NCBI RefSeq assembly: GCF_017876435.1
Contig: NZ_JAGIOA010000001.1
Span: 558,001 to 622,000 of the forward strand
Length of the DNA: 64,000 bases
Direction of reading: 5' to 3'
Source: Microbacterium phyllosphaerae
GTDB taxonomy: Bacteria > Actinomycetota > Actinomycetes > Actinomycetales > Microbacteriaceae
A program made the position numbers and the translations under genes. Positions within the stretch are counted from its first letter, which is position 1; every line of letters begins with the position of its first letter. This document shows positions 1 to 64,000 of the stretch, piece after piece. The notes beneath the pieces were generated by a model, which was not told the DNA's origin, searched no databases, and was given only the letters and a program-made list of their open reading frames with translations.

Positions 1-313
1 GGTCCCAGCGGCGATGGCGCTGCTTCTCGTCGAGCAGACCCCACACGGCCGGTGTGAGCTCCGGATACTCCAGGGCGATCTGACGCAGCACGCGATAGTG
101 GCGTGCCTCATTCGGGCGCACACCGTCGTTCGCGTTGATGTTGTCGGCGCGCAGCAGGTACACCACGAGCTCGTCGACGCTCGGCAGCTCCTCCATGAAC
201 TCCCAGGGATCCTCTCCGCTGAGAAGACGCTCCTGAATGAGCACCGCGAGTTCGTCCGACGCCTCTGCTCGCAGCACTTCCAGGCTGGCGCGACGGGGAA
301 CGTGCTCGGTCAT
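1..313 (-). CDS. Hypothetical protein, 3' end outside the window
   Basis: The reading frame starts at an ATG at 313 (protein begins MTEHVPRRAS) and stays open to the left edge, giving at least 104 residues. The protein is acidic and mostly helical in character, with no signal peptide, membrane segment or catalytic motif that I recognise. It lies 9 bases beyond the end of the sugar transporter on the same strand, so the two may be co-transcribed. No function is assigned. Confidence 0.6.
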   Translation of the reverse strand, partial: MTEHVPRRASLEVLRAEASDELAVLIQERLLSGEDPWEFMEELPSVDELVVYLLRADNINANDGVRPNEARHYRVLRQIALEYPELTPAVWGLLDEKQRHRRWD

Positions 314-322
314 GCTCCCAGC

Positions 323-1771
323 CTACGTGGCCTTGCGGGTGCCCCGGCGCTCCACCTTCAGCTCGTCGGTCATCTCTTCGAGCTCCTTGCCCTTGGTCTC
401 GGGAACCTTGAAGTACACGAAGAAGAACGACAGCAGAGCGAAGAACGCGTAGAAGCCGTAGGCGAATGTGAGGCCGATGTCGGCGAAGATCGGGAACGTC
501 GTCGAGATGAAGAAGTTCGCCGCCCACTGGGCTGCCGCAGCGACCGCGAGGGCTCCTGCACGGATGGAGTTCGGGAAGATCTCTCCCAGAAGCACCCAGA
601 CGAGCGGCCCCCATGTGGCCCCGAAGAACACCACGAAGCCGTTCGCGCAGATGAGCGCCACAGTGGCCCACGGGTCGGGCAGAGTCGCAGTGCCTTCGGC
701 GTTCAGCGTGCCGAACGAGAAGGCGACGGCCATCAGGCCGAGCGTCACCGTCATGCCCACCGAACCGACGAGCAGCATGATGCGGCGTCCGACCTTGTCG
801 ACGAGCAGGATCGCCACGATCGTCACGACGATGTTCGTCACCGAGGTGATGACCGAGGTGAGCAATGCGCTGGACTCGTCGAATCCGACCGACTGCCACA
901 GCGTCGTGGAGTAATAGAAGATCACGTTGATGCCGACGAACTGCTGGAACACCGACAGCAGGATGCCGACCCACACGATGGGCTTCAGGCCCAGGCGGCT
1001 CCCCCGCAGGTCGCGCAGCGACTCCTTGCGCTCCGTGTCGATCGTGCTGGTGATCTCCTTGATCTTCGCGTCGACATCGACCGCTCCGGTCACCGTCTCG
1101 AGGACGTCAGCGGCCTTCTTCAGATCGCCCTTCCTCACGAGATATCGCGGTGATTCCGGAAGTCTGAGAGACATCAGCCCGTACACGAGCGCAGGGATCG
1201 CGGCGACCATGAACATCCAGCGCCAGGCCGTGAGCCCCCACAGCGGCTGATCGGCCGCTCCGGCGAGATTCGCGAGCAGAGCATCCGACAGCAGCGCCGC
1301 GAAGATACCCGTGACGATGGCGAGCTGCTGCAGTGAGCCCAGGCGTCCTCGGATGGCGGCCGGTGAGACTTCCGCGATGTACGCGGGAGCGATGACGGAT
1401 GCCGCACCCACGCCGAGGCCGCCGATGACACGCCAGATGATGAGATCGACGACGCTGAAGGCGAGGCCGGAGCCGATCGCCGAGATGAAGAACATGGCCG
1501 CGGCGACGACCATCACGGGGATGCGTCCGCGCTTGTTCGCGATCGGTCCTGCGAACCACGCGCCCACCGCACAGCCGATGAGAGCCGACGAGACGGCGAA
1601 GCCCTTCAGTCCGACCCCGAGATCGAATCCTGAGACGTTTCCTGCGAGAGCGTCGACGGCGCCGTTGATCACGGCTGTGTCGAAGCCGAAGAGGAACCCG
1701 CCCAACGCTGCGGCGATGCTGACCGCTATGACGCGGCGTCGGACACCTTCTGGATTCAGCGGCTTTGACAT
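323..1771 (-). CDS. Sugar porter family MFS transporter
   Basis: A 482-residue protein of the usual length for the sugar porter branch of the major facilitator superfamily (XylE/GLUT type). It probably imports a sugar by proton symport across the cytoplasmic membrane. Visible hallmarks are a first membrane helix containing GGFLFGFDTAVINGA, the PESPRYL motif at the end of helix 6, a GRR loop signature, and PETKG after helix 12. About twelve hydrophobic segments are present. The ATG start at 1771 has a GA-rich ribosome binding site just upstream. The substrate cannot be told from sequence; no sugar-utilisation genes adjoin it. Confidence 0.92.
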   Translation of the reverse strand: MSKPLNPEGVRRRVIAVSIAAALGGFLFGFDTAVINGAVDALAGNVSGFDLGVGLKGFAVSSALIGCAVGAWFAGPIANKRGRIPVMVVAAAMFFISAIGSGLAFSVVDLIIWRVIGGLGVGAASVIAPAYIAEVSPAAIRGRLGSLQQLAIVTGIFAALLSDALLANLAGAADQPLWGLTAWRWMFMVAAIPALVYGLMSLRLPESPRYLVRKGDLKKAADVLETVTGAVDVDAKIKEITSTIDTERKESLRDLRGSRLGLKPIVWVGILLSVFQQFVGINVIFYYSTTLWQSVGFDESSALLTSVITSVTNIVVTIVAILLVDKVGRRIMLLVGSVGMTVTLGLMAVAFSFGTLNAEGTATLPDPWATVALICANGFVVFFGATWGPLVWVLLGEIFPNSIRAGALAVAAAAQWAANFFISTTFPIFADIGLTFAYGFYAFFALLSFFFVYFKVPETKGKELEEMTDELKVERRGTRKAT

Positions 1772-1833
1772 GGCATCCCTCTCATCGTCGCGACCTGGCG
1801 AGTCTACGACCGCTCAGTCGCTCAGAGGCGGAA

Positions 1834-2805
1834 TCACGCCGAGCCGTAGCCGGATTGCCCGATCTCCTCGAGAATGCGATTCAGATCCTGGATGGAAGCG
1901 AAATCGATGGTGACCTGCCCTTTTCGAGCACCGAGAGAGACCTTGACCCGCGTGTTGAGTCGGTCTCCGAGATTCGTCGCGACCTCGTCGAGGTAGGCAC
2001 GGCGGGCTCCCGGCGTCGGCTTCGCGGTGCGCCCGGGAGCGGCGGGTTCGGTCTTCGCGGCGAGCTCCGTGGCTCGCACCGAGAGGTCTTCGTTGACGAC
2101 CTTGTCGGCGAGACGCTGCATGGCCTCGGGCGTCTCGAGGCTGAGGATCGCGCGGGCGTGGCCGGCTGTCAGAACACCTGCGGCCACACGCTGCTGCACG
2201 GGAACCGGCAGCTTCAGAAGGCGGATCGTGTTGCTGATCTGCGGGCGCGAGCGGCCGATGCGGGTGGCCAGTTCTTCCTGCGTGATGCCGAAGTCCTCGA
2301 GGAGCTGCTGATAGGCGGATGCCTCTTCCAGAGGGTTCAGCTCAGACCGGTGGAGGTTCTCGAGAAGCGCGTCGCGCAGGAGATCCTCGTCGGCGGTTTC
2401 ACGGACGACGGCGGGGATGGCCGCCAGGCCGGCCTCACGGGCAGCACGCGTACGCCGCTCTCCCATGATGAGCTCGTACTCACCCTCGGTGTTCTTGCGG
2501 ACGACCACGGGCTGCAGCACGCCGAACTCCCGGACGCTGTGCACAAGCTCAGCGAGGTCTTCGGGGTTGAAGTGCGTGCGCGGCTGACGAGGGTTCGGAA
2601 CGATCTTCAGAGGATCGATCTGGATCAGGTGGATGCCCGGCACCACCTCGAGGTCGGCCTCGGCGGCGGGCTGATCGCTGGTCTGCTCCGTCGCCGGGCG
2701 CAGGTTCGCGCCGGGGAAGAACACATCCACAGGCCGCTCAGACTGATCCGCGGTGGGGATGAGGGCACCGATGCCCCGGCCCAGTCCAGTGCGCTTCGCC
2801 ATCAT
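1834..2805 (-). CDS. parB: Chromosome partitioning protein ParB
   Basis: A 323-residue ParB/Spo0J-type CTPase clamp that loads at parS and spreads along neighbouring DNA. The N-terminal nuclease-like CTP-binding domain carries the NPRQPR and GERRTRAA motifs. The central helix-turn-helix contains GRSRPQISNTIRLLKLP, and the C-terminus is the dimerisation region. The frame opens with two consecutive ATG codons (2805 and 2802); AGGAGA upstream is better spaced for the second. The start overlaps the parA stop codon, so the genes are translationally coupled. Its target sites are the ten parS sequences at 3713-7067. Confidence 0.96.
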   Translation of the reverse strand: MMAKRTGLGRGIGALIPTADQSERPVDVFFPGANLRPATEQTSDQPAAEADLEVVPGIHLIQIDPLKIVPNPRQPRTHFNPEDLAELVHSVREFGVLQPVVVRKNTEGEYELIMGERRTRAAREAGLAAIPAVVRETADEDLLRDALLENLHRSELNPLEEASAYQQLLEDFGITQEELATRIGRSRPQISNTIRLLKLPVPVQQRVAAGVLTAGHARAILSLETPEAMQRLADKVVNEDLSVRATELAAKTEPAAPGRTAKPTPGARRAYLDEVATNLGDRLNTRVKVSLGARKGQVTIDFASIQDLNRILEEIGQSGYGSA

Positions 2806-3728
2806 TTCTCCTTGCTCTGCGTCGCCGTCCGCGACGCGATCTCGACAGCGGCTTCGCGATAGGCGACAGCGCCGGCGGATTGCCCATCGTAGGCGATCAC
2901 GGTCTGACCGAAACTCGGTGCCTCCGACACCCGCACAGAGCGCGGGATGACGGTGTCGAGCACCTGGTCGGGGAAGTGGGTGCGAACCTCGTCAGCGACC
3001 TGCTGCGCCAAGCGCGTGCGTCCGTCGAACATGGTCAGCAGGATCGTGGACAAGTGGAGCCCCGGATTCAGGTGCTTCTGGATCATCTGGATGCTGCCGA
3101 GAAGCTGGCTCAGTCCCTCGAGCGCGTAGTACTCGCACTGGATCGGGATGAAGACCTCGTTCGCCGCGGTGAACGCGTTGATCGTGAGGAGGCCCAAAGA
3201 CGGCGGGCAGTCGATGATCACGAAGTCCATCGGGTGGGCGTCGAGGTACTCCCCCAGGGCACTGCGCAGACGGTGCTCGCGTGCGACCTGTGAGACGAGT
3301 TCGATCTCGGCTCCAGCGAGGTGAATCGTGCTCGGTGCGCAGAAGAGATTCTCATCTTCTGGGCTCTGCTGCACGATCTCCGCGAGAGGAAGCTCCTCGA
3401 TCAGGACGTCATAGATACTCTGCGTGTCGGCGTTGTGTGGGACCCCCAGCGCCGTGGAGGCGTTTCCCTGCGGATCGAGGTCGATCACGAGGACCTTCGC
3501 CCCGAGTCCAGCCAGAGCTGAAGCGACGTTGACTGCACTGGTCGTCTTACCGACGCCGCCCTTCTGGTTGGAGACCGTCAGGATGCGAGTGTCTCCGCTG
3601 AAGTCGATGCTGACTGACTCGAGCACTCGGCGGCGAGCTGAGAGATCGGCGAGTTCCCGCGCGAGCGGCGTATCCATCCCGAAGGAGTCCTTCGGTGATG
3701 CCTTTTCGGGCTGTTTCACGTGAAACAT
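2802..3728 (-). CDS. parA: Chromosome partitioning ATPase ParA
   Basis: A 308-residue ParA/Soj Walker ATPase that drives segregation of ParB-parS complexes. The deviant Walker A motif KGGVGKTT is at residues 56-63, followed by DLDPQGNAST and the conserved DCPPSLGLLT. The ATG at 3728 is preceded by AAAGGAG, which supports this start even though the first codons (MFHVKQ) are the parS sequence itself. An alternative start is Met18 at 3677. A parS site inside the translation start suggests that ParB binding could affect expression of its own operon; that is inference. Confidence 0.96.
   Translation of the reverse strand: MFHVKQPEKASPKDSFGMDTPLARELADLSARRRVLESVSIDFSGDTRILTVSNQKGGVGKTTSAVNVASALAGLGAKVLVIDLDPQGNASTALGVPHNADTQSIYDVLIEELPLAEIVQQSPEDENLFCAPSTIHLAGAEIELVSQVAREHRLRSALGEYLDAHPMDFVIIDCPPSLGLLTINAFTAANEVFIPIQCEYYALEGLSQLLGSIQMIQKHLNPGLHLSTILLTMFDGRTRLAQQVADEVRTHFPDQVLDTVIPRSVRVSEAPSFGQTVIAYDGQSAGAVAYREAAVEIASRTATQSKEK
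3713..3726. promoter_or_regulatory. parS: parS site 1 (inside the parA start)
   Basis: Perfect 14-base palindrome GTTTCACGTGAAAC, the actinobacterial ParB-binding sequence. It overlaps the first codons of parA. Confidence 0.95.
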
Positions 3729-4038
3729 CCACTCCTTTCGGGGCCGTGTTCCACTCTAATCGCTGTGGCGGACGTTCCTTGCTGCGGACCGGGATTGCGG
3801 GTCACGAAGGCTTCACTCCCTTCGCTGTGGTGCCGCCGACCCGCGGAGTGAACCGAGCCTGACCCGTGTTCTCGGGGTGTGTCTCGGGTGGCCTCCGTGG
3901 CTCGGCGCGTACGCGGGCCAACCGGGTGCGTGGACGACCCGCTGCCACGCATCCCGTGGCATTTCGACGGCCGCGATCGCGGCCGTCGCTGGGCGTGACA
4001 GCGTGATGACGCGCTCGGGCCGGGTCGGGCACGGCGAT

Positions 4039-4052
4039 GTTTCACGTGGAAC
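4039..4052. promoter_or_regulatory. parS: parS site 2 (over the ATPase stop codon)
   Basis: GTTTCACGTGGAAC on the plus strand. Its complement GTTCCACGTGAAAC equals the core of the classical Bacillus subtilis parS. The TGA stop codon of the upstream-lying small ATPase gene is within it. Confidence 0.88.
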
Positions 4053-4497
4053 GTTCGGCGTTCGCTAGCCGAACGATCTCTCGCGCGATGTCGAGCAGGG
4101 GTCGAGTGGCATCGATCTCGACCGTCGCACCTCTACGCAAGAGTGGTTCCACCGATCGCAGATAGCCCCGGATCTCCGCACGTTCCTCTTCCGACGATCC
4201 GTACGGGTTCGTCGAACGGTTCTGAACCCGCTCGATGATCACCTCCTCCGGCGCCGAGAGCAGCACCACATGATCGAACCGATCGTAGAACTGGCCCTGG
4301 TTCTCGGCGGTCCCCGACACGACGACGCTTTCATGCCCCGCCAAGGCTTCGTCCATACGCCGCGCGTCCCAGATCCCAGCTGAAGTCTTCCAGTCTCCGT
4401 AGTCCGTATCGATCACGAACTGGCCCCACTCCCCCAGCACCTCGAGGAGACTGGACTTCCCCACGCCCGACATACCTGTGATGAGTACCCGAACCAT
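4042..4497 (-). CDS. Small P-loop ATPase / nucleotide kinase-like protein
   Basis: A 151-residue protein with Walker A GMSGVGKSS at residues 8-16 at the extreme N-terminus. The architecture is of the shikimate/adenylate kinase-like P-loop fold with a DTDYGDW segment near residue 40. The substrate is not known. I chose the ATG at 4497 because TACCGT lies six bases upstream, as in the leaderless promoters seen elsewhere in this window; a GTG at 4521 would lie inside a parS site. It is the only convincing gene in the 3.7 kb parS interval. One parS lies just upstream (4515-4528) and another covers its stop codon. A role in segregation is possible but not shown. Confidence 0.82.
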   Translation of the reverse strand: MVRVLITGMSGVGKSSLLEVLGEWGQFVIDTDYGDWKTSAGIWDARRMDEALAGHESVVVSGTAENQGQFYDRFDHVVLLSAPEEVIIERVQNRSTNPYGSSEEERAEIRGYLRSVEPLLRRGATVEIDATRPLLDIAREIVRLANAERST

Positions 4498-4514
4498 GGC
4501 TCCACGGTATCTGC

Positions 4515-4528
4515 GTTTCACGTGAAAC
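4515..4528. promoter_or_regulatory. parS: parS site 3
   Basis: Perfect GTTTCACGTGAAAC, 18 bases upstream of the small ATPase start codon and close to its predicted -10 box. Confidence 0.95.
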
Positions 4529-4919
4529 GAGCGCAGTTCACCGACTCCGCGCTACCGACATCAGCTGCTCCTCGACCGCGATGTAGGAAAACATTGGAGA
4601 GCAGACAGGATTCCCGTGCTCAGCCCCACACCTAGTTCTGACAGGTGCCTCTGGTGGGGCGCGTTTCAGCGCCCCAGTCCACTCTCGTGCGCCGAAATCT
4701 TGTCATGGTGGCGTCCATGCAGCAGGCTGGCGCCGTTGTGCCATGGGATCCGATGATGTTCGAACACTGTTCTTACACCCGCAGCGCAGATTCCCGCTCT
4801 CCTTCTCTCAGAGTGCGCATCGGACAGGGCCTTCTGTGAGTGGAGCTCCGTAGACCCCTCAGACGAAGAGCTCCACAATCAGCGGTACACCCACGCGAAC
4901 TGCACCCCACAACGAGCAT

Positions 4920-4933
4920 GTTTCACGTGAAAC
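4920..4933. promoter_or_regulatory. parS: parS site 4
   Basis: Perfect GTTTCACGTGAAAC palindrome in non-coding DNA. Confidence 0.95.
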
Positions 4934-5534
4934 ACGTCGCCGGGGACACCCCCAGTGGCTCGTAGATGCCGGGGATGACGCCGTCGAGTGGACGACGGCG
5001 AGCGGCACATCGACGCGGCTTCCACCGAGAAACACAGTGGAGAGACACTCGCGGTCAGTCTGCGTCGGCTCGCGCCCATGGCCCCGTACTCACCTACTGC
5101 CGATCCTCACTCCGAGTCACGGGATCGATCCCCGGCGAGCCGTTGACGCGAGATCAAGCCCGAGTTGCCAGTCGCAGGTGCCGCCCATCACGCCTGAATT
5201 TGGGCATCTCGAGGCCGCAGGATGAGGGAAGCGGGCACGGGAGAGCGATTCGGCCGTGTGGAGGCAGTGAGTTCGATAACGGCAAGGCCTTCATCGCATT
5301 GGAGTCCCCCGTTGCATCCTTCCCATCCTCATGAGAGCGATACGTCATCCGGCCTCCACCGATAGGTCACTCGAGCGCATTTCGCACGGCACCGGCGGGA
5401 CATCGGGTGATGACGATGGTCATGAGGTGCCAACCTTCGCCCGCGCATTCCGCAGCCAGCGGACGAGTAACCCTGCATAGCTATTGAGCCGAGCGTCTGC
5501 GAAACCGGCCACACCGAGTGAACAGAACACCGAC

Positions 5535-5548
5535 GTTTCACGTGAAAC
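5535..5548. promoter_or_regulatory. parS: parS site 5
   Basis: Perfect GTTTCACGTGAAAC. It lies 33 bases left of the first hexanucleotide array. Confidence 0.95.
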
Positions 5549-5581
5549 ATACGAACAAGCCGACTGAATCGCGCGCACCCG

Positions 5582-5653
5582 CTGCCCTTGCCACTGCCAC
5601 TGCCACTGCCACTGCCACTGCCACTGCCACTGCCACTGCCACTGCCACTGCCA
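5582..5653. repeat. Tandem hexanucleotide array (CTGCCA)
   Basis: Twelve consecutive 6-base units: ten exact CTGCCA copies at 5594-5653 preceded by two units with one change each (CTGCCC, TTGCCA). Read on the minus strand the unit is GGCAGT, nearly the unit GGCAGA of the array at 6295-6366, so the two arrays form an inverted pair. Confidence 0.97.
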
Positions 5654-5710
5654 CTCTCCCCTTCCTTCTCACCACATCACGAGCGGTGTGATCACACCCA
5701 TTCGCCCTCC

Positions 5711-5842
5711 CGTAAGCCGAGACACGCGCCGGCCGAGGTACACGCCACCCAGACACTCGCCAGAACAGACACGCGCCAGCCGAACTACGCGCCAGCCGAC
5801 ACACTCGCCAGCCGAAACACGTGTAAGCCGAGACAAACGCAG
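5711..5842. repeat. Degenerate 15-17 base tandem repeats
   Basis: About eight imperfect copies of a unit close to GCCAGCCGAVACRCGC, for example at 5767-5800. The block begins and ends with the same AAGCCGAGACA (5714-5724 and 5825-5835). It is non-coding as far as I can judge. Confidence 0.7.
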
Positions 5843-5942
5843 CCCCAAAGACTGTGATGTCTCGCCCCGAATCCCAGGACCGCACGACCCCACGACGCCA
5901 CGACCGCAGGACCCAACTTCCCCACTCCACCACAACCCCCAA

Positions 5943-5990
5943 CCCCACGACCCCACGACCCCACGACCCCACGACCCCACGACCCCACGA
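5943..5990. repeat. Tandem octanucleotide array (CCCCACGA)
   Basis: Six exact, contiguous copies of the 8-base unit CCCCACGA, with more diverged copies just to the left (5884-5905). The array lies between the two hexanucleotide arrays. Confidence 0.95.
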
Positions 5991-6294
5991 CAGCATCCGG
6001 TGTCTGCGCAGCTCGCCCGGGGCAGACGAGATGTCGGCGCCTGACCGTCCCCCTCTCACAGGAAATGGGGATCCGGGCGAGAGCCAGAGAATGCCCACCC
6101 CTGGGCAGGAATGTGTGTCGTACACCACAGAGCGCTGCACTGACGTTGGCGATCCCGGCCGCGCGACACCTTGTGGGGCCGCAGCCGTCCCCGTCTGACT
6201 GAAGGCGCCCGCCTGTAGGTGCACCACCATGGGCACCACTCAGTCCGCGGGACTTTCCCCGAACGCGAGATTCACACGGAACACGACTCCGTAC

Positions 6295-6366
6295 GCAGGC
6301 AGAGGCAGAGGCAGAGGCAGAGGCAGAGGCAGAGGCAGAGGCAGAGGCAGAGGCAGAGGCAGAGGC
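6295..6366. repeat. Tandem hexanucleotide array (AGAGGC)
   Basis: Eleven exact AGAGGC units at 6301-6366 preceded by one altered unit (GCAGGC), the same 72-base length as the array at 5582-5653 and inverted relative to it. A perfect parS follows 22 bases to the right. Confidence 0.97.
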
Positions 6367-6388
6367 AAGCTTGGCGTTCATAGGCACC

Positions 6389-6402
6389 GTTTCACGTGAA
6401 AC
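6389..6402. promoter_or_regulatory. parS: parS site 6
   Basis: Perfect GTTTCACGTGAAAC, 22 bases right of the second hexanucleotide array. It begins a run of four sites spaced 96-108 bases apart. Confidence 0.95.
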
Positions 6403-6486
6403 ATCTGCAGATCGTCGCCGATGGGTTGCCTGCACCTCTCGCCAGTACTTACTGGCATAGGGGTTGTAGTCTCCGCTGGATTACGT

Positions 6487-6500
6487 GTTGCACGTGAAAC
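6487..6500. promoter_or_regulatory. parS: parS site 7 (one-base variant)
   Basis: GTTGCACGTGAAAC, one base from the consensus at the position that is variable between parS sites (GTTNCACGTGAAAC). Confidence 0.85.
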
Positions 6501-6582
6501 GTGGCACATGACGTCCGCCGACCCTCGTCCGCCTGGTGCCACAAACCAACCGGTGGACGCCTGACTTGCATATGCGCCGCTG

Positions 6583-6596
6583 GTTTCACGTGAAAC
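6583..6596. promoter_or_regulatory. parS: parS site 8
   Basis: Perfect GTTTCACGTGAAAC, 96 bases from site 7. Confidence 0.95.
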
Positions 6597-6690
6597 ACCA
6601 CCTGTCTACATGTGCAACCCAGTGGCCAGGTCGTGCCAACATCCGAGAACTCCGTGCCTTGGCTGCACCTACACCGCCACCTACATCTCA

Positions 6691-6704
6691 GTTTCACGTG
6701 AAAC
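6691..6704. promoter_or_regulatory. parS: parS site 9
   Basis: Perfect GTTTCACGTGAAAC, 108 bases from site 8. Confidence 0.95.
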
Positions 6705-7053
6705 GCCCGGACCTTTGCCGTCTCTGGCAGCGGCACGCGGGACTGGCTGCCGCATTCGCGAGTGCGAGCCATCGGTCCAGTAGTAACCGGTTCATGGACG
6801 CCTGCACTCAGCGAAGCATGATGAGTCCCCGCTGGCCGCGGGCCGGTAGGACCCCTGGTGCTGCACCCGCCCTCTCGTCGACAGCACTCCCAGACCCCAC
6901 AACAACAGCGACGCTACGATCCAAAACCGTCCGCTACGCCGCCACACCACCTACATCCCCGGTCCCAACGGCGGAATCAGCCCACACACTCAGGCCCGAC
7001 CCCTACCCGCAGCCTCTGTGCTGAGTGAACCGGGAGCACAGCTTCCACGCCAT

Positions 7054-7067
7054 GTTTCACGTGAAAC
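7054..7067. promoter_or_regulatory. parS: parS site 10
   Basis: Perfect GTTTCACGTGAAAC, the rightmost site, about 330 bases beyond the rsmG stop codon. Confidence 0.95.
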
Positions 7068-7396
7068 AACACGGCAACGGAACAGAAGGGTCCCTCACTG
7101 CTGAACGGGAGCCGGAGCGCAGATCACTCAGCCCTTGATGCCAACACTCGGCGCGCGGGTCAGGCCCGAGATGCACGACAGACACCGGTGCGACCGCATC
7201 CGACGAACAGGCGCTGGGAAGCGAAGTCGGTGACTGACCATGCCGATGCACTGCCCTTACCGACGCGAATCAACGCGACAGCCCACCCGACGGGCCCCGA
7301 AACCGGCAGAGGCATTCCCTCCACGAGAACAACGGCGACCCCGCCCAGGTGATCCACACACACGAGACGCGACCGGTCACGCGTGAAGGACGAGTC

Positions 7397-8020
7397 TCAG
7401 CGGACGACGGCCCGAACGACGCGGGTGATCTCAGGAAGAACGCCCTCTCCGAGCACCTCTACCCGCACATCCGACAACCGGAACTTCTTGATCTGCTTCT
7501 GTGCGGCGTCGATCTCGTTCGCGGCGTTCATACCCTTGAGCACAGTCAGCTCTCCACCGTCACGAACCAGCGGTGCCGTCAACGGGATGAGTGTCTTGAG
7601 CGCACTCACAGCACGCGCGGTGACGACGTCGAATCCCACGGGACATCGAACGTCCTCTGCGCGGGCACGCAGCACATCGACGTTGTCCAGACCGAGCTCC
7701 TCGACCTGCTCGGTCAACCAGGTGACGCGGCGTTCCATCGGCTCGATGAGAGTCCAGTGCACATCGGGGCACGCAATCGCGAGGACGATTCCAGGCAGCC
7801 CGGCTCCGGACCCGATGTCGGCAACGGAACCGTGGAACAGCGGAGCAGCGATCACGCTGTTCAAGATGTGACGCGTCCACAGACGGGGGAGCTCCAGAGG
7901 ACCGATGAGCCCGCGCTCCTCCCCTTGGTCAGCGAGAGCGGCGGTGAACTGCCGCGCGAGCTCGATGCGATCGCCGAACAGGTCCACCGCAACCGCGGGC
8001 TCGACCTCCAGAGCACTCAC
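7397..8020 (-). CDS. rsmG: 16S rRNA (guanine-N7) methyltransferase RsmG (GidB)
   Basis: SAM-dependent methyltransferase that methylates the N7 of a guanine in the 530 loop of 16S rRNA. The SAM-binding loop VADIGSGAGLPGI and the family segment LPRLWTRHILNS are clear. With the GTG at 8020 the protein has 207 residues, the usual size. The frame is open upstream and a GTG at 8095 (about 232 residues, overlapping jag) is an alternative; I see no decisive ribosome binding site for either. It closes the rpmH-rnpA-yidD-yidC-jag-rsmG run. Loss of this gene in other bacteria gives low-level streptomycin resistance. Confidence 0.93.
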   Translation of the reverse strand: MSALEVEPAVAVDLFGDRIELARQFTAALADQGEERGLIGPLELPRLWTRHILNSVIAAPLFHGSVADIGSGAGLPGIVLAIACPDVHWTLIEPMERRVTWLTEQVEELGLDNVDVLRARAEDVRCPVGFDVVTARAVSALKTLIPLTAPLVRDGGELTVLKGMNAANEIDAAQKQIKKFRLSDVRVEVLGEGVLPEITRVVRAVVR

Positions 8021-8054
8021 CAACTCATGCCGATCCGACGCTCCGCCTGATGCA

Positions 8055-8546
8055 TCAGCGACGACGGAGGACCGTGTGGCGGTCTGCGCCCTCACCGTAC
8101 GACTCAGAGACAAGTCCCTGGTCAGCGGCAATATCGTGCACCAGTTTGCGCTCGTAGCTGGACATCGCCGGCAGCGACGCCTGGGTGGCACCCTCATCGA
8201 GCTTCGCAGCCGCCGCGTTGACCAGCGTCTCGAGCTGACGACGACGGGTGTCGCGGGATCCACCGATGTCGAGGATCAGGCGCGAGAACGAACCGGTCTT
8301 GCTCTGCACAGCGAGTCGCGTGAGCTCCTGAAGAGCCTGCACCGTGTCGGGTGCCGAGAGCAGAGCGAGTCCATCGCCCTCCGCCTCGACAGAGACATAG
8401 GCACGACCCTGGCGCACATCGAGGTTGAGATCGCCATCGATGTCGGCGATGTCGAGAAGTTCTTCGAGGTAGTCGGCTGCGACGTCGCCCTCGTTCTCCA
8501 GCTCGGCGACCGTGGGCTCCACGGTCTCAGTCACGTTGTCGGTCAC
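8055..8546 (-). CDS. jag: Jag/KhpB-type RNA-binding protein with KH and R3H domains
   Basis: A 163-residue protein with an acidic N-terminus, a KH-like domain around residues 35-75 and a C-terminal R3H domain with the motif SSYERKLVH at about residue 129. The family binds RNA, and in firmicutes it influences cell elongation. It is encoded directly downstream of yidC and overlaps its stop codon by four bases, the order conserved near most origins. It lacks the long N-terminal Jag domain of firmicutes, as is normal in actinobacteria. Confidence 0.9.
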   Translation of the reverse strand: MTDNVTETVEPTVAELENEGDVAADYLEELLDIADIDGDLNLDVRQGRAYVSVEAEGDGLALLSAPDTVQALQELTRLAVQSKTGSFSRLILDIGGSRDTRRRQLETLVNAAAAKLDEGATQASLPAMSSYERKLVHDIAADQGLVSESYGEGADRHTVLRRR

Positions 8547-9613
8547 GAACCGCTCCCCTTCTTCTTCGAACGCTTCTTACCCACGGGCTGCTGACGCTTG
8601 GGAGTCTGTGCCTTCGCACGCTCCGCCTCTTCGAGCATCCGCTGCTGCTCTGCCTCGTAGGCAGCCATCGGAACGACCTTGCCCGACGAGTCGATCGCCT
8701 TGCCCTTGCGAGCGAGGCGCTCCTCGCGTGCCTTGGCTGCTTCCGACCCGGGTGTCGGCATCTCGCGGATGACGAGGAACTGCTGTCCCATCGTCCAGAG
8801 GTTGGAGATGAACCAGTACACGACGACGCCGAGCGGGAAGAAGATGCCCGAGAAGATGAAGCCCAGCGGAAGGATGTAGAGCATGATCTTCTGCATCTGG
8901 TACGCCTGGCCGGTCTTGGCCTCGGGCGACAGGTTCTTCGAGATGATCTGCAGCTGAGTGAAGAACTGCGACGCGATCATGAGCACGACGAGCGTGACCA
9001 GGATGACGATCGCCGTGGTGTTTCCGGCATCCACCGCGTTGCCGAGCGTCTCGTGCAGAGACGCGACACCGAAGAGCTCCGCGTTGTAGAACTGCTCCGT
9101 GAGCTCGGCGTTCAGTAGACCGACGCCACCGACGCCGAGATTGTGGTGCTTCGAGACGTCACTGAGAACGCTGAACAGCGAGAAGAAGATGGGCATCTGC
9201 ACGAGCAGAGGCAGGCAGCTCGACATCGGCGTCGTGCCGTGCTTCTTGTACAGGCCCATCGTCTCGCGGCTCATCGCCTCACGAGAGAGCTGATCCTTCT
9301 TGCCCCGGTACTTCTCCTGAACCTTTCGCAGTTCAGGGGCAATTTCCATCATCTTTCGCTGGCTCTTGATCTGCTTCACGAAGAGCGGGATCAGAGCGGC
9401 ACGCACGACGATGACGAGGCCGACGATCGATAGCACCCAGGTCAGGCCGGACGCGGCAGGAAGGCCGACGGCGGTCAGCAGCCAGTGCCAGGCGACGAGC
9501 ACCATCTCGACCAGCCACTTGAGCGGCCAGAGGATGGTTCCGATCAGGTCGAAGCCGCCGGACGCAGGCGCCGGCGAGGGAGTGGTGCTGGCGAGCAGAA
9601 GGTCAAGACCCAC
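8543..9613 (-). CDS. yidC: Membrane protein insertase YidC
   Basis: A 356-residue YidC/Oxa1/Alb3 insertase that inserts membrane proteins alone or with the Sec translocon. The GTG start at 9613 is followed by a hydrophobic N-terminus. The core contains the positively charged loop KQIKSQRKMMEIAPELRKVQ, the segment LPLLVQMPIFFSLF and five hydrophobic helices. The C-terminal tail is very basic (KKRSKKKGSGS), as expected for ribosome contact. It lies 3 bases from yidD and overlaps jag. Confidence 0.95.
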   Translation of the reverse strand: MGLDLLLASTTPSPAPASGGFDLIGTILWPLKWLVEMVLVAWHWLLTAVGLPAASGLTWVLSIVGLVIVVRAALIPLFVKQIKSQRKMMEIAPELRKVQEKYRGKKDQLSREAMSRETMGLYKKHGTTPMSSCLPLLVQMPIFFSLFSVLSDVSKHHNLGVGGVGLLNAELTEQFYNAELFGVASLHETLGNAVDAGNTTAIVILVTLVVLMIASQFFTQLQIISKNLSPEAKTGQAYQMQKIMLYILPLGFIFSGIFFPLGVVVYWFISNLWTMGQQFLVIREMPTPGSEAAKAREERLARKGKAIDSSGKVVPMAAYEAEQQRMLEEAERAKAQTPKRQQPVGKKRSKKKGSGS

Positions 9614-9616
9614 CGA

Positions 9617-9967
9617 TCAGTCCTTTCGGGAAGGGACGACGAAACCGTGAGCGGTCAGGTCATAGCGGAAGTGTTCGTGCGGACGGACGTCATCGACGCC
9701 GCCGTGGCTCCAGGGATTGCAACGGAGGATGCGCCATGCCGAGCGCATCGTTCCCCGCACGGCGCCGTGCTGTTGCACCGCACCTACAGCGTAAGCCGAA
9801 CAGGATGGGTAGTAGGCACAGACGTCTCCGTACATCGGAGAGATCACCTTGCGGTAACCCGTGAGGAAGCCGAGCACCAGGTTTCGCGGAAGCAGCGGGA
9901 TGCTGCGCAGCAGATCCCCTGAACGCACGTGTGCCGTGCCGATCGACGAGGCGGGAAGAGCGGTCAT
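9617..9967 (-). CDS. yidD: Membrane protein insertion efficiency factor YidD
   Basis: A 116-residue YidD family protein with the family signature spread over YRKVISPMYG and CAYYPSCSAYA and the conserved RILRCNPW further on. It is thought to help YidC-dependent insertion. It overlaps rnpA by four bases and precedes yidC, the standard order. The N-terminal 20 residues before LLRSIPLLPRN are less conserved, so a later start is possible. Confidence 0.92.
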   Translation of the reverse strand: MTALPASSIGTAHVRSGDLLRSIPLLPRNLVLGFLTGYRKVISPMYGDVCAYYPSCSAYAVGAVQQHGAVRGTMRSAWRILRCNPWSHGGVDDVRPHEHFRYDLTAHGFVVPSRKD

Positions 9968-10308
9968 GACCGGGCCCGCGCGAGTCGGGCGAGGCAGCGG
10001 TTCACGTCGGCGCTCAGCTCGGCGTAACTGGCGTCGGCGGACGCAGGAAGGGCACGGATGACGACATCCGTGCCCTCGGGAACCCGCGGAAGCGCTTCCG
10101 CGCAGACGGCTTTGAGTCGCCGACGCACAGTGTTGCGCACCACAGCGGTACCCACCTGCTTACTGATGATGAATCCGAACCTCGCGGCTCTGCTCTCGCC
10201 GGTCGTCAGCATGGAGGTGACGACCTTGGCTCCGCCACAACGGGATCCGCGTCGAACGACCAGTCGATAGTCGCTCCCGCGGGTCACACGAAACGGGCGG
10301 GCGAGCAC
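9964..10308 (-). CDS. rnpA: Ribonuclease P protein component
   Basis: A 114-residue basic protein that assists the RNase P RNA in 5' maturation of tRNA precursors. It has the RNR signature (RNTVRRRLKA) and the upstream segment FGFIISKQVG. The GTG start at 10308 lies 6 bases after the rpmH stop codon. The rpmH-rnpA pairing is nearly universal. Confidence 0.95.
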   Translation of the reverse strand: MLARPFRVTRGSDYRLVVRRGSRCGGAKVVTSMLTTGESRAARFGFIISKQVGTAVVRNTVRRRLKAVCAEALPRVPEGTDVVIRALPASADASYAELSADVNRCLARLARARS

Positions 10309-10314
10309 AGCGAT

Positions 10315-10452
10315 TTACGCGGAGAGCTCGGTGCGGCCCTTCGCGCGACGAGCCGAAAGGATGGCACGGCCGGCGCGGGTGCGCATGCGAAGGCGGAAGC
10401 CGTGCTTCTTGGCGCGACGACGGTTGTTGGGCTGGAAGGTGCGCTTGCTCAT
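10315..10452 (-). CDS. rpmH: 50S ribosomal protein L34
   Basis: A 45-residue, extremely basic protein beginning [20 protein letters not shown] and ending GRTELSA. This is the L34 family over its full length, a component of the large ribosomal subunit. It stands opposite dnaA across a 318-base divergent intergenic region and heads the minus-strand operon through rsmG. Confidence 0.97.
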
Positions 10453-10770
10453 GAAATCACTCCGGGAATGCTGCCACCGGGATCGATTTGACCGGAGACA
10501 TAGGGATCTGCCATTCAGGCATAAGTCAACCGATTAAGGGTACGTCCTGACGGCGCGCAGAGCAAATCTGCGCGCTTCGACCTCGACCTCCGGCACGATC
10601 CGCACAGCTATTATCCACAACCTCCGCCGTGCACGTATGCGCAACACGCGCGCGGAATCCCGGAGGCAGGTTGCCGTTCCCAGCCGCGGTGACTACCGTG
10701 GCATCCGAAGTTATCCACAGGGGGGCCGCCTTTTCTCGACGCCCCTCCGCATCCCCCAGCACGGAGCGTC
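10453..10770. promoter_or_regulatory. rpmH-dnaA divergent intergenic region with two DnaA boxes
   Basis: This 318-base spacer must hold the divergent promoters of rpmH and dnaA. It contains two perfect DnaA boxes, TTATCCACA at 10611-10619 and 10711-10719, exactly 100 bases apart in the same orientation. They are positioned for autoregulation of dnaA or as part of the origin. No gene is seen in it. Confidence 0.85.
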
Positions 10771-12162
10771 ATGTCATCACCTGCCCAGCCCGACGTTCCG
10801 ATCTGGACCACGGTGCAGGATCTGCTCGAGGCAGACGACCGGGTGACTCCGCAGCTGCAGGGATTCCTGAGTCTCGCCGTTCCCGCCGGAGTCATGGCTG
10901 CGACGCTCTATCTCGAGGTCCCGAACGACCTGACGGCCGCGCAGATCAACAAGCGTCTGCGGCTGCCGATCATGGAGGCGCTCTCGCACATCGGCCAGGA
11001 GGTCACCTCGTACCGCGTGGTCGTGAATCACGAGCTCGCCGAGCAGCCCACCGCCCCGATCGCCGTCGCCGACTACGGACGACAGGAGCAGATCCGCGTC
11101 GAGTCCCCGATGGAGCAGCCCACGCAGCTGCGCCACGAATCGCGACTCAATCCGAAGTACACCTTCGACAACTTCGTCATCGGTCAGTCCAACCGCTTCG
11201 CGCACGCCGCAGCCGTCGCCGTCGCCGAGGCGCCGGCCAAGGCCTACAACCCTCTCTTCATCTACGGAGACTCGGGTCTGGGCAAGACCCACCTCCTCCA
11301 CGCGATCGGCGACTATGCGCAGTCCCTCTATGCGGGGGTGAAGGTGAGGTACGTGTCGAGCGAGGAGTTCACGAACGACTTCATCAACTCCATCGCCAAC
11401 AACCGCGGTGCCGCCTTCCAGGCTCGCTACCGCGACGTCGACATCCTCCTCATCGACGACATCCAGTTCCTGCAGGGTCGTGCGGAGACTCAGGAGGCGT
11501 TCTTCCACACCTTCAACACGCTCCACGATCACAACAAGCAGGTCGTGATCACCAGCGATGTGGCGCCGAAGCACCTGACCGGCTTCGAGGACCGTATGCG
11601 GAGCCGCTTCGAGTGGGGTCTGATCACCGACGTCCAGGCGCCCGACCTCGAGACGCGTATCGCGATCCTCCGCAAGAAGGCGCAGAGCGAGGCGCTCCAT
11701 ATTCCCGACGAAGTACTCGAGTACATCGCGACCGTGGTCTCGTCGAACATCCGCGAACTCGAGGGCGCCCTCATCCGCGTCTCGGCGTTCGCGAGCCTGA
11801 ACCGCTCCGCGCTCGACATCTCCCTCGCCCAGACCGTGCTGCGCGACATCATCGACACGGCGGAAGACAACATCATCTCGCCGACCGACATCATCACGGC
11901 GACCGCTCAGTACTTCAAGCTCACGGTCGACGACCTCTACGGCTCGAGTCGGTCCCAGCAGATCGCCACCTCTCGACAGATCGCCATGTATCTGTGCCGT
12001 GAGCGCACGAGCCTCTCACTGCCGAAGATCGGTCAGCTGTTCGGCAACCGCGATCACACGACCGTCATGTACGCCTACAAGAAGATCAGCGAACTCATGA
12101 AGGAGCGCCGTTCGATCTACAACCAGGTGACCGAGATCACCACGCAGCTCGGTCGACGCTGA
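10771..12162 (+). CDS. dnaA: Chromosomal replication initiator DnaA
   Basis: A 463-residue AAA+ initiator that binds DnaA boxes and opens the origin. Domain I is at residues 5-85. The linker is short for an actinobacterium (Streptomyces has a very long one). Domain III carries Walker A GDSGLGKTHLLHA and Walker B ILLIDDIQFLQ, and domain IV ends with the DnaA signature FGNRDHTTVMYAYKKI. The ATG at 10771 gives the expected N-terminus. A strong hairpin follows the stop codon. Confidence 0.98.
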   Translation: MSSPAQPDVPIWTTVQDLLEADDRVTPQLQGFLSLAVPAGVMAATLYLEVPNDLTAAQINKRLRLPIMEALSHIGQEVTSYRVVVNHELAEQPTAPIAVADYGRQEQIRVESPMEQPTQLRHESRLNPKYTFDNFVIGQSNRFAHAAAVAVAEAPAKAYNPLFIYGDSGLGKTHLLHAIGDYAQSLYAGVKVRYVSSEEFTNDFINSIANNRGAAFQARYRDVDILLIDDIQFLQGRAETQEAFFHTFNTLHDHNKQVVITSDVAPKHLTGFEDRMRSRFEWGLITDVQAPDLETRIAILRKKAQSEALHIPDEVLEYIATVVSSNIRELEGALIRVSAFASLNRSALDISLAQTVLRDIIDTAEDNIISPTDIITATAQYFKLTVDDLYGSSRSQQIATSRQIAMYLCRERTSLSLPKIGQLFGNRDHTTVMYAYKKISELMKERRSIYNQVTEITTQLGRR

Positions 12163-12181
12163 GCGCACGCTGCCTCGAAAA

Positions 12182-12219
12182 AGGGGGTCGCAGGGTCCGT
12201 CAGGACGCTGCGACCCCCT
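12182..12219 (+). terminator. Hairpin after dnaA
   Basis: Perfect 12-base stem (AGGGGGTCGCAG at 12182-12193 with CTGCGACCCCCT at 12208-12219) 19 bases after the dnaA stop codon. It separates dnaA from the origin spacer. Confidence 0.85.
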
Positions 12220-12656
12220 TCTCGTGCGTCTGAGCGGCATGCGCGAGTCCGGATAGATGCCAGTTTGCACATGTGGATAACTTGTGGATGGATCCCGATC
12301 AGGTCGGGACGAATGTGGGGGAAACGGGCCAACCTGTGGATAACTACGGGAGAGTGCTCCGACCGGCAGACCCCCTCCACCCGCGGATTCCTCAGGGATT
12401 CCACAAGTGACAAGCGTGTAGTTCCCTACTCGCGTCTGCTTTCCACCGAGTTATCCACAGTATCCACAGGTGTTAACACCGTTAAGGAGTTAATTCATTT
12501 CAGGGGCGATCCGATCACCAGACGGTGGGGAAACTCCGACAGGCCCGAGGTTCGACCCGGCCGTAGGGATCCGACCGACTGTGGGGCTAGCATGGGAAGC
12601 CCTGCACAGGCAGGACCGATGACGACACGTCTCAGAACGACGACAAGGGAGCACCC
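12220..12656. other. oriC: oriC: dnaA-dnaN spacer with DnaA boxes and AT-rich stretch
   Basis: Perfect DnaA boxes in both orientations lie at 12272-12280, 12335-12343 (TGTGGATAA) and 12451-12459 (TTATCCACA). Near-matches are at 12282-12290 and 12460-12468. Immediately right of the last box is the most AT-rich stretch (12471-12500, starting TGTTAACACC and ending GTTAATTCATTT), a candidate unwinding element. The position between dnaA and dnaN is the usual actinobacterial oriC location. The dnaN promoter must also be here. Confidence 0.88.
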
Positions 12657-13799
12657 GTGAGGTTTCAGGTCAACCGCGATGTCTTCAGCGAGGCAGTCTC
12701 GTTCGTCGTCAAGCTGCTTCCGCAGCGCAACCCTCAGCCGATCCTCGCCGGAGTCCTGATCGAAGCAGACGGCTCCGGCCTCACGCTGTCGGCCTTCGAC
12801 TACGAAGCCTCGGCACGGACGACCATCGAAGCCACCGTCGAGACACCGGGCACGATCCTGGTCCACGGTCGCCTCCTCTCCGACATCGCGAGCCGACTTC
12901 CGAACGCTCCGATCGAGATCGCCGTGGAAGACGACGGCAGCATCACCGTCAGCTGCGGATCCGCTCGATTCACGCTCGCCGCCATGCCGGTCGAGGAATA
13001 TCCCTCGATCCCCGAGGTCTCCGGCTCCTCCGGCGTCGTTCCCGCCGATGACTTCGGCACAGCCATCGCACAGGTCGGTTTCGCAGCATCCCGCGACGAT
13101 GTCACTCCGGTGCTCACCGGCGTGCAGCTCGAGGTCTCCGGTCACACGCTGAGCCTCGTCGCCACCGACCGTTACCGCGTGTCGCTTCGCGATGTGCCCT
13201 GGGACGGGGAGGCCGTCGAGGCCACCGCACTCGTCCCCGCACGAACGCTCCTCGAGGTCGGAAAGACGTTCGGCCACGCCGGCACGATCCAGATCGCCTT
13301 CTCCGGAGCCGGCGACCGCGAGATCATCGCGTTCACGGCAGGCAACAAGACCGTGACCTCGCTGCTGATCAAGGGAAACTTCCCGCCCGTGCGCCGTCTG
13401 TTCCCCGAGCAGACCGAGCACTACGCAGTCGTCAACACCGCCGACCTCGTCGAGGCCGTGCGCCGAGTGTCGCTCGTGCTCGACCGTGCCGCTCCGCTGC
13501 GTTTCACGTTCGCGAGCGACGGCGTCACGATGGATGCCTCGGGCAGCGAGCACGCGCGGGCATCCGAGTCCGTCGATGCGATCCTCTCGGGCGGCGACGA
13601 GGTCACTCTCGGCCTCAACCCCCAGTACCTCATCGAGGCACTGGGCGCCGTGAAGAGCGAGTTCGTCCGCGTCACGTTCACGTCGAGCGACAACGCGAAC
13701 AAGCTCAGCCCGGTGCTGATCACGAGCCAGACGTCGGTCGACCAGGCCGGACTCGACTCGTTCAAGTACCTGCTGCAGCCCAACCTCCTGCTGCGCTGA
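12657..13799 (+). CDS. dnaN: DNA polymerase III beta subunit (sliding clamp)
   Basis: A 380-residue protein with the three repeated clamp domains of DnaN. It forms the ring that tethers polymerase III to DNA. The GTG start at 12657 has AAGGGAG upstream, and the protein begins MRFQVNRDVF. Conserved pieces include the KLLPQRNPQPILAGV segment and a C-terminal end of family type. A small GAAA-loop hairpin (13821-13836) follows the stop. Two surface-protein genes separate it from recF. Confidence 0.98.
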   Translation: MRFQVNRDVFSEAVSFVVKLLPQRNPQPILAGVLIEADGSGLTLSAFDYEASARTTIEATVETPGTILVHGRLLSDIASRLPNAPIEIAVEDDGSITVSCGSARFTLAAMPVEEYPSIPEVSGSSGVVPADDFGTAIAQVGFAASRDDVTPVLTGVQLEVSGHTLSLVATDRYRVSLRDVPWDGEAVEATALVPARTLLEVGKTFGHAGTIQIAFSGAGDREIIAFTAGNKTVTSLLIKGNFPPVRRLFPEQTEHYAVVNTADLVEAVRRVSLVLDRAAPLRFTFASDGVTMDASGSEHARASESVDAILSGGDEVTLGLNPQYLIEALGAVKSEFVRVTFTSSDNANKLSPVLITSQTSVDQAGLDSFKYLLQPNLLLR

Positions 13800-13946
13800 G
13801 CCCCGGCTCCCTGCCGTTACGTGCCGGAAACGGCACCGCTCAGAACGCGTAACACCCGACTGCGAGAGTCAGCCGTACCCCCAGAGCACGGCTGCTCCGC
13901 ATAGCCGTGCGGCCGCGCTCGTCTCTCCAGACGAAAGACGTTCCGC

Positions 13947-14711
13947 ATGCCAGAAAATCCCCCTGCCCGGTTCCGCCGATTGCGCGCGCTCGGAGCCGGA
14001 GTCGCACTCACGGCCATGGCCTTCCTCGCGTTCGGCGCGGCGTCCCCCGCCTCCGCGGTCGTCGTCCCCGACTCTTATGACACCGCCGCACTGATGGCTG
14101 CCCCGACTTCGGTGTCCGTCGGGGACACGATCACCGTCACCGCGGTCTTCACCGGCCTCGTCGACGCATATGCGTATGAGCTCGACATCGCCTACGACCC
14201 CGAACTGCTCGCGTTCGTGGCCGACAGCGACATCCTGCCGTCGGGCGGGTTCGGATCGGCGACGGATTCGGGCAGTGAGATCGCGGTCGCCGCAACACGG
14301 CTCGGAACCTCCCCCGGCCTCACCGGGACGCAGACCCTGGTGACTCTCAGCTTCACCGCGCTCGACGCGGGCGACGCCTCGCTCGCGATCGCCTCCGGGC
14401 GCATCGTGGACTCGGCCGCCGAGCCGTTCACGGTCGATGCCGCTGCGGCGAGCACGTCGACGACGGTGGAGATCACCGCCGATGGGGATTCCGAGCCGGG
14501 ACCCGGTGACGGCGGCTCCGACGGCAGCGACCCCGACCCCGACTCGGGCTCCGGGTCCGACTCAGGCTCCGGAACGGGTGCGGGCACGACGACGGACGGC
14601 TCGCTCGCCGTCACCGGTGCGGACGCCGCACCGTGGCTGATCCTCGGCGCCGGAGCCATCGCCGCCATCGCGGCGGGCACCGTCATCGCTGTGCGACGGA
14701 GGACCCGATGA
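13947..14711 (+). CDS. Secreted cohesin-domain-like surface protein with LAXTG sorting signal
   Basis: A 254-residue exported protein. Residues 1-37 are a signal peptide ending ASPASA. Residues about 45-175 resemble a type I cohesin module: VGDTITVTAVFTG, then YELDIAYDPELLAFV, then TLVTLSFTALDAGDASLAI. A Gly/Ser/Asp/Pro linker follows. At 220-224 comes LAVTG, then a hydrophobic helix and RRRTR, an LAXTG sorting signal of the kind class E sortases use. The next gene, 50 bases on, encodes an amidase with a dockerin-like domain, so this protein may be its cell-wall-anchored receptor. The domain call is from motif reading, not a search. Confidence 0.75.
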   Translation: MPENPPARFRRLRALGAGVALTAMAFLAFGAASPASAVVVPDSYDTAALMAAPTSVSVGDTITVTAVFTGLVDAYAYELDIAYDPELLAFVADSDILPSGGFGSATDSGSEIAVAATRLGTSPGLTGTQTLVTLSFTALDAGDASLAIASGRIVDSAAEPFTVDAAAASTSTTVEITADGDSEPGPGDGGSDGSDPDPDSGSGSDSGSGTGAGTTTDGSLAVTGADAAPWLILGAGAIAAIAAGTVIAVRRRTR

Positions 14712-14761
14712 CCGCGCACGACGTCAGAGAAGAGAACCGGAACAACAGGAGAGACACCACC

Positions 14762-16576
14762 GTGAAGAAGACAACCCTGCGGATCGTCGCCGCCGTGTCG
14801 GTCGCGGGTTCCACGATCGTCGCGGCAGGCATGGCGAGCGGAGCCGCGACCGCGGCGCCGGTGCCGGCATCCGTCAGCCTCCCGCCCTACTACAGCGAGC
14901 TCGACGTGACCGGCGACGAGATGGTGACGACCGCGGATCTGTCCGTCGCCGCGGATTCCCTCGGCCTCACGGAGGAATCGCCGGGCTGGTCACGTGTGTC
15001 CGTCCTCGACACGGATGCCGACGGCGAGCTCACGGTCCTCGATCTCGCGGATCTCTCGCGGCGGATCATCTACGACGACGGGCCCCTCGAGCTGGTCGAG
15101 GCGTCGGTGATCGACATGCAGGCGGCGATGAATGCGGGAGTGGTGACCTCGGAGAGCATCACTCAGGAGTACCTCGACAGGATCGCGGCGTATGACCGTA
15201 CCGTCGTGCCCGGCGGAAGTCGTCCGCTCAACTCGATCATCACGGTGAACGAGCAGGCGCTCGCGAGTGCGGCCGCCGCCGACGAGATCCGTGCCTCCCA
15301 GGGCATGACGAGCATGCTCCTGGGCGTGCCGATCGCTCTGAAGGACAACTACGACACGGTTGACATGGTCACCACCGGTGGATGCGCCTGCTGGAACGAG
15401 AATCAGACGGCGACCGACGCTTCGATGGTCACGGGCCTGCGGAGCGATGGCGCCGTGATCCTGGCGAAGGCCAGCCTCGACGAGTTCGCGTATGGATTCG
15501 TCTCCGAGTTCTCGTCGTTCCAGGATCCGGGTGCGACCTCTCTCGTGGCGAGCCCGTACGACACGACGAAGACCGCCGGCGGGTCCAGCGGCGGCACGGG
15601 GGCCGCGATCTCGGCGAACCTCGCCGCGATCGGCTTCGGCACCGACACCGGGGGATCCATCCGCGTCCCGTCGTCGTACAACCAGCTCGTCGGCGTTCGC
15701 CCCACCGTGGGTCTGGCCAGCCGCGACGGCATCATCCCGCTGGCGTTGTCGCAGGACACCGGCGGGCCGATGGCCCGATCGGTCATCGACGCGGCCGTCG
15801 CGCTCGACGCGGTGGTCGGGGTCGACGACGCCGACCCGGTCACCTCGCGACAGCAGGGTCTGGTGCCCGATTCGTACACCTCGTTCCTCGACCCGGATGC
15901 TCTGCAGGGAGCGCGCATCGGCTACGTCACGTCGATGGTCGGCAGCAACGCCGGCACCGTACGACTCTTCTCGGAAGCGACGGCGGCGCTGACCGCCCAG
16001 GGCGCGACGGTGGTGACCGTCACGCCTCCGTCCGGGTTCGCCGCGGTGCTGAACGAGGGCTCCGGATCGACCAACGAGTTCCTCCATGATCTCGACGAGT
16101 ACATCGCCACCCACCTCGGCCCGGAGGTCGAGGCGCGGACCCTGACCGACATCCTCGCGACGAACAGCTTCGTGACCTCACGGCGATCGATCTACGAGGC
16201 GCGGAACGCGGTCACCGATGCGACCTACCAGGCGTGGGCGGGTGAGACCGGTTCGCACACTGTGCAGCTGGCGGCCGGAAAGACGCTCGTGACGCAGATG
16301 ATGGAGGATCTCGATCTCGACGCGATCATCTATCCGAGCACGAACGCGTACGGGACCCAGGGAACGAACATGAGGCTGAGCCCGAACACCGGAATGCCGT
16401 CGGTCACCGTGCCGATGGGGCAGACGGTCGCGGGTGAGACACTGCCGGGCAGCGGTGTGAACCTCGAGTTCCTCGGACGCGACTTCGACGAGGGAACGCT
16501 CCTCGGCCTGGCCTACGCGTTCGAGCAGACGACGGATGCCCGGACGTCGCCGTCGCTCTACGGACCGCTCCCGTGA
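14762..16576 (+). CDS. Secreted amidase-signature enzyme with N-terminal dockerin-like domain
   Basis: A 604-residue exported protein. The GTG at 14762 is preceded by AGGAGA, and the signal peptide ends near residue 32. Residues 48-103 contain two EF-hand-like loops, D48-T50-D52-D59 and D83-D85-D87-E89-D94. The second is followed by LADLSRRI, which is the duplicated calcium-binding pattern of type I dockerins. Residues about 115-600 are an amidase-signature hydrolase with Lys194 (GVPIALKDN), Ser275 (AGGSSGG) and nucleophile Ser299 (GTDTGGSIR). These keep the spacing of the Ser-Ser-Lys triad in known family members. It probably hydrolyses a peptide or other carboxamide outside the cell. A hairpin at 16582-16617 follows. 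Confidence 0.82.
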   Translation: MKKTTLRIVAAVSVAGSTIVAAGMASGAATAAPVPASVSLPPYYSELDVTGDEMVTTADLSVAADSLGLTEESPGWSRVSVLDTDADGELTVLDLADLSRRIIYDDGPLELVEASVIDMQAAMNAGVVTSESITQEYLDRIAAYDRTVVPGGSRPLNSIITVNEQALASAAAADEIRASQGMTSMLLGVPIALKDNYDTVDMVTTGGCACWNENQTATDASMVTGLRSDGAVILAKASLDEFAYGFVSEFSSFQDPGATSLVASPYDTTKTAGGSSGGTGAAISANLAAIGFGTDTGGSIRVPSSYNQLVGVRPTVGLASRDGIIPLALSQDTGGPMARSVIDAAVALDAVVGVDDADPVTSRQQGLVPDSYTSFLDPDALQGARIGYVTSMVGSNAGTVRLFSEATAALTAQGATVVTVTPPSGFAAVLNEGSGSTNEFLHDLDEYIATHLGPEVEARTLTDILATNSFVTSRRSIYEARNAVTDATYQAWAGETGSHTVQLAAGKTLVTQMMEDLDLDAIIYPSTNAYGTQGTNMRLSPNTGMPSVTVPMGQTVAGETLPGSGVNLEFLGRDFDEGTLLGLAYAFEQTTDARTSPSLYGPLP

Positions 16577-16581
16577 TCCAC

Positions 16582-16617
16582 GGCCCGCGACTGCTCGAGA
16601 TCGGGCGGTCGCGGGCC
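16582..16617 (+). terminator. Hairpin after the dockerin-amidase gene
   Basis: A 10-base perfect stem (GGCCCGCGAC at 16582-16591, GTCGCGGGCC at 16608-16617) without a T-tract, in the 87-base gap before recF. Confidence 0.6.
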
Positions 16618-16663
16618 CGGCTCCCGGGCGTCCGATGTCAGACGCCGAAGGTAGGCTGACAGC

Positions 16664-17824
16664 GTGATTGTGGAACACCTGAGCCTGGTCGATTTCCGCA
16701 ATTACGCGACCGCTGATCTCGCCCTGCACAAGGGCCCCAACGTGCTCGTTGGTCGAAACGGCCAGGGAAAGACGAATCTCGCCGAGGCTGTCGTCTTCCT
16801 CGCGACCCTGGGTTCGCACCGAGTCTCATCCGATGCGCCCATGGTCCGCGAAGGTCAGGATTTCGCGATCATCCGTGCGCGTCTGTCGCACGGCGAGCGT
16901 CGCGTGCTCGTCGAGGTGCAGGTCAACAAGCAGGGGTCGAACAAGGCCCGCATCAACGGCTCGCCGTCGAAGACCAACGAACTCCCCCGCTACGCGCACG
17001 TCGTCCTGTTCGCTCCCGAAGACCTGCAGATCGTGCGGGGCGACCCCTCGGCGCGACGCCGCTTCGTCGACCAGCTGCTCATCCAGCGCACGCCGCGGAT
17101 GTCGTCGGTGCTCGCCGACTACGACCGCGTGCTCAAGCAGCGCAACGCTCTGCTCAAATCGGCGCGTGCTCGCGGCATCAAGGGCGAGGGTCTCAGCACG
17201 CTCGACGTGTGGGACGACAAGCTCGTGTCGCTCGGGGCCGAGATCATCACCGCCCGCCAGCGGCTCGCGACCGATCTGCAGCAGCCGGTGGCCGAGGCGT
17301 ATGCCGCGATCGCCGGTGAGGATCACCGCCCACAGCTCGACTGGGCGCTCTCGGTGCGAGGCGCAGACCCCGAAGAGGGAGTGGATGCTCCGGCCGAGAC
17401 CTCCGGCGACATCGCCGAGATGTTCCACGCAGCGCTTCTCGCGAAGAGGTCCAACGAACTCGACCGCGGCCTCACGCTCACCGGACCTCATCGCGACGAT
17501 CTGGTGCTGCGCGTCCGCGGTCTTCCGGTCAAAGGGTATGCGTCCCATGGCGAATCCTGGTCGGTGGCGCTCGCCCTGCGCCTCGCCTCCGCGGAGCTGC
17601 TGCGCAGCGAATCCCCCGCCGGCGACCCGGTGCTGATCCTCGATGACGTGTTCGCCGAGCTCGATGCCGACCGCCGGCAGCGCCTCGCGGCGCTGACCGC
17701 CGGATACGAGCAGGTGGTGGTGACCGCGGCGGTGGAGGAGGATATCCCCGAGGTCCTGCACGCCCACGTGGTGCGGATCTCGGCGGGAACCATCAGCGAC
17801 GAGAGAGAGGTGACCGATGACTGA
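16664..17824 (+). CDS. recF: DNA replication and repair protein RecF
   Basis: A 386-residue SMC-like ATPase that helps load RecA at single-strand gaps. Walker A is GRNGQGKTNL near residue 30, and the C-terminal Walker B is PVLILDDVFAELD. It begins with GTG at 16664; TAGGCT ends six bases before it, which suggests a leaderless transcript independent of the two surface-protein genes. It overlaps the following dciA gene by eight bases. Confidence 0.96.
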   Translation: MIVEHLSLVDFRNYATADLALHKGPNVLVGRNGQGKTNLAEAVVFLATLGSHRVSSDAPMVREGQDFAIIRARLSHGERRVLVEVQVNKQGSNKARINGSPSKTNELPRYAHVVLFAPEDLQIVRGDPSARRRFVDQLLIQRTPRMSSVLADYDRVLKQRNALLKSARARGIKGEGLSTLDVWDDKLVSLGAEIITARQRLATDLQQPVAEAYAAIAGEDHRPQLDWALSVRGADPEEGVDAPAETSGDIAEMFHAALLAKRSNELDRGLTLTGPHRDDLVLRVRGLPVKGYASHGESWSVALALRLASAELLRSESPAGDPVLILDDVFAELDADRRQRLAALTAGYEQVVVTAAVEEDIPEVLHAHVVRISAGTISDEREVTDD

Positions 17825-18320
17825 CGTCGCAGCCGTTCCGGCACCCGAGACCCCCGAGACCGTCGCCACCTACCTGCGTCTGCGTGGCCTCGCGCCGAGT
17901 TCGAAGTCGTGGAAGCGCAAGCGCCGCATCGTCACCGATGACGACAACGCTCCGTTCACCCCGGGGCGCGACCCGGGAGCGCTCGGCGCTGTGCTCGACA
18001 AGCTCAGTCGGGATTCGGGGTGGCAGAAGACGCTGGCTCGCGAAGACCTGGTGCGTCAGTGGGCCGATCTGGCCGGCAGCGACACCGCGAAGCACTCTGA
18101 GCCCGTCTCGCTCGAACGCGGTGTGCTCACCGTGAAGTGCGACTCGACGGCCTGGGCGAAGAACCTCCAGTACATGCGCGGGACGATCCTCACCGAGATC
18201 GGACGACGGTATCCGGATGCCGGTGTCGAGAATCTGCGCTTCATCGGACCGGACGTACCCTCGTGGAAATGGGGTCCCAGAGTCGTTCCAGGGCGGGGCC
18301 CGCGAGACACCTACGGGTAG
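17817..18320 (+). CDS. dciA: DciA family (DUF721) protein, probable helicase loader
   Basis: A 167-residue protein. An N-terminal variable basic segment is followed by the DUF721 core (about 60-160), including WADLAGSDTAKHSEPVSL and the segment VKCDSTAWAKNLQYM. DciA is the ancestral loader or operator of replicative helicase DnaB in bacteria lacking DnaC/DnaI. The position between recF and gyrB is typical of actinobacteria. Its start overlaps the recF stop codon. Confidence 0.9.
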   Translation: MTDVAAVPAPETPETVATYLRLRGLAPSSKSWKRKRRIVTDDDNAPFTPGRDPGALGAVLDKLSRDSGWQKTLAREDLVRQWADLAGSDTAKHSEPVSLERGVLTVKCDSTAWAKNLQYMRGTILTEIGRRYPDAGVENLRFIGPDVPSWKWGPRVVPGRGPRDTYG

Positions 18321-18396
18321 GACACCACGGATGGGGTCCGACACGCTCAGAGGGCCACAGGTGGCCGCTCAGCCGCATCTCGACACGAAAAGCCGC

Positions 18397-18402
18397 TAGA
18401 CT
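18397..18402 (+). promoter_or_regulatory. Possible -10 box upstream of gyrB
   Basis: TAGACT lies 36 bases before the gyrB ATG in the 118-base dciA-gyrB gap, a good actinobacterial -10 hexamer. No clear -35 is visible at 17-18 bases upstream. Confidence 0.4.
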
Positions 18403-18414
18403 GGGAGTTCGTGA

Positions 18415-20508
<2,094 letters not shown>

Positions 20509-20560
20509 CGCGTCCCCCGCGCCTGCATTCGTTCGACAACGACCGGAATCGACAACACAC

Positions 20561-23118
<2,558 letters not shown>

Positions 23119-23122
<4 letters not shown>

Positions 23123-23523
23123 GCACAGTAGCCGACAAGCTGGCGAAGAAGTCCACGCGCAAGACCGGAGGCAAGCAGGTCCGCCTGCGCCTCGTCTACG
23201 TCGATTTCTGGTCGGCCGTGAAGCTCTCGTTCCTGGGAGCCGTCGCGCTCGCCATCGTCACGATGGTGTCGTTCTTCCTCATCTACCTCGTGCTTCAGGC
23301 GACCGGCATCCTCACGCAGGCCGACGACTTCGTCGGCGTGATCACCGACAACTCGGTGCGCATCTCCGAGGTCGCCGGGCTTCCTCAGGTGATGGCCTTC
23401 GCCGCCGTCGTCTCGATCCTGAACCTCATCGTGTTCACCGTGCTCGGCGCGGTGATCGCCGGCATCTACAACGTCGCCGTGAAGGTGACCGGCGGACTGC
23501 TCGTCGGGTTCATGTCGAACTGA
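23119..23523 (+). CDS. DUF3566 transmembrane protein
   Basis: A 134-residue membrane protein with a basic N-terminus and two strong hydrophobic helices at about 35-60 and 92-118. The region from [18 protein letters not shown] onward is the DUF3566 pattern. It is encoded in an ATGA overlap with gyrA, as is usual in actinobacteria. Its function is unknown; the position suggests it is transcribed with gyrBA. Confidence 0.88.
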
Positions 23524-23536
23524 TCCCACGGATTCG

Positions 23537-23570
23537 AAGAAGGGCGGATGCTGCGGCATCCGCCCTTCTT
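23537..23570. terminator. Bidirectional terminator between the gyrA operon and the VIT-family gene
   Basis: A 15-base perfect stem (AAGAAGGGCGGATGC at 23537-23551, its complement at 23556-23570) around a TGCG loop, between two convergent genes. The ends are AA/TT rich on both strands. Confidence 0.9.
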
Positions 23571-23574
23571 GCGT

Positions 23575-24285
23575 CTAGACCACCCCGGTCGTGCCGAGAA
23601 GCGTGCCGATCACCCAGGTGATCAGCAGGGCGAGCGCCCCGCCGAGGACGAGCCGCACGGATGCTCGGAGGGGTGGCGACCCGCCGATCTTCGCAGACAC
23701 CGTTCCCGTGACGGCGAGGGCCAGGAGGACGGCGATGAAGGTGACGGGAACCCGCCACTCGGGTGGGGGCAGCAGGATGGCCAGAAGCGGGAGCAGGGCG
23801 CCGAGCGTGAAGGCGATCGCCGACGACAGCGCCGCGTGCCAGGGGTTCACGAGGTCGTCCTGATCGATCCCCAGTTCCACCTCGAGGTGCGCGGCGAGGG
23901 CGTCGTGCGCGGTGAGCTCCTCGGCGACGGTGCGTGCCGTCTCCTCGCTGAGTCCGCGGTGTCGGTACAGGGCGGTGAGTTCGGCGAGCTCGGCGTCGGG
24001 CATGGTCCGAAGCTCCTCACGCTCCTTCGCGATCAGTGCCCTCTCGCTGTCGCGCTGGCTGCTGACCGACACGTACTCGCCGAGGGCCATCGAGATCGCG
24101 CCGCCCACCAGACCCGCGAGGCCTGCGGTGAGCAGTGCCGCGTTGTCGGTCGTGGCACCGGCGACGCCGACGACGAGGGATGCGACCGAGACGATGCCGT
24201 CGTTCGCGCCGAGCACGCCGGCGCGCAGCCAGTTCAACCGCTGTCCGAGCCCTGCTCCGTGCGGTTCGCCCTCGTGTGCGCTCAT
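23575..24285 (-). CDS. VIT1/CCC1 family Fe/Mn transporter
   Basis: A 236-residue membrane protein of the VIT family, which moves ferrous iron or manganese out of the cytoplasm. The N-terminal helix contains LRAGVLGANDGIVSVASLVVGV, and a following segment contains GGAISMALGEYVSVSSQRD; both are family hallmarks. A hydrophilic metal-binding loop (about 95-150) separates this from three C-terminal helices. ATG 24285 (MSAHEGEPHG) was chosen; the frame continues upstream without conserved sequence. It converges on the gyrA operon. Confidence 0.9.
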   Translation of the reverse strand: MSAHEGEPHGAGLGQRLNWLRAGVLGANDGIVSVASLVVGVAGATTDNAALLTAGLAGLVGGAISMALGEYVSVSSQRDSERALIAKEREELRTMPDAELAELTALYRHRGLSEETARTVAEELTAHDALAAHLEVELGIDQDDLVNPWHAALSSAIAFTLGALLPLLAILLPPPEWRVPVTFIAVLLALAVTGTVSAKIGGSPPLRASVRLVLGGALALLITWVIGTLLGTTGVV

Positions 24286-24424
24286 GGGCTCAGTGAAGCA
24301 GATCGTCGCACGCACCGCGCCCCCTTCGGGCCGTGCCAGATCTGACGAGCACTACGGAAAACCCGAACTCGGGAGTCCGGTTGCCTCGGTGTCGGCGCGA
24401 TCCGCACCGCCGTACCTTGGAGAC

Positions 24425-25693
24425 ATGACGACACAGACTGCCACGCCCCCACCGGCGACGGCCTCGAAGCCGCCGCTGCGCATCTTCCTCTCGATCCTGC
24501 ATCTGGCGGGCATCGGGATCATCGGCGGCTTCATCTTCGCGACCCTTTCCGGACTCTTGGGCACAGGCCTCGGTCTGCTCTTCGCGGCCGGCATCGGCGT
24601 CGTGCTCCTCGTCGGGTTCGTCTACGCGCTGTTCGGCGTCGGCTGGTTCGAGGTCGCCCGCGTCGGTGCCCTCTACAACGCTCCGATCGCCCCGCTGCGC
24701 TGGCGACCGCGTGATCGGCCCGGCTTCGCGGGCTGGCTGCGCTCGCTCGGACGCCAGGCGATCGACGGCCGCATGTGGCGGGCGCTCGCGAACTTCGCGA
24801 TCACGGCCGTGCTCGGCTGGATCGTGCTGCGCCTCGCCTGGGGCGTCGTGTGGTCGATCGTGATCTGCTTCGCCCCGCTCACGGGGACGGATGCCGTGAT
24901 CGGGCCGTTCGGCGGAGGTGGCATCGACGCCTCCTGGGCGCCGCTCGTCGGCATCCTCGGTCTTGCCGCCTCGCTCGCCGGGATGATCGGTCTCGCCCTG
25001 CTGCACCGCGTGCTCTCGCTGTCGATCGTGATCCGCAGCCGCGAGGCTGAACTCACGGAGCGTGTGCGCACCAGCACCGCCCAGCGGGAGGGCGCCGTGC
25101 GCGCCGCCGACGTGGAGCGCACTCGCATCGAACGCGACCTGCACGACGGCGTCCAGCCGCGGCTCGTCTCGGTCGGCATGACCCTGGGCCTCGCGCAGCA
25201 GAAGATCGACGACGACCCGGATGCCGCGAAAGAGCTGATCGCCGAGGCGCATACCTCGACCAAGGCCGCCATCACCGAACTGCGACAGCTCGCCCGCGGC
25301 ATCCATGCCTCGGTGCTCGACGATCGTGGCCTCGACGCGGCTCTGTCTGCGTTGGCCGGCCGGTCGCACATCCCGGTGAGCCTCGACGTCCGGATGGACG
25401 GACGCTGCAGCCGTGAAGCGGAGGCCGCCGTGTACTTCTCGATCGCCGAATCGCTCACGAACGCCGCGAAGCACTCCCGGGCCAGCGAGGCCAGGGTGAC
25501 CGTGCGACTGCGTGAAGGCGGGGTGCTGTGGGCCCGCGTCGAGGACAACGGCATGGGCGGCGCTCAGGTGCAGCCCGGTGGTGGCCTCGACGGCATCGCG
25601 AACCGCATCCTCGCCGCAGGCGGAACCTTCCGCCTCGAGAGCCCCGTGGGCGGACCGACCAGCCTGGAGGTGAACGTGCCATGCGCATCCTGA
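24425..25693 (+). CDS. Two-component sensor histidine kinase (NarL/DesK type)
   Basis: A 422-residue membrane kinase. About four hydrophobic segments form the N-terminal sensor (20-200). A HisKA_3 dimerisation domain follows, with phospho-acceptor His in ERDLHDGVQPR, then a HATPase domain with the N-box ESLTNAAKHSRAS and the G-box DNGMGGA. The ATG at 24425 is preceded by TACCTT six bases upstream, consistent with a leaderless promoter. Its stop overlaps the response regulator gene by 13 bases. The signal is unknown; cell-envelope stress is a common theme in this class. Confidence 0.92.
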   Translation: MTTQTATPPPATASKPPLRIFLSILHLAGIGIIGGFIFATLSGLLGTGLGLLFAAGIGVVLLVGFVYALFGVGWFEVARVGALYNAPIAPLRWRPRDRPGFAGWLRSLGRQAIDGRMWRALANFAITAVLGWIVLRLAWGVVWSIVICFAPLTGTDAVIGPFGGGGIDASWAPLVGILGLAASLAGMIGLALLHRVLSLSIVIRSREAELTERVRTSTAQREGAVRAADVERTRIERDLHDGVQPRLVSVGMTLGLAQQKIDDDPDAAKELIAEAHTSTKAAITELRQLARGIHASVLDDRGLDAALSALAGRSHIPVSLDVRMDGRCSREAEAAVYFSIAESLTNAAKHSRASEARVTVRLREGGVLWARVEDNGMGGAQVQPGGGLDGIANRILAAGGTFRLESPVGGPTSLEVNVPCAS

Positions 25694-26367
25694 TCTGCGA
25701 GGACTCGGTCCTGCTGCGCGAAGGACTCGTGCGCCTTCTCGAGGATGCCGCCCACACCGTGGTCGCGGCACTCCCCGACACCGAGGGACTGGTCGAGGCA
25801 GTGGTCGAGACCGACCCGGAGCTCTGCATCCTCGATGTGCGGCTCCCCCCGACGTTCACCGACGAGGGCATCCGTGCGGCACTCGGCCTCCGCGCCACGA
25901 ACCCGGCTCTTCCGCTGCTCGTGCTCTCCCAGTACGTCGAGGAGCGGTACGCCTCGGACCTCATCGCGGCCCAGGGTGGCCCGCTCGGCTACCTGCTGAA
26001 GGACCGCGTGGCCGATGTCTCGGAGTTCCTCGGGTCCGTCCAGCGGATCTCCGAGGGCGCGACCGTGCTCGACCCGGAGGTCGTGGCCCAGCTGCTGACA
26101 CGGCGCAACCGCGACGATCGGATGCAGCGGCTCACCGAACGCGAGCGCACCGTGCTGGCGCTCATCGCCGAGGGCAAGTCGAACCAGGCGATCGCCGGGT
26201 TGCTCTTCCTCTCTGAGGCCAGCGTCGAGAAGCACATCACCGCGATCTTCCAGAAGCTGGGTTTCGAGCAGGGAGAGTCGGGCAACCGGCGCGTGCTCGC
26301 CGCCCTCGCACACATCGAGAACACCGGGGGCCCGACGCCGACCGGACAGACAGGAGTGGGACGATGA
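25681..26367 (+). CDS. LuxR/NarL-type response regulator
   Basis: A 228-residue regulator with a receiver domain (acceptor Asp in CILDVRLPP, conserved Lys in YLLKDRV) and a C-terminal LuxR helix-turn-helix (LTERERTVLALIAEGKSNQAIA, then SEASVEKHITAIFQKL). The ATG at 25681 lies inside the kinase gene, so the pair is translationally coupled. It should be phosphorylated by the upstream kinase and may control the downstream DUF4097-like gene. Confidence 0.94.
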   Translation: MRILICEDSVLLREGLVRLLEDAAHTVVAALPDTEGLVEAVVETDPELCILDVRLPPTFTDEGIRAALGLRATNPALPLLVLSQYVEERYASDLIAAQGGPLGYLLKDRVADVSEFLGSVQRISEGATVLDPEVVAQLLTRRNRDDRMQRLTERERTVLALIAEGKSNQAIAGLLFLSEASVEKHITAIFQKLGFEQGESGNRRVLAALAHIENTGGPTPTGQTGVGR

Positions 26368-27287
26368 CCACGAACGACGACTTCCAGGGCGGACACACGC
26401 CGTTCACTCCCCCGCCGGCCACCCCTCCGGAGCCGGCGGCACCGACACCCGCACCGACTCGCTCGGAAGACGGGGGTCGCTCCTCGGGAGCGACCGCGGT
26501 CATGATCCTCACCGCAGTGGTGGGCGGAATGGCTCTGATCGGCTCGGGAGCGACCGCTGCGGTCGCCGCGACCGGCAGTCTGGTCGCCGCGTCGACCGAG
26601 GGCACGGACTCGGTGCTGTCCGAGGATGCATCCGGCATCCAGCGGATCGACCTCGACGTGGATGCAGGGAACATGCGGATCGAGTTCGGTGACGTCGACG
26701 ACGCGGAGCTCGCGGTGACCAACAGCCGTGGTCCGGCGTGGACGCTCGAACGAGACGGCGACTCCCTGGTCGTGCGCAGCCCCGAGTTCGAATTCGGATG
26801 GTGGTTCGGCAGCTGGTTCGGCGACGACCAGTCGGCGGTGCTCACGCTCCCCGAGAGCCTGCGGGACGGTGCCTTGGACGCCGACCTGACCCTCGATGCC
26901 GGGAGCCTCGACGTGGTCGGCGACTTCGGCGCCCTCGACATCACGGTCAACGCGGGAGCGGTCGACCTGGAGGGCGCGGCGACCGGGCTGAGCATCGACA
27001 TGAGTGCCGGTCGTGCCGACGCCGTGCTCGACGGGGTGGACACGGCCGACCTCAGCGTCTCCGCCGGTGATCTCAACGTCGAACTCACGGGGGGTGCGCC
27101 GTCGCAGACGACGATCGACGTGAGCGCCGGATCCCTCGATCTCACGGTGCCCGACGAGTCGTACACGATCACCCAGGACGTCAGCGCGGGCTCGCTCGAC
27201 GCCAAAGTCGACCAGGCATCGGGCGCCCGGCGCACGATCGACGTCTCGCTCTCCGCAGGCAGCGTGACGATCCGTCCGGGCGGCTGA
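26364..27287 (+). CDS. Membrane-anchored DUF4097-like beta-repeat protein
   Basis: A 307-residue protein. Residues 1-35 are Pro/Thr-rich and cytoplasmic, one hydrophobic helix spans about 45-75, and the rest is repeated short beta-strand units (LDVDAGNMRIEF, LDAGSLDVVGDFGALDITV, SAGSLDLTV, SAGSVTIRPGG). This is the pattern of DUF4097-type right-handed beta-solenoids. It overlaps the response regulator gene by four bases and is the last gene of that operon. A role as an envelope component controlled by, or feeding, the two-component system is inference. Confidence 0.82.
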   Translation: MTTNDDFQGGHTPFTPPPATPPEPAAPTPAPTRSEDGGRSSGATAVMILTAVVGGMALIGSGATAAVAATGSLVAASTEGTDSVLSEDASGIQRIDLDVDAGNMRIEFGDVDDAELAVTNSRGPAWTLERDGDSLVVRSPEFEFGWWFGSWFGDDQSAVLTLPESLRDGALDADLTLDAGSLDVVGDFGALDITVNAGAVDLEGAATGLSIDMSAGRADAVLDGVDTADLSVSAGDLNVELTGGAPSQTTIDVSAGSLDLTVPDESYTITQDVSAGSLDAKVDQASGARRTIDVSLSAGSVTIRPGG

Positions 27288-27294
27288 TCCCCCT

Positions 27295-27328
27295 CGAGGG
27301 CGGGGATCCGTGGGGGTCCCCGCCCTCG
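27295..27328 (+). terminator. Terminator after the two-component operon
   Basis: Perfect 12-base stem (CGAGGGCGGGGA at 27295-27306, TCCCCGCCCTCG at 27317-27328) directly after the operon and ahead of the tRNA genes. Confidence 0.85.
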
Positions 27329-27372
27329 ATTGGGTAATTCGGGAAATCTCCGGTAAAGTTTCGGAGGTTGAC

Positions 27373-27446
27373 GGGCCCATAGCTCAGGCGGTTAGAGCGC
27401 TTCACTGATAATGAAGAGGTCCCAGGTTCAAGTCCTGGTGGGCCCA
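27373..27446 (+). tRNA. tRNA-Ile (anticodon GAT)
   Basis: A 74-base cloverleaf: acceptor GGGCCCA pairing with TGGGCCC, D-arm GCTC/GAGC, anticodon stem CTTCA/TGAAG with GAT at 27407-27409, and T-arm CCAGG with GTTCAAG loop. No CCA is encoded. Confidence 0.97.
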
Positions 27447-27471
27447 CTCCTCAACTCAATATTTCCCTCAC

Positions 27472-27544
27472 GGGGCCTTAGCTCAGTTGGTAGAGCGCCT
27501 GCTTTGCAAGCAGGATGTCAGGAGTTCGAATCTCCTAGGCTCCA
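27472..27544 (+). tRNA. tRNA-Ala (anticodon TGC)
   Basis: A 73-base cloverleaf with anticodon stem CCTGC/GCAGG, TGC at 27505-27507 and a T-loop TTCGAAT. It lies 25 bases after tRNA-Ile, so the two are probably co-transcribed. The Ile-Ala pair outside an rRNA operon near the origin is common in actinobacteria. Confidence 0.97.
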
Positions 27545-27562
27545 CACTGTGTTGAGACAGTT

Positions 27563-27594
27563 CGAGAAGGCCCCGCTTCGGCGGGGCCTTCTCG
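27563..27594 (+). terminator. Terminator after the tRNA pair
   Basis: A 14-base perfect GC-rich stem (CGAGAAGGCCCCGC) closed by a TTCG tetraloop and followed by TTTGT. It also lies just beyond the stop of the convergent lipoprotein gene. Confidence 0.93.
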
Positions 27595-27606
27595 TTTGTA
27601 TGGGTG

Positions 27607-28164
27607 TCAGGGCATCGTCTGCTCGGAGAGCTCGTTGGTGGCGGTGTCACAGGTCGTGATGCGCCACACGGCGGAGCCGCCGTCGATCTCTCGCGCCATC
27701 TCGACGATCAGCGGACTCGGCCACTGCTCTCCCGATGCCATCGCCGCCACGATCGCACCGCTGCCGGGGCTCTGCTCCGCCTCGGTGAGTTCCACATCGC
27801 CCGACGAGAGGACCTCGAAGGACCGCACGTCGACGATCGACTCCATCCCGAAGCTCGGGTCGTCCACGCGCTCGCCCCACATGTCGGTCTTCGAGGAGAC
27901 GCTGCGGATGCGCCACACCCACTGCTCGTTCAGGTACTCGAGGCGGAGTCCGACGACGCTGCCGCCCACCGCGGCCGACTCCGACGGCAGCCCCTCGAGG
28001 AAGTCCGTCGGCCACGTGAACTCCGGCGGCGTGCAGGTTCCGGGATAGTTCTCGCCGACGGCCTGCGGAGGCGCCGGCGTACCGGCTCCCGTCGAGCATC
28101 CGGTCAGGACGCCGATCGCACCCGCGAGGAGGATCCCCAGAACCACACGCACATCTCGCTTCAT
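27607..28164 (-). CDS. Putative lipoprotein
   Basis: A 185-residue protein with a basic N-terminus, a hydrophobic stretch and a lipobox (GVLTGC, Cys23), so it is probably a lipid-anchored extracellular protein. The mature part has two further cysteines (GTCTPP and TTCDTA) and no domain I recognise. ATG 28164 is preceded by GGAGGGG. Its upstream region contains the oriC-like element at 28210-28285. Confidence 0.75.
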   Translation of the reverse strand: MKRDVRVVLGILLAGAIGVLTGCSTGAGTPAPPQAVGENYPGTCTPPEFTWPTDFLEGLPSESAAVGGSVVGLRLEYLNEQWVWRIRSVSSKTDMWGERVDDPSFGMESIVDVRSFEVLSSGDVELTEAEQSPGSGAIVAAMASGEQWPSPLIVEMAREIDGGSAVWRITTCDTATNELSEQTMP

Positions 28165-28209
28165 CGCCCCTCCGTCTTCCGGCGTCCAGAGCCTATCCGC
28201 TGCATCTCG

Positions 28210-28285
28210 TCCACAGGTGTTAACAACCCTGTTAACAACCCCGGAGCGCCATTCCACAGGTGTGGATGGATCTGTTAACAACTCG
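28210..28285. promoter_or_regulatory. oriC-like cluster of DnaA-box-like and GTTAAC motifs
   Basis: It holds three GTTAAC hexamers (28219, 28231, 28274) and three CCACA/TGTGG elements, including a TTCCACAGGTGTGGATGG cluster at 28252-28269. Bases 28210-28225 (TCCACAGGTGTTAACA) are identical to oriC 12463-12478. Bases 28222-28241 are an exact inverted copy of 36069-36088. It lies in the divergent gap between the lipoprotein gene and the 28411 gene. Confidence 0.65.
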
Positions 28286-28410
28286 GACGCCCGAAAAGAA
28301 CGGAGGGGTTCCTTGTTTTCCGAGTGTCAGAAGCCGACGCCGTTGCCACGCTGGCCGCCGGTTCGCAACCCCCCTTTTCAGGTCGCGACCCCCGGCGTAG
28401 CGTGCCGGGC

Positions 28411-28692
28411 ATGAGCGACGCGAAGACGATGATTCAGACAGAGGTGGTCTTCGACGGGACGAGTTACCTTCTCGCCCAGGATCAGGATGTCGGAGACCTC
28501 CGACATCGCATCGAGGCTGCGGCGAAGACCGGAGGGACCTTCATCGATGTCGTCGTGGTCGGCAACAGATCCGTCAGTCTGCTGATCACGCCGACAAGCC
28601 GAGTCGCGATCAGCGTGGCGACGGTGGCATATGACCCGCGCGACACGGGCGACATCGACTTCCCGTACAGCGGGTACTACGACGTCCTCTGA
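28411..28692 (+). CDS. Hypothetical protein
   Basis: A 93-residue soluble protein starting MSDAKTMIQTEVVFDG. No motif is recognised; the sequence alternates hydrophobic strands (FIDVVVVGNRSVSLLI) with acidic loops. The start is supported by a TAGCGT hexamer seven bases before the ATG, consistent with a leaderless transcript. It converges on the LysR gene. Confidence 0.7.
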   Translation: MSDAKTMIQTEVVFDGTSYLLAQDQDVGDLRHRIEAAAKTGGTFIDVVVVGNRSVSLLITPTSRVAISVATVAYDPRDTGDIDFPYSGYYDVL

Positions 28693-28702
28693 GGTTCGCG
28701 GG

Positions 28703-29623
28703 TCAGGCGGGTCGAGCGGCGGTGAGTGTCTCAGCCGCGTCGTGGAGGCACTCGATGAAGGCGGCGCAGACCGCGCTCTCGTCGGTGCGGGCCTGGCGCG
28801 CGGCCATGAGCCTCGTCGTCGGCGACCCGGCGAGAGGGATCACCGCGATCGACGGGGGAACCAGCTGTCGCACGGACTCAGGCAGGATGCTCGCGCCGAC
28901 GCCGGCCGCGACGAACCCGAGCGCCGTCTCCTGGTGCACGACCTCCTCGGCGATGCGCATGGCGCCCGGGGTGATCCCGAGCACTTCGTGCACCCGATCG
29001 ACATACCCCGGCATGACTGAGCGAGGGTAGGCGATCATAGGGACCTCGAGGATCTCGGCCGCGGTGACCTCCGCGCGAGACGCGAGGCCGTGTGTGACCG
29101 GTACACACATCACCAGTCTCTCCTCGAACACGACCTCGGTGATCAGCTCGGGAGCCCTCGCATCCGACAGCGCGGACTCGTCGCGCACCAGCCCGACATC
29201 GAGCGTCCCGTCACGGAGGCGGTCGATCTGCTCTCCCGATGTCAGGGGCACCAGGGACAGCGTGACGCGGTCACGGCGGGAGCGGAACAGGCGCACCACC
29301 TCGGGGAGCACGGTGTAGTTCGCCGAGCTCACGAACCCGGCGGTGAGCTGACCCGCCAGGCCGTCGACATAGTCGCGCATCTCGCCGCGCACGGCGTCGA
29401 CCTCGTCGAGGATCCTCCGCGCGCGCTCCTGCAGATGGCGGCCGGCGGGCGTCAGCGTCACGCGCCGAGTGCTGCGGTCGAACAGCGGCACGCCGACCTC
29501 TCGCTCGAGTCGGCCGACCTGCACGCTCAGCGGGGGTTGCGACATGTGCAGACGCCGTGCCGCCCGCCCGAAGTGGAGCTCGTCAGCGACAGCCATGAAG
29601 TAGCGCAGCTGACGGAGTTCCAT
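28703..29623 (-). CDS. LysR family transcriptional regulator
   Basis: A 306-residue regulator with the N-terminal winged helix MELRQLRYFMAVADELHFGR and LHMSQPPLSVQVGRLE, followed by a two-lobe substrate-binding domain (about 90-295). The ATG at 29623 has TATCGT six bases upstream, so translation is probably leaderless. It is divergent from the class I glutamine amidotransferase-like hydrolase gene (start 29793), which is its most likely target; the effector is unknown. Confidence 0.93.
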   Translation of the reverse strand: MELRQLRYFMAVADELHFGRAARRLHMSQPPLSVQVGRLEREVGVPLFDRSTRRVTLTPAGRHLQERARRILDEVDAVRGEMRDYVDGLAGQLTAGFVSSANYTVLPEVVRLFRSRRDRVTLSLVPLTSGEQIDRLRDGTLDVGLVRDESALSDARAPELITEVVFEERLVMCVPVTHGLASRAEVTAAEILEVPMIAYPRSVMPGYVDRVHEVLGITPGAMRIAEEVVHQETALGFVAAGVGASILPESVRQLVPPSIAVIPLAGSPTTRLMAARQARTDESAVCAAFIECLHDAAETLTAARPA

Positions 29624-29769
29624 CTCGGAACGATACGTGCCGTGTATTACCGCCGCGTTACACGTGGATTGCGAGCAAAGCGCTATCAATCCGAAGGGGA
29701 AAACGTATTTGACCTGGGGTTGTCGCGAGGCTTTATCTGGAAGCGGAACGTGATGGAGGGACCAGCACC

Positions 29770-29796
29770 ATGACCGCACCCCGGGTCGCAGAATGA
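29770..29796 (+). CDS. Eight-codon mini-ORF overlapping the next start codon
   Basis: ATG at 29770 encodes only MTAPRVAE and stops in an ATGA overlap with the next gene. GGAGGG lies about 14 bases upstream. It could be a leader peptide coupling translation, the stub of a lost upstream gene, or chance. Confidence 0.3.
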   Translation: MTAPRVAE

Positions 29797-30584
29797 GCGT
29801 GCACGTCGCTCTCTTCCACGTGCGCACCCGCCGTCAGGCCGCTGCCGTCGGATACCAGACGCTCCTGGACGGCCTCAACGCCTCTGCTGTCGCAGCGATC
29901 GAACGGGTGGGGTGGACGACCTCGCTGCACGCCGCCGGCGAGGCCCCCGAACCGCAGCTGAAGCGCGCCTCGCGCGAGGCGGATGTCATCGTGCTCCTCG
30001 GCGGCGACGACATCGAGCCACTGCTCTACGGCCAGTCCGACCGGCGTCCGCAGCGCACGGCGTACCAGCGTCGTGCTGACCGCACGCAGATCGCGGTCGT
30101 CATGGAGGCGGTGCGGTCGAGGCGGCCGCTGCTCGGAGTCTGTCGCGGCATGCAACTGCTGAACGTCGCCCTGGGCGGGACGCTCCACCAGCACGTCGGG
30201 GGGCACCGCGGCGCGGGAGTCGATCCCTTCGTCGCGACCGATCTGAAGGACCTCGATGCGGTGTCGCCGCGACTGCGGCACCCTCTTCTGTGCACCCACC
30301 ATCAGGCCGTCGACGAGCTCGGTCACGGCCTTCGTGCCATCGCCCGTTCACGCAACGGAGTGGTCGAAGCGGTCGAGCATGAGTCGCTTCCCTTCCTCGG
30401 TGTCCAGTGGCATCCCGAGCATCCCTCGGTCGCCTCGGACCAGTTCACCGAGCTTCTGCGGATCGTCCACCGACGGGGAGCGGCGCTGGACCCTGCCACG
30501 ACGATGGCCGCCGCAGGACCGATGGAAGTCACGCGTCCTGTTCCGTCGTCGATCGATCGACGTGCGACGGTCGTGCGGCACTGA
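29793..30584 (+). CDS. Gamma-glutamyl-gamma-aminobutyrate hydrolase family (peptidase C26) protein
   Basis: A 263-residue class I glutamine amidotransferase-fold hydrolase of the PuuD type. The nucleophile Cys is in LLGVCRGMQLLN and the His/Glu pair in QWHPEHPS. LLGGDDIEPLLYG is the oxyanion-side signature of the PuuD family. These enzymes release glutamate from gamma-glutamyl compounds such as gamma-glutamyl-GABA in putrescine breakdown. No other putrescine genes adjoin it. It is divergent from the LysR gene. Confidence 0.88.
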   Translation: MSVHVALFHVRTRRQAAAVGYQTLLDGLNASAVAAIERVGWTTSLHAAGEAPEPQLKRASREADVIVLLGGDDIEPLLYGQSDRRPQRTAYQRRADRTQIAVVMEAVRSRRPLLGVCRGMQLLNVALGGTLHQHVGGHRGAGVDPFVATDLKDLDAVSPRLRHPLLCTHHQAVDELGHGLRAIARSRNGVVEAVEHESLPFLGVQWHPEHPSVASDQFTELLRIVHRRGAALDPATTMAAAGPMEVTRPVPSSIDRRATVVRH

Positions 30585-30621
30585 CAGCGGTTCGGACGGA
30601 TGATCGCGCGTCGGCGATCCT

Positions 30622-31137
30622 TCAGATCTCCGGGCCGCGGATGATCCGCACGGGCCCGCGAACAGTGCGGATGCTCACCGGCTCGCCCTTCTGGGTGACG
30701 CGGATCTCGTCGCGGTCGGCGAGGTCGGCCGCCACTCGACGGACGTCGGGCATCAGACCGCGCCAGGACTCGCCGCCGACCGTCCGAGCGACGTCGCTGG
30801 GGCAGATCGAGGATTCGCCGCGCTTTCGGACGAGCGCCCGGATGGCGGCCGCGATGCGCTCGTCGAACCCGTCGCCCGTGCGCTCCTCCCACCACGGAGC
30901 TCCGCGCTCGCCGAGCGCGGTCTTGGCGTCGTGCACCCGACGCCGCGCATCCACCTCCGACGACTTCACCGCTCGTCGCGCCGCCATGAGCTCGTCGACC
31001 AGCTCCTGACGGAATCCGTCGGGGATCGAGGGGTCGGTGGCCCGCCAGCGCCGGCCGTCGATGACGACGTGGTGACCGTCGGCTGTGCGCACGGGATCGG
31101 CCTTCTCGCCGGATCGTGCGTCGCTGTCGGATGCCAT
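30622..31137 (-). CDS. DUF3253 domain protein
   Basis: A 171-residue protein with two parts. An N-terminal 90 residues contains VVIDGRRWRATDPSIP and a basic helix. The C-terminal half (about 90-171), with IAAAIRALVRKRGESSICPSDVARTVGGE, matches the winged-helix-like DUF3253 pattern. The function is unknown. It is a single gene convergent with the C26 hydrolase gene. Confidence 0.8.
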   Translation of the reverse strand: MASDSDARSGEKADPVRTADGHHVVIDGRRWRATDPSIPDGFRQELVDELMAARRAVKSSEVDARRRVHDAKTALGERGAPWWEERTGDGFDERIAAAIRALVRKRGESSICPSDVARTVGGESWRGLMPDVRRVAADLADRDEIRVTQKGEPVSIRTVRGPVRIIRGPEI

Positions 31138-31216
31138 GCGAGCAGTCTGTCGTGATCGCTCCGGCCGACACAGGGTCTTGACGGGCCGAGCGGATGCCTC
31201 CTCGACCCGTGAGGAC

Positions 31217-32335
31217 TCAGCCGACTGCCGTGAGCTGGTGCGGCGCGACGTTCAGCCGTTCGCAGCCCTCGGCCGTCACGACGACGATGTCCTCGATGCG
31301 GGCTCCCCACTCGCCGGCGAAGTAGATGCCGGGCTCGATGCTGAAGGCCATGCCCTCCCGCAGTACCAGGTCGTTGCCCGGGGCGATGTACGGCTCCTCG
31401 TGCACCGAGACGCCGATGCCGTGGCCGGTGCGATGCAGGAACGCCTCGCCGAGCCCGGCGTCGGTCAGAACCCGTCGCGCGGCGGCATCCACCTCTTCTG
31501 CGGTCGCACCCGGTCGTACGGCGTCCACCGCGGCCTGTTGCGCGCGCACCAGGACCGCGATCCGGTCGGCGGCGTCGGGCGCGGGAGTTCCGACCACATA
31601 CGTCCGCGTGCTGTCGGAGTTGTAGCCGCTCGGCACCGCTCCCCCGATGTCGACGACCACGACCTCGCCGTCGCCGATCACACGGTCGGAGACCTCATGG
31701 TGCGGGTCGGCGCCGTTCGGACCCGAGCCGACGATCACGAACTCGACCGTGCGATGCCCCTCGGCGACGATCGCCTCGGCGATGTCGGCGGCCACCTCGC
31801 GCTCCGTGCGGCCGGCACGCAGCCATTCGGGCACACGCCGGTGCACTGCGTCGATGGCCGCGCCCGCGCGCCGCAGCTCGGCGATCTCGTCTGCGTCCTT
31901 GATCATGCGTCCCTCGCGCAGCACGGGAGTCGCGAGCTCGATGCGCACGCCGATCCGCTCGGCGACCGGGATCACGTGCAGGGCGGGGAGTGCGTCGGAG
32001 ACGCCGACGCGGGAGACCGCGCCGACGGCGGCGACCACGAGATCGTACGGGTTCTCGCCGTCGACCCAGTCGGACACCGCGAGGCCGAGCTCGCCCACAG
32101 CGGTGCTGCGCACCTTGGCGAGCTCCATGCGCGGCACGATGACGGTGGGTGCGAGTCCCGGGCCCAGAACGAGGGCGGTGAGCCGCTCGATCGTGTCGCC
32201 CTCGACGCCGACCAGATACTGCAGGTCGGGGCCAGGGCCCACGATGATCGCGTCCAGGCCGGCAGCGGCGGCGAGAGATGAGGCGCGGTCGAGTCGGGCG
32301 GCGTACACGGAGGCGGGGAACGGCAGTGTGCTCAC
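31217..32335 (-). CDS. M24 family metallopeptidase (Xaa-Pro aminopeptidase-like)
   Basis: A 372-residue two-domain protein. The N-terminal creatinase-like domain (about 1-140) is followed by a pita-bread peptidase domain with the metal ligands in VVVDIGGAV, YNSDSTRTYV, HRTGHGIG, SIEPGIYF and ARIEDIV. It probably removes N-terminal residues preceding proline. I chose GTG 32335 because TAGCGT lies seven bases upstream (leaderless pattern); a GTG at 32344 would overlap that hexamer. Confidence 0.9.
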   Translation of the reverse strand: MSTLPFPASVYAARLDRASSLAAAAGLDAIIVGPGPDLQYLVGVEGDTIERLTALVLGPGLAPTVIVPRMELAKVRSTAVGELGLAVSDWVDGENPYDLVVAAVGAVSRVGVSDALPALHVIPVAERIGVRIELATPVLREGRMIKDADEIAELRRAGAAIDAVHRRVPEWLRAGRTEREVAADIAEAIVAEGHRTVEFVIVGSGPNGADPHHEVSDRVIGDGEVVVVDIGGAVPSGYNSDSTRTYVVGTPAPDAADRIAVLVRAQQAAVDAVRPGATAEEVDAAARRVLTDAGLGEAFLHRTGHGIGVSVHEEPYIAPGNDLVLREGMAFSIEPGIYFAGEWGARIEDIVVVTAEGCERLNVAPHQLTAVG

Positions 32336-32378
32336 GGCATCCACGCTACTGCGCGCGTTGCCGCCCGGGAACCGCTGC

Positions 32379-32828
32379 TCAGCTCACGGCGAGGCGGATG
32401 CGCTCGGTCAGCGCCTTCCGGTTCGCCGCCGTCAGGTCGAGCAGCGCATAGGCGGTCGGCCACATCGTGCCGTCGTCGAGGTTCGAGATCGGCTCGAAGC
32501 CGAACGTGCCGTAGCGCACCTTGAACTTGCTGGCGGGCTGGAAGAAGCAGAGCACCTTGCCGTCTTTGCCCCACGCCGGCATGCCGTAGTAGGTGCGCGG
32601 CATGAGCTCGGGGGCGACCTCGGTCACGAGCGCGTGCAGTGCCAGCGACAGCTCGCGATCCTTGTCGTCGGGCAGCTTGGCGATCGCCGCCTCGAGGTCG
32701 GCGACGCCCTCGGCGCGCACCTCTTCTGGGGTCTTCTTCGCACGGGAGCGGGACTTGCGCTTGTCGGCGGCAGCCTCCTTCATGGCCTCGCGTTCTTCGG
32801 CGCTGAAGTTCTTCTCGTTGTCAGCCAT
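32379..32828 (-). CDS. DUF1801 family protein
   Basis: A 149-residue protein with a highly charged N-terminal extension (about 1-45, Lys/Glu/Arg-rich) and a C-terminal DUF1801/YdhG-like domain with MPRTYYGMPAWGKDGKVLCFF. The family is small, cytoplasmic and poorly understood; some members are called iron chaperones. The ATG at 32828 has AAAGGAG upstream. Confidence 0.8.
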   Translation of the reverse strand: MADNEKNFSAEEREAMKEAAADKRKSRSRAKKTPEEVRAEGVADLEAAIAKLPDDKDRELSLALHALVTEVAPELMPRTYYGMPAWGKDGKVLCFFQPASKFKVRYGTFGFEPISNLDDGTMWPTAYALLDLTAANRKALTERIRLAVS

Positions 32829-32983
32829 GGCCGACTCCTTTCACGGGGTGATCTGCGATGGATCTCACACTACGGACGCCGCGGACCGCTGTGCTTCTCG
32901 ATTCCTGATCGATATCGGTATGTCCATCGCGGGGTGCTGACACAGAGCACGCTCTGGCACCCGCCTGACGTTAGGGTGAGGGC

Positions 32984-33406
32984 ATGGACATGCGGGTCGC
33001 GGCATACGCGGTCGTCACCGATGACGACGGACGCATACTTCTGGCGCGCTGGATCGAGGGGCGCAGAGTCGCCTGGACCATGCCCGGTGGTGGCCTGGAA
33101 CCGGGCGAGGCTCCCGAAGATGCAGTCCGTCGAGAACTCCGTGAGGAGACGGGATACACCGTCAAGGTCGGCGAGCTGCTCGGCATCCATTCCCGGGTGA
33201 TCCCGGCGAGCCAGCGGGTCAACAAGTCCGATCAGCCGCTGCACACACTTCGCATCGTCTATCGCGCGACCGTCCGCGGCGGAAAGCTGAGCTTCGAGAC
33301 GGACGGCTCCACAGACATGGCCGAGTGGTTCACTCTGAAGTCGGTGTCGGAGTTGCAGCGGGTCAAGCTGGTCGACATCGCGCTGCGGATGGCCGGCATC
33401 CTCTGA
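32984..33406 (+). CDS. NUDIX hydrolase
   Basis: A 140-residue NUDIX protein. The Nudix box runs GGGLEPGEAPEDAV then RRELREETGY (Gx5Ex7REUxEExGU), so it should hydrolyse a nucleoside diphosphate-linked substrate using Mg2+. The substrate is not predictable. TAGGGT six bases before the ATG suggests leaderless transcription. Confidence 0.93.
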   Translation: MDMRVAAYAVVTDDDGRILLARWIEGRRVAWTMPGGGLEPGEAPEDAVRRELREETGYTVKVGELLGIHSRVIPASQRVNKSDQPLHTLRIVYRATVRGGKLSFETDGSTDMAEWFTLKSVSELQRVKLVDIALRMAGIL

Positions 33407-33424
33407 CGCGAGCGCGCGGCGAAC

Positions 33425-33940
33425 TCAGTCGCGCGGCTCTTCTGGCACCGAGATGTCGGCGACGGTCGCGCCGTAGGCCGCGATCAGGTCGTCCGCGTCG
33501 ACGAACAGGCTGTAGCCGTGCGCACCCGCACCCATCGCGATGCGCTGGCCGACGATGGTCTCATCGGCGAAGACGGGCCAGTCGGTGGTGCTGCCGATCG
33601 GGACGATCGTCCCGCGCTCGTACCCCGTCGCCGCGAGGGCGAGATCGGGTTCGGGCAGACGCAGCTTGTTCACGCCGACGACCGCACGCAGCTTGGGCCA
33701 CGAGATCGACCGGCCGCCGGGAACGAGCGCGAACAGGTAGGTGTCGTCCGATCGCTTCACGACGAGCGTCTTCACGATGCCGGACGCAGGGATGCCGAGC
33801 AGCTCCGCGGCCTCGAAGAGACTCCGAGCGGCGGGCCGCTCACGGATCTCGATGTCGAGGCCGCGTGAAGCCGCGGCATCCCTCACCCGGGCATGGAGAT
33901 CACCCGGCTCGGCGGCCGGGTGATCCGAGGTCGAGGTCAC
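33425..33940 (-). CDS. YbaK/ProX-type aminoacyl-tRNA deacylase
   Basis: A 171-residue protein of the YbaK family, which hydrolyses misacylated tRNAs such as Cys-tRNA(Pro) or Ala-tRNA. The motifs ASGIVKTLVVK, LVPGGRSISWPKL and GSTTDWPVFADETI match the family. The GTG at 33940 overlaps the stop codon of the upstream membrane protein gene by four bases, so the genes are coupled. Confidence 0.88.
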   Translation of the reverse strand: MTSTSDHPAAEPGDLHARVRDAAASRGLDIEIRERPAARSLFEAAELLGIPASGIVKTLVVKRSDDTYLFALVPGGRSISWPKLRAVVGVNKLRLPEPDLALAATGYERGTIVPIGSTTDWPVFADETIVGQRIAMGAGAHGYSLFVDADDLIAAYGATVADISVPEEPRD

Positions 33941-34437
33941 GCGTCGGGAGCGGAGAGCGGGTCGTCGGCGACCCAGAGCTCGTCGTCGGCGCGCAGTGCC
34001 TGCCATGCGGCGTAGAGAACGCCCGCCGCTGCGGCGATTCCGAGGATCAGGGCGATGACCGATCCGACGCTCGGGCCCTTGGGCTCGGGCTGGGTGGCCT
34101 TCTTGACCTTCTTCACGACGCCCTCGCGCTTGGCGTTCGCGACGTCCCACGCGGTGAGCGCGGTGCCGACGACGCCGCCGACGATCGGAACGACCTTGTC
34201 ATCGACGACGTGGTGGCCGAAGCGCACCCCGCGGTCGACGACCGGTGCCACGCGACGGTTGTACGTGTCCTGCACGACAGGACCGACCTGCTCGCGGCCG
34301 AAGTGGCCGAGCTGGCGTCCGGCTTCACGTGCGACGTCGGCGGCGTGGCCGACCAGGACCTGCTGGTTCTCCCAGAGCTGGTTCGCGTCTGCCTGAAGAC
34401 GACGCAGTTCCTTCTTACGCTTGCGGCTGATGCTCAC
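33937..34437 (-). CDS. Membrane protein of unknown function
   Basis: A 166-residue protein. GTG 34437 (VSISRKRKKELRR) is preceded by AGGAG and is better than earlier starts. The N-terminal half is a charged helical region. A Gly-rich segment (VVPIVGGVVGTALTAWDVA) and a C-terminal membrane helix (VGSVIALILGIAAAAGVLYAAW) follow. No domain name can be given. Confidence 0.75.
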   Translation of the reverse strand: MSISRKRKKELRRLQADANQLWENQQVLVGHAADVAREAGRQLGHFGREQVGPVVQDTYNRRVAPVVDRGVRFGHHVVDDKVVPIVGGVVGTALTAWDVANAKREGVVKKVKKATQPEPKGPSVGSVIALILGIAAAAGVLYAAWQALRADDELWVADDPLSAPDA

Positions 34438-34582
34438 GGTGCTCTCCTGTCGATTGGAGTACGAGTACCCCATCTTGCCACGCGACCCTGGATGGGGGGA
34501 GGGAATCGCCGAACCCTTGCGCCGAGGGCGGAACAGCGGTAGTGGCGGGCCAACTCATGGGAAGCTCTGCGAGAATGAGAGC

Positions 34583-35140
34583 ATGGCTCACGCTTCTCAT
34601 GTCGCAACCCTGCACACCAACCACGGTGACATCGTCATCAACCTCTTCGGCGACCACGCTCCGAAGACGGTCAAGAACTTCGTCGGCCTGGCCGACGGCA
34701 CCCAGTCCTGGACCGACCCCGCCACCGGCAAGCCGGGCGAGGGCGCGCTCTACTCGGACGTCATCTTCCACCGCATCATCCCCAACTTCATGATCCAGGG
34801 CGGCGACCCGCTCGGACAGGGCGTCGGCGGCCCCGGCTACAACTTCGACGACGAGATCAACATGGAGCTCAACTTCAGCGAGCCCTACATCCTCGCCATG
34901 GCCAACGCCGGCCTCCGTCGCAACGCCATCACCGGCAAGGCCGAGGGCACCAACGGCTCGCAGTTCTTCATCACGACCGACCCCACCCCCTGGCTCCAGG
35001 GCAAGCACACGATCTTCGGCGAGGTCGCCGATGACGCCTCCAAGGCCGTCGTCGACGCCATCGCCGCCGTGCCGACCGCAGCGGGCGACCGCCCGATCGA
35101 GCCCGTCGTGCTGCAGTCGATCGACATCGTCGCGGCCTGA
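34583..35140 (+). CDS. ppiA: Cyclophilin-type peptidyl-prolyl cis-trans isomerase
   Basis: A 185-residue cytoplasmic cyclophilin that accelerates proline isomerisation. The active-site elements FHRIIPNFMIQGGDP, GTNGSQFFITT and the WLQGKHTIFGEV segment are present. No signal peptide. Located just upstream of rhomboid and near crgA and pknB, the usual actinobacterial order. Confidence 0.96.
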   Translation: MAHASHVATLHTNHGDIVINLFGDHAPKTVKNFVGLADGTQSWTDPATGKPGEGALYSDVIFHRIIPNFMIQGGDPLGQGVGGPGYNFDDEINMELNFSEPYILAMANAGLRRNAITGKAEGTNGSQFFITTDPTPWLQGKHTIFGEVADDASKAVVDAIAAVPTAAGDRPIEPVVLQSIDIVAA

Positions 35141-35161
35141 CGCCGACGCTGGCCGATCCGG

Positions 35162-36064
35162 ATGACGACGCCTGAGTTCGCGGACAACCGCGACAACTTC
35201 TGCTACCGGCATCCGGATCGGCAGAGCTTCGTGCTCTGCCAGCGGTGCCTGCGCACCATCTGCCCCGAGTGCCAGACCCAGGCAGCCGTCGGGGTCATCT
35301 GCCCCGAGTGCATGGCCGCAGAGCGCAAGAACCGCACCCCTGCCCAGAAGAGGGCCGAACGCCGCTGGGGCGGGCGCAACACCGCGACCACGATGGTCCG
35401 AAGCGGCAAGCCGATCGTCACCTACGCGCTCCTCGCTGTGACGTCTTTCATCGGGCTGCTTCAGCTGATCCCCGGTGTGGGTGATGCGATCACGAGCCAG
35501 CTGCTCTTCGCCGCGGGCTACCTCTACCCCTCGCTGTCGCTCTACCCGTTCGAGCCGTGGCGACTGCTCACCGCCGTCTTCGTGCACGGCGGGTTCCTCC
35601 ACCTGGCCCTCAACATGCTGGCTCTCTGGATGCTGGGGCAGACGCTCGAGCCGATGCTCGGCCGCGTGCGTTTCCTCGCCCTGTATCTGATCAGCGGACT
35701 CGGCGGGTCTGTCGCCGTCGCCGTGATCGACCCCACGACGGCCACGGTCGGCGCCTCGGGTGCGATCTTCGGCCTGATGGCCGCCCTGCTCATCATCGGT
35801 CGGCATCTCGGCGCGAACGTCACGGGCATCCTCGTGATCCTGGGCATCAACTTCGTCGTCGGCTTCGTGTTCTCTCAGAACATCGCCTGGCAGGCGCACC
35901 TCGGAGGCGTGCTGATCGGAGCGCTGGTCGCGTTCATCCTCACCCGCACGAGACGCAGAGAGCAGCGGACTCTTCAGATCGTGCTGCTGTCAGCGGTCGT
36001 TGTGGCACTGGTCCTGATCGTCGCTTTCCTGCCGCCGTTCCTGATCACGACGGTTTACTCCTGA
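35162..36064 (+). CDS. Rhomboid family intramembrane serine protease
   Basis: A 300-residue protein. The N-terminal 50 residues carry a B-box-like zinc-binding pattern (CYRHPDR, CQRCLRTICPECQ, CPECM). Six membrane helices follow, with catalytic Ser in TVGASGAIFG and His in WQAHLGG. It should cleave membrane-spanning substrates within the bilayer; the substrate is unknown. It lies 21 bases after ppiA. Confidence 0.94.
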   Translation: MTTPEFADNRDNFCYRHPDRQSFVLCQRCLRTICPECQTQAAVGVICPECMAAERKNRTPAQKRAERRWGGRNTATTMVRSGKPIVTYALLAVTSFIGLLQLIPGVGDAITSQLLFAAGYLYPSLSLYPFEPWRLLTAVFVHGGFLHLALNMLALWMLGQTLEPMLGRVRFLALYLISGLGGSVAVAVIDPTTATVGASGAIFGLMAALLIIGRHLGANVTGILVILGINFVVGFVFSQNIAWQAHLGGVLIGALVAFILTRTRRREQRTLQIVLLSAVVVALVLIVAFLPPFLITTVYS

Positions 36065-36068
36065 TCAA

Positions 36069-36148
36069 GGGTTGTTAACAGGGTTGTTGACGGGTGTGAA
36101 TAACATCTGTGTAATTCTCCCCATGTTGGGGATAACCTGTGGATAACT
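36069..36148. promoter_or_regulatory. oriC-like DnaA-box cluster in a convergent gap
   Basis: It contains a GTTAAC (36074), TGTGAATAA (36095-36103, one change from a DnaA box) and a perfect TGTGGATAA at 36138-36146. Bases 36134-36148 are identical to oriC 12331-12345. Bases 36069-36088 are the exact inverse of 28222-28241. The rhomboid and crgA genes converge here, so this is not an ordinary promoter region. Confidence 0.65.
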
Positions 36149-36168
36149 CGTCGTCAGATCCCTGACAA

Positions 36169-36209
36169 CGCAGAAGGCCCCTCTCGTCAGACGAGAGGGG
36201 CCTTCTGCG
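36169..36209. terminator. Strong bidirectional terminator between rhomboid and crgA
   Basis: A 19-base perfect stem (arm starting CGCAGAAGGCCCCTCTCGT) around a 3-base loop, in the convergent gap before the crgA stop codon. Confidence 0.92.
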
Positions 36210-36226
36210 AAGCGGAGAGGGTGGCG

Positions 36227-36466
36227 TCAGCGCCAGCGGGTCGTCATGAGGAAGCCGATCAGGGCGATCCCCAGGCCGATCGCGAGGTTCCAGTTGTCGA
36301 GTCCGGGAATCGGGAACTGCATGCCCGAGATGTAGAACACGAGGATCCAGGCCAGACCCAGCAGCATGAAGCCGACCATCACCGGCTTGAACCACACCGC
36401 ATTGGGAGCGGCGTCGCCTTCACTGCGCGGAGCTTCGGGTTCTTCGGTCTTACGGTCGCGTGCCAT
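36227..36466 (-). CDS. crgA: Cell division protein CrgA
   Basis: A 79-residue membrane protein with two helices (FKPVMVGFMLLGLAWILVFY and LAIGLGIALIGFLMTTRW), with MQFPIPGLDNWN between them; this is the CrgA family over its full length. CrgA interacts with FtsZ/FtsI and tunes septum formation in actinobacteria. TACACT six bases before the ATG suggests a leaderless transcript. Confidence 0.95.
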   Translation of the reverse strand: MARDRKTEEPEAPRSEGDAAPNAVWFKPVMVGFMLLGLAWILVFYISGMQFPIPGLDNWNLAIGLGIALIGFLMTTRWR

Positions 36467-36551
36467 TCCCACAGTGTACCCAAGAGTGTCATATCGCGCG
36501 GAAATCCAGGCTTCCCGGCGCTGATTCAGGTCGAAGCGATAAAGTCGGGGC

Positions 36552-37346
36552 ATGACTGCATCCGTCGTCTCGGGGGAGCGACGTGCACGGCCCCGTCGCC
36601 CTCGATCTCGCGCCACGTTCACGAGCGTCCTGGGTGAGCTTCTGCTCACCGCCGGCGTGCTCGTGCTGCTCTTCGTCGCCTGGCAGATGTGGATCGGCGA
36701 CATCATCATCAGTGCGCAGAAGAACGACGAGGGCGCGGCGGTGTCGCAGGAATGGGCGAGCGGTCCCACTCCCGAACTGCCGCCGGTCGTCGAGGCGGAC
36801 GACGGCACCACGACGTTCGAACCGGTGATTCCGGCCGCGCCGGCCGACACGGAGCGGCTCGGTCAGATGCACGTGCCGCGCTTCGGCGCCGACTACAACG
36901 TGGGGATCTACGGCGGCACCAGCCGTGCCCGCACGCTCGACAAGCTCGGCATCGGCGTCTACACCGACTCTAAGATGCCGGGTGAGGTGGGAAACTTCGC
37001 CATGGCGGGTCACCGCACCACCTGGGGCAAGCCGTTCAACCAGCTCGACAAGCTGCAGGTCGGCGATGCGATCGTCGTCGAGACGCCCGACGGCTGGTTC
37101 ACCTACCGCTTCCGCACGCTCGAGTACGTGAAGCCCACTCAGACCGAGGTGCTGCTCGACGTGCCGCAGATGCCCGGAGTCGAGACCGGCGAGAAGTACA
37201 TCACGCTCACCGCGTGCTCGCCTCTCTACTCGCTCGCCGAGCGCATCGTCGCCTATGGCATCTTCGAGAGCTTCCAGCCGAGGGCTGAGGGCCCGCCGCC
37301 CGCACTCACCGACCCGCCCCCGCCGCCCGCTGCGCCGTCGATCTAG
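36552..37346 (+). CDS. Class E sortase
   Basis: A 264-residue membrane-anchored transpeptidase that attaches proteins bearing LAXTG-type signals to the cell wall. A basic N-terminus and one membrane helix (about 25-52) precede the catalytic domain with His in MAGHRTTWG, Cys in TLTACSPLY and Arg in SLAERIVAYG. The tail is Pro-rich. The cohesin-like protein at 13947-14711 carries the matching signal. The ATG is preceded by TAAAGT at six bases. Confidence 0.93.
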   Translation: MTASVVSGERRARPRRPRSRATFTSVLGELLLTAGVLVLLFVAWQMWIGDIIISAQKNDEGAAVSQEWASGPTPELPPVVEADDGTTTFEPVIPAAPADTERLGQMHVPRFGADYNVGIYGGTSRARTLDKLGIGVYTDSKMPGEVGNFAMAGHRTTWGKPFNQLDKLQVGDAIVVETPDGWFTYRFRTLEYVKPTQTEVLLDVPQMPGVETGEKYITLTACSPLYSLAERIVAYGIFESFQPRAEGPPPALTDPPPPPAAPSI

Positions 37347-37366
37347 CCGAACGGAACGAGACGAAC

Positions 37367-37522
37367 ATGTACGCCGCACTCTGGCGCCTGCTGCCCGGTC
37401 CGTGGTTTCTCAAGCTCTTCATCCTGCTCGTCCTGATCGCCGCCGTGCTCTATGCGCTGTTCTGGTTCGTGTTCCCCTGGGTGAGCCCGCTGATCACACC
37501 GGGCGAGGTCGACCTCGAATGA
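37367..37522 (+). CDS. Small single-pass membrane protein
   Basis: A 51-residue protein, MYAALWRLLPGPWFLKLF followed by a hydrophobic helix and an acidic tail. It sits between sortase and the pabA-like gene, overlapping the latter by four bases. Small proteins of this kind are regularly found at this locus in actinobacteria; the function is unknown. Confidence 0.8.
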   Translation: MYAALWRLLPGPWFLKLFILLVLIAAVLYALFWFVFPWVSPLITPGEVDLE

Positions 37523-38148
37523 CCCGGGTGCTCGTGGTGGACAACCACGACAGCTTCGTGCACACCCTGGTCGGCTACCTGCGCGAGCTCGGTGCAGAGG
37601 CGTCGATGATCGAGTCGGATGCGGCCGACGCCGCCGAGCTCGACGCGCTGCTCTCAGGATTCGACGCCGTCATGCTCTCTCCGGGTCCCGGCCGACCGGA
37701 GGATGCCGGCGCGTCGCTCGACGTGGTTCGCGCCGCCTCGCGTCTGCGGATGCCGCTGCTCGGGGTCTGCCTCGGACACCAGGCGATCGCTGCGGCGTTC
37801 GGGTCACCCGTGACCGAGGCGCCCGAGCTGATGCACGGCATGGTGTCGCGCGTCGCCCATGACGGTTCGGCACTGTTCGCCGGCATCCCTTCGCCCTTCG
37901 ACGTGGGCCGCTATCACTCGCTCGCCGTCGACGAGGCCGCGCTCCCGGAGGATGTGGTGGTCACCGCCCGCACCGAGAGTGGCACGGTGATGGCGCTGGC
38001 GAACACGACGCTGCCGATCCTCGGCGTGCAGTTCCACCCCGAGAGCGTGCTCACCGAGGGCGGTCACCGTCTGCTCGCCAACTGGCTCGAGCTGTGCGGG
38101 GATGCGGACGCCGTGGCCCGCTCCGCCGATCTGCAGCCGCTGTCCTGA
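37519..38148 (+). CDS. Class I glutamine amidotransferase subunit (PabA/TrpG-like)
   Basis: A 209-residue glutaminase subunit that would supply ammonia for 4-amino-4-deoxychorismate or anthranilate synthesis. The nucleophile Cys lies in LLGVCLGHQAIA and the His-Glu pair in QFHPESVL; VMLSPGPGRPEDAG is the phosphate-side loop. No partner pabB or trpE lies nearby, so the pathway cannot be decided. It converges on pknB with no gap. Confidence 0.92.
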   Translation: MTRVLVVDNHDSFVHTLVGYLRELGAEASMIESDAADAAELDALLSGFDAVMLSPGPGRPEDAGASLDVVRAASRLRMPLLGVCLGHQAIAAAFGSPVTEAPELMHGMVSRVAHDGSALFAGIPSPFDVGRYHSLAVDEAALPEDVVVTARTESGTVMALANTTLPILGVQFHPESVLTEGGHRLLANWLELCGDADAVARSADLQPLS

Positions 38149-39843
38149 TCAGCCGGCAGCGACGCAGTAGCGCAGCTCGACCGTCGATCCGATCGCGACA
38201 TCGCCGGGCGCGGCCGACATCGAGACCACGGTCGGCGGATCCGTCGGCGGGCAGTCGCTGAGCTCGACCGGGCTCGCGGTGAGGCCGATGCGTTCGAGTT
38301 CGGCCTTGGCGGCGTCCATGGTCCATCCGGTGACGTCGGTGAGGGTCATCCGACCGCTCGCAACCACGAGGTTCACGACCGTCTTCGGCGCGACCTCGCT
38401 CTCGGCCGTCTCGCTCGCCTCCATGACGGTCTCGGCGGCCAGGCCCTTGTCGTTGCGCTGTATCACCGTGCCGAGTTGGAGCCCTGCTGCCTTGAGCGCA
38501 TCCTTCGCCGCATCGAGTGACAGGCCCTCCAGCACGGGGACCACCACGGTCTCCTTGCCGGACGAGACGTAGACCGTGACGGAATCGCCTTCGCTGACCG
38601 CTGTGCCGCCCTCGGGGTCTGTGCGGATCACGTTGCCCTCGACGATGTCGTTGCTGGACTCGAGCACGAGCTTGGCCGTGAGATCGAGCTCGCCGAGGTC
38701 GGATTGAGCGCGCTCCGATGAGACGTTGACGAGGTCCGGTACGACTCGCGAGCTCGACGGAACGTCGTCGGGGCGCATGCTGATCGTCCACACCCAGAAG
38801 AGCACGGAGGCGAGCAGGACCGCCAGAAGGGCGACGCCGGCCCAGATCCACGCCACGGGCGGCCCCGACTGGGTGCGCGCCATCGTCGTGTCGGTGCTCA
38901 GCTGTCGCAGCGAGCGGGCGGTCTCCTGTGCGGCACGAGGACTCGGTCCGTAGAGCTCGCTCGTGAGAGCGCCCAGTTCCTTGCGGCTCGGCGCGTGACC
39001 CGAGACAGCCGAATCCAGCGCGGCGCGGAAGTGCGCAGCATCCGGATACCGCTGGTACGGATCCTTCGCCAGGGCACGCAGCACGATCGGGTCGAGGGCT
39101 CCGGGGGAGTCCTCGTTCACCTCGGTCGGCGGCACGGGCGTCTCGCTCACGTGCTGGTAGGCGACGGCGACCGGCGACTCGCCACGGAACGGCTGGCGTC
39201 CCGTGAGCAGCTCGTAGAGCACGACACCGGTGGAGTAGAGGTCGGCTCGGGCGTCGACGGGCTCGCCCTTGGCCTGCTCGGGCGAGAAGTACGCGGCGGT
39301 GCCGATGATCTGGGTGGTCTCGGCGACGGTCGACGACGAGTCCGACACGGCTCGGGCGATGCCGAAGTCCATGACCTTGACCTGGCCCTTGTCGGTCACC
39401 ATGACGTTGCCCGGCTTGATGTCGCGGTGAACGACGCCTGCGCGGTGCGAGTAGTCGAGGGCTTCGAGGATGCCGTCGACGTAGCGCACGGCGTCTTCGA
39501 CGGGAACCGGGCCCTTCGCGATGATGTCCTTCAGCAGGGTTCCGCTGATGAGCTCCATCACGATGTACGGAGGCTCATCGGTGCTGCTGTCGGTGGTCGA
39601 CGGATCTCCGGCGTCGTAGACCCGGACGATCGAGGGGTGCGACATGCGCGAGGCCGACTGCGCCTCCAGTCGGAACCGGGTGCGGAAGGCGTTGTCGCGA
39701 GCGAGATCGGGGTCGAGGATCTTGATGGCGACTGCGCGACCGAGGGTCAGGTCGTACCCGCGGTACACCTTCGCCATGCCGCCGTGCCCGATGAGCTCGT
39801 CGACGCGGTAGCGACCCGCGAGAACGCGTTGCTCTGTCGACAC
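38149..39843 (-). CDS. pknB: Ser/Thr protein kinase PknB with PASTA domains
   Basis: A 564-residue membrane kinase. The N-terminal kinase domain (10-275) has GHGGMAKVYRG, catalytic [11 protein letters not shown] and DFGIAR. A juxtamembrane linker, one membrane helix (about 330-350) and three extracellular PASTA repeats follow (starting VVPDLVNVS, VVPVLEGLS and LTDVTGWTM). PASTA domains sense muropeptides or lipid II, and the kinase controls wall synthesis and division. The last gene of the fhaA-pknB cluster. Confidence 0.96.
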   Translation of the reverse strand: MSTEQRVLAGRYRVDELIGHGGMAKVYRGYDLTLGRAVAIKILDPDLARDNAFRTRFRLEAQSASRMSHPSIVRVYDAGDPSTTDSSTDEPPYIVMELISGTLLKDIIAKGPVPVEDAVRYVDGILEALDYSHRAGVVHRDIKPGNVMVTDKGQVKVMDFGIARAVSDSSSTVAETTQIIGTAAYFSPEQAKGEPVDARADLYSTGVVLYELLTGRQPFRGESPVAVAYQHVSETPVPPTEVNEDSPGALDPIVLRALAKDPYQRYPDAAHFRAALDSAVSGHAPSRKELGALTSELYGPSPRAAQETARSLRQLSTDTTMARTQSGPPVAWIWAGVALLAVLLASVLFWVWTISMRPDDVPSSSRVVPDLVNVSSERAQSDLGELDLTAKLVLESSNDIVEGNVIRTDPEGGTAVSEGDSVTVYVSSGKETVVVPVLEGLSLDAAKDALKAAGLQLGTVIQRNDKGLAAETVMEASETAESEVAPKTVVNLVVASGRMTLTDVTGWTMDAAKAELERIGLTASPVELSDCPPTDPPTVVSMSAAPGDVAIGSTVELRYCVAAG

Positions 39844-39901
39844 GTACTGACCCCCTGATACGACCTGATGAATTGTCCCAGCCTACGATGCGAGCCGCGG
39901 A

Positions 39902-41656
39902 TCAGCCTTCGGTGCCGTCCTCGCCGCCGCCACCGTCGCCACCGTCGGTGGGGGCGGCAGGGAGGATGACCACGCCAGGCATGGCGTCCGACTGCTCGGA
40001 CGGCATGTCGCTCCCGCAGAACACGCGGAACGTCGCGGTGATGCTCTGACCTGCCGTGCCGGGCACGATCTGCGTCGACAGGACGCTCGGCCCGAAGCTG
40101 CGGATCGATTCGCCGGGGTTGCCACCCGAGAACGTCGCGTTGGTGAGCGTCACCTCGAAGGCGGAGCGAGCGGGCGTGCCCGAGGGGCACTCGAAGCTCG
40201 GCCAGTTGAGCGTGACCGGCTCACCCTCGGTGGGCGTGCCGGCGAGAGTCGGGGTTCCCGACGGCTTGCCCACCTGGACCTGCTCCTTGAACGTCGTGAG
40301 CGTGAGGAGCGTTCCCGGCTCCACGTTGCCACCGGGCTGCACGGACTCGACCGTGCCGACCTGGTTCGCATTCGGTGCGACCGTGTTGCCGACGACGCAC
40401 TCGGCCTGCAGACCCGCGTTGACCGCGGCGGCGCGCGCGGCCTCGCACTGCATGCCCTCGAGGCCGAGGGCATCGACGTCGACCTGCTCGGGCTCCTCGG
40501 TCGGCGTGTCCGACGGCGTCGGCTTGGCCGACTGGCTCGTCGTCGTCGATTCGGTCGGCTTCGGGTCGCCGTCGCCCTGGTTCATCAGCGCGAAGACGGT
40601 TCCGCCGAGCACGATCACCAGCAGGGCGATGAGGGCGATGAGCGGCCACGTCCACGGGCTGCGCTTCTTCTTCTTCTCGCCGTCCTCCTCGACCTCTTCT
40701 CCCGTGGGGAGCTGAGCCGTGGTGGGGAGGATGCGGGTCGCGCCGTCGTCGCCCGATGCCGTGAGCAGCCGCGTGGCGTCGTCGGAGGCGACACCACCGG
40801 TCGCGATCGCCGGCACCGCGATCGCCGCGGAGTTGAGGTCGCCGCGTCGCAGCGCCTGGGCTGCACGAGCGACCGTGGCCGACGACGACGGACGATCGGC
40901 GGGCTTCTTGGCGATCATCGCCATGACGAGGTTCTGCACCGGGATCGGCACGGTCGGCGGCAGCGGCGGGGGCTGCTCGTTGATCTGCGCCATCGCGATC
41001 GCGACCTGCGACTCACCGGTGAAGGGGCGCTTGCCCGCGAGGCACTCGTACGCGACGATACCCAGCGAGTAGGTGTCGGTCGCGGGGGATGCCGGGTGGC
41101 CGGAGGCCTGCTCGGGGGAGAGGTACTGCACCGTGCCCATGACCTGACCGGTGGCCGTCAGCGGCACCTGGTCGGCGATGCGGGCGATGCCGAAGTCGGT
41201 GATCTTGACGCGCCCGTCAGGCGTGATCAGCAGGTTTCCCGGCTTGATGTCGCGGTGCACGAGGCCGGCAGCGTGGGCTGCCTGCAGAGCGGATGCCGTC
41301 TGGGCGACGATGTCGAGGGTCTTGTCGGCACTGAGCGCGCCGTCGCGCTCGAGGACGGTCGAGAGAGCCTCGCCGGGCACGAGCTCCATGACGAGGTACG
41401 CGCTGCCGTTCTCCTCGCCGTAGTCGAAGACGCTCGCGATGCCCTCATGGTTCACGAGTGCGGCATGGCGCGCTTCAGCGCGGAACCGCTCGAGGAACCC
41501 GGGGTCCCCCATGTACTCGTCCTTGAGGATCTTGATGGCCACGGTGCGTCCGATGACGTGATCCGTCGCCTCCCACACCTCGCCCATGCCGCCGATCGCA
41601 ATACGCGACTGCAGCTCGTAGCGACCACCGAACGACACACCCTGCGTCGGTCTCAT
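39902..41656 (-). CDS. pknA: Ser/Thr protein kinase PknA-like
   Basis: A 584-residue membrane kinase: kinase domain 10-270 ([15 protein letters not shown] loop, [20 protein letters not shown]), Ala-rich linker, one membrane helix (about 368-390), a Thr/Ser/Pro stretch and an ectodomain. The ectodomain includes one PASTA-like repeat ([19 protein letters not shown] to LLTLTTF) and a further beta-rich domain with paired cysteines. Orthologous PknA of mycobacteria lacks such an ectodomain. It overlaps pbpA by four bases. Confidence 0.93.
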
Positions 41657-43107
41657 CTGCCCAGCACCGCCTCTATGACCTTCTTCGCAATCGGAGCGGC
41701 GATGGTGTCGCCGGATCCTGACTGCCCTTGTCCACCGCCGTCTTCGACGAGGACCGCTACTGCCACCTCGGGGTCGTCCGCCGGTGCGAAACCGGTGAAC
41801 CACAACGTGTACGGCTTGTTATCGTTCTCGGTCGTACCGGTCTTACCGGCGACATCGACCCCGTCTATTCTTGCACCCTGAGCAGCTCCGGTTGAGACGC
41901 TCGCGACCATCGATGCCGTCACCTGATCGGCGACATCGGCGTCGAGTGCACGGCCGAACTCGGTGTCACCGTCAGCCCGGATCACCGAGAGGTCGTCGCC
42001 GATCACGGAGTCGATCAGACGCGGGTTCATCACGACGCCGTCGTTGGCGATCCCGGCCGCGACCATGGCGATCTGCAGCGGGGTGGCGGTGACCTGTCCC
42101 TGCCCGAAGCCGGTGAGTGCAGTCTGCGCGTCGTCGAGCCCGGTCGGGTAGCTCGACGGCGTGGATTCCAGCGGCATCGAGAAGCTCTTGTTGAAGCCGA
42201 ACTTCTCGGCCATCTCGCGGATCGCGTCGTCGCCGAGCTGTACGGCGAGCTCTGCCATGGGGATGTTGCAGCTCAGTCGGATCGCCTCGGAGATCGTCAC
42301 GGTCGCGGCGTTGCCGCACTTGCCACCCCAGGCGTTCGCCACGGTGTTGTTCGAGCCGGGCAGCGTGTAGCGCGCGGGGTTGGGCAGCGTGGAGTCGGGC
42401 GTCCACTCGCCGGAGGCGTACGCGGCCGCCGCGACGACGAGCTTGAAGGTCGACCCCGGAGGGTTGAGGTCGCCGGCGATCGCGCGGTTCGAGAGCGGCT
42501 TGTTCGCATCGGCGACGAGCTGGTCGTACGCCGAGTTCGCCGCATCCGCATCGTGCGTCGCGAGCTGGTTCGTGTCGAACCCCGGGGTCGAGACCATGGC
42601 CAGGATGCGCCCCGTCTTCGGCTCGATCGCGACGACGGCGCCGTTGAGTCCTTCGAGCGCCTGGTACGCCGCGGTCTGGGCTGCGGTGTCGAGCGACAGC
42701 TCGACACTGAATCCGCTCTGCGGCTTTCCCGACAGGATGCGCTCGATCTCGGCGAAGAACGCGTTCGAGCCCGTGCCCGAGAGGTCGGCGTTCATCGCCT
42801 GCTCGATGCCGGTCGCCGACTGCAGCGCCGGGTTGAAGTATCCGGTCACGGGCGCCCACATCGCGGCATCCATGTAGACGCGCTGGAACTGGTACTTGTC
42901 GTCGGACGGGGTGGACGAGGCGATCGCGACGTCGTCGACGATGATCGATCCGCGCTGGATCTCATAGCTGTCGAGCAGGGTGCGTCGGTTGTTCGGGTTC
43001 TGGCCGAGAGCATCGGCCTCGACGACCTGGATCCAGCTGGTCGCCGCGAACAGCGAGATGAACATGAACAGCATCACGATGCTGAGTCGACGGAGTTCTT
43101 TGGTCAT
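41653..43107 (-). CDS. pbpA: Penicillin-binding protein 2 / PbpA
   Basis: A 484-residue class B transpeptidase: an N-terminal membrane anchor (about 8-27), dimerisation region, and transpeptidase domain with SxxK in GSTFK, SxN in SCN and KTG in AGKTGTTEN. It cross-links peptidoglycan in elongation, partnered by the RodA/FtsW-type glycosyltransferase encoded just upstream. Confidence 0.96.
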
Positions 43108-43108
43108 G

Positions 43109-44494
43109 TCAGCCGATCACCGCCCTGGGTTGGCTGCGGACGCCGTCGGAGATGCGCAGCAGGATCGCGACGATCAGCCAGTTGGCGACGAGCGAGGATC
43201 CGCCGGCGGCGAGGAACGGGGTGGTCAGACCGGTGAGCGGGATGATCCGCGTGACACCGCCGACCATGATGAACACCTGCAGTGCGATGGTGAACGAGAG
43301 GCCGGTGGCGAGCAGCTTGCCGAAGTCGTCCTGCCCGGCGAGGCCGATGCGCACACCGCGACTGACGAACACCATGTACAGGCAGAGGATCGCGAACAGC
43401 CCGATCAGGCCGATCTCCTCACCGAGGCTGGTGATGATGTAGTCGCTGTGCGCGAGCGGAGTGACTTCGGGGCGACCCTGACCCCAGCCGGTGCCGAGGA
43501 GACCGCCGTGCGCGAGGCCGAACAGGCCCTGCATCGGCTGGAATCCGGCGACATCGGGGTCGACCTTGTCGGGGTCGAACAGGAACAGCCAGTTGATGAA
43601 GCGTCCCTGCACGTAGCTGAGGATCTGCGTCGCGACCGCCACGCCCGCCGCGACCAGCGCGAGGCCGATGAGCACCCAGCTGGTCTTGCCGGTGGCGACG
43701 TAGAGCATCGCGACGAACATGCCGAAGATCAGGGTTCCGGTGCCGAGGTCGCGCTGGATCACGATGATGCCGAGCGAGATCGCCCACACCACGAGCACAG
43801 GGCCGAGTTCGCGCATGCGCGGCCAGGTGATGCCGAGGAATCGCGTTCCCACCGAGGTCAGGCTCTCTCGCGTGCGCACGAGGTAGCCGGCGAAGAAGAT
43901 CGCGAGGCAGATCTTCGCGAGCTCACCCGGCTGGAACGCGAACATGCCGCCCAGCGACACCCAGACGGCGGCGTTCGCGTCGGGAATGCGGAGTCCGGGG
44001 ACGAACGGCAGGAGCAGAAGCAGGATGCCGGAGAGGCCGAAGATGTAGGTGTAGCGGAACAGGACGCGGTAGTTGCGCAGCAGGATGATGCAGGTGATGG
44101 CACCGGCCAGCGAGATGGCGGTCCAGGCGAGCTGCTTCGTCGAGTACGCGTTCCAGCCCGTGAGGGACTTGGCGATGTCGATGCGGTAGATCATCGCGAT
44201 GCCGAGGCCCGTGAGCAGGGTGGCGATGGGCAGCAGGAACGGGTCGGCTGCGGAGGCGACCGCCCGCAGCACGAAGTGCACGGCGAAGGCGAGAACGGCG
44301 AGACCGCCGCCGATCGCGAGGATCATCGGGTCGATCACACCGAGTGCGCCGAGCTGCACGAGGGTGAGGGCCGCGCCGCTGATCGCGACGGCGAACAGGA
44401 GCAGCCAGAACTCGCGGTTGCGCTGCGTCTGCGGCATCCGCATGCGCTTGAGGGCCTTGATGACGCTGGTGTCGGCCGTGACGTCGGTGGTCAT
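43109..44494 (-). CDS. rodA: FtsW/RodA/SpoVE family peptidoglycan glycosyltransferase
   Basis: A 461-residue polytopic (10 or more helices) SEDS protein polymerising lipid II. The segments FQPGELAKICLAIFFAGYL, QRDLGTGTLIFGMF and AHSDYIITSLGEEIGLIG are SEDS hallmarks. It overlaps pstP and is one base from pbpA. Confidence 0.96.
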   Translation of the reverse strand: MTTDVTADTSVIKALKRMRMPQTQRNREFWLLLFAVAISGAALTLVQLGALGVIDPMILAIGGGLAVLAFAVHFVLRAVASAADPFLLPIATLLTGLGIAMIYRIDIAKSLTGWNAYSTKQLAWTAISLAGAITCIILLRNYRVLFRYTYIFGLSGILLLLLPFVPGLRIPDANAAVWVSLGGMFAFQPGELAKICLAIFFAGYLVRTRESLTSVGTRFLGITWPRMRELGPVLVVWAISLGIIVIQRDLGTGTLIFGMFVAMLYVATGKTSWVLIGLALVAAGVAVATQILSYVQGRFINWLFLFDPDKVDPDVAGFQPMQGLFGLAHGGLLGTGWGQGRPEVTPLAHSDYIITSLGEEIGLIGLFAILCLYMVFVSRGVRIGLAGQDDFGKLLATGLSFTIALQVFIMVGGVTRIIPLTGLTTPFLAAGGSSLVANWLIVAILLRISDGVRSQPRAVIG

Positions 44495-45786
44495 CCTGCG
44501 TCCTCCGTCGACGTCGGCGTGGGCACCGGAGTGGGCAGCGGGGTCTCGCCGATGACGCGGTCGGCGCCGGCCTGAAGCCTCGCGACGATCGCCTCGGCGT
44601 CGGAGAACGAGCGCGCCGTGATCGTGCGTTCCACCGAGTCGCGCTGGTAGGGCGGCAGGTCGGCGAGCAGGATGTCGGTGTCGCGCAGCGGAGTCGAGAG
44701 CGTGATCGGACCGATGTTCTGCTGAACGCCCTGGAAGATCACGACGCTGTCCTCATCGGCGCCGACGAAGTAACGCGTCTGCGTCCAGCTGTACGCCGCG
44801 AACGCCGCGAACACGAGCATCGCGATGACGACCAGCATCCCGGCGATCCATCCGTAGCGTCGGCGCTTGGCGCGTCGGCGATCCTCTTCGATGAGCTCCT
44901 CGAGGTACTCGGGGGCCGGCTCGAAGTGGCTGGGCTCGTTCGCGGCCTGGCGCACGGGGTGCAGCCAGTTGCCTCGGGGTGCGCGCACCGGGGGCACGGT
45001 GACGTTGGCGGGGTTCGACGCCGAGCCGACGATCGTCGCGGTGCCCGAGTGCATGGCGTGCTGTCCACCGACCTCGACGAGGACGATCGTGACGTTGTCG
45101 GGCGCACCTCCGTCGAGCGCCTGCTTCAGCAGGTTGTCAGCGGTGCGGCCGGGGGCCATGCCCATGCGCATCGCCTTGAGGATGTGCGCCTCGTCGACGA
45201 CGCCCGAGAGGCCGTCGGAGCACAGTAGCCAGCGGTCGCCAGGCTGGGTGTGCATGACGAACATGTCGAGTTCTGGATCGGCATCCATGTCGCTGAGCAC
45301 ACGCATGAGCACCGAACGACGCGGGTGGTACCGCGCCTCCTCCGGCGTGATGCGGCCGGAGTCGACGAGCCGCTGCACGAACGTGTGATCCGCAGTGATC
45401 TGCGTCACGGCATCGTCGCGGTAGAGGTAGATGCGCGAGTCGCCGATGTGACCGATGACCGCGTAGTCGTCGACCATGATCACCGCGCTCAGCGTGGTGC
45501 CGAGGCCGGCGAGCTCGGGGCGATCCTTCGCGGCGCGGATCAGGTCGCCGGCGGCCGTGGTCGCGGCGGCCTGGAGTGAGGCCTGCGCGTCGTCGACCGA
45601 CGTGTACGGCTGGTCGAGCGGCTCCATGCGGTGGATCGCGATGCTCGAGGCGACGTCGCCGCCCGCGTGGCCGCCCATGCCGTCGGCGACGACGAACAGG
45701 TTCGCCCCGGAATATCCGGAGTCCTGGTTGTTGGAGCGGACCTTGCCCGTATGGGAGATCGCGGCGCTCGAGCCTTCGAAGACCAT
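44491..45786 (-). CDS. pstP: PP2C family Ser/Thr phosphatase PstP
   Basis: A 431-residue phosphatase that reverses PknA/PknB phosphorylation. The PP2C domain (1-240) has metal ligands in FVVADGMGGHAGGD and LLCSDGLSGVVD plus the GAPDNVTIVLV C-terminal motif. A linker, one membrane helix (about 308-330) and an extracellular 100-residue domain follow. Confidence 0.95.
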   Translation of the reverse strand: MVFEGSSAAISHTGKVRSNNQDSGYSGANLFVVADGMGGHAGGDVASSIAIHRMEPLDQPYTSVDDAQASLQAAATTAAGDLIRAAKDRPELAGLGTTLSAVIMVDDYAVIGHIGDSRIYLYRDDAVTQITADHTFVQRLVDSGRITPEEARYHPRRSVLMRVLSDMDADPELDMFVMHTQPGDRWLLCSDGLSGVVDEAHILKAMRMGMAPGRTADNLLKQALDGGAPDNVTIVLVEVGGQHAMHSGTATIVGSASNPANVTVPPVRAPRGNWLHPVRQAANEPSHFEPAPEYLEELIEEDRRRAKRRRYGWIAGMLVVIAMLVFAAFAAYSWTQTRYFVGADEDSVVIFQGVQQNIGPITLSTPLRDTDILLADLPPYQRDSVERTITARSFSDAEAIVARLQAGADRVIGETPLPTPVPTPTSTEDAG

Positions 45787-45793
45787 GCCGGGG

Positions 45794-46315
45794 TCAGGCT
45801 CGCAGCTCGAAGGTCGTGGCGCCCACCTTGATCGGGGTGCCGAGGGCGAGACCGACCGGACCGCCCGTCACCCGCTGACCGGCGACGAACGTTCCGTTGG
45901 TCGAGTCGAGGTCCTGGATGGCCCAGCTGTCGCCACGCAGCAGAAGGCGGGCGTGGTGACTGGAGGTGTAGTCGTCGCGGATGACGAGTGCGGATTCGCT
46001 CGAGCGTCCGATCGTCAGGGTGTCGCTGCCCAGGGGGAGCTCGAGGCCGGCCTTGGGACCGGACGTGATGACGAGTCGCTTGGCGGTCGCGACGGTCGCC
46101 GGGCCCGTGCTCGGCTTCGCGGAGGCGGGGCGGGATGCCGCCGGGGCGGCGGTCGGTGCCGGTGTCGCCGCGGCCGCCTCGGCGGGGAGCTTTCGCACCT
46201 TCATGCCGAACAGATCGGCGCGCAGCGAGTAGACGACGCCGAACACGAAGAACCACAGCAGCAGCAGGAAGCCGACGCGCAGCAGCAGGAGGACGAGTTC
46301 ACTGGGAGTGCTCAC
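45794..46315 (-). CDS. fhaB: FHA domain protein FhaB (FipA-like)
   Basis: A 173-residue protein: an N-terminal membrane helix (about 4-28), an Ala/Pro-rich linker and a C-terminal FHA domain with IGRSSESALVI, SSHHARL and DSTNGTFVAGQRV. FHA domains bind phosphothreonine, so it should read PknA/PknB output. The GTG start overlaps the fhaA stop codon. Confidence 0.94.
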   Translation of the reverse strand: MSTPSELVLLLLRVGFLLLLWFFVFGVVYSLRADLFGMKVRKLPAEAAAATPAPTAAPAASRPASAKPSTGPATVATAKRLVITSGPKAGLELPLGSDTLTIGRSSESALVIRDDYTSSHHARLLLRGDSWAIQDLDSTNGTFVAGQRVTGGPVGLALGTPIKVGATTFELRA

Positions 46316-47040
46316 GAGAGGGCTCCGAACGCACGGGTCGCGTCGTCGTCACGCGGCCGCGGAGGGCGTGACGGGGAGGCGACGGGAACGATACGGAACA
46401 CCAGATCGGTGCGTCCGATGGTGATCGTGGTGTCGGTGGGGAGCGCGGCCTCGCGTACCTTCTGGCCGTTCACCTTGGTGCCGTTGGTCGATCCGAGGTC
46501 ACGCATCATGGCGCGCTCGCCGTCCCACAGGACCTCGACGTGCTTGCGGCTGGATCCGGCATCCGCGATGGTGATGTCGGCATCCGTGCCCCGGCCGATG
46601 ACCGTGCGGGCGCGGGTGAGGGAGTGGCGGCGTCCGTCGACGTCGATCACAGCCTGCCAGTTGACGCGGCCCTCGACGGTGCCCGAGCTGACGTTGATCG
46701 TGCCGGTCGCGATCTTGTCGTCGCTCTCGAGGCTGATCGACAGCGGACCCGAGAAGCTGTAGCCCTGCGACTTCGCGTGCTTCGTGAGAAGAGCATGCAG
46801 TTCGTCGGTGAGAGCTCCGCCGAGTCCGAGCATGCGCTCGGCATCATCGGTGCTGAGGCGCACGACGAAGCTGTTGGGCGCGATGATGCGGTCGCGGCTC
46901 ACCACAGCCGCTTTGGTGTCTGCCTCGCGCCGAAGGGCCGAAGCGATCTCCACGGGCTGGATGCCGCTGCGGAAGGTCTTCGCGAAGGCGCTGTTCACAG
47001 CGCGCTCGAGACCCTTCTCAAAGCTGTCAAGTAGTCCCAC
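46312..47040 (-). CDS. fhaA: FHA domain protein FhaA (DUF3662 + FHA)
   Basis: A 242-residue protein with the N-terminal DUF3662 domain (1-115, MGLLDSFEKGLERAVNSAF) and a C-terminal FHA domain (about 145-230, IGRGTDADITIAD and GSTNGTKVNGQKV). In mycobacteria the orthologue is phosphorylated by PknB and binds cell-wall proteins. It is the first gene of the cluster; its promoter must lie in 47041-47200. The linker between the two domains is much shorter than in mycobacterial FhaA. Confidence 0.94.
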   Translation of the reverse strand: MGLLDSFEKGLERAVNSAFAKTFRSGIQPVEIASALRREADTKAAVVSRDRIIAPNSFVVRLSTDDAERMLGLGGALTDELHALLTKHAKSQGYSFSGPLSISLESDDKIATGTINVSSGTVEGRVNWQAVIDVDGRRHSLTRARTVIGRGTDADITIADAGSSRKHVEVLWDGERAMMRDLGSTNGTKVNGQKVREAALPTDTTITIGRTDLVFRIVPVASPSRPPRPRDDDATRAFGALS

Positions 47041-47379
47041 TGGGCTCCTCTGGCATGCCGACCGGTAGACACATCGTAGCCAGGTGTCCTGGGTGAACGC
47101 CCTCGCAGGGCGGCAAAGCCCCGAGATTCCGGGGGAGTGGGGGAGAGGCGGGGTGCTGCTCCGGCGTCGTGCGGGTGGCGTTCTGGCGCTGCTCTTGCGT
47201 CGTTGGCGGCGTCGTTCGGGAGGAGATCTGCGCCTGGGGAGGAGGAAGTGGGGTGGATGCTCCTCCCTACGGGCGGAAGTCCTCCTCAGGGGGTGGAGCC
47301 CGTCGTGGCCTCGGTTTCTTCATGGGGCGGAACGCGTGATATCTTTGGGAAGTTGAGTTCTTCGGAGCCCGACAGACTC
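47041..47379. other. Intergenic region between fhaA and tRNA-Leu
   Basis: A 339-base spacer with no convincing gene. It must contain the fhaA-pknB promoter. It carries the GGAGGAG/CTCCTCC repeat described separately. Confidence 0.6.
47218..47292. repeat. Palindromic GGAGGAG repeat element, copy 1
   Basis: About 75 bases: GGAGGAGATCTGCGCCTG, a second GGGAGGAGG, then CTCCTCCC and GTCCTCCTC in inverse order. Its first 28 bases match copy 2 at 60581-60655 with few changes. A dispersed intergenic palindrome of REP type is likely. Confidence 0.6.
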
Positions 47380-47462
47380 GCGCGAGTGGCGGAATGGTAG
47401 ACGCGCTGGCTTCAGGTGCCAGTGTCCTTATGGACGTGGGGGTTCAAGTCCCCCCTCGCGCA
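47380..47462 (+). tRNA. tRNA-Leu (anticodon CAG)
   Basis: An 83-base tRNA with a long variable arm (class II): acceptor GCGCGAG/CTCGCGC, anticodon CAG at 47413-47415, T-arm GGGGG/CCCCC with TTCAAGT. No CCA encoded. Confidence 0.96.
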
Positions 47463-47503
47463 CAGCGGGCCCTGTTCAAATCAGGGCCACCTGTTCGTGA
47501 TTG

Positions 47504-47539
47504 AAAGAGCCGGTCAGAGATTATTCTGACCGGCTCTTT
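47504..47539 (+). terminator. Terminator after tRNA-Leu
   Basis: A 15-base perfect stem (AAAGAGCCGGTCAGA and its complement) followed by TTTT. A smaller hairpin, GGCCCTG/CAGGGCC at 47468-47488, precedes it. Confidence 0.93.
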
Positions 47540-47566
47540 TCATTCGCCGTAGCGTGTGGTGCGTCG

Positions 47567-48074
47567 ATGGTGACGCTCGTGGTCTGGTCGACGGTGACTG
47601 GCATCGGGATAGCCGACAGCAGGGAGTACCCCGAAGTTGCACTTGGAGGAAGCCGAGCAGTTCATCGAAGAGGGCGCCCCCGGCCACATCGAACAGCTGC
47701 AACCCTCAGGAGTGGCTGCCCGCTCAGCGGTCGCGGCCGCGTCGACGGTCATCGTCGGCAAGGCGTGGACCGGGGCTTCTCGGTCCGGCAGCGCCCTCAT
47801 CCATTACGGCGCCGGGAGCGGGTGCTGCGGCGTGACGTTCGGTTTCCCGAGCATCGTGTCCGGCTGGAACAACAACGTCCGCTCCGCCGAAGGCATCAAC
47901 AACTGCTGGTCGACACAGTACGACGGCACCGGCTACACCGGCAGCAAGCTGACATGCACGCCCTACTGCGCGACCTTGGGGGCGCTGGCCGCGAAGACCT
48001 CGTCGATCGTCTACCGCCCGGCGGGGACCTGGGGGCGAACGATCCCGTCTAGTCCTGGAACGGGTGCAGTCTGA
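47567..48074 (+). pseudogene. Small Cys-containing protein gene, possibly frameshifted
   Basis: The conserved-looking body is in the frame that begins TTGCAC at 47637 and ends at 48074. It encodes HLEEAEQFIEEGAPG, then ASTVIVGKAW, and a Gly/Trp/Cys-rich C-terminal domain (SGWNNNVRSAEGINNCW, CTPYCATLG). A plausible hydrophobic N-terminus (MVTLVVWSTVTGIGIADS) lies in another frame from 47567. The two frames overlap at 47613-47660, so a one-base shift would join them. The C-terminal pattern faintly recalls I36-type protease inhibitors; that is weak. The 3' end overlaps the next gene on the other strand by 26 bases. Confidence 0.4.
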
Positions 48075-48534
48075 GGACCGAGCATTCGAGCCTCCCCGGG
48101 ACGACGGCTGCTTCGCCTTCGTCGGTGACGCAGGTCGTGAACTCGGAGGGCGCTGATCCCGGAGTGGGGGTGGCCGAGAGTTCGTCGTTGTCGGCGAACG
48201 CCCCGCCTTCCCACATCTGAGTGCACAGAGCTTCTGCATCCTCGATGGCGATGACGCCGTCTGGTGTGGCGACACTCGCCGCTGCACCGGACAGCGTGCC
48301 GTCGGGATTCCGATACTGGCCTTCGAGACAATGCACGACGCCGGTCTCGCTGACCGGACGCTCGTCGAGGAGGGTGACCGCGGCGACGCCCGCTCCCGCC
48401 ACCGCGAGGATCCCTCCGGCGATGGTGACGCGACCCCAGATGGTCTTCCACCATCGGGGGCGCGCGAGGTCTCGGCGCATCTGCTCGATGAGGAGGTCTT
48501 GCACCTCCCGGTGGTGCGGCATCCGGTCACTCAT
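48049..48534 (-). CDS. Membrane protein, possible anti-sigma factor
   Basis: A 161-residue protein with a charged cytoplasmic N-terminus (1-33), one membrane helix (VTIAGGILAVAGAGVAAVTLL) and an extracellular domain with paired cysteines (VVHCLEGQY, ALCTQMW, TTCVTDE, LECSVL). It overlaps the ECF sigma factor gene by four bases, the usual layout for a sigma/anti-sigma pair. It lacks the zinc-binding HxxxCxxC motif of ZAS-type anti-sigmas. The role is inferred from context. Confidence 0.65.
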   Translation of the reverse strand: MSDRMPHHREVQDLLIEQMRRDLARPRWWKTIWGRVTIAGGILAVAGAGVAAVTLLDERPVSETGVVHCLEGQYRNPDGTLSGAAASVATPDGVIAIEDAEALCTQMWEGGAFADNDELSATPTPGSAPSEFTTCVTDEGEAAVVPGRLECSVLRLHPFQD

Positions 48535-49118
48535 GCGTTCGCCTCCTCTGATCTCGGAGAATACTCATACAGGTCACCGCGAAGCCGCGCCTTCACCCGA
48601 GACAACCGCGATTTGACGGTTCCTTCCGGGACACCCAGAGCGACGGCTGCTTCGGCGAGCGGAAGCTCATGAATGATGCAGAGGACCACGACACTCGCGT
48701 CGCGAGGATTCAACTGGCGCAGAGCCTCACGCACGCTCGCCGAGATCTTCAATGAGTCCATCGCGCGAGCGACTTCGTCGGCATGGTCGGCAACGTCTCC
48801 GTCGTGGGGGATGCGGTGCAGCAGTCGTTGATATCGACGACGCGAGCGCAGGCTGTTCTTCGCTGCGAACGACGTGGTCGCCAAGAGCCATGGCAGGACG
48901 GATCCGTCGACGATACGGACCTTGTCGCGCCGTCGCCACAGTTCGAAGAACGCGGTCGCCGCGACCTCTTCCGCGTCCCAGCTGGTGTGCATGAGCACGA
49001 GCGACAGCCGGAAAACGGGCATCTGGTGCCGGTCGTGCAGCATTCGGTAGGCCGGTTCGTCGCCGCGCGAGAGGCGGTAGAGGAGCTCGCCGTCGCTCGG
49101 CCCGCCGGGTTCCGACAC
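48531..49118 (-). CDS. ECF-type RNA polymerase sigma factor
   Basis: A 195-residue sigma-70 family protein: region 2 (about 25-90, LMHTSWDAEEVAATAFFELW) and region 4 (about 125-185, LPLAEAAVALGVPEGTVKSR and LSRVKARLR). GTG 49118 is the likely start, with GAGGTG upstream. It is followed by a membrane protein that may be its anti-sigma. The target promoter and signal are unknown. Confidence 0.9.
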   Translation of the reverse strand: MSEPGGPSDGELLYRLSRGDEPAYRMLHDRHQMPVFRLSLVLMHTSWDAEEVAATAFFELWRRRDKVRIVDGSVLPWLLATTSFAAKNSLRSRRRYQRLLHRIPHDGDVADHADEVARAMDSLKISASVREALRQLNPRDASVVVLCIIHELPLAEAAVALGVPEGTVKSRLSRVKARLRGDLYEYSPRSEEANA

Positions 49119-49164
49119 GATCTCACCTCACACGTCACGGTCGATGTCCTGACCTGAGACGAGT

Positions 49165-49527
49165 CTACGCGGCGTGGGAGACGGCGAGGATTCGGCGATG
49201 GTCGCGACGGGCTTCTCGCGGGGTGCGGTGCAGGTAGCGGTGGCACTGCGCCCGAAACGTCTCATATGTTCCGTACCCGCAGTGCTCTGCGACGACGGAC
49301 ATGGGAACCGAAGGATGCCGGGCGGCCATGACCACGACCTGGCTCAGGCGACGACGCGCGAGGACTTCCGCAACTCCTCGCCCGCCACTGAAGGCTCGGT
49401 CCAGCTGCCTTCTCGACACGTAGAGTGCCTGCGCGAGCCACACGGCGCTGACTTCGGGGTTCTTGTAATGGATCTCGATGAGAGCGACGCATTGTTCCCG
49501 CAACACGACCAGATCAGTGGACCTCAT
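49165..49527 (-). CDS. AraC-type helix-turn-helix protein
   Basis: A 120-residue protein (ATG 49527) consisting almost only of an AraC-family DNA-binding domain: SAVWLAQALYVSRRQLDRAF for the first HTH and VSVVAEHCGYGTYETFRAQC for the second. There is no sensory domain, so it is either a stand-alone small regulator or the remnant of a larger one. The target is unknown. Confidence 0.8.
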   Translation of the reverse strand: MRSTDLVVLREQCVALIEIHYKNPEVSAVWLAQALYVSRRQLDRAFSGGRGVAEVLARRRLSQVVVMAARHPSVPMSVVAEHCGYGTYETFRAQCHRYLHRTPREARRDHRRILAVSHAA

Positions 49528-49598
49528 ACTGAGAGATGTCCGGCACTGGCCGGCCGGTTCCATCCTCGTGCTGGGCGCGCACTATGACCGCCCGCGTC

Positions 49599-50843
49599 TC
49601 AGTGGCCGTTGAACCCGTAGAGCGTTCCGGGATTGAGGAACTGTCGACCCCAGAGCAGCCTCTTGTCGGCGCTGGTCAACCGCCCGTGCTCGGCCGCGTC
49701 CTCCCAGTTGTCGTGGATGACGCCTTGGATCCGTTCCAAAATGCCCGAAGCGTCGGCCTCGCTGAGGCCGTACAGATTCCTGACGGACAACAATTCGGCG
49801 AAGTTGTTGGTACGTGCACCTTTCCGGTCGTACGAGATGGCCTGAGATGCGGTCTCACCGCTACGCCTCATCGGAGACAGGTCATACGCCGGACTGAGAA
49901 CGGCTTTTGTCCCGTCCCAGAGCGCGGCGTGGTTGCGTAGGTGGTCGTCGGAGTTGGAGATCGCCATGTTGAAGGCGATACGGGTGAACAGCTCTGCTGC
50001 GGTGCCCTCGGGCGCTCGATTCATCCGTAACGAGTCCAAGAAGTCCACGTAGCTGCCGCTACGTGCTTGCAGTTCGTCGAGACCGGTCATCGTCAACGCA
50101 CTGACGGCGAGTACGCGCTCGCCGCGGTCGCCGCGGTCGAAGCGTTCGACGAGCAGCACGCTACGGCCGAGAACAGTCTCCACGCGCGTGGAGGCGACGT
50201 CGATTCCGGCTCGCTCGGCGAGGAACATACTGGCCGCTTCTGCGCCGACGACGGGGAAGTTGTCGTTGGACGCGGTGAATTTCGCGATGTACTCGCGGGC
50301 TCCGTCGTGGAGGATCGCCTTCGGACGCGCGCCGCCCATGGCTGTGCCGCTGAGCAGTGCGCGCTCGAGCTCATAGGAAAGGTCGCCACCGGCTTCGACG
50401 ATGTCGGCGGCGCTCAGAAGCTCGGTCAAGGGTGCCGGAGCAGAGTCACGAGGTACGTACTCTTCCGGCGACGACTGAAAGTCGATGGCGCCGAACCGAT
50501 TGGATCCGGAGCGGAGGAGGTAGGTGCGCTCGTCCACGTCGCCGGTGTCAGCGTCCGAGCCCCTGTCGCCTGTCACCTGGTACTGCACGACGCGGCGTCC
50601 CCACGCATCCGGTGAGGCATCTCGGAGGGCGCCGGGGAGTCCCAGTGATCCCGTTGGACCATAGGTGTCGCCGGTCAGGGGAAGGGTCGGCGACAGCGAG
50701 ACCGCGTTCTCACGTTGTCGGTAGAGCCGCCCGTAGTCGAACGAGAAGTTGCCCCCAGCGTTCTCGCGCAGTCGCCCGGCGGGGACGGGTGTCGTCTCGC
50801 CGGGCAGCCATGCCCAGACGTAGATGTCAGAAGTCGAGTCCAT
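49599..50843 (-). CDS. hipA: HipA-type serine/threonine kinase toxin
   Basis: A 414-residue HipA family kinase. The couple domain (N-terminal, SLSPTLPLTG, GLPGALRDASPDAWGRR) is followed by the kinase core with a P-loop-like GTAMGGARPKAIL segment, ILVERFDR-type strand (LLVERFDRG) and catalytic NSDDHLRNHAAL with LSPAYDLSP. In E. coli HipA phosphorylates glutamyl-tRNA synthetase and causes persistence. The ATG at 50843 overlaps hipB. Confidence 0.92.
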   Translation of the reverse strand: MDSTSDIYVWAWLPGETTPVPAGRLRENAGGNFSFDYGRLYRQRENAVSLSPTLPLTGDTYGPTGSLGLPGALRDASPDAWGRRVVQYQVTGDRGSDADTGDVDERTYLLRSGSNRFGAIDFQSSPEEYVPRDSAPAPLTELLSAADIVEAGGDLSYELERALLSGTAMGGARPKAILHDGAREYIAKFTASNDNFPVVGAEAASMFLAERAGIDVASTRVETVLGRSVLLVERFDRGDRGERVLAVSALTMTGLDELQARSGSYVDFLDSLRMNRAPEGTAAELFTRIAFNMAISNSDDHLRNHAALWDGTKAVLSPAYDLSPMRRSGETASQAISYDRKGARTNNFAELLSVRNLYGLSEADASGILERIQGVIHDNWEDAAEHGRLTSADKRLLWGRQFLNPGTLYGFNGH

Positions 50844-51171
50844 CGTCGTCGTTCCTCCGAGGCCGATCCACGCGTGCGGGCAGGAGAGCAAGTCGCTCTT
50901 CGCCGCGACGTCGTAGTGCGATGAGCTCACTCGGGTCATCAACGCCGAACAGTGGCACGCCGACGATCGTCGCGACGTTGAAGACTTTCCCGATGCTGGT
51001 GGCGGGGTTGCCCCGCTCGATGGAGTGCAAGGTCGTCCGAGATATCCCTGCAGTGCCCGCAAGCTCTTCAGCGGTCATCCCTCGAGCAGCGCGCGCCAGT
51101 CGGATCTGCTGGCCCAACACTGCAAGAGCATCTTCGGCAGCCCGTGAAGTTCCCACTTGAGTTCGCCCCAT
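50827..51171 (-). CDS. hipB: HipB-type antitoxin, XRE family
   Basis: A 114-residue protein with a central XRE helix-turn-helix (LGQQIRLARAARGMTAEELA then GISRTTLHSIERGNPATSIG) and a charged C-terminal tail. It should neutralise HipA and repress the operon. ATG 51171 was chosen because TAAACT lies seven bases upstream (leaderless). The hipA start lies within its last codons. Confidence 0.92.
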   Translation of the reverse strand: MGRTQVGTSRAAEDALAVLGQQIRLARAARGMTAEELAGTAGISRTTLHSIERGNPATSIGKVFNVATIVGVPLFGVDDPSELIALRRRGEERLALLPARVDRPRRNDDDGLDF

Positions 51172-51218
51172 GTCCAATAGTTTACACTCAAATATTATTT
51201 ATGCACAGAGTATTGGAC
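51172..51218. promoter_or_regulatory. Likely hipBA operator/promoter
   Basis: Eight-base inverted repeat GTCCAATA (51172-51179) and TATTGGAC (51211-51218) flank an AT-rich 31 bases, unusual for this genome. The left arm lies between the -10 hexamer and the hipB start codon, a good place for autorepression. Confidence 0.7.
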
Positions 51219-51266
51219 GCTATGGGCGAGGTTGGCTGCTACAGCATGCTCAGCCATCGTCGCTTC

Positions 51267-51680
51267 TCAGCCCCGAATCAGTCGTCGCGCGGCTTCGAAC
51301 CGCACCCAATCGTGGTCGGATGCCGGTGTCAGCTCCCATTCGTCGACGGGGCCGCCCTCCCACGCTGTCGCGGCGACCGCGCCACCCGCATCGGTGAGGT
51401 CGTCGACCACGCCGGCATCGAGTCGGCCCCCGGCGAGAAGCTTCTTCTGCGATGACCCCTTCAGTCGCGCCCACCATTCGGGCTCGGGCGTCGCTGTGAG
51501 CACCTCGCCCTTCTTCAGGACGGCGGCGACGACCTGCGCCTCTCCAGGGGAGGCCGGGTCGGCGTCACTCACGATGAGTACCGGGGCATGCGTGAGGCGA
51601 AGAGCTGCGATCACCGCTTCGCCGAGAGAGTCGTATCCGTCGGTGCGGCCGCCGGCCGAGTGCTCGATGTGAAAGCTCAT
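51267..51680 (-). CDS. Hypothetical protein
   Basis: A 137-residue soluble protein starting MSFHIEHSAGGRTDGYDS. It has a strand-helix pattern (APVLIVSDAD) and a basic C-terminus, with no recognised motif. TACTGT lies six bases before the ATG, so it is probably leaderless. Neighbouring hipB is on the same strand downstream. Confidence 0.75.
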   Translation of the reverse strand: MSFHIEHSAGGRTDGYDSLGEAVIAALRLTHAPVLIVSDADPASPGEAQVVAAVLKKGEVLTATPEPEWWARLKGSSQKKLLAGGRLDAGVVDDLTDAGGAVAATAWEGGPVDEWELTPASDHDWVRFEAARRLIRG

Positions 51681-51752
51681 GGCTCGACAGTACCTGCGGG
51701 TCGCGAGCAGCAGGATGGGCCCTCGTGAGGCTTCGCGCGTAGTCTTCACGAC

Positions 51753-51995
51753 ATGGTGAGACGCGGAGTGCGACGGCGGTATCGGCGTGAGCTGCTGATG
51801 ATGACGCTCAGCGCGCTGCTTCTCGCGTACATGTCGGGCCTCTTGGTTCTGACCGTCGCCTGGGGGACGTCGTACTCCGTCTTCCAATGGGTGGTCATCG
51901 GAGTCATGGTCGTCGGCTCCGCGCTGCTGCTCGCCTTCCAGGCCCGGAAGGTCATCCGGATTCGCGGGAGCCGACCCGGTCGGCGGGGCGAGTGA
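51753..51995 (+). CDS. Small two-helix membrane protein
   Basis: An 80-residue protein with basic ends and two hydrophobic helices (LMMTLSALLLAYMSGLLVL and WVVIGVMVVGSALLLAFQA). TAGTCT seven bases before the ATG supports the start. No family is recognised. Confidence 0.72.
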   Translation: MVRRGVRRRYRRELLMMTLSALLLAYMSGLLVLTVAWGTSYSVFQWVVIGVMVVGSALLLAFQARKVIRIRGSRPGRRGE

Positions 51996-52010
51996 GCGCG
52001 GCTTCGCGCC

Positions 52011-52319
52011 CTATCCGTCGACCTCGAGGGATGCGTCCGCGATGGAGGCGAGGCGTCGAAGCTCCGCGACGTGCGCACGGAAGGCTCGTCGCCCGGCCTG
52101 TGTGAGGGAGAGCAGGGTGCGCTGACGCGCGTTCCGTGTGACCTTGTCGATACGGACATAGCCCGCCTGTTCGAGCGCCTTGGCGTGCTTGGAGAGCACC
52201 GAGTCCGACACGTTCAGTCGCTCGCGCAGGAATGAGAACTCCGCGTCGTCGACGGGCGCGAGCAGTCCGCACAGTTCCAGCCGTGCGACGGCGTGGATGG
52301 CTGGATCGAGTCCGCTCAC
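52011..52319 (-). CDS. Winged-helix (MarR-like) transcriptional regulator
   Basis: A 102-residue DNA-binding protein with the pattern RLELCGLLAP, FLRERLNVSDSVLSKHAKAL and a wing VRIDKVTRNARQRTLLSLT, the short winged-helix family often paired with a small membrane protein. The GTG at 52319 overlaps the stop of the upstream membrane protein gene by four bases. The operator-like palindrome at 52753-52767 is its likely binding site. Confidence 0.85.
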   Translation of the reverse strand: MSGLDPAIHAVARLELCGLLAPVDDAEFSFLRERLNVSDSVLSKHAKALEQAGYVRIDKVTRNARQRTLLSLTQAGRRAFRAHVAELRRLASIADASLEVDG

Positions 52320-52759
52320 GCCGTGCCCTGCGTCTCGAGTCGACGACGCCAGACGCGCATCCAGACGAATCCGGAAGCGGTGACGGCGATGCACGCGATC
52401 GCGCCGGCGGCGATGCTGATCCCGATGTCGGAGGCGAGATACGACCACAGTGCCGTCGAGACCAGAGCCACCAGCATCACGCCCGTCACCCACAGCGTCG
52501 CGCCGCCGGTGTAGCCCGACACCCACCAGCCGTGAGTCCGTCGCCACCACGCGATGAAGAGAGGAATGAGAACGACGAAGCCGACCGCCACGATCAACGC
52601 CCAGGGCTGCGGGAAGCCCTGAGACGCGGTGAACACTCCGGCTCCGAGCCCCAGAGCGAGGTGGTACCAGCCTTCGCCCCGGGGTGCATCCGTGTACGTC
52701 GTCGCCACGGCATCGAGGCGAGCCAGCGAGGCGTGAGGGTCATTCCGTTCACTTTCCAT
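52316..52759 (-). CDS. Membrane protein of a regulator/membrane pair
   Basis: A 147-residue protein with an N-terminal soluble 30 residues and four hydrophobic helices. No function is recognised. The transcript looks leaderless (TAGTTT six bases before the ATG) and the start codon lies in a palindrome, so it is probably repressed by the regulator encoded downstream. Confidence 0.82.
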   Translation of the reverse strand: MESERNDPHASLARLDAVATTYTDAPRGEGWYHLALGLGAGVFTASQGFPQPWALIVAVGFVVLIPLFIAWWRRTHGWWVSGYTGGATLWVTGVMLVALVSTALWSYLASDIGISIAAGAIACIAVTASGFVWMRVWRRRLETQGTA

Positions 52760-52797
52760 AGTGGAAAACTACCCCCGACTTTCCACCTTGGCAAGTG
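52753..52797. promoter_or_regulatory. Operator-like palindromes at the 52759 start
   Basis: TTTCCATAGTGGAAA (52753-52767) is a perfect palindrome around TAG and covers the start codon. A looser copy, ACTTTCCACCTTGGCAAGT, lies at 52779-52797. Confidence 0.65.
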
Positions 52798-52907
52798 AGC
52801 AGAAGAAACATATCGTCAAGGTCTCGAGCCTTCGAATACCCCGGACAGGTTCTGTGAATACGGCCAGCCGTTTTGAGATCACGCTCTCCTCGTGATGGTG
52901 TGAACCA

Positions 52908-54326
52908 GTGCGACGGCCAGAATCCCCCCAGACCGACTCGACTCCGGACCCCACCCCCGCACGGGGAGTGGAAGGCCGGCCTCGCCGTCGGCGCGGCCGA
53001 GTGATCGGCTGGATCAGCGCGCTCGTCGTCGTCGCACTGATCGCCGTCGGCGCGATCGCCTACGCGCAGTTGCAGGGAAACGTCACCACCGCGCCCCTGC
53101 GCTCCGACCCGTCGAGCGAGCCGCTCGCGACCGGCGACCTGAACATCCTGCTGCTCGGGTCTGACACGCGGGCGCTCGCGTCCGGTGGTTACGGCGACGA
53201 CGACGGCAGTCAGCGCAGCGATGCCATGGTGGTCGCGCACATCTCGAGCGACAACACACGTATCGACGCGGTGCAGCTCCCGCGAGACACACTGACCGAC
53301 CTGCCCGCCTGCGAGGACACGGGACGAGGGTCGTTCGACGGCGGATTCGGGATGCTGAACTCCGCGCTCGAGTACGGGCCCGCCTGCTCTGTCGCCGCGG
53401 TCGAGCAGCTCACCGGGCTCACGATCGACCACTTCGTGCAGATCGACTTCGAAGGCTTCATCGGGATCGTCGACGCCATGGGAGGCATCGACGTGTGCCT
53501 CCCGCAGGCCCTGACCGACGGTCATGCCCAGCTCGATCTTCCGGCCGGCGCGCAGTCGATCGACGGCACTCAGGCTCTCGCGCTGGCACGCACGCGCCAT
53601 GCGCTCGCCGAAGAGAGCGACGTCGCGCGCCTCGGGCACCAGCAGATGGTGCTGTCGGCGATCGTGCAGAAGGCCACCAAGACGGATGTGCTCGTGCGCC
53701 CGGATCGTCTCTACGCCTTCCTCGACGCGGCGACCTCGTCGATGACCGTCGACCCGGGGCTGGGCGCCCTGACTGACCTGGCCGGTCTCGCCGCCCGCGT
53801 CGCGAACGTTCCGATGAGCAGCGTCACCTTCTTGACGATGCCGACCACCGAGGCTCCGCAGGATCGCAACCGCGTCGTGCCCACGGCCGACGCCGACGTC
53901 ATCTTCCGAGCGCTGCTCGACGACGTGCCCGTCGTGCTGACGACCGACGAGGTCGAGGAGGATGCCACGGTGCGCACCGCTCCCGTCCGAATCCTCAACG
54001 GAGCGGGCGTCGCAGGACTGGCCTCTCGGGTGTCGGAAGACGCCACCGGATACGGGTATACGGTGTCGGGACTCGCCAACGCGGATGCGGCGGACCTCAC
54101 CGTCATCACGGCGGCCGACACACCTGACGCGCAGCAGACCGCACAGGCTCTGGCCTCCGAGCTCGGCCTCGCCGTGACCGTGCAGACCGGAGATGTCGAG
54201 GGAGTGCAGCTTCTGCTCGGAGCCGACTACACCGACCTGACCTCTCAGCCGAGGGCGACTCCGCCCCCGTCGAGGCCGGTCGACGCCGTCAATCGCAGCG
54301 CCGACACCGATCTCTGCACGGCCTGA
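52908..54326 (+). CDS. LytR-CpsA-Psr (LCP) family protein
   Basis: A 472-residue membrane-anchored protein. A basic N-terminus and one helix (about 32-54) precede the LCP domain (75-290), with LNILLLGSDTR, RSDAMVVAHI, QLPRDTLTDLP and RTRHALAEESDVARLGHQQM. A C-terminal LytR_C domain follows (about 360-440, VRILNGAGVAGLA). LCP enzymes attach wall polymers (teichoic acids, arabinogalactan-like glycans) to peptidoglycan. GTG 52908 start. Confidence 0.93.
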   Translation: MRRPESPQTDSTPDPTPARGVEGRPRRRRGRVIGWISALVVVALIAVGAIAYAQLQGNVTTAPLRSDPSSEPLATGDLNILLLGSDTRALASGGYGDDDGSQRSDAMVVAHISSDNTRIDAVQLPRDTLTDLPACEDTGRGSFDGGFGMLNSALEYGPACSVAAVEQLTGLTIDHFVQIDFEGFIGIVDAMGGIDVCLPQALTDGHAQLDLPAGAQSIDGTQALALARTRHALAEESDVARLGHQQMVLSAIVQKATKTDVLVRPDRLYAFLDAATSSMTVDPGLGALTDLAGLAARVANVPMSSVTFLTMPTTEAPQDRNRVVPTADADVIFRALLDDVPVVLTTDEVEEDATVRTAPVRILNGAGVAGLASRVSEDATGYGYTVSGLANADAADLTVITAADTPDAQQTAQALASELGLAVTVQTGDVEGVQLLLGADYTDLTSQPRATPPPSRPVDAVNRSADTDLCTA

Positions 54327-54368
54327 TCGGAGCGGATGCGGTCGGAGGGACCGCATCCGATGCCGATG

Positions 54369-54965
54369 TCAGCGTCCGAGATCGGCGACGGTGGGCACGA
54401 CTGTCGCGTAGAGGTCGGCGATGCCGGCGAGAGCAGCCCGATGCAGCTGCTCGGCCGGGACGTCACCGGCGACCGACGGAAGGCTGCGGGTGGCGGTCGC
54501 CGCCGCGACGACGGTGGGCCGATTGCCGCGGAGGAACGCGCCCTCGGTCGTGTAGGTCACGCACATGTGCGTCATGAACCCGGCGATCACGACGTCCTCG
54601 TGGCCCGCCTCGTCGACCAGGTCGCCGAGTTCGGTGCCGACGAACGAGTTCGGTGCCTTCTTGACGACCACGGCCTCGCCGTCGCGCGGAGCGACGCGCT
54701 CGTGGATCGCCCCGATGTCCTCGCGGATGTCGTAGGCCGATCCGGCGCCGCCGTCGTGCTGCACGTGGATGACCGTCGCGCCTGACTCGCGGGCCTGGGC
54801 GAGCAGGTCAGCGGCCGCGTCGAGCGCAGCATCCCAGCCCTCGAGCTCCATCTCGCCGCGCGTGTAGGTGTTCTGGAAGTCGACGAGCACGACGGTCGAG
54901 GTCGCGAGGTTCGCGGGCTGGTCGGCGACGCCGCTGAGTGCGCGGAGTGTGGCGGAGGTGGTCAC
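54369..54965 (-). CDS. Isochorismatase family cysteine hydrolase
   Basis: A 198-residue cysteine hydrolase with the Asp-Lys-Cys triad in VVLVDFQNTY, VVVKKAPNSF and FMTHMCVTYTT. The family cleaves isochorismate, nicotinamide or other amides. The substrate is unknown. GTG 54965 overlaps the upstream gene by four bases. Confidence 0.9.
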   Translation of the reverse strand: MTTSATLRALSGVADQPANLATSTVVLVDFQNTYTRGEMELEGWDAALDAAADLLAQARESGATVIHVQHDGGAGSAYDIREDIGAIHERVAPRDGEAVVVKKAPNSFVGTELGDLVDEAGHEDVVIAGFMTHMCVTYTTEGAFLRGNRPTVVAAATATRSLPSVAGDVPAEQLHRAALAGIADLYATVVPTVADLGR

Positions 54966-55642
54966 GAGGGTTCTCCTTCAGTCGTCGGGGTCCGGGGCGC
55001 ACCGTCCGCGTCGAACGGTTCGGCCCGCGGGGTCCGGCGCGAGAGGGCGTTGCCGACGAGACGGATCACCAGGGCGAGCACGATGAACGCGACCAGCAGG
55101 CCTGCGCAGTAGGCGGCGACGCCGCCGTAGCCGCCGACGGCCGCGGGGTTGAAGAACGGGTAGCAGTAGAAGCCGGTCGCCGCGCCACGCACGACCGAGT
55201 ACACCGTGTAGACCACCGGCACGATGAGCCACAACCAGGCCGTGCGCGTCGAGAGTCGACGTCTCGGCGGCATCAGCACCCAGTCGATCACGACGGCCAA
55301 CGGCATCAGCATGTGGTGCACGACGTTGGTCCAGGGCAGCAGCCCGCCGAGGTCGGCGCCGACGAGCAGGGTGTTGAAGACGATGCCGACGAAGGCCATG
55401 TAGACGACGGATGCTCCGCGCACCGCCTCCCATCGCGGGCTGCTCTCGCTGCGGCGGAGGATCTTGACCGCACCCACGATGAACACGATGCTCGCGAACA
55501 GATTGCTGAGCGTCGTGAAATAGCTGAAGAAGTTCACGAGACCGAAGTCGGTCTGAATCGCGATCACGAGCTGTGTCACGACTCCGGCCAGCGAGGCCGC
55601 AGCCAGCAGAAGGCGGAGGATGACGGCCACGGTTTCTCTCAT
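54962..55642 (-). CDS. Pr6Pr family membrane protein
   Basis: A 226-residue polytopic protein with six hydrophobic helices and the family motifs FFSYFTTLSNLF, HHMLMPLAVVIDW and YCYPFFNP (the Pr6Pr pattern). Function unknown. A paralogue is at 61128-61889. TATTCT six bases before the ATG suggests leaderless translation. Couples to the isochorismatase-like gene. Confidence 0.88.
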   Translation of the reverse strand: MRETVAVILRLLLAAASLAGVVTQLVIAIQTDFGLVNFFSYFTTLSNLFASIVFIVGAVKILRRSESSPRWEAVRGASVVYMAFVGIVFNTLLVGADLGGLLPWTNVVHHMLMPLAVVIDWVLMPPRRRLSTRTAWLWLIVPVVYTVYSVVRGAATGFYCYPFFNPAAVGGYGGVAAYCAGLLVAFIVLALVIRLVGNALSRRTPRAEPFDADGAPRTPTTEGEPS

Positions 55643-55672
55643 GCGGCCAGAATACTGGGGTGATCCGGCCGG

Positions 55673-55942
55673 TCAGTCGTCTGTCTGCTCGATGACGAGC
55701 TTGCCTTCATCGGAGAGGCGGAGGTTCTTGCCTTCGGCCACGGCCTCTGCGCCCGTGGTCAGTTCGGGGTCGACGATCGTCGCTCCGTTGCCGAGCGCGT
55801 CGACCTCGCGCTGCACGGCGTCTCGGACCTCCTGGGCCGGGTGTCCGCTGTACTCGTGAGACACCTTCTCGATCACGGCCTGCAGCTCGCGAATCTGGGC
55901 ATGCACGTCGCGCTCGATGTCCGGGTTCGTTTCGGAAGTCAT
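55673..55942 (-). CDS. Conserved small hypothetical protein
   Basis: An 89-residue acidic, helical protein (MTSETNPDIERDVHAQIREL). No function recognised. TACTCT six bases before the ATG supports this start. Confidence 0.75.
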   Translation of the reverse strand: MTSETNPDIERDVHAQIRELQAVIEKVSHEYSGHPAQEVRDAVQREVDALGNGATIVDPELTTGAEAVAEGKNLRLSDEGKLVIEQTDD

Positions 55943-56060
55943 GACGAGAGAGTAGCGAGTGGGCCGATCCCGACTCAAAGGATTGACTGAGAACCGCTGC
56001 CTGTGCTGCACGGCGAGGGCAGACTGGAGGGGACTTCCTTCTTCACCGTCAGGAGACGCA

Positions 56061-56858
56061 ATGCCGGAACAGCCTCGTCGAACCCCCAGCCAAGCAGTCC
56101 TCACCGTGCAGCAGGTGGAGCAGATCAGCCCGGATCTGGTGCGCATCACGGCGGGCGGCGACGGGTACGAGGCGTTCAACGACAACATCTACACCGACAA
56201 GTACGTCAAGATCCTCTTCGCCGACCCGAGTCATGGGCTCACCCCGCCCTATGACCTGGCGCAGTTGCGCGAGGAGAGCCCCGAGAAGCTGCCCACTCGG
56301 CGCACGTACACGGTCCGGTCGGCGGACCCTGAGCAGCGCCGGCTCGTGATCGACTTCGTGGTCCACGGTGACGAGGGTGTCGCGGGTCCGTGGGCCCGGC
56401 AGGCGCAACCGGGCGACGCGATCGTCGTCAGCGGTGCCGGCGGCGGCTACCTGCCCGAGCCCGAGCTGCCGTGGCACCTTCTCATCGGCGACCACACGGC
56501 GCTGCCCGCGATCTCCTCGGCGATCGAGGCGATGCAGCCGGATGCCGTCGGGCACGTCGTCCTCACGGTGGCCGACCCGGCCGACCGCATCCTCCCCGAA
56601 GCTCCGTCGGGTGTGAGTGTGCGCTGGACCGAGACCGATGACGAGCTTCTCGCCGCGCTCACCGACCTGCCCTGGGCTGACGGGCATCCCGGCGTCTTCG
56701 CGCACGGAGAGCGCGGCACGATCAAAGAGGTCCGTGCACTGCTGAAGCAGCGCGAGGTGCCGCGCGACCGTCTGTCGATCTCGGCCTACTGGGCGCGGGG
56801 CCGCGCGGAGGATCAGTTCCAGGCCGAGAAGCGCGAACCGATCGGCCAGATCGAGTAG
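56061..56858 (+). CDS. Siderophore-interacting protein (FAD/NAD(P)H ferric reductase family)
   Basis: A 265-residue flavoprotein of the SIP/ViuB type. The FAD-binding motif is RRTYTVRSAD, the phosphate loop ISGAGGGYLP-like (VVSGAGGGYLPEP), and the C-terminal NAD(P)-binding half ends SAYWARGRAEDQFQAEK. It probably reduces ferric siderophores in the cytoplasm. AGGAGACGCA precedes the ATG. No siderophore genes or iron box were seen nearby. Confidence 0.92.
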   Translation: MPEQPRRTPSQAVLTVQQVEQISPDLVRITAGGDGYEAFNDNIYTDKYVKILFADPSHGLTPPYDLAQLREESPEKLPTRRTYTVRSADPEQRRLVIDFVVHGDEGVAGPWARQAQPGDAIVVSGAGGGYLPEPELPWHLLIGDHTALPAISSAIEAMQPDAVGHVVLTVADPADRILPEAPSGVSVRWTETDDELLAALTDLPWADGHPGVFAHGERGTIKEVRALLKQREVPRDRLSISAYWARGRAEDQFQAEKREPIGQIE

Positions 56859-56876
56859 TCGCCGTCCGGCCGCCGG

Positions 56877-57866
56877 TCAGAACCCTTCGGGATCCCGGGG
56901 TGTGTACGCGGCCTCGAGCGCCGCCAACTCGGAGTCCTCGAGACGGATGCTGACAGAGGCCACCGCATCGTCGATGTGGCCCGCCCTGGTCGCGCCGACG
57001 ATCGGAGCGGTGACCGCGGACTGCTGAGCGACCCACGCGAGGGCGACCTGCGCGCGGGAGACGCCGCGCGCCTCGGCGACGCGGGCGACCGCCTCGACGA
57101 TGGCGCGATTCGACTCCTCCTCGCGCCGGTAGAGCGTCGCGCCGAAGGCATCCGTCGCCGTCCGCGCGGTCTTCTCATCCCAGTCCCGCGTGAGCTTTCC
57201 GCGGGCCAGTGGCGACCACGCCAGCACGCCCACGCCCGAGTCGAGGCAGAGCGGATGCATCTCCCGTTCCTCCTCGCGCTGCAGCAGGTTGTACTGGTCC
57301 TGCATCGAGACGAACGGCGTCCACCCGTTCTGCGCGGCTGTGTGCTGGGCCTTCGCGAACTGCCACGCCCACATCGACGAGGCGCCGATGTAGCGAGCCT
57401 TGCCCGAGCGCACCACGTCGTTCAGGGCCTCCATGGTCTCCTCGATCGGCGTCTGCGGATCCCACCGGTGGATCTGGTACAGGTCGACGTGGTCGGTCTC
57501 CAGACGTCGCAGGCTCGCATCGATGCCCGACAGGATGTGCGCACGACTGAGTCCGGCCTGGTTCGCGCCCGGACCCATGCGCCCGTGCACCTTGGTCGCG
57601 ATCACGATCTCGTCGCGGCGGGCGAAGTCGCCGAGCGCGCGGCCCACGAACTCCTCGCTCGTGCCGTCGGAGTACACGTCGGCGGTGTCGAAGGTGGTGA
57701 TCCCGGCCTCGAGCGCCTGCCTGATGAGAGGTCGACTGGTCTCCTCATCGAGCGACCACCCGTGCGCGCCTCTGTCGGGAGCGCCGAAGCTCATGCATCC
57801 GAGCACCACCTTCGAGATGCGGAGTCCTGACGAGCCGAGCCTCACGCTGTCTGCGGTGTCGAGCAT
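56877..57866 (-). CDS. Aldo/keto reductase
   Basis: A 329-residue (beta/alpha)8 NADPH oxidoreductase. The catalytic tetrad is visible as Asp and Tyr in FDTADVYSDGTSEE, Lys in IATKVHG and His in YQIHRWD. Substrate unknown; it is closest to the YajO/YhdN-like subgroup. It converges on the SIP gene with 18 bases between. Confidence 0.94.
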   Translation of the reverse strand: MLDTADSVRLGSSGLRISKVVLGCMSFGAPDRGAHGWSLDEETSRPLIRQALEAGITTFDTADVYSDGTSEEFVGRALGDFARRDEIVIATKVHGRMGPGANQAGLSRAHILSGIDASLRRLETDHVDLYQIHRWDPQTPIEETMEALNDVVRSGKARYIGASSMWAWQFAKAQHTAAQNGWTPFVSMQDQYNLLQREEEREMHPLCLDSGVGVLAWSPLARGKLTRDWDEKTARTATDAFGATLYRREEESNRAIVEAVARVAEARGVSRAQVALAWVAQQSAVTAPIVGATRAGHIDDAVASVSIRLEDSELAALEAAYTPRDPEGF

Positions 57867-57963
57867 CAGAGATCTCCCTCAGGTCGTGGTGTGAGATCGA
57901 TGCTCTCACGCTGAGCTGCTGACCGGCACGAAGCGGATCGCGGATGCGCAGAGCGGCCGCCGA

Positions 57964-58377
57964 TCAGAGGAACACCCTCAGGTACTCGCCGATCTTCTCG
58001 CCGTCCTCTTCGGGGGTCACCTCGACGCTGAGCCGGGCTCGGACGCCGTCGGTGCCGACTTCGATCGGCATCGCTCCGCATCCCATCATCGGTCCGTGGT
58101 CGACGCCGTCGATCACCAGGCAGATGCTGCCCATACCGGCCTGCGCACGCGCCTCGACGACGTAATAGGTGTGCCCTTCGGAGTCCTCACCGAGCAGACG
58201 AGCCGTGTCGGGGATCACGGTGTCGAGTTGGTCGGGACCGACGGATTCGGGCAGAGGCGCGGACTCACCGCTGGCGAGCACGTCGACGGTCGGAGCGTTC
58301 ACGCACCCGGCGAGGACCGCGATCGCTCCGAGGGCGAGAGCCCCGCACATCAGTGGACGGAGGTGGGTACGGTTCAT
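57964..58377 (-). CDS. Putative lipoprotein
   Basis: A 137-residue protein with a lipobox (AVLAGC) near residue 25 and two further cysteines (GSICLVIDG, MMGCGAMP). No domain recognised. ATG 58377 was chosen over GTG 58383 because TAACCT lies six bases upstream (leaderless). Confidence 0.78.
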   Translation of the reverse strand: MNRTHLRPLMCGALALGAIAVLAGCVNAPTVDVLASGESAPLPESVGPDQLDTVIPDTARLLGEDSEGHTYYVVEARAQAGMGSICLVIDGVDHGPMMGCGAMPIEVGTDGVRARLSVEVTPEEDGEKIGEYLRVFL

Positions 58378-58486
58378 GCCCACAGGTTAGACGCAGCAGA
58401 CTCGGATGCGTCGTGGACAGTCCGATGCGCTGCGGACATGTGCATGGTGAATGTCGGAAACGGAGGAGGCCGATGCTCGCCCGGGG

Positions 58487-58861
58487 CTACTCGGTGCCGG
58501 CAGCGGTGGTCGCTGCGCTCCTGGCCGCCAGTGCGCGCTCACGACCGCGCTTGCAGATCCAGGTCATGGCGTACGAGACGATGAGCGCGCCCACGATGTA
58601 GACCGTGACCCAGAGGCCGCCGTTCGGGTCGAGCGCGAACTGCACCGACTCGTCCGCCTGCGAGTTCTTGCGTCCGCCGCCCAGTACGAGGAACCAGAAG
58701 AGGCCGAAGAGCAGCGAGGCGATCGTCGCGAGCCAGGCGAAGAACCCTCCTGCGGAGTATCGGCGAAGCACGGTGAGGAGAACGGCGAGGAACAGCACGA
58801 GGATGTGTCCGCCGACGATGGCGAGGAATGCGGGATCGGCGGCAGCTGCGGCGAAGTCCAT
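58487..58861 (-). CDS. Membrane protein
   Basis: A 124-residue protein with three hydrophobic helices (about 12-32, 42-62, 82-100) and a basic tail CKRGRERALAARSA. No function recognised. Confidence 0.78.
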   Translation of the reverse strand: MDFAAAAADPAFLAIVGGHILVLFLAVLLTVLRRYSAGGFFAWLATIASLLFGLFWFLVLGGGRKNSQADESVQFALDPNGGLWVTVYIVGALIVSYAMTWICKRGRERALAARSAATTAAGTE

Positions 58862-58973
58862 GGGGAGCCTTTCGAGGGGTGACGTGTCGCGTGCGCCCGA
58901 GTCGGCTGCACGCCCTCCTCCTAAGACGAGAGGAAGGCGCGCAGTGTGACAGATCCGGTCACCGCGATTCCGG

Positions 58974-59294
58974 TCACCGCGCGATCAGCGTCTCCGAGGC
59001 CACCACGTCGCTCGTCATCGGGAGGGCGCCGAGGATGCGAGGGCGTCCGTCGACCCACTCGACGACGATTCCCTCCGCGGCCAGGGCCTCGGGGCTGATC
59101 GCGATGTCGAGCAGCGGCAGGGCGAGGTCGCTGTAGCGGGCGGCGATCACGGCATCCAGGTCGTCTGCGGTGGTTGCGTGGATGAAGCCGGCGTCATCGA
59201 CGTGCACGCCCCGGGTCGCGACGGAGTACTCGCCGAACGCTCGGCTCATCTCCCAGTCATCCTGGATGGCGATGTGGTGGATGAGGTCGGTCAC
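58974..59294 (-). CDS. DUF952 domain protein
   Basis: A 106-residue protein with the DUF952 hallmark of an early IHHIA and FIHATTADDLDAVIAARY. GTG 59294 has AGGAG five bases upstream. Divergent from the TetR gene. The biochemical role is unknown. Confidence 0.85.
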   Translation of the reverse strand: MTDLIHHIAIQDDWEMSRAFGEYSVATRGVHVDDAGFIHATTADDLDAVIAARYSDLALPLLDIAISPEALAAEGIVVEWVDGRPRILGALPMTSDVVASETLIAR

Positions 59295-59321
59295 GATGAC
59301 TCCTTTAATGAAACGGTTGCG

Positions 59322-59335
59322 TAGCATTATTGCTA
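59322..59335. promoter_or_regulatory. Operator-like palindrome between DUF952 and TetR genes
   Basis: TAGCA-TTAT-TGCTA inverted repeat in the 51-base divergent gap, overlapping the TAGAGT -10 hexamer of the TetR gene. A likely autoregulatory TetR site. Confidence 0.6.
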
Positions 59336-59345
59336 GAGTAACCCT

Positions 59346-59912
59346 ATGACGGGAAAACGTGGACGGCCCTCCGCAGCCGAATCGCTCGCTCGGGACGAAC
59401 GCGTGGTCGACGTCGTGATCGCCCTCCTCACCGGTGAGGGGTTCGAGGCGCTGACGTTCGATCGTGTCGCCGCGGAGGCTCACGTCGCGAAGCGAACCCT
59501 CTACGGAGTGTTCGGCGACCGCGCGGGCCTCGTGCGAGCGGCGATTCTGAGACAGCATGCCTACCTCGACCACGCGGAGGAGGAGTCGGCTGATCTGCGG
59601 TCGGCATCCCGAGCGATCCTGGTGCATCTGCTCGGTGACGAAGCCGTCGGCATCCACCGCGCGATAATCTCCGCCGCAGTCCTGCATCCACCCCTCGCTC
59701 TGGAGTTCTACGACGAGGGGCCCGCTCGCGCGCAGGGGTTCCTCGCGTCCCACCTCACCCCGGATGCCCCGGTGTCGCCGGATCTGCTCTTCACCGCCCT
59801 CCTCGGCGAACCGCACCGTCGACGACTCCTGGGGCTTGCCGGGCCCCCGACTCCAGGCGAGATCGACGCGCACGTCGACGTCGTGCTGCGCACATTCGGG
59901 CTCTCGAGCTGA
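59346..59912 (+). CDS. TetR family transcriptional regulator
   Basis: A 188-residue regulator with an N-terminal TetR HTH (GFEALTFDRVAAEAHVAKRT, LYGVFGDRAGLV) and a helical C-terminal ligand domain. TAGAGT is six bases before the ATG. It probably controls the divergent DUF952 gene and itself. Confidence 0.93.
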   Translation: MTGKRGRPSAAESLARDERVVDVVIALLTGEGFEALTFDRVAAEAHVAKRTLYGVFGDRAGLVRAAILRQHAYLDHAEEESADLRSASRAILVHLLGDEAVGIHRAIISAAVLHPPLALEFYDEGPARAQGFLASHLTPDAPVSPDLLFTALLGEPHRRRLLGLAGPPTPGEIDAHVDVVLRTFGLSS

Positions 59913-60027
59913 CCACCGCGGGCGCAGGGCGGGAATCCTCCTCGCCCTGAACCGAGCTGTCAACCGCCCTGCGCTCGCCGCAGCTCGCGCGGATCATGGG
60001 TCTACGCACGAATCAGAGGAGGGCACC

Positions 60028-60264
60028 ATGTCGAACATCGACGCTTTCGCCAACAGCTTCCCGCCGAACATGCCGGGAATTCCCCCGGTCGACGACTTCA
60101 CCGACGGCACGTTCCCCACCGACACCGAGCAGCCGGAGACTCAGGGCGAGGATGCTCTCGAGGCCGAGCTCGGCGACGACGGCCAGGGCGATATCGACAC
60201 CGAGGACGACTCGGCCGCTGTCGACGGAGATGCGCCGCGCGACCTCCGCGACGGCAGCGAATGA
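60028..60264 (+). CDS. Small acidic hypothetical protein
   Basis: A 78-residue protein, very rich in Asp/Glu/Gly, starting MSNIDAFANSFPPNMPG. AGGAGGG precedes the ATG. It is coupled (ATGA) to the next, similarly acidic gene. Probably disordered. Confidence 0.7.
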   Translation: MSNIDAFANSFPPNMPGIPPVDDFTDGTFPTDTEQPETQGEDALEAELGDDGQGDIDTEDDSAAVDGDAPRDLRDGSE

Positions 60265-60521
60265 GCGGCACCGAGAACGCCCGTGATGACTCGGTCGCGC
60301 CTGACGCGGCCTCGCCCTCTGCGGAGGGAGTCGCGGCACTGATCGAGGAGCGCGACGGTGACGACCCCGGGCAGGTGACCGAGACGCCTGCGGGCGGGGC
60401 CGGTGCCGACTCCGGCGGATCCGGTGCGGTGCGCGTCGATCCGTCGTCGGAGTCATCCGTTCCTGACGAGTCGGTGCACAACGACGAACCGGGCGTGGGC
60501 ACGCGTCGCTCGGACGACTGA
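60261..60521 (+). CDS. Small acidic hypothetical protein
   Basis: An 86-residue, low-complexity acidic protein (MSGTENARDDSVAPDAA) overlapping the previous gene by four bases. No motif recognised; probably disordered. Confidence 0.6.
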   Translation: MSGTENARDDSVAPDAASPSAEGVAALIEERDGDDPGQVTETPAGGAGADSGGSGAVRVDPSSESSVPDESVHNDEPGVGTRRSDD

Positions 60522-60573
60522 CGGGGTCTCGCTGCGACAATCGTGGATCCGGCCGCGCCCGCCGATCTTGCCG

Positions 60574-60660
60574 CGCCTGCGGAGGAGAACTGCGCTTCGG
60601 GAGGAGCGGATGCGAGAATTTCTCCTCCCGGGGCGCAGTTCTCCTCCCGGGGCGCAGGCG
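60574..60660. repeat. Palindromic GGAGGAG repeat element, copy 2
   Basis: A left arm (60574-60595, ending GGAGGAGAACTGCGC) and a right arm at 60633-60660 are inverse complements apart from a six-base insertion. GGGAGGAG and TCTCCTCCC lie inside. Related to copy 1 at 47218-47292. It could fold into a long hairpin and also end transcription of the acidic-protein genes. Confidence 0.65.
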
Positions 60661-60715
60661 TCCCGCGGGAGTGCTGCCCTTTCGAAGCGCCAGACGGGAG
60701 TCGTAGGCTTCTGCG

Positions 60716-61126
60716 GTGAGCGATGCACTGGATGACGGACCCTTCTTCCACGGCACCAAGGCAGACCTGCGACCGGGTGACCTGCTGACGGCGGGGTTCC
60801 CCTCGAACTACCGCCCCGAGATCGTGATGAACCACATCTACTTCACGGCGGCGGCCGACGGTGCCGGTCTGGCCGCCGAGCTCGCGCCCGGTGACAGGGA
60901 GCCTCGGGTCTACGAGGTCGAGGTGACCGGCGAGTTCGAGAACGATCCGAACGTCACCGACAAGAAGTTCCCGGGCAATCCGACCCGCTCGTACCGCAGC
61001 AGCGCTCCGTTGCGAGTGGTCCGCGAGGTGCACGACTGGACGCGACTGGCGCCGGAGGCGCTCGCCACGTGGCGGGAACGGCTCGCAGCCATCCGCGACG
61101 ACGAGCGCGGCGAGATCATCAACTGA
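60716..61126 (+). CDS. arr: NAD(+)-rifampin ADP-ribosyltransferase
   Basis: A 136-residue protein of the Arr family, which inactivates rifampin by ADP-ribosylation. The N-terminal FFHGTKADLRPGDLL, IYFTAAADGAGLAAELA and the C-terminal half with NPTRSYRSSAPLRV are characteristic. GTG 60716 has TAGGCT six bases upstream. It lies alone, without other resistance or mobility genes. Confidence 0.93.
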   Translation: MSDALDDGPFFHGTKADLRPGDLLTAGFPSNYRPEIVMNHIYFTAAADGAGLAAELAPGDREPRVYEVEVTGEFENDPNVTDKKFPGNPTRSYRSSAPLRVVREVHDWTRLAPEALATWRERLAAIRDDERGEIIN

Positions 61127-61127
61127 G

Positions 61128-61889
61128 TCAGCGACGCACGCTGCGCCGGGAGAGAACTCCGAGTGCGCGGTCGATCGCGACGAACACCAGACCGACGACG
61201 ACGAGCGCCAGCGTCAGCGCCACGACCCACTGGGCGACGCCGCTGACTCCGAGGGCGTCGACGTCCATGAACGGGTACGGGTACTTCTGACCGGGAGTGA
61301 ACTCACCGCCGAGCGACCCGTAGACGAAGGCCCACACCAGGTATGCGTAGGGGATGAGCGTCCACAGCAGCGGGTCGATCCACCGGAACGACCCCTTGGG
61401 CACGAACACCAGCCAGTCCACGATCATCAGCAGAGGAGTGATGATGTGGATGAGGTTGTCGGTCAGCGAGAAGATGTCGGAGTCGCCGTCGGCGAACCTC
61501 GTCGGCACCAGGACGACGAGGTAGATGAGCATCGTGACGGTGATCGCCATCATCACCGCGCCGCTGCCCCTCGCACTCGGCGTCGACGTGCCTCGCGGTC
61601 CCGTCTGTCGGAGATCCCGAGCGGTACGGACGATGAGCAGGATCATCCACACGAGACAGAGCAGGTTGCTCACCATCGTGTAGAACAGCAGCGTCGTCCA
61701 GTTCGGAGCACCGGTCAGGACGTCGGAGTGCCGGATCACGCCGGTGAGGATGACCGCCAGAGCGAGCATGCGGTAGACCAGCGCGACCGGTCGGGAGTTC
61801 AGCGCAGCGTGAGCGTACAGAGATGTGCGGGCGGGCTCGGGATCCGGGAGGGCGGAAGCCGCGGACGGGGATACAGCGGCTTTCGACAT
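61128..61889 (-). CDS. Pr6Pr family membrane protein (paralogue)
   Basis: A 253-residue polytopic protein with the same motifs as the 54962-55642 gene: LLFYTMVSNLLC, IITPLLMIVDWLVF and YPYPFMDV. N-terminal 30 residues are extra. TAGCCT six bases before the ATG. Function unknown. Confidence 0.87.
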   Translation of the reverse strand: MSKAAVSPSAASALPDPEPARTSLYAHAALNSRPVALVYRMLALAVILTGVIRHSDVLTGAPNWTTLLFYTMVSNLLCLVWMILLIVRTARDLRQTGPRGTSTPSARGSGAVMMAITVTMLIYLVVLVPTRFADGDSDIFSLTDNLIHIITPLLMIVDWLVFVPKGSFRWIDPLLWTLIPYAYLVWAFVYGSLGGEFTPGQKYPYPFMDVDALGVSGVAQWVVALTLALVVVGLVFVAIDRALGVLSRRSVRR

Positions 61890-61929
61890 ACTTCGAGGCT
61901 ACGCGTCCTGAGCCGGCATCCGCACCGGA

Positions 61930-62883
61930 TCAGCGACGTACAGGATCGGAATCCCGGTCTGCGAAGCGCTCGAGCTCGCGTCGGGTCGGTGCCGCCTCCC
62001 AGTCGCCGGGCACGAGGCAGGCCATGGCGCCGCAGGCGTTCGCGCGGTGCAGGGTCGCATCCACGTCGAGTCCCTCGAGGAACGCGCTGAGATACCCGCT
62101 GACGAAGGCATCTCCCGCGCCGACCGTGTCGACCGGCTCGATCGGGAATCCACCTGCTTCGACGAGGGAGTCCGCCGTGATCACGGCGGCGCCCGCAGGG
62201 CCGAGCTTCACGACGGTCGTCGCGCACCCGGCATCGCGCAGCCGCGCCGCGGCGACCGCGACGGAGGTCGCCGAGTACAGGATTGCGAACTCCTCTTCGC
62301 CGCCGAACACGATGTCGGAGCGTTCGGCGAGCTCACGCAGCACCGGGCCGGCGGCCTCGGGCGATGCGAGTGCGGAGCGGTAGTTGATGTCGAAGGTCAC
62401 GATCGCACCGGATGCTCGCGCGCGGTCGATCGCCGCGTGCACGGCATCCCGAGCGGTGTCGGAGAGCAGGGGAGTGATCCCGGTGATGTGCAGCAGCGAT
62501 GCCCGTTCGATCCAGCCGTCGGGGAGATCCTCGGGGCGCAGGCGGGATCCCGCAGACCCGGCACGGTAGTAGTGCACGGCCGTGGAGGATGCCGACGGGC
62601 GCTCCTTGACCATCAGGCCGGTGCGCGCCTCTGCGTCGATCACGGCATGCACCTGCACGCCGTCTGCGCGGATCTCACGGGCCACGCGCTCGCCGAGAGA
62701 GTCGTCGCCGACGCGTCCGAGCCACGACACCGCCACACCGAGCCGCGCGAGACCGATCGCGACGTTGCTCTCGGCGCCGCCGATGCCGAATGCCATCGCG
62801 TTCGCGTGCCGCAACGAGCCGATCTCGGTCGTACGCACGAGCGCCATGGTCTCGCCGAGTGTGACGACAGACGGCGAGGTCAC
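61930..62883 (-). CDS. PfkB family sugar kinase, probable 2-dehydro-3-deoxygluconate kinase
   Basis: A 317-residue ribokinase-fold kinase with GGAESNVAIGLARLG near the N-terminus and the PfkB signature DTVGAGDAFVSGYLSA. The adjacent KDPG aldolase and mannonate dehydratase genes make 2-dehydro-3-deoxygluconate the likely substrate. GTG 62883 overlaps the aldolase gene by four bases. Confidence 0.87.
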   Translation of the reverse strand: MTSPSVVTLGETMALVRTTEIGSLRHANAMAFGIGGAESNVAIGLARLGVAVSWLGRVGDDSLGERVAREIRADGVQVHAVIDAEARTGLMVKERPSASSTAVHYYRAGSAGSRLRPEDLPDGWIERASLLHITGITPLLSDTARDAVHAAIDRARASGAIVTFDINYRSALASPEAAGPVLRELAERSDIVFGGEEEFAILYSATSVAVAAARLRDAGCATTVVKLGPAGAAVITADSLVEAGGFPIEPVDTVGAGDAFVSGYLSAFLEGLDVDATLHRANACGAMACLVPGDWEAAPTRRELERFADRDSDPVRR

Positions 62884-63533
62884 GCGGACTCCCGCGCGCA
62901 GACCTCGACGAACGACCGAGCCCGCTCGCGCAGGGCCTGCAGATCGCCGCCGGCGAAGGCGTCGCCGAGCAGCGGCCCGCCGACGCTCACGGCGACCGCC
63001 CCGGCACGCAGCCACGCTTCTGCCCCCGCCAGATCGACGCCACCTGAGGGCACCGCGACGATGTCGGGGAACGGGCCGCGCAGATCCTTGAGGTACGCGG
63101 GACCCACTTGTCCTGCCGGGAACACCTTCACCGCAGAGGCGCCCGCAGACCACGAGGCGAACAGCTCGGTCGGCGTCAGTCCGCCCGGGACGATCGGCAC
63201 ACCGGCGTCCGTCGCCTGCGTGACGAAGTCGGTCGACGTGATCGGGGTCACGATGTAGCCCGCACCCACCTCGATCGCCCGTGTCAGGTCTTCTGTGTTC
63301 GTGACGGTGCCGATGCCGAGGTCGATCGCCTCACCGAAGCGCGCGAGCAGGTTCGGGAAGTGCTCGAACGTGCCGGGGGTGGTCAGCGTCAGCTCGACGC
63401 TGCGGATGCCGGCATCCACCAGCATGTCGAGCACGGCGTCATAGTCCTCGGCCCGCTTCGCGCGGGCCACGACGATCAGACGCGAGTCGACCGTGCGCTG
63501 CGACAGCGGGACCCGGCTGACCTCACCAGTCAT
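62880..63533 (-). CDS. KDPG/KHG aldolase
   Basis: A 217-residue class I aldolase that cleaves 2-dehydro-3-deoxy-6-phosphogluconate to pyruvate and glyceraldehyde 3-phosphate. The Schiff-base Lys is in ASAVKVFPAGQVGP, and Glu in RSVELTLTTPG. It overlaps the upstream ManD gene by 11 bases and the downstream kinase by four. Confidence 0.92.
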   Translation of the reverse strand: MTGEVSRVPLSQRTVDSRLIVVARAKRAEDYDAVLDMLVDAGIRSVELTLTTPGTFEHFPNLLARFGEAIDLGIGTVTNTEDLTRAIEVGAGYIVTPITSTDFVTQATDAGVPIVPGGLTPTELFASWSAGASAVKVFPAGQVGPAYLKDLRGPFPDIVAVPSGGVDLAGAEAWLRAGAVAVSVGGPLLGDAFAGGDLQALRERARSFVEVCARESA

Positions 63534-64000
63534 GGACGGTCCCGTCGAGCAGACGGTTCACCGGCAGGTAGGCCTTGGTGTATTCGTGGCCGGCCGCGGC
63601 ATCCTCATCGAGATCGACACCGAGCCCGGGCTTGTCGCCGGGGTGCAGGAAGCCCTTGTCGAACGTGAACGAGGTCTGGAACACCTCGAGCGTCTGCTCG
63701 TTGTGGGGCATGTACTCCTGGATGCCGAAGTTGTGGATCGCGAGGTCGAGGTGCAGCGCCGCGGCCATGCCGACGGGCGAGATGTCGGTCGGGCCGTGGA
63801 TGCCCGACTTGATGCCGTAGATCGCGGCGAAGTCGAGCAGCTTCTTCATGGCCGTGATGCCACCGGTGTGGGTGACCGCCGAGCGCACGTAGTCGATCAG
63901 ACGCTCGGTGATGAGGGTCTGGTAGTCGAAGACCGAGTTGAACACCTCGCCGATCGCGAGCGGCGTCGTCGAGTGCTGGCGCACCAGGCGCAGCGCGGTC
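63523..64000 (-). CDS. Mannonate dehydratase (ManD/RspA, enolase superfamily), C-terminal part
   Basis: The last ~159 residues of an enolase-superfamily dehydratase: TTPLAIGEVFNSVFDY, VTHTGGITAMKKLLDFAA, HGPTDISPVGMAAALH, and the ending LLDGTVHDW typical of ManD. It would dehydrate D-mannonate to 2-dehydro-3-deoxygluconate. The N-terminus is outside the window. Confidence 0.9.
   Translation of the reverse strand, partial: TALRLVRQHSTTPLAIGEVFNSVFDYQTLITERLIDYVRSAVTHTGGITAMKKLLDFAAIYGIKSGIHGPTDISPVGMAAALHLDLAIHNFGIQEYMPHNEQTLEVFQTSFTFDKGFLHPGDKPGLGVDLDEDAAAGHEYTKAYLPVNRLLDGTVHDW

Follow-up and report, generated by a model that had tools for sequence, protein, structure and literature searches.

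A cohesin with a wall-sorting signal and a dockerin-like amidase as a putative one-to-one docking pair in Microbacterium phyllosphaerae and related actinobacteria

Introduction

Cohesin-dockerin pairs are best known from the polysaccharide-degrading machines of anaerobes, and cohesins outside the cellulosome have been the subject of earlier surveys. The two neighbouring genes described here resemble these machines in their cohesin and dockerin parts and in a predicted wall-attached socket. They differ in that the genome has a single cohesin as opposed to a multi-cohesin scaffoldin, one whole dockerin match as opposed to several dockerin enzymes, and an amidase where cellulosome enzymes are glycosidases.

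One related example has been described in Ruminococcus flavefaciens, where, according to passages of PMC3573020, ScaE is a surface cohesin attached via a sortase-like signal that takes a dockerin-bearing, peptidase-like protein, RflaF_05439 (the binding is given there as unpublished). The present pair would likewise combine a cohesin anchored in the sortase manner with a dockerin-bearing partner. ScaE, as presented in those passages, mainly anchors a multi-enzyme cellulosome and has several clients (ScaB, CttA), whereas the present system has a single cohesin and a single dockerin in each genome, occurs in actinobacteria and carries an amidase-signature enzyme. Another example is found in the non-cellulosomal cohesins of Clostridium perfringens (PDB 2jh2, 2vo8, 2w1n, 2o4e, 2ozn), which are about 18% identical to this one; there the cohesin lies within a secreted glycoside hydrolase (GH33 and GH84 by the PDB titles), while here it forms a separate protein with an anchor signal and the dockerin is on the enzyme.

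A secreted enzyme assembly is also known from a related actinobacterium, Cellulosimicrobium cellulans F16, for whose cellulosome-like complex the authors found no dockerin or cohesin, as stated in part of PMC4562250; in contrast, five other Cellulosimicrobium loci carry the pair (L125, L130, L132, L154, L186), and at two more (L141, L170) the dockerin-amidase gene lies at a contig end. Extracts of PMC3544764 report no cohesin-dockerin for three cellulomonad genomes. Among the papers listed in searches of the openly licensed PubMed Central literature, none was seen to describe such a cohesin and dockerin-amidase pair, and by term count the main text of two overviews (PMC11557425, PMC12484212) has zero mentions of actinobacteria/actinomycetes or of amidase.

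The cohesin-anchor gene

Both genes lie on one strand of the window, meaning the whole 64-kb stretch of DNA that was analysed (64,000 nucleotides). As the sequence-only reading of this DNA had described, the upstream gene encodes a signal peptide, one cohesin module and a LAXTG-type sorting signal, here LAVTG; a linker rich in Asp, Ser and Gly lies between the last two:

13947..14711, plus strand: cohesin-anchor gene, 254 aa; PF00963, 38.5 bits
14082..14486, plus strand: cohesin module, residues 46-180; Pfam core 54-145; fold of the L135 orthologue similar to solved cohesins
14295..14321, plus strand: TRLGTSPGL, invariant and near-invariant columns of the cohesin alignment A1
14604..14618, plus strand: LAVTG sorting motif, read from the sequence, then a hydrophobic stretch and a basic tail

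The PF00963 match covers residues 54-145 of the product and lies above the cut-off of 24.1 bits, rising to 42.2 bits for the excised domain, and by Pfam this is the only cohesin in the 3.73 Mb single-contig genome. Cohesin is matched by 30 of the 31 members of A1 (E up to 1), in which TRLGTSPGL is the best-conserved stretch of this cohesin group. A cohesin fold had been anticipated for residues 45-175; in agreement with this, the predicted structure of the L135 orthologue has a beta-sandwich matching solved cohesins. The predicted function of the module is to bind a dockerin.

The start of the product resembles a signal peptide, which in both genes was called by eye. LAVTG occupies residues 220-224 and is followed in the sequence by a hydrophobic stretch and the tail RRRTR, the arrangement of an LAXTG sorting signal; the NCBIfam sorting models remain under their cut-offs on this protein (NF058582, 19.3 against 27). 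Class E sortases recognise LAXTG, as set out in part of PMC5148588, and the genome has a gene for such an enzyme inside the window:

36552..37346, plus strand: class E sortase, candidate wall-attaching enzyme for the cohesin protein; NF033747, 231.6 bits, cut-off 160

The dockerin-amidase gene

In the product of the second gene a signal peptide precedes a double EF-hand, which is followed by an amidase-signature domain:

14762..16576, plus strand: dockerin-amidase gene, 604 aa if begun at the GTG; the ATG at 14708 is a possible other start
14903..15067, plus strand: dockerin-like double EF-hand, residues 48-102, loops 48-59 and 83-94; under the PF00404 cut-off here
15158..16360, plus strand: amidase-signature domain, residues 133-533; PF01425, 261.7 bits
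15341..15343, plus strand: Lys194 of the Ser-Ser-Lys triad, kept in 72/72 loci of the dockerin-search set
15584..15586, plus strand: Ser275, cis-Ser position, 71/72 loci, one row having a gap
15656..15658, plus strand: Ser299, nucleophile position, 71/72 loci, one row having a gap

From the GTG at 14762 the distance to the stop of the first gene is 50 bases, as the sequence-only reading had given it. An in-frame ATG at 14708 overlaps that stop as ATGA, and either start is possible. Of the 69 loci of the dockerin-search set in which the cohesin comes first in a separate frame, 61 have a start codon overlapping the cohesin stop, an arrangement suggestive of translational coupling between the two genes.

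PF00404 gives the double EF-hand 17.0 bits when the whole protein is searched, 20.9 when the region is excised and 21.2 when the genome is searched, in each case under the cut-off of 22.9. It is therefore called dockerin-like here, a name it owes to its orthologues: in 14 of 31 genomes the model exceeds its threshold at the pair, with no match there in three (G075, G087, G153; E up to 1), and Dockerin_1 is matched by 30 of the 31 members of the dockerin alignment A2 (E up to 10), as opposed to 24 for the next EF-hand model. Of the two profile searches proposed by the sequence-only reading, the cohesin one gave a match over the cut-off in the window and the dockerin one only in orthologues. There are two 12-residue loops of the calcium-binding type. 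In 154 aligned rows (some species present twice; rows covering fewer than about 90 positions left out), positions 1, 3, 5 and 12 are D 95%, T 98%, D 100% and D 100% in loop 1 and D 100%, D 94%, D 94% and D 100% in loop 2, a conservation of 94-100%. The Thr at position 3 of loop 1 is unusual, Asp or Asn being normal there. A model of a fused cohesin and dockerin shows an EF-hand pair, and the predicted function of this region is to bind the cohesin.

The amidase-signature domain is complete, with Lys194, Ser275 and Ser299 all present; their catalytic roles are presumed from those known in the family. The Ser-Ser-Lys amidase and the two EF-hand loops of the original description stand, and its dockerin falls short of the Pfam threshold. 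The PRK08137 equivalog NF006006, the best-scoring NCBIfam amidase model, gives 352.3 against a cut-off of 534. The nearest solved amidase is the peptide amidase Pam of Stenotrophomonas maltophilia (1m21/1m22), matched with 252 bits over residues 108-598, with which the triad residues align. The two enzymes differ in that identity is 28-30% (Foldseek alignments of L135) and in that the present protein adds a dockerin and, by prediction, surface docking.

Linkage of the two genes

The strongest evidence for a partnership is the linkage of the pair across genomes. In a genus sample of 198 genomes, PF00963, which is independent of the profiles built from the pairs, found 23 genomes including that of the window, each with one cohesin and all 23 with the pair. 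A protein search of the same sample matched 52 genomes, of which 30 besides the window, where the match spans the cohesin part, were fetched, adding five close and three distant pairs to the PF00963 set; the remaining 21 matches (at most 37.6 bits) lay mainly in the linker and anchor part, included no PF00963 match and were left out. In all 30 loci an amidase gene follows the cohesin on the same strand, and all 30 have the dockerin region by a profile built from these rows, G153 in two pieces only. A dockerin profile made from the same pairs matched 36 of the 198 genomes, 31 of them at the pairs; the others are G171, a dockerin-amidase near a contig end with a short upstream piece that has no cohesin, G083, an unrelated amidase, G058 and G183, both short and weak, and G138, which is taken up below.

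Beyond the genus, a cohesin-only profile matched 31 of 398 family, 18 of 297 order, 6 of 296 class and 8 of 346 phylum genomes. After the window, repeats and three partial matches (G272 and G557 in the family, G557 giving no locus, and G792 in the order) were dropped, 27 family, 14 order and 4 class loci were new. One locus, L106, runs into a contig edge and was not counted, and at L113 and L210 neither window protein matched. The dockerin-amidase adjoins the cohesin in 26/26 testable family, 14/14 order and 4/4 class loci, which with the 30 genus loci brings the linkage to 74/74 testable genomes besides the window, 9 of them with the amidase first. This recurrence rules out chance similarity and misread open reading frames. 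As the cohesin and dockerin profiles were built from pairs, unlike cohesins could escape these searches. In the phylum search beyond the class, the only matches besides the window were seven short ones (30-32 positions, 18.8-20.7 bits; L228-L234). They all come from one distant family (f62), lie in frames 236-245 codons long and gave no tblastn match to the window cohesin or amidase.

A search with the dockerin region alone found 103 relatives, and the best 80 were retained. These belong to Microbacterium, Curtobacterium, Leifsonia, Herbiconiux, Agreia, Mycetocola, Frigoribacterium, Glaciihabitans, Cellulomonas, Cellulosimicrobium, Isoptericola, Oerskovia, Sanguibacter, Demequina, Georgenia, Oceanitalea, Nocardioides and others. 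Of the 80 loci, 72 have a cohesin, and seven of the other eight are cut by a contig end. The eighth, L128 of Microbacterium sp. MYb45, has the amidase gene between dnaN and recF, with no cohesin gene and with most of the first EF-hand loop missing; similarly, G138 (L226) of the genus sample has a dockerin-amidase gene with neither a cohesin nor any of the first EF-hand, and by eye both amidase genes also lack the signal peptide. From their sequences, L128 and L226 are read as deletions in which the cohesin was lost along with part of the dockerin. In Demequina sediminis (L151) the cohesin frame is broken and the sorting signal lies in another frame, from either a sequencing error or a pseudogene.

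An LxxTG motif with a basic tail ends the cohesin protein in 68 of the 72 cohesin-bearing loci. Across these 72 loci, cohesin and dockerin distances correlate with r 0.62, a value reached in 0 of 999 permutations, and given the catalytic domain the partial r is a weak 0.25. Among the 31 genomes, dockerin matches over the full model occur at the pair only, twice in the one genome with two pairs, and matches elsewhere are weak and span only part of it, with the greatest length in G166 (15-57 of 57, 15.9 bits); this one and that in G031 (13-54, 12.0 bits) cover most of the model.

Fusions and variant forms

In four lineages the parts are joined in one frame, in differing orders: cohesin-dockerin-amidase (L135/G087), cohesin-anchor-dockerin-amidase (G531, L087), dockerin-amidase-cohesin in Nocardioides bruguierae (L178), and dockerin-amidase-cohesin-LAVTG in G768 (L216, L199), a genome that is 69% complete. 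In G136 a second pair of the distant type (L225:3546-6926) stands beside the close type, giving two cohesins and two dockerins. A one-to-one partnership of cohesin and dockerin would explain the fusions, the different gene orders, the second pair and the partial nature of the off-pair matches.

The anchor is absent in Isoptericola (L117/L218), where the protein is short, in Nocardioides bruguierae (L178), in L220-L223 and in the fusion of Microbacterium sp. 2FI. L220-L223, four class-level loci of one family (f45), have the amidase first and long, strongly basic cohesin tails that by eye look Ig-like, with no terminal sorting signal. The distant pairs L081-L083 have an amidase about 42% identical and a larger cohesin-like protein with a hydrophobic, basic tail, the last 60 residues of which hold no LxxTG. 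In L077 (G153) the sorting signal normally found is absent, the cohesin frame reads through into that of the amidase, and part of the dockerin is missing; judged by its sequence, this pair looks degraded as a unit.

A predicted surface-docking device and its alternatives

We consider it probable that the two genes form a dedicated surface-docking device, in which one wall-anchored cohesin retains one dockerin-bearing amidase. In such a device, protein 1 would be exported, the class E sortase of the window would probably link its LAVTG signal to the wall, and a single cohesin would be displayed. Protein 2 would be exported as a free enzyme, its two loops binding calcium to form a dockerin, which would plug into the displayed cohesin and keep one amidase-signature enzyme at the wall. 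Since the closest enzyme of known structure cleaves peptide amides, amide hydrolysis at the cell is the likely task, by which ammonia or acids would be freed from peptide or other amides and the products kept. Counted against docking are the sub-threshold dockerin of the window, the cohesin-dockerin model described below, which shows no confident interface, the anchorless partners, G768, G138, the two off-pair dockerin matches in G166 and G031, and the low partial correlation.

The absence of an anchor in some relatives leaves room for the chief alternative to anchoring, in which the enzyme would have the cohesin as its obligate partner. The cohesin would then be primarily a subunit of the amidase, serving as stabiliser, secretion partner or regulator, possibly calcium-gated, with anchorage secondary in most lineages. 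The pair is retained where there is no anchor (L117/L218, L178, L220-L223, L135) and also in G768, where enzyme, cohesin and LAVTG anchor share one frame and docking for the sake of anchorage is redundant, and L128 and L226, in which the cohesin gene, part of the dockerin and (by eye) the signal peptide are all missing, fit it as well. The sorting signal and basic tail on 68 of the 72 cohesins would, however, be superfluous in a pure subunit, and the unanchored and fused forms are a minority, so that we regard a primarily subunit role as rather unlikely. A related and tentative idea, to which we give slightly more credence, is that the cohesin-dockerin contact is the core of a two-part enzyme, possibly calcium-gated, that can be split, reversed or made as a single chain, with anchoring added or lost around it; if so, cohesin and dockerin would serve holoenzyme assembly or regulated surface release as opposed to scaffolding.

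The EF-hand might also be merely a structural calcium-binding domain, with the cohesin binding a glycan or another cell and the adjacency having some other cause. The window dockerin is, as described above, under the Pfam cut-off, the top solved matches of the A2 profile are calmodulins (among the best 60 of 275 matches), and a fused cohesin-dockerin model gave no confident docking (pTM 0.56); in a model of the full fusion (pTM 0.42) the amidase was poorly modelled. Such a role would nevertheless leave the 74/74 linkage, the two gene orders, the fusions and the joint loss to be accounted for, and the A2 members match Dockerin_1 more often than the next EF-hand model, which makes it very improbable.

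With docking as the preferred reading, the pair appears from its sequences to be a stripped-down, non-cellulose use of cellulosome parts that stays together across many related bacteria. The minimal, non-cellulosomal use proposed by the sequence-only reading is in this respect supported. This would be a recurrent one-socket, one-plug form, found in Microbacteriaceae, Cellulomonas, Cellulosimicrobium, Georgenia, Nocardioides and others and carrying a non-carbohydrate enzyme, and as such a minimal natural system in which to study the purpose of cohesin-dockerin docking where no complex has to be scaffolded. The natural fusions offer a test of intramolecular against intermolecular docking, and the pair may be a new cohesin-dockerin combination for protein display.

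Genomic setting

In the window the pair sits between dnaN and recF, and the products of dnaA, dnaN, recF and gyrB share 98.4-99.8% identity with their counterparts in Microbacterium sp. Leaf320 (L115). The position among replication genes to which the sequence-only reading drew attention is thus real but incidental: a survey of relatives found dnaN and recF flanking the pair in just 6 of the 80 loci of the dockerin-search set, within the fetched flanks, and in 5 of the 28 close pairs that the genus sample contains, the window counted. These counts rule out a replication link. Among genes called by a home-made program, no family of neighbours beyond the pair occurred in more than 10 of the 80 loci, and a larger gene cluster was rejected on this ground.

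Elsewhere in the window genome, a partial dockerin-like match (G000:C1:3504539-3504595; 18.7 bits, 30-48 of 57) lies in a frame of 1954 codons, and partial matches in long frames also occur in G128, G166 and G077. The other sortase of the genome is of class C (L194, G000:C1:1292448) and its gene adjoins one for an LPxTG-type surface protein, possibly as a pilus locus.
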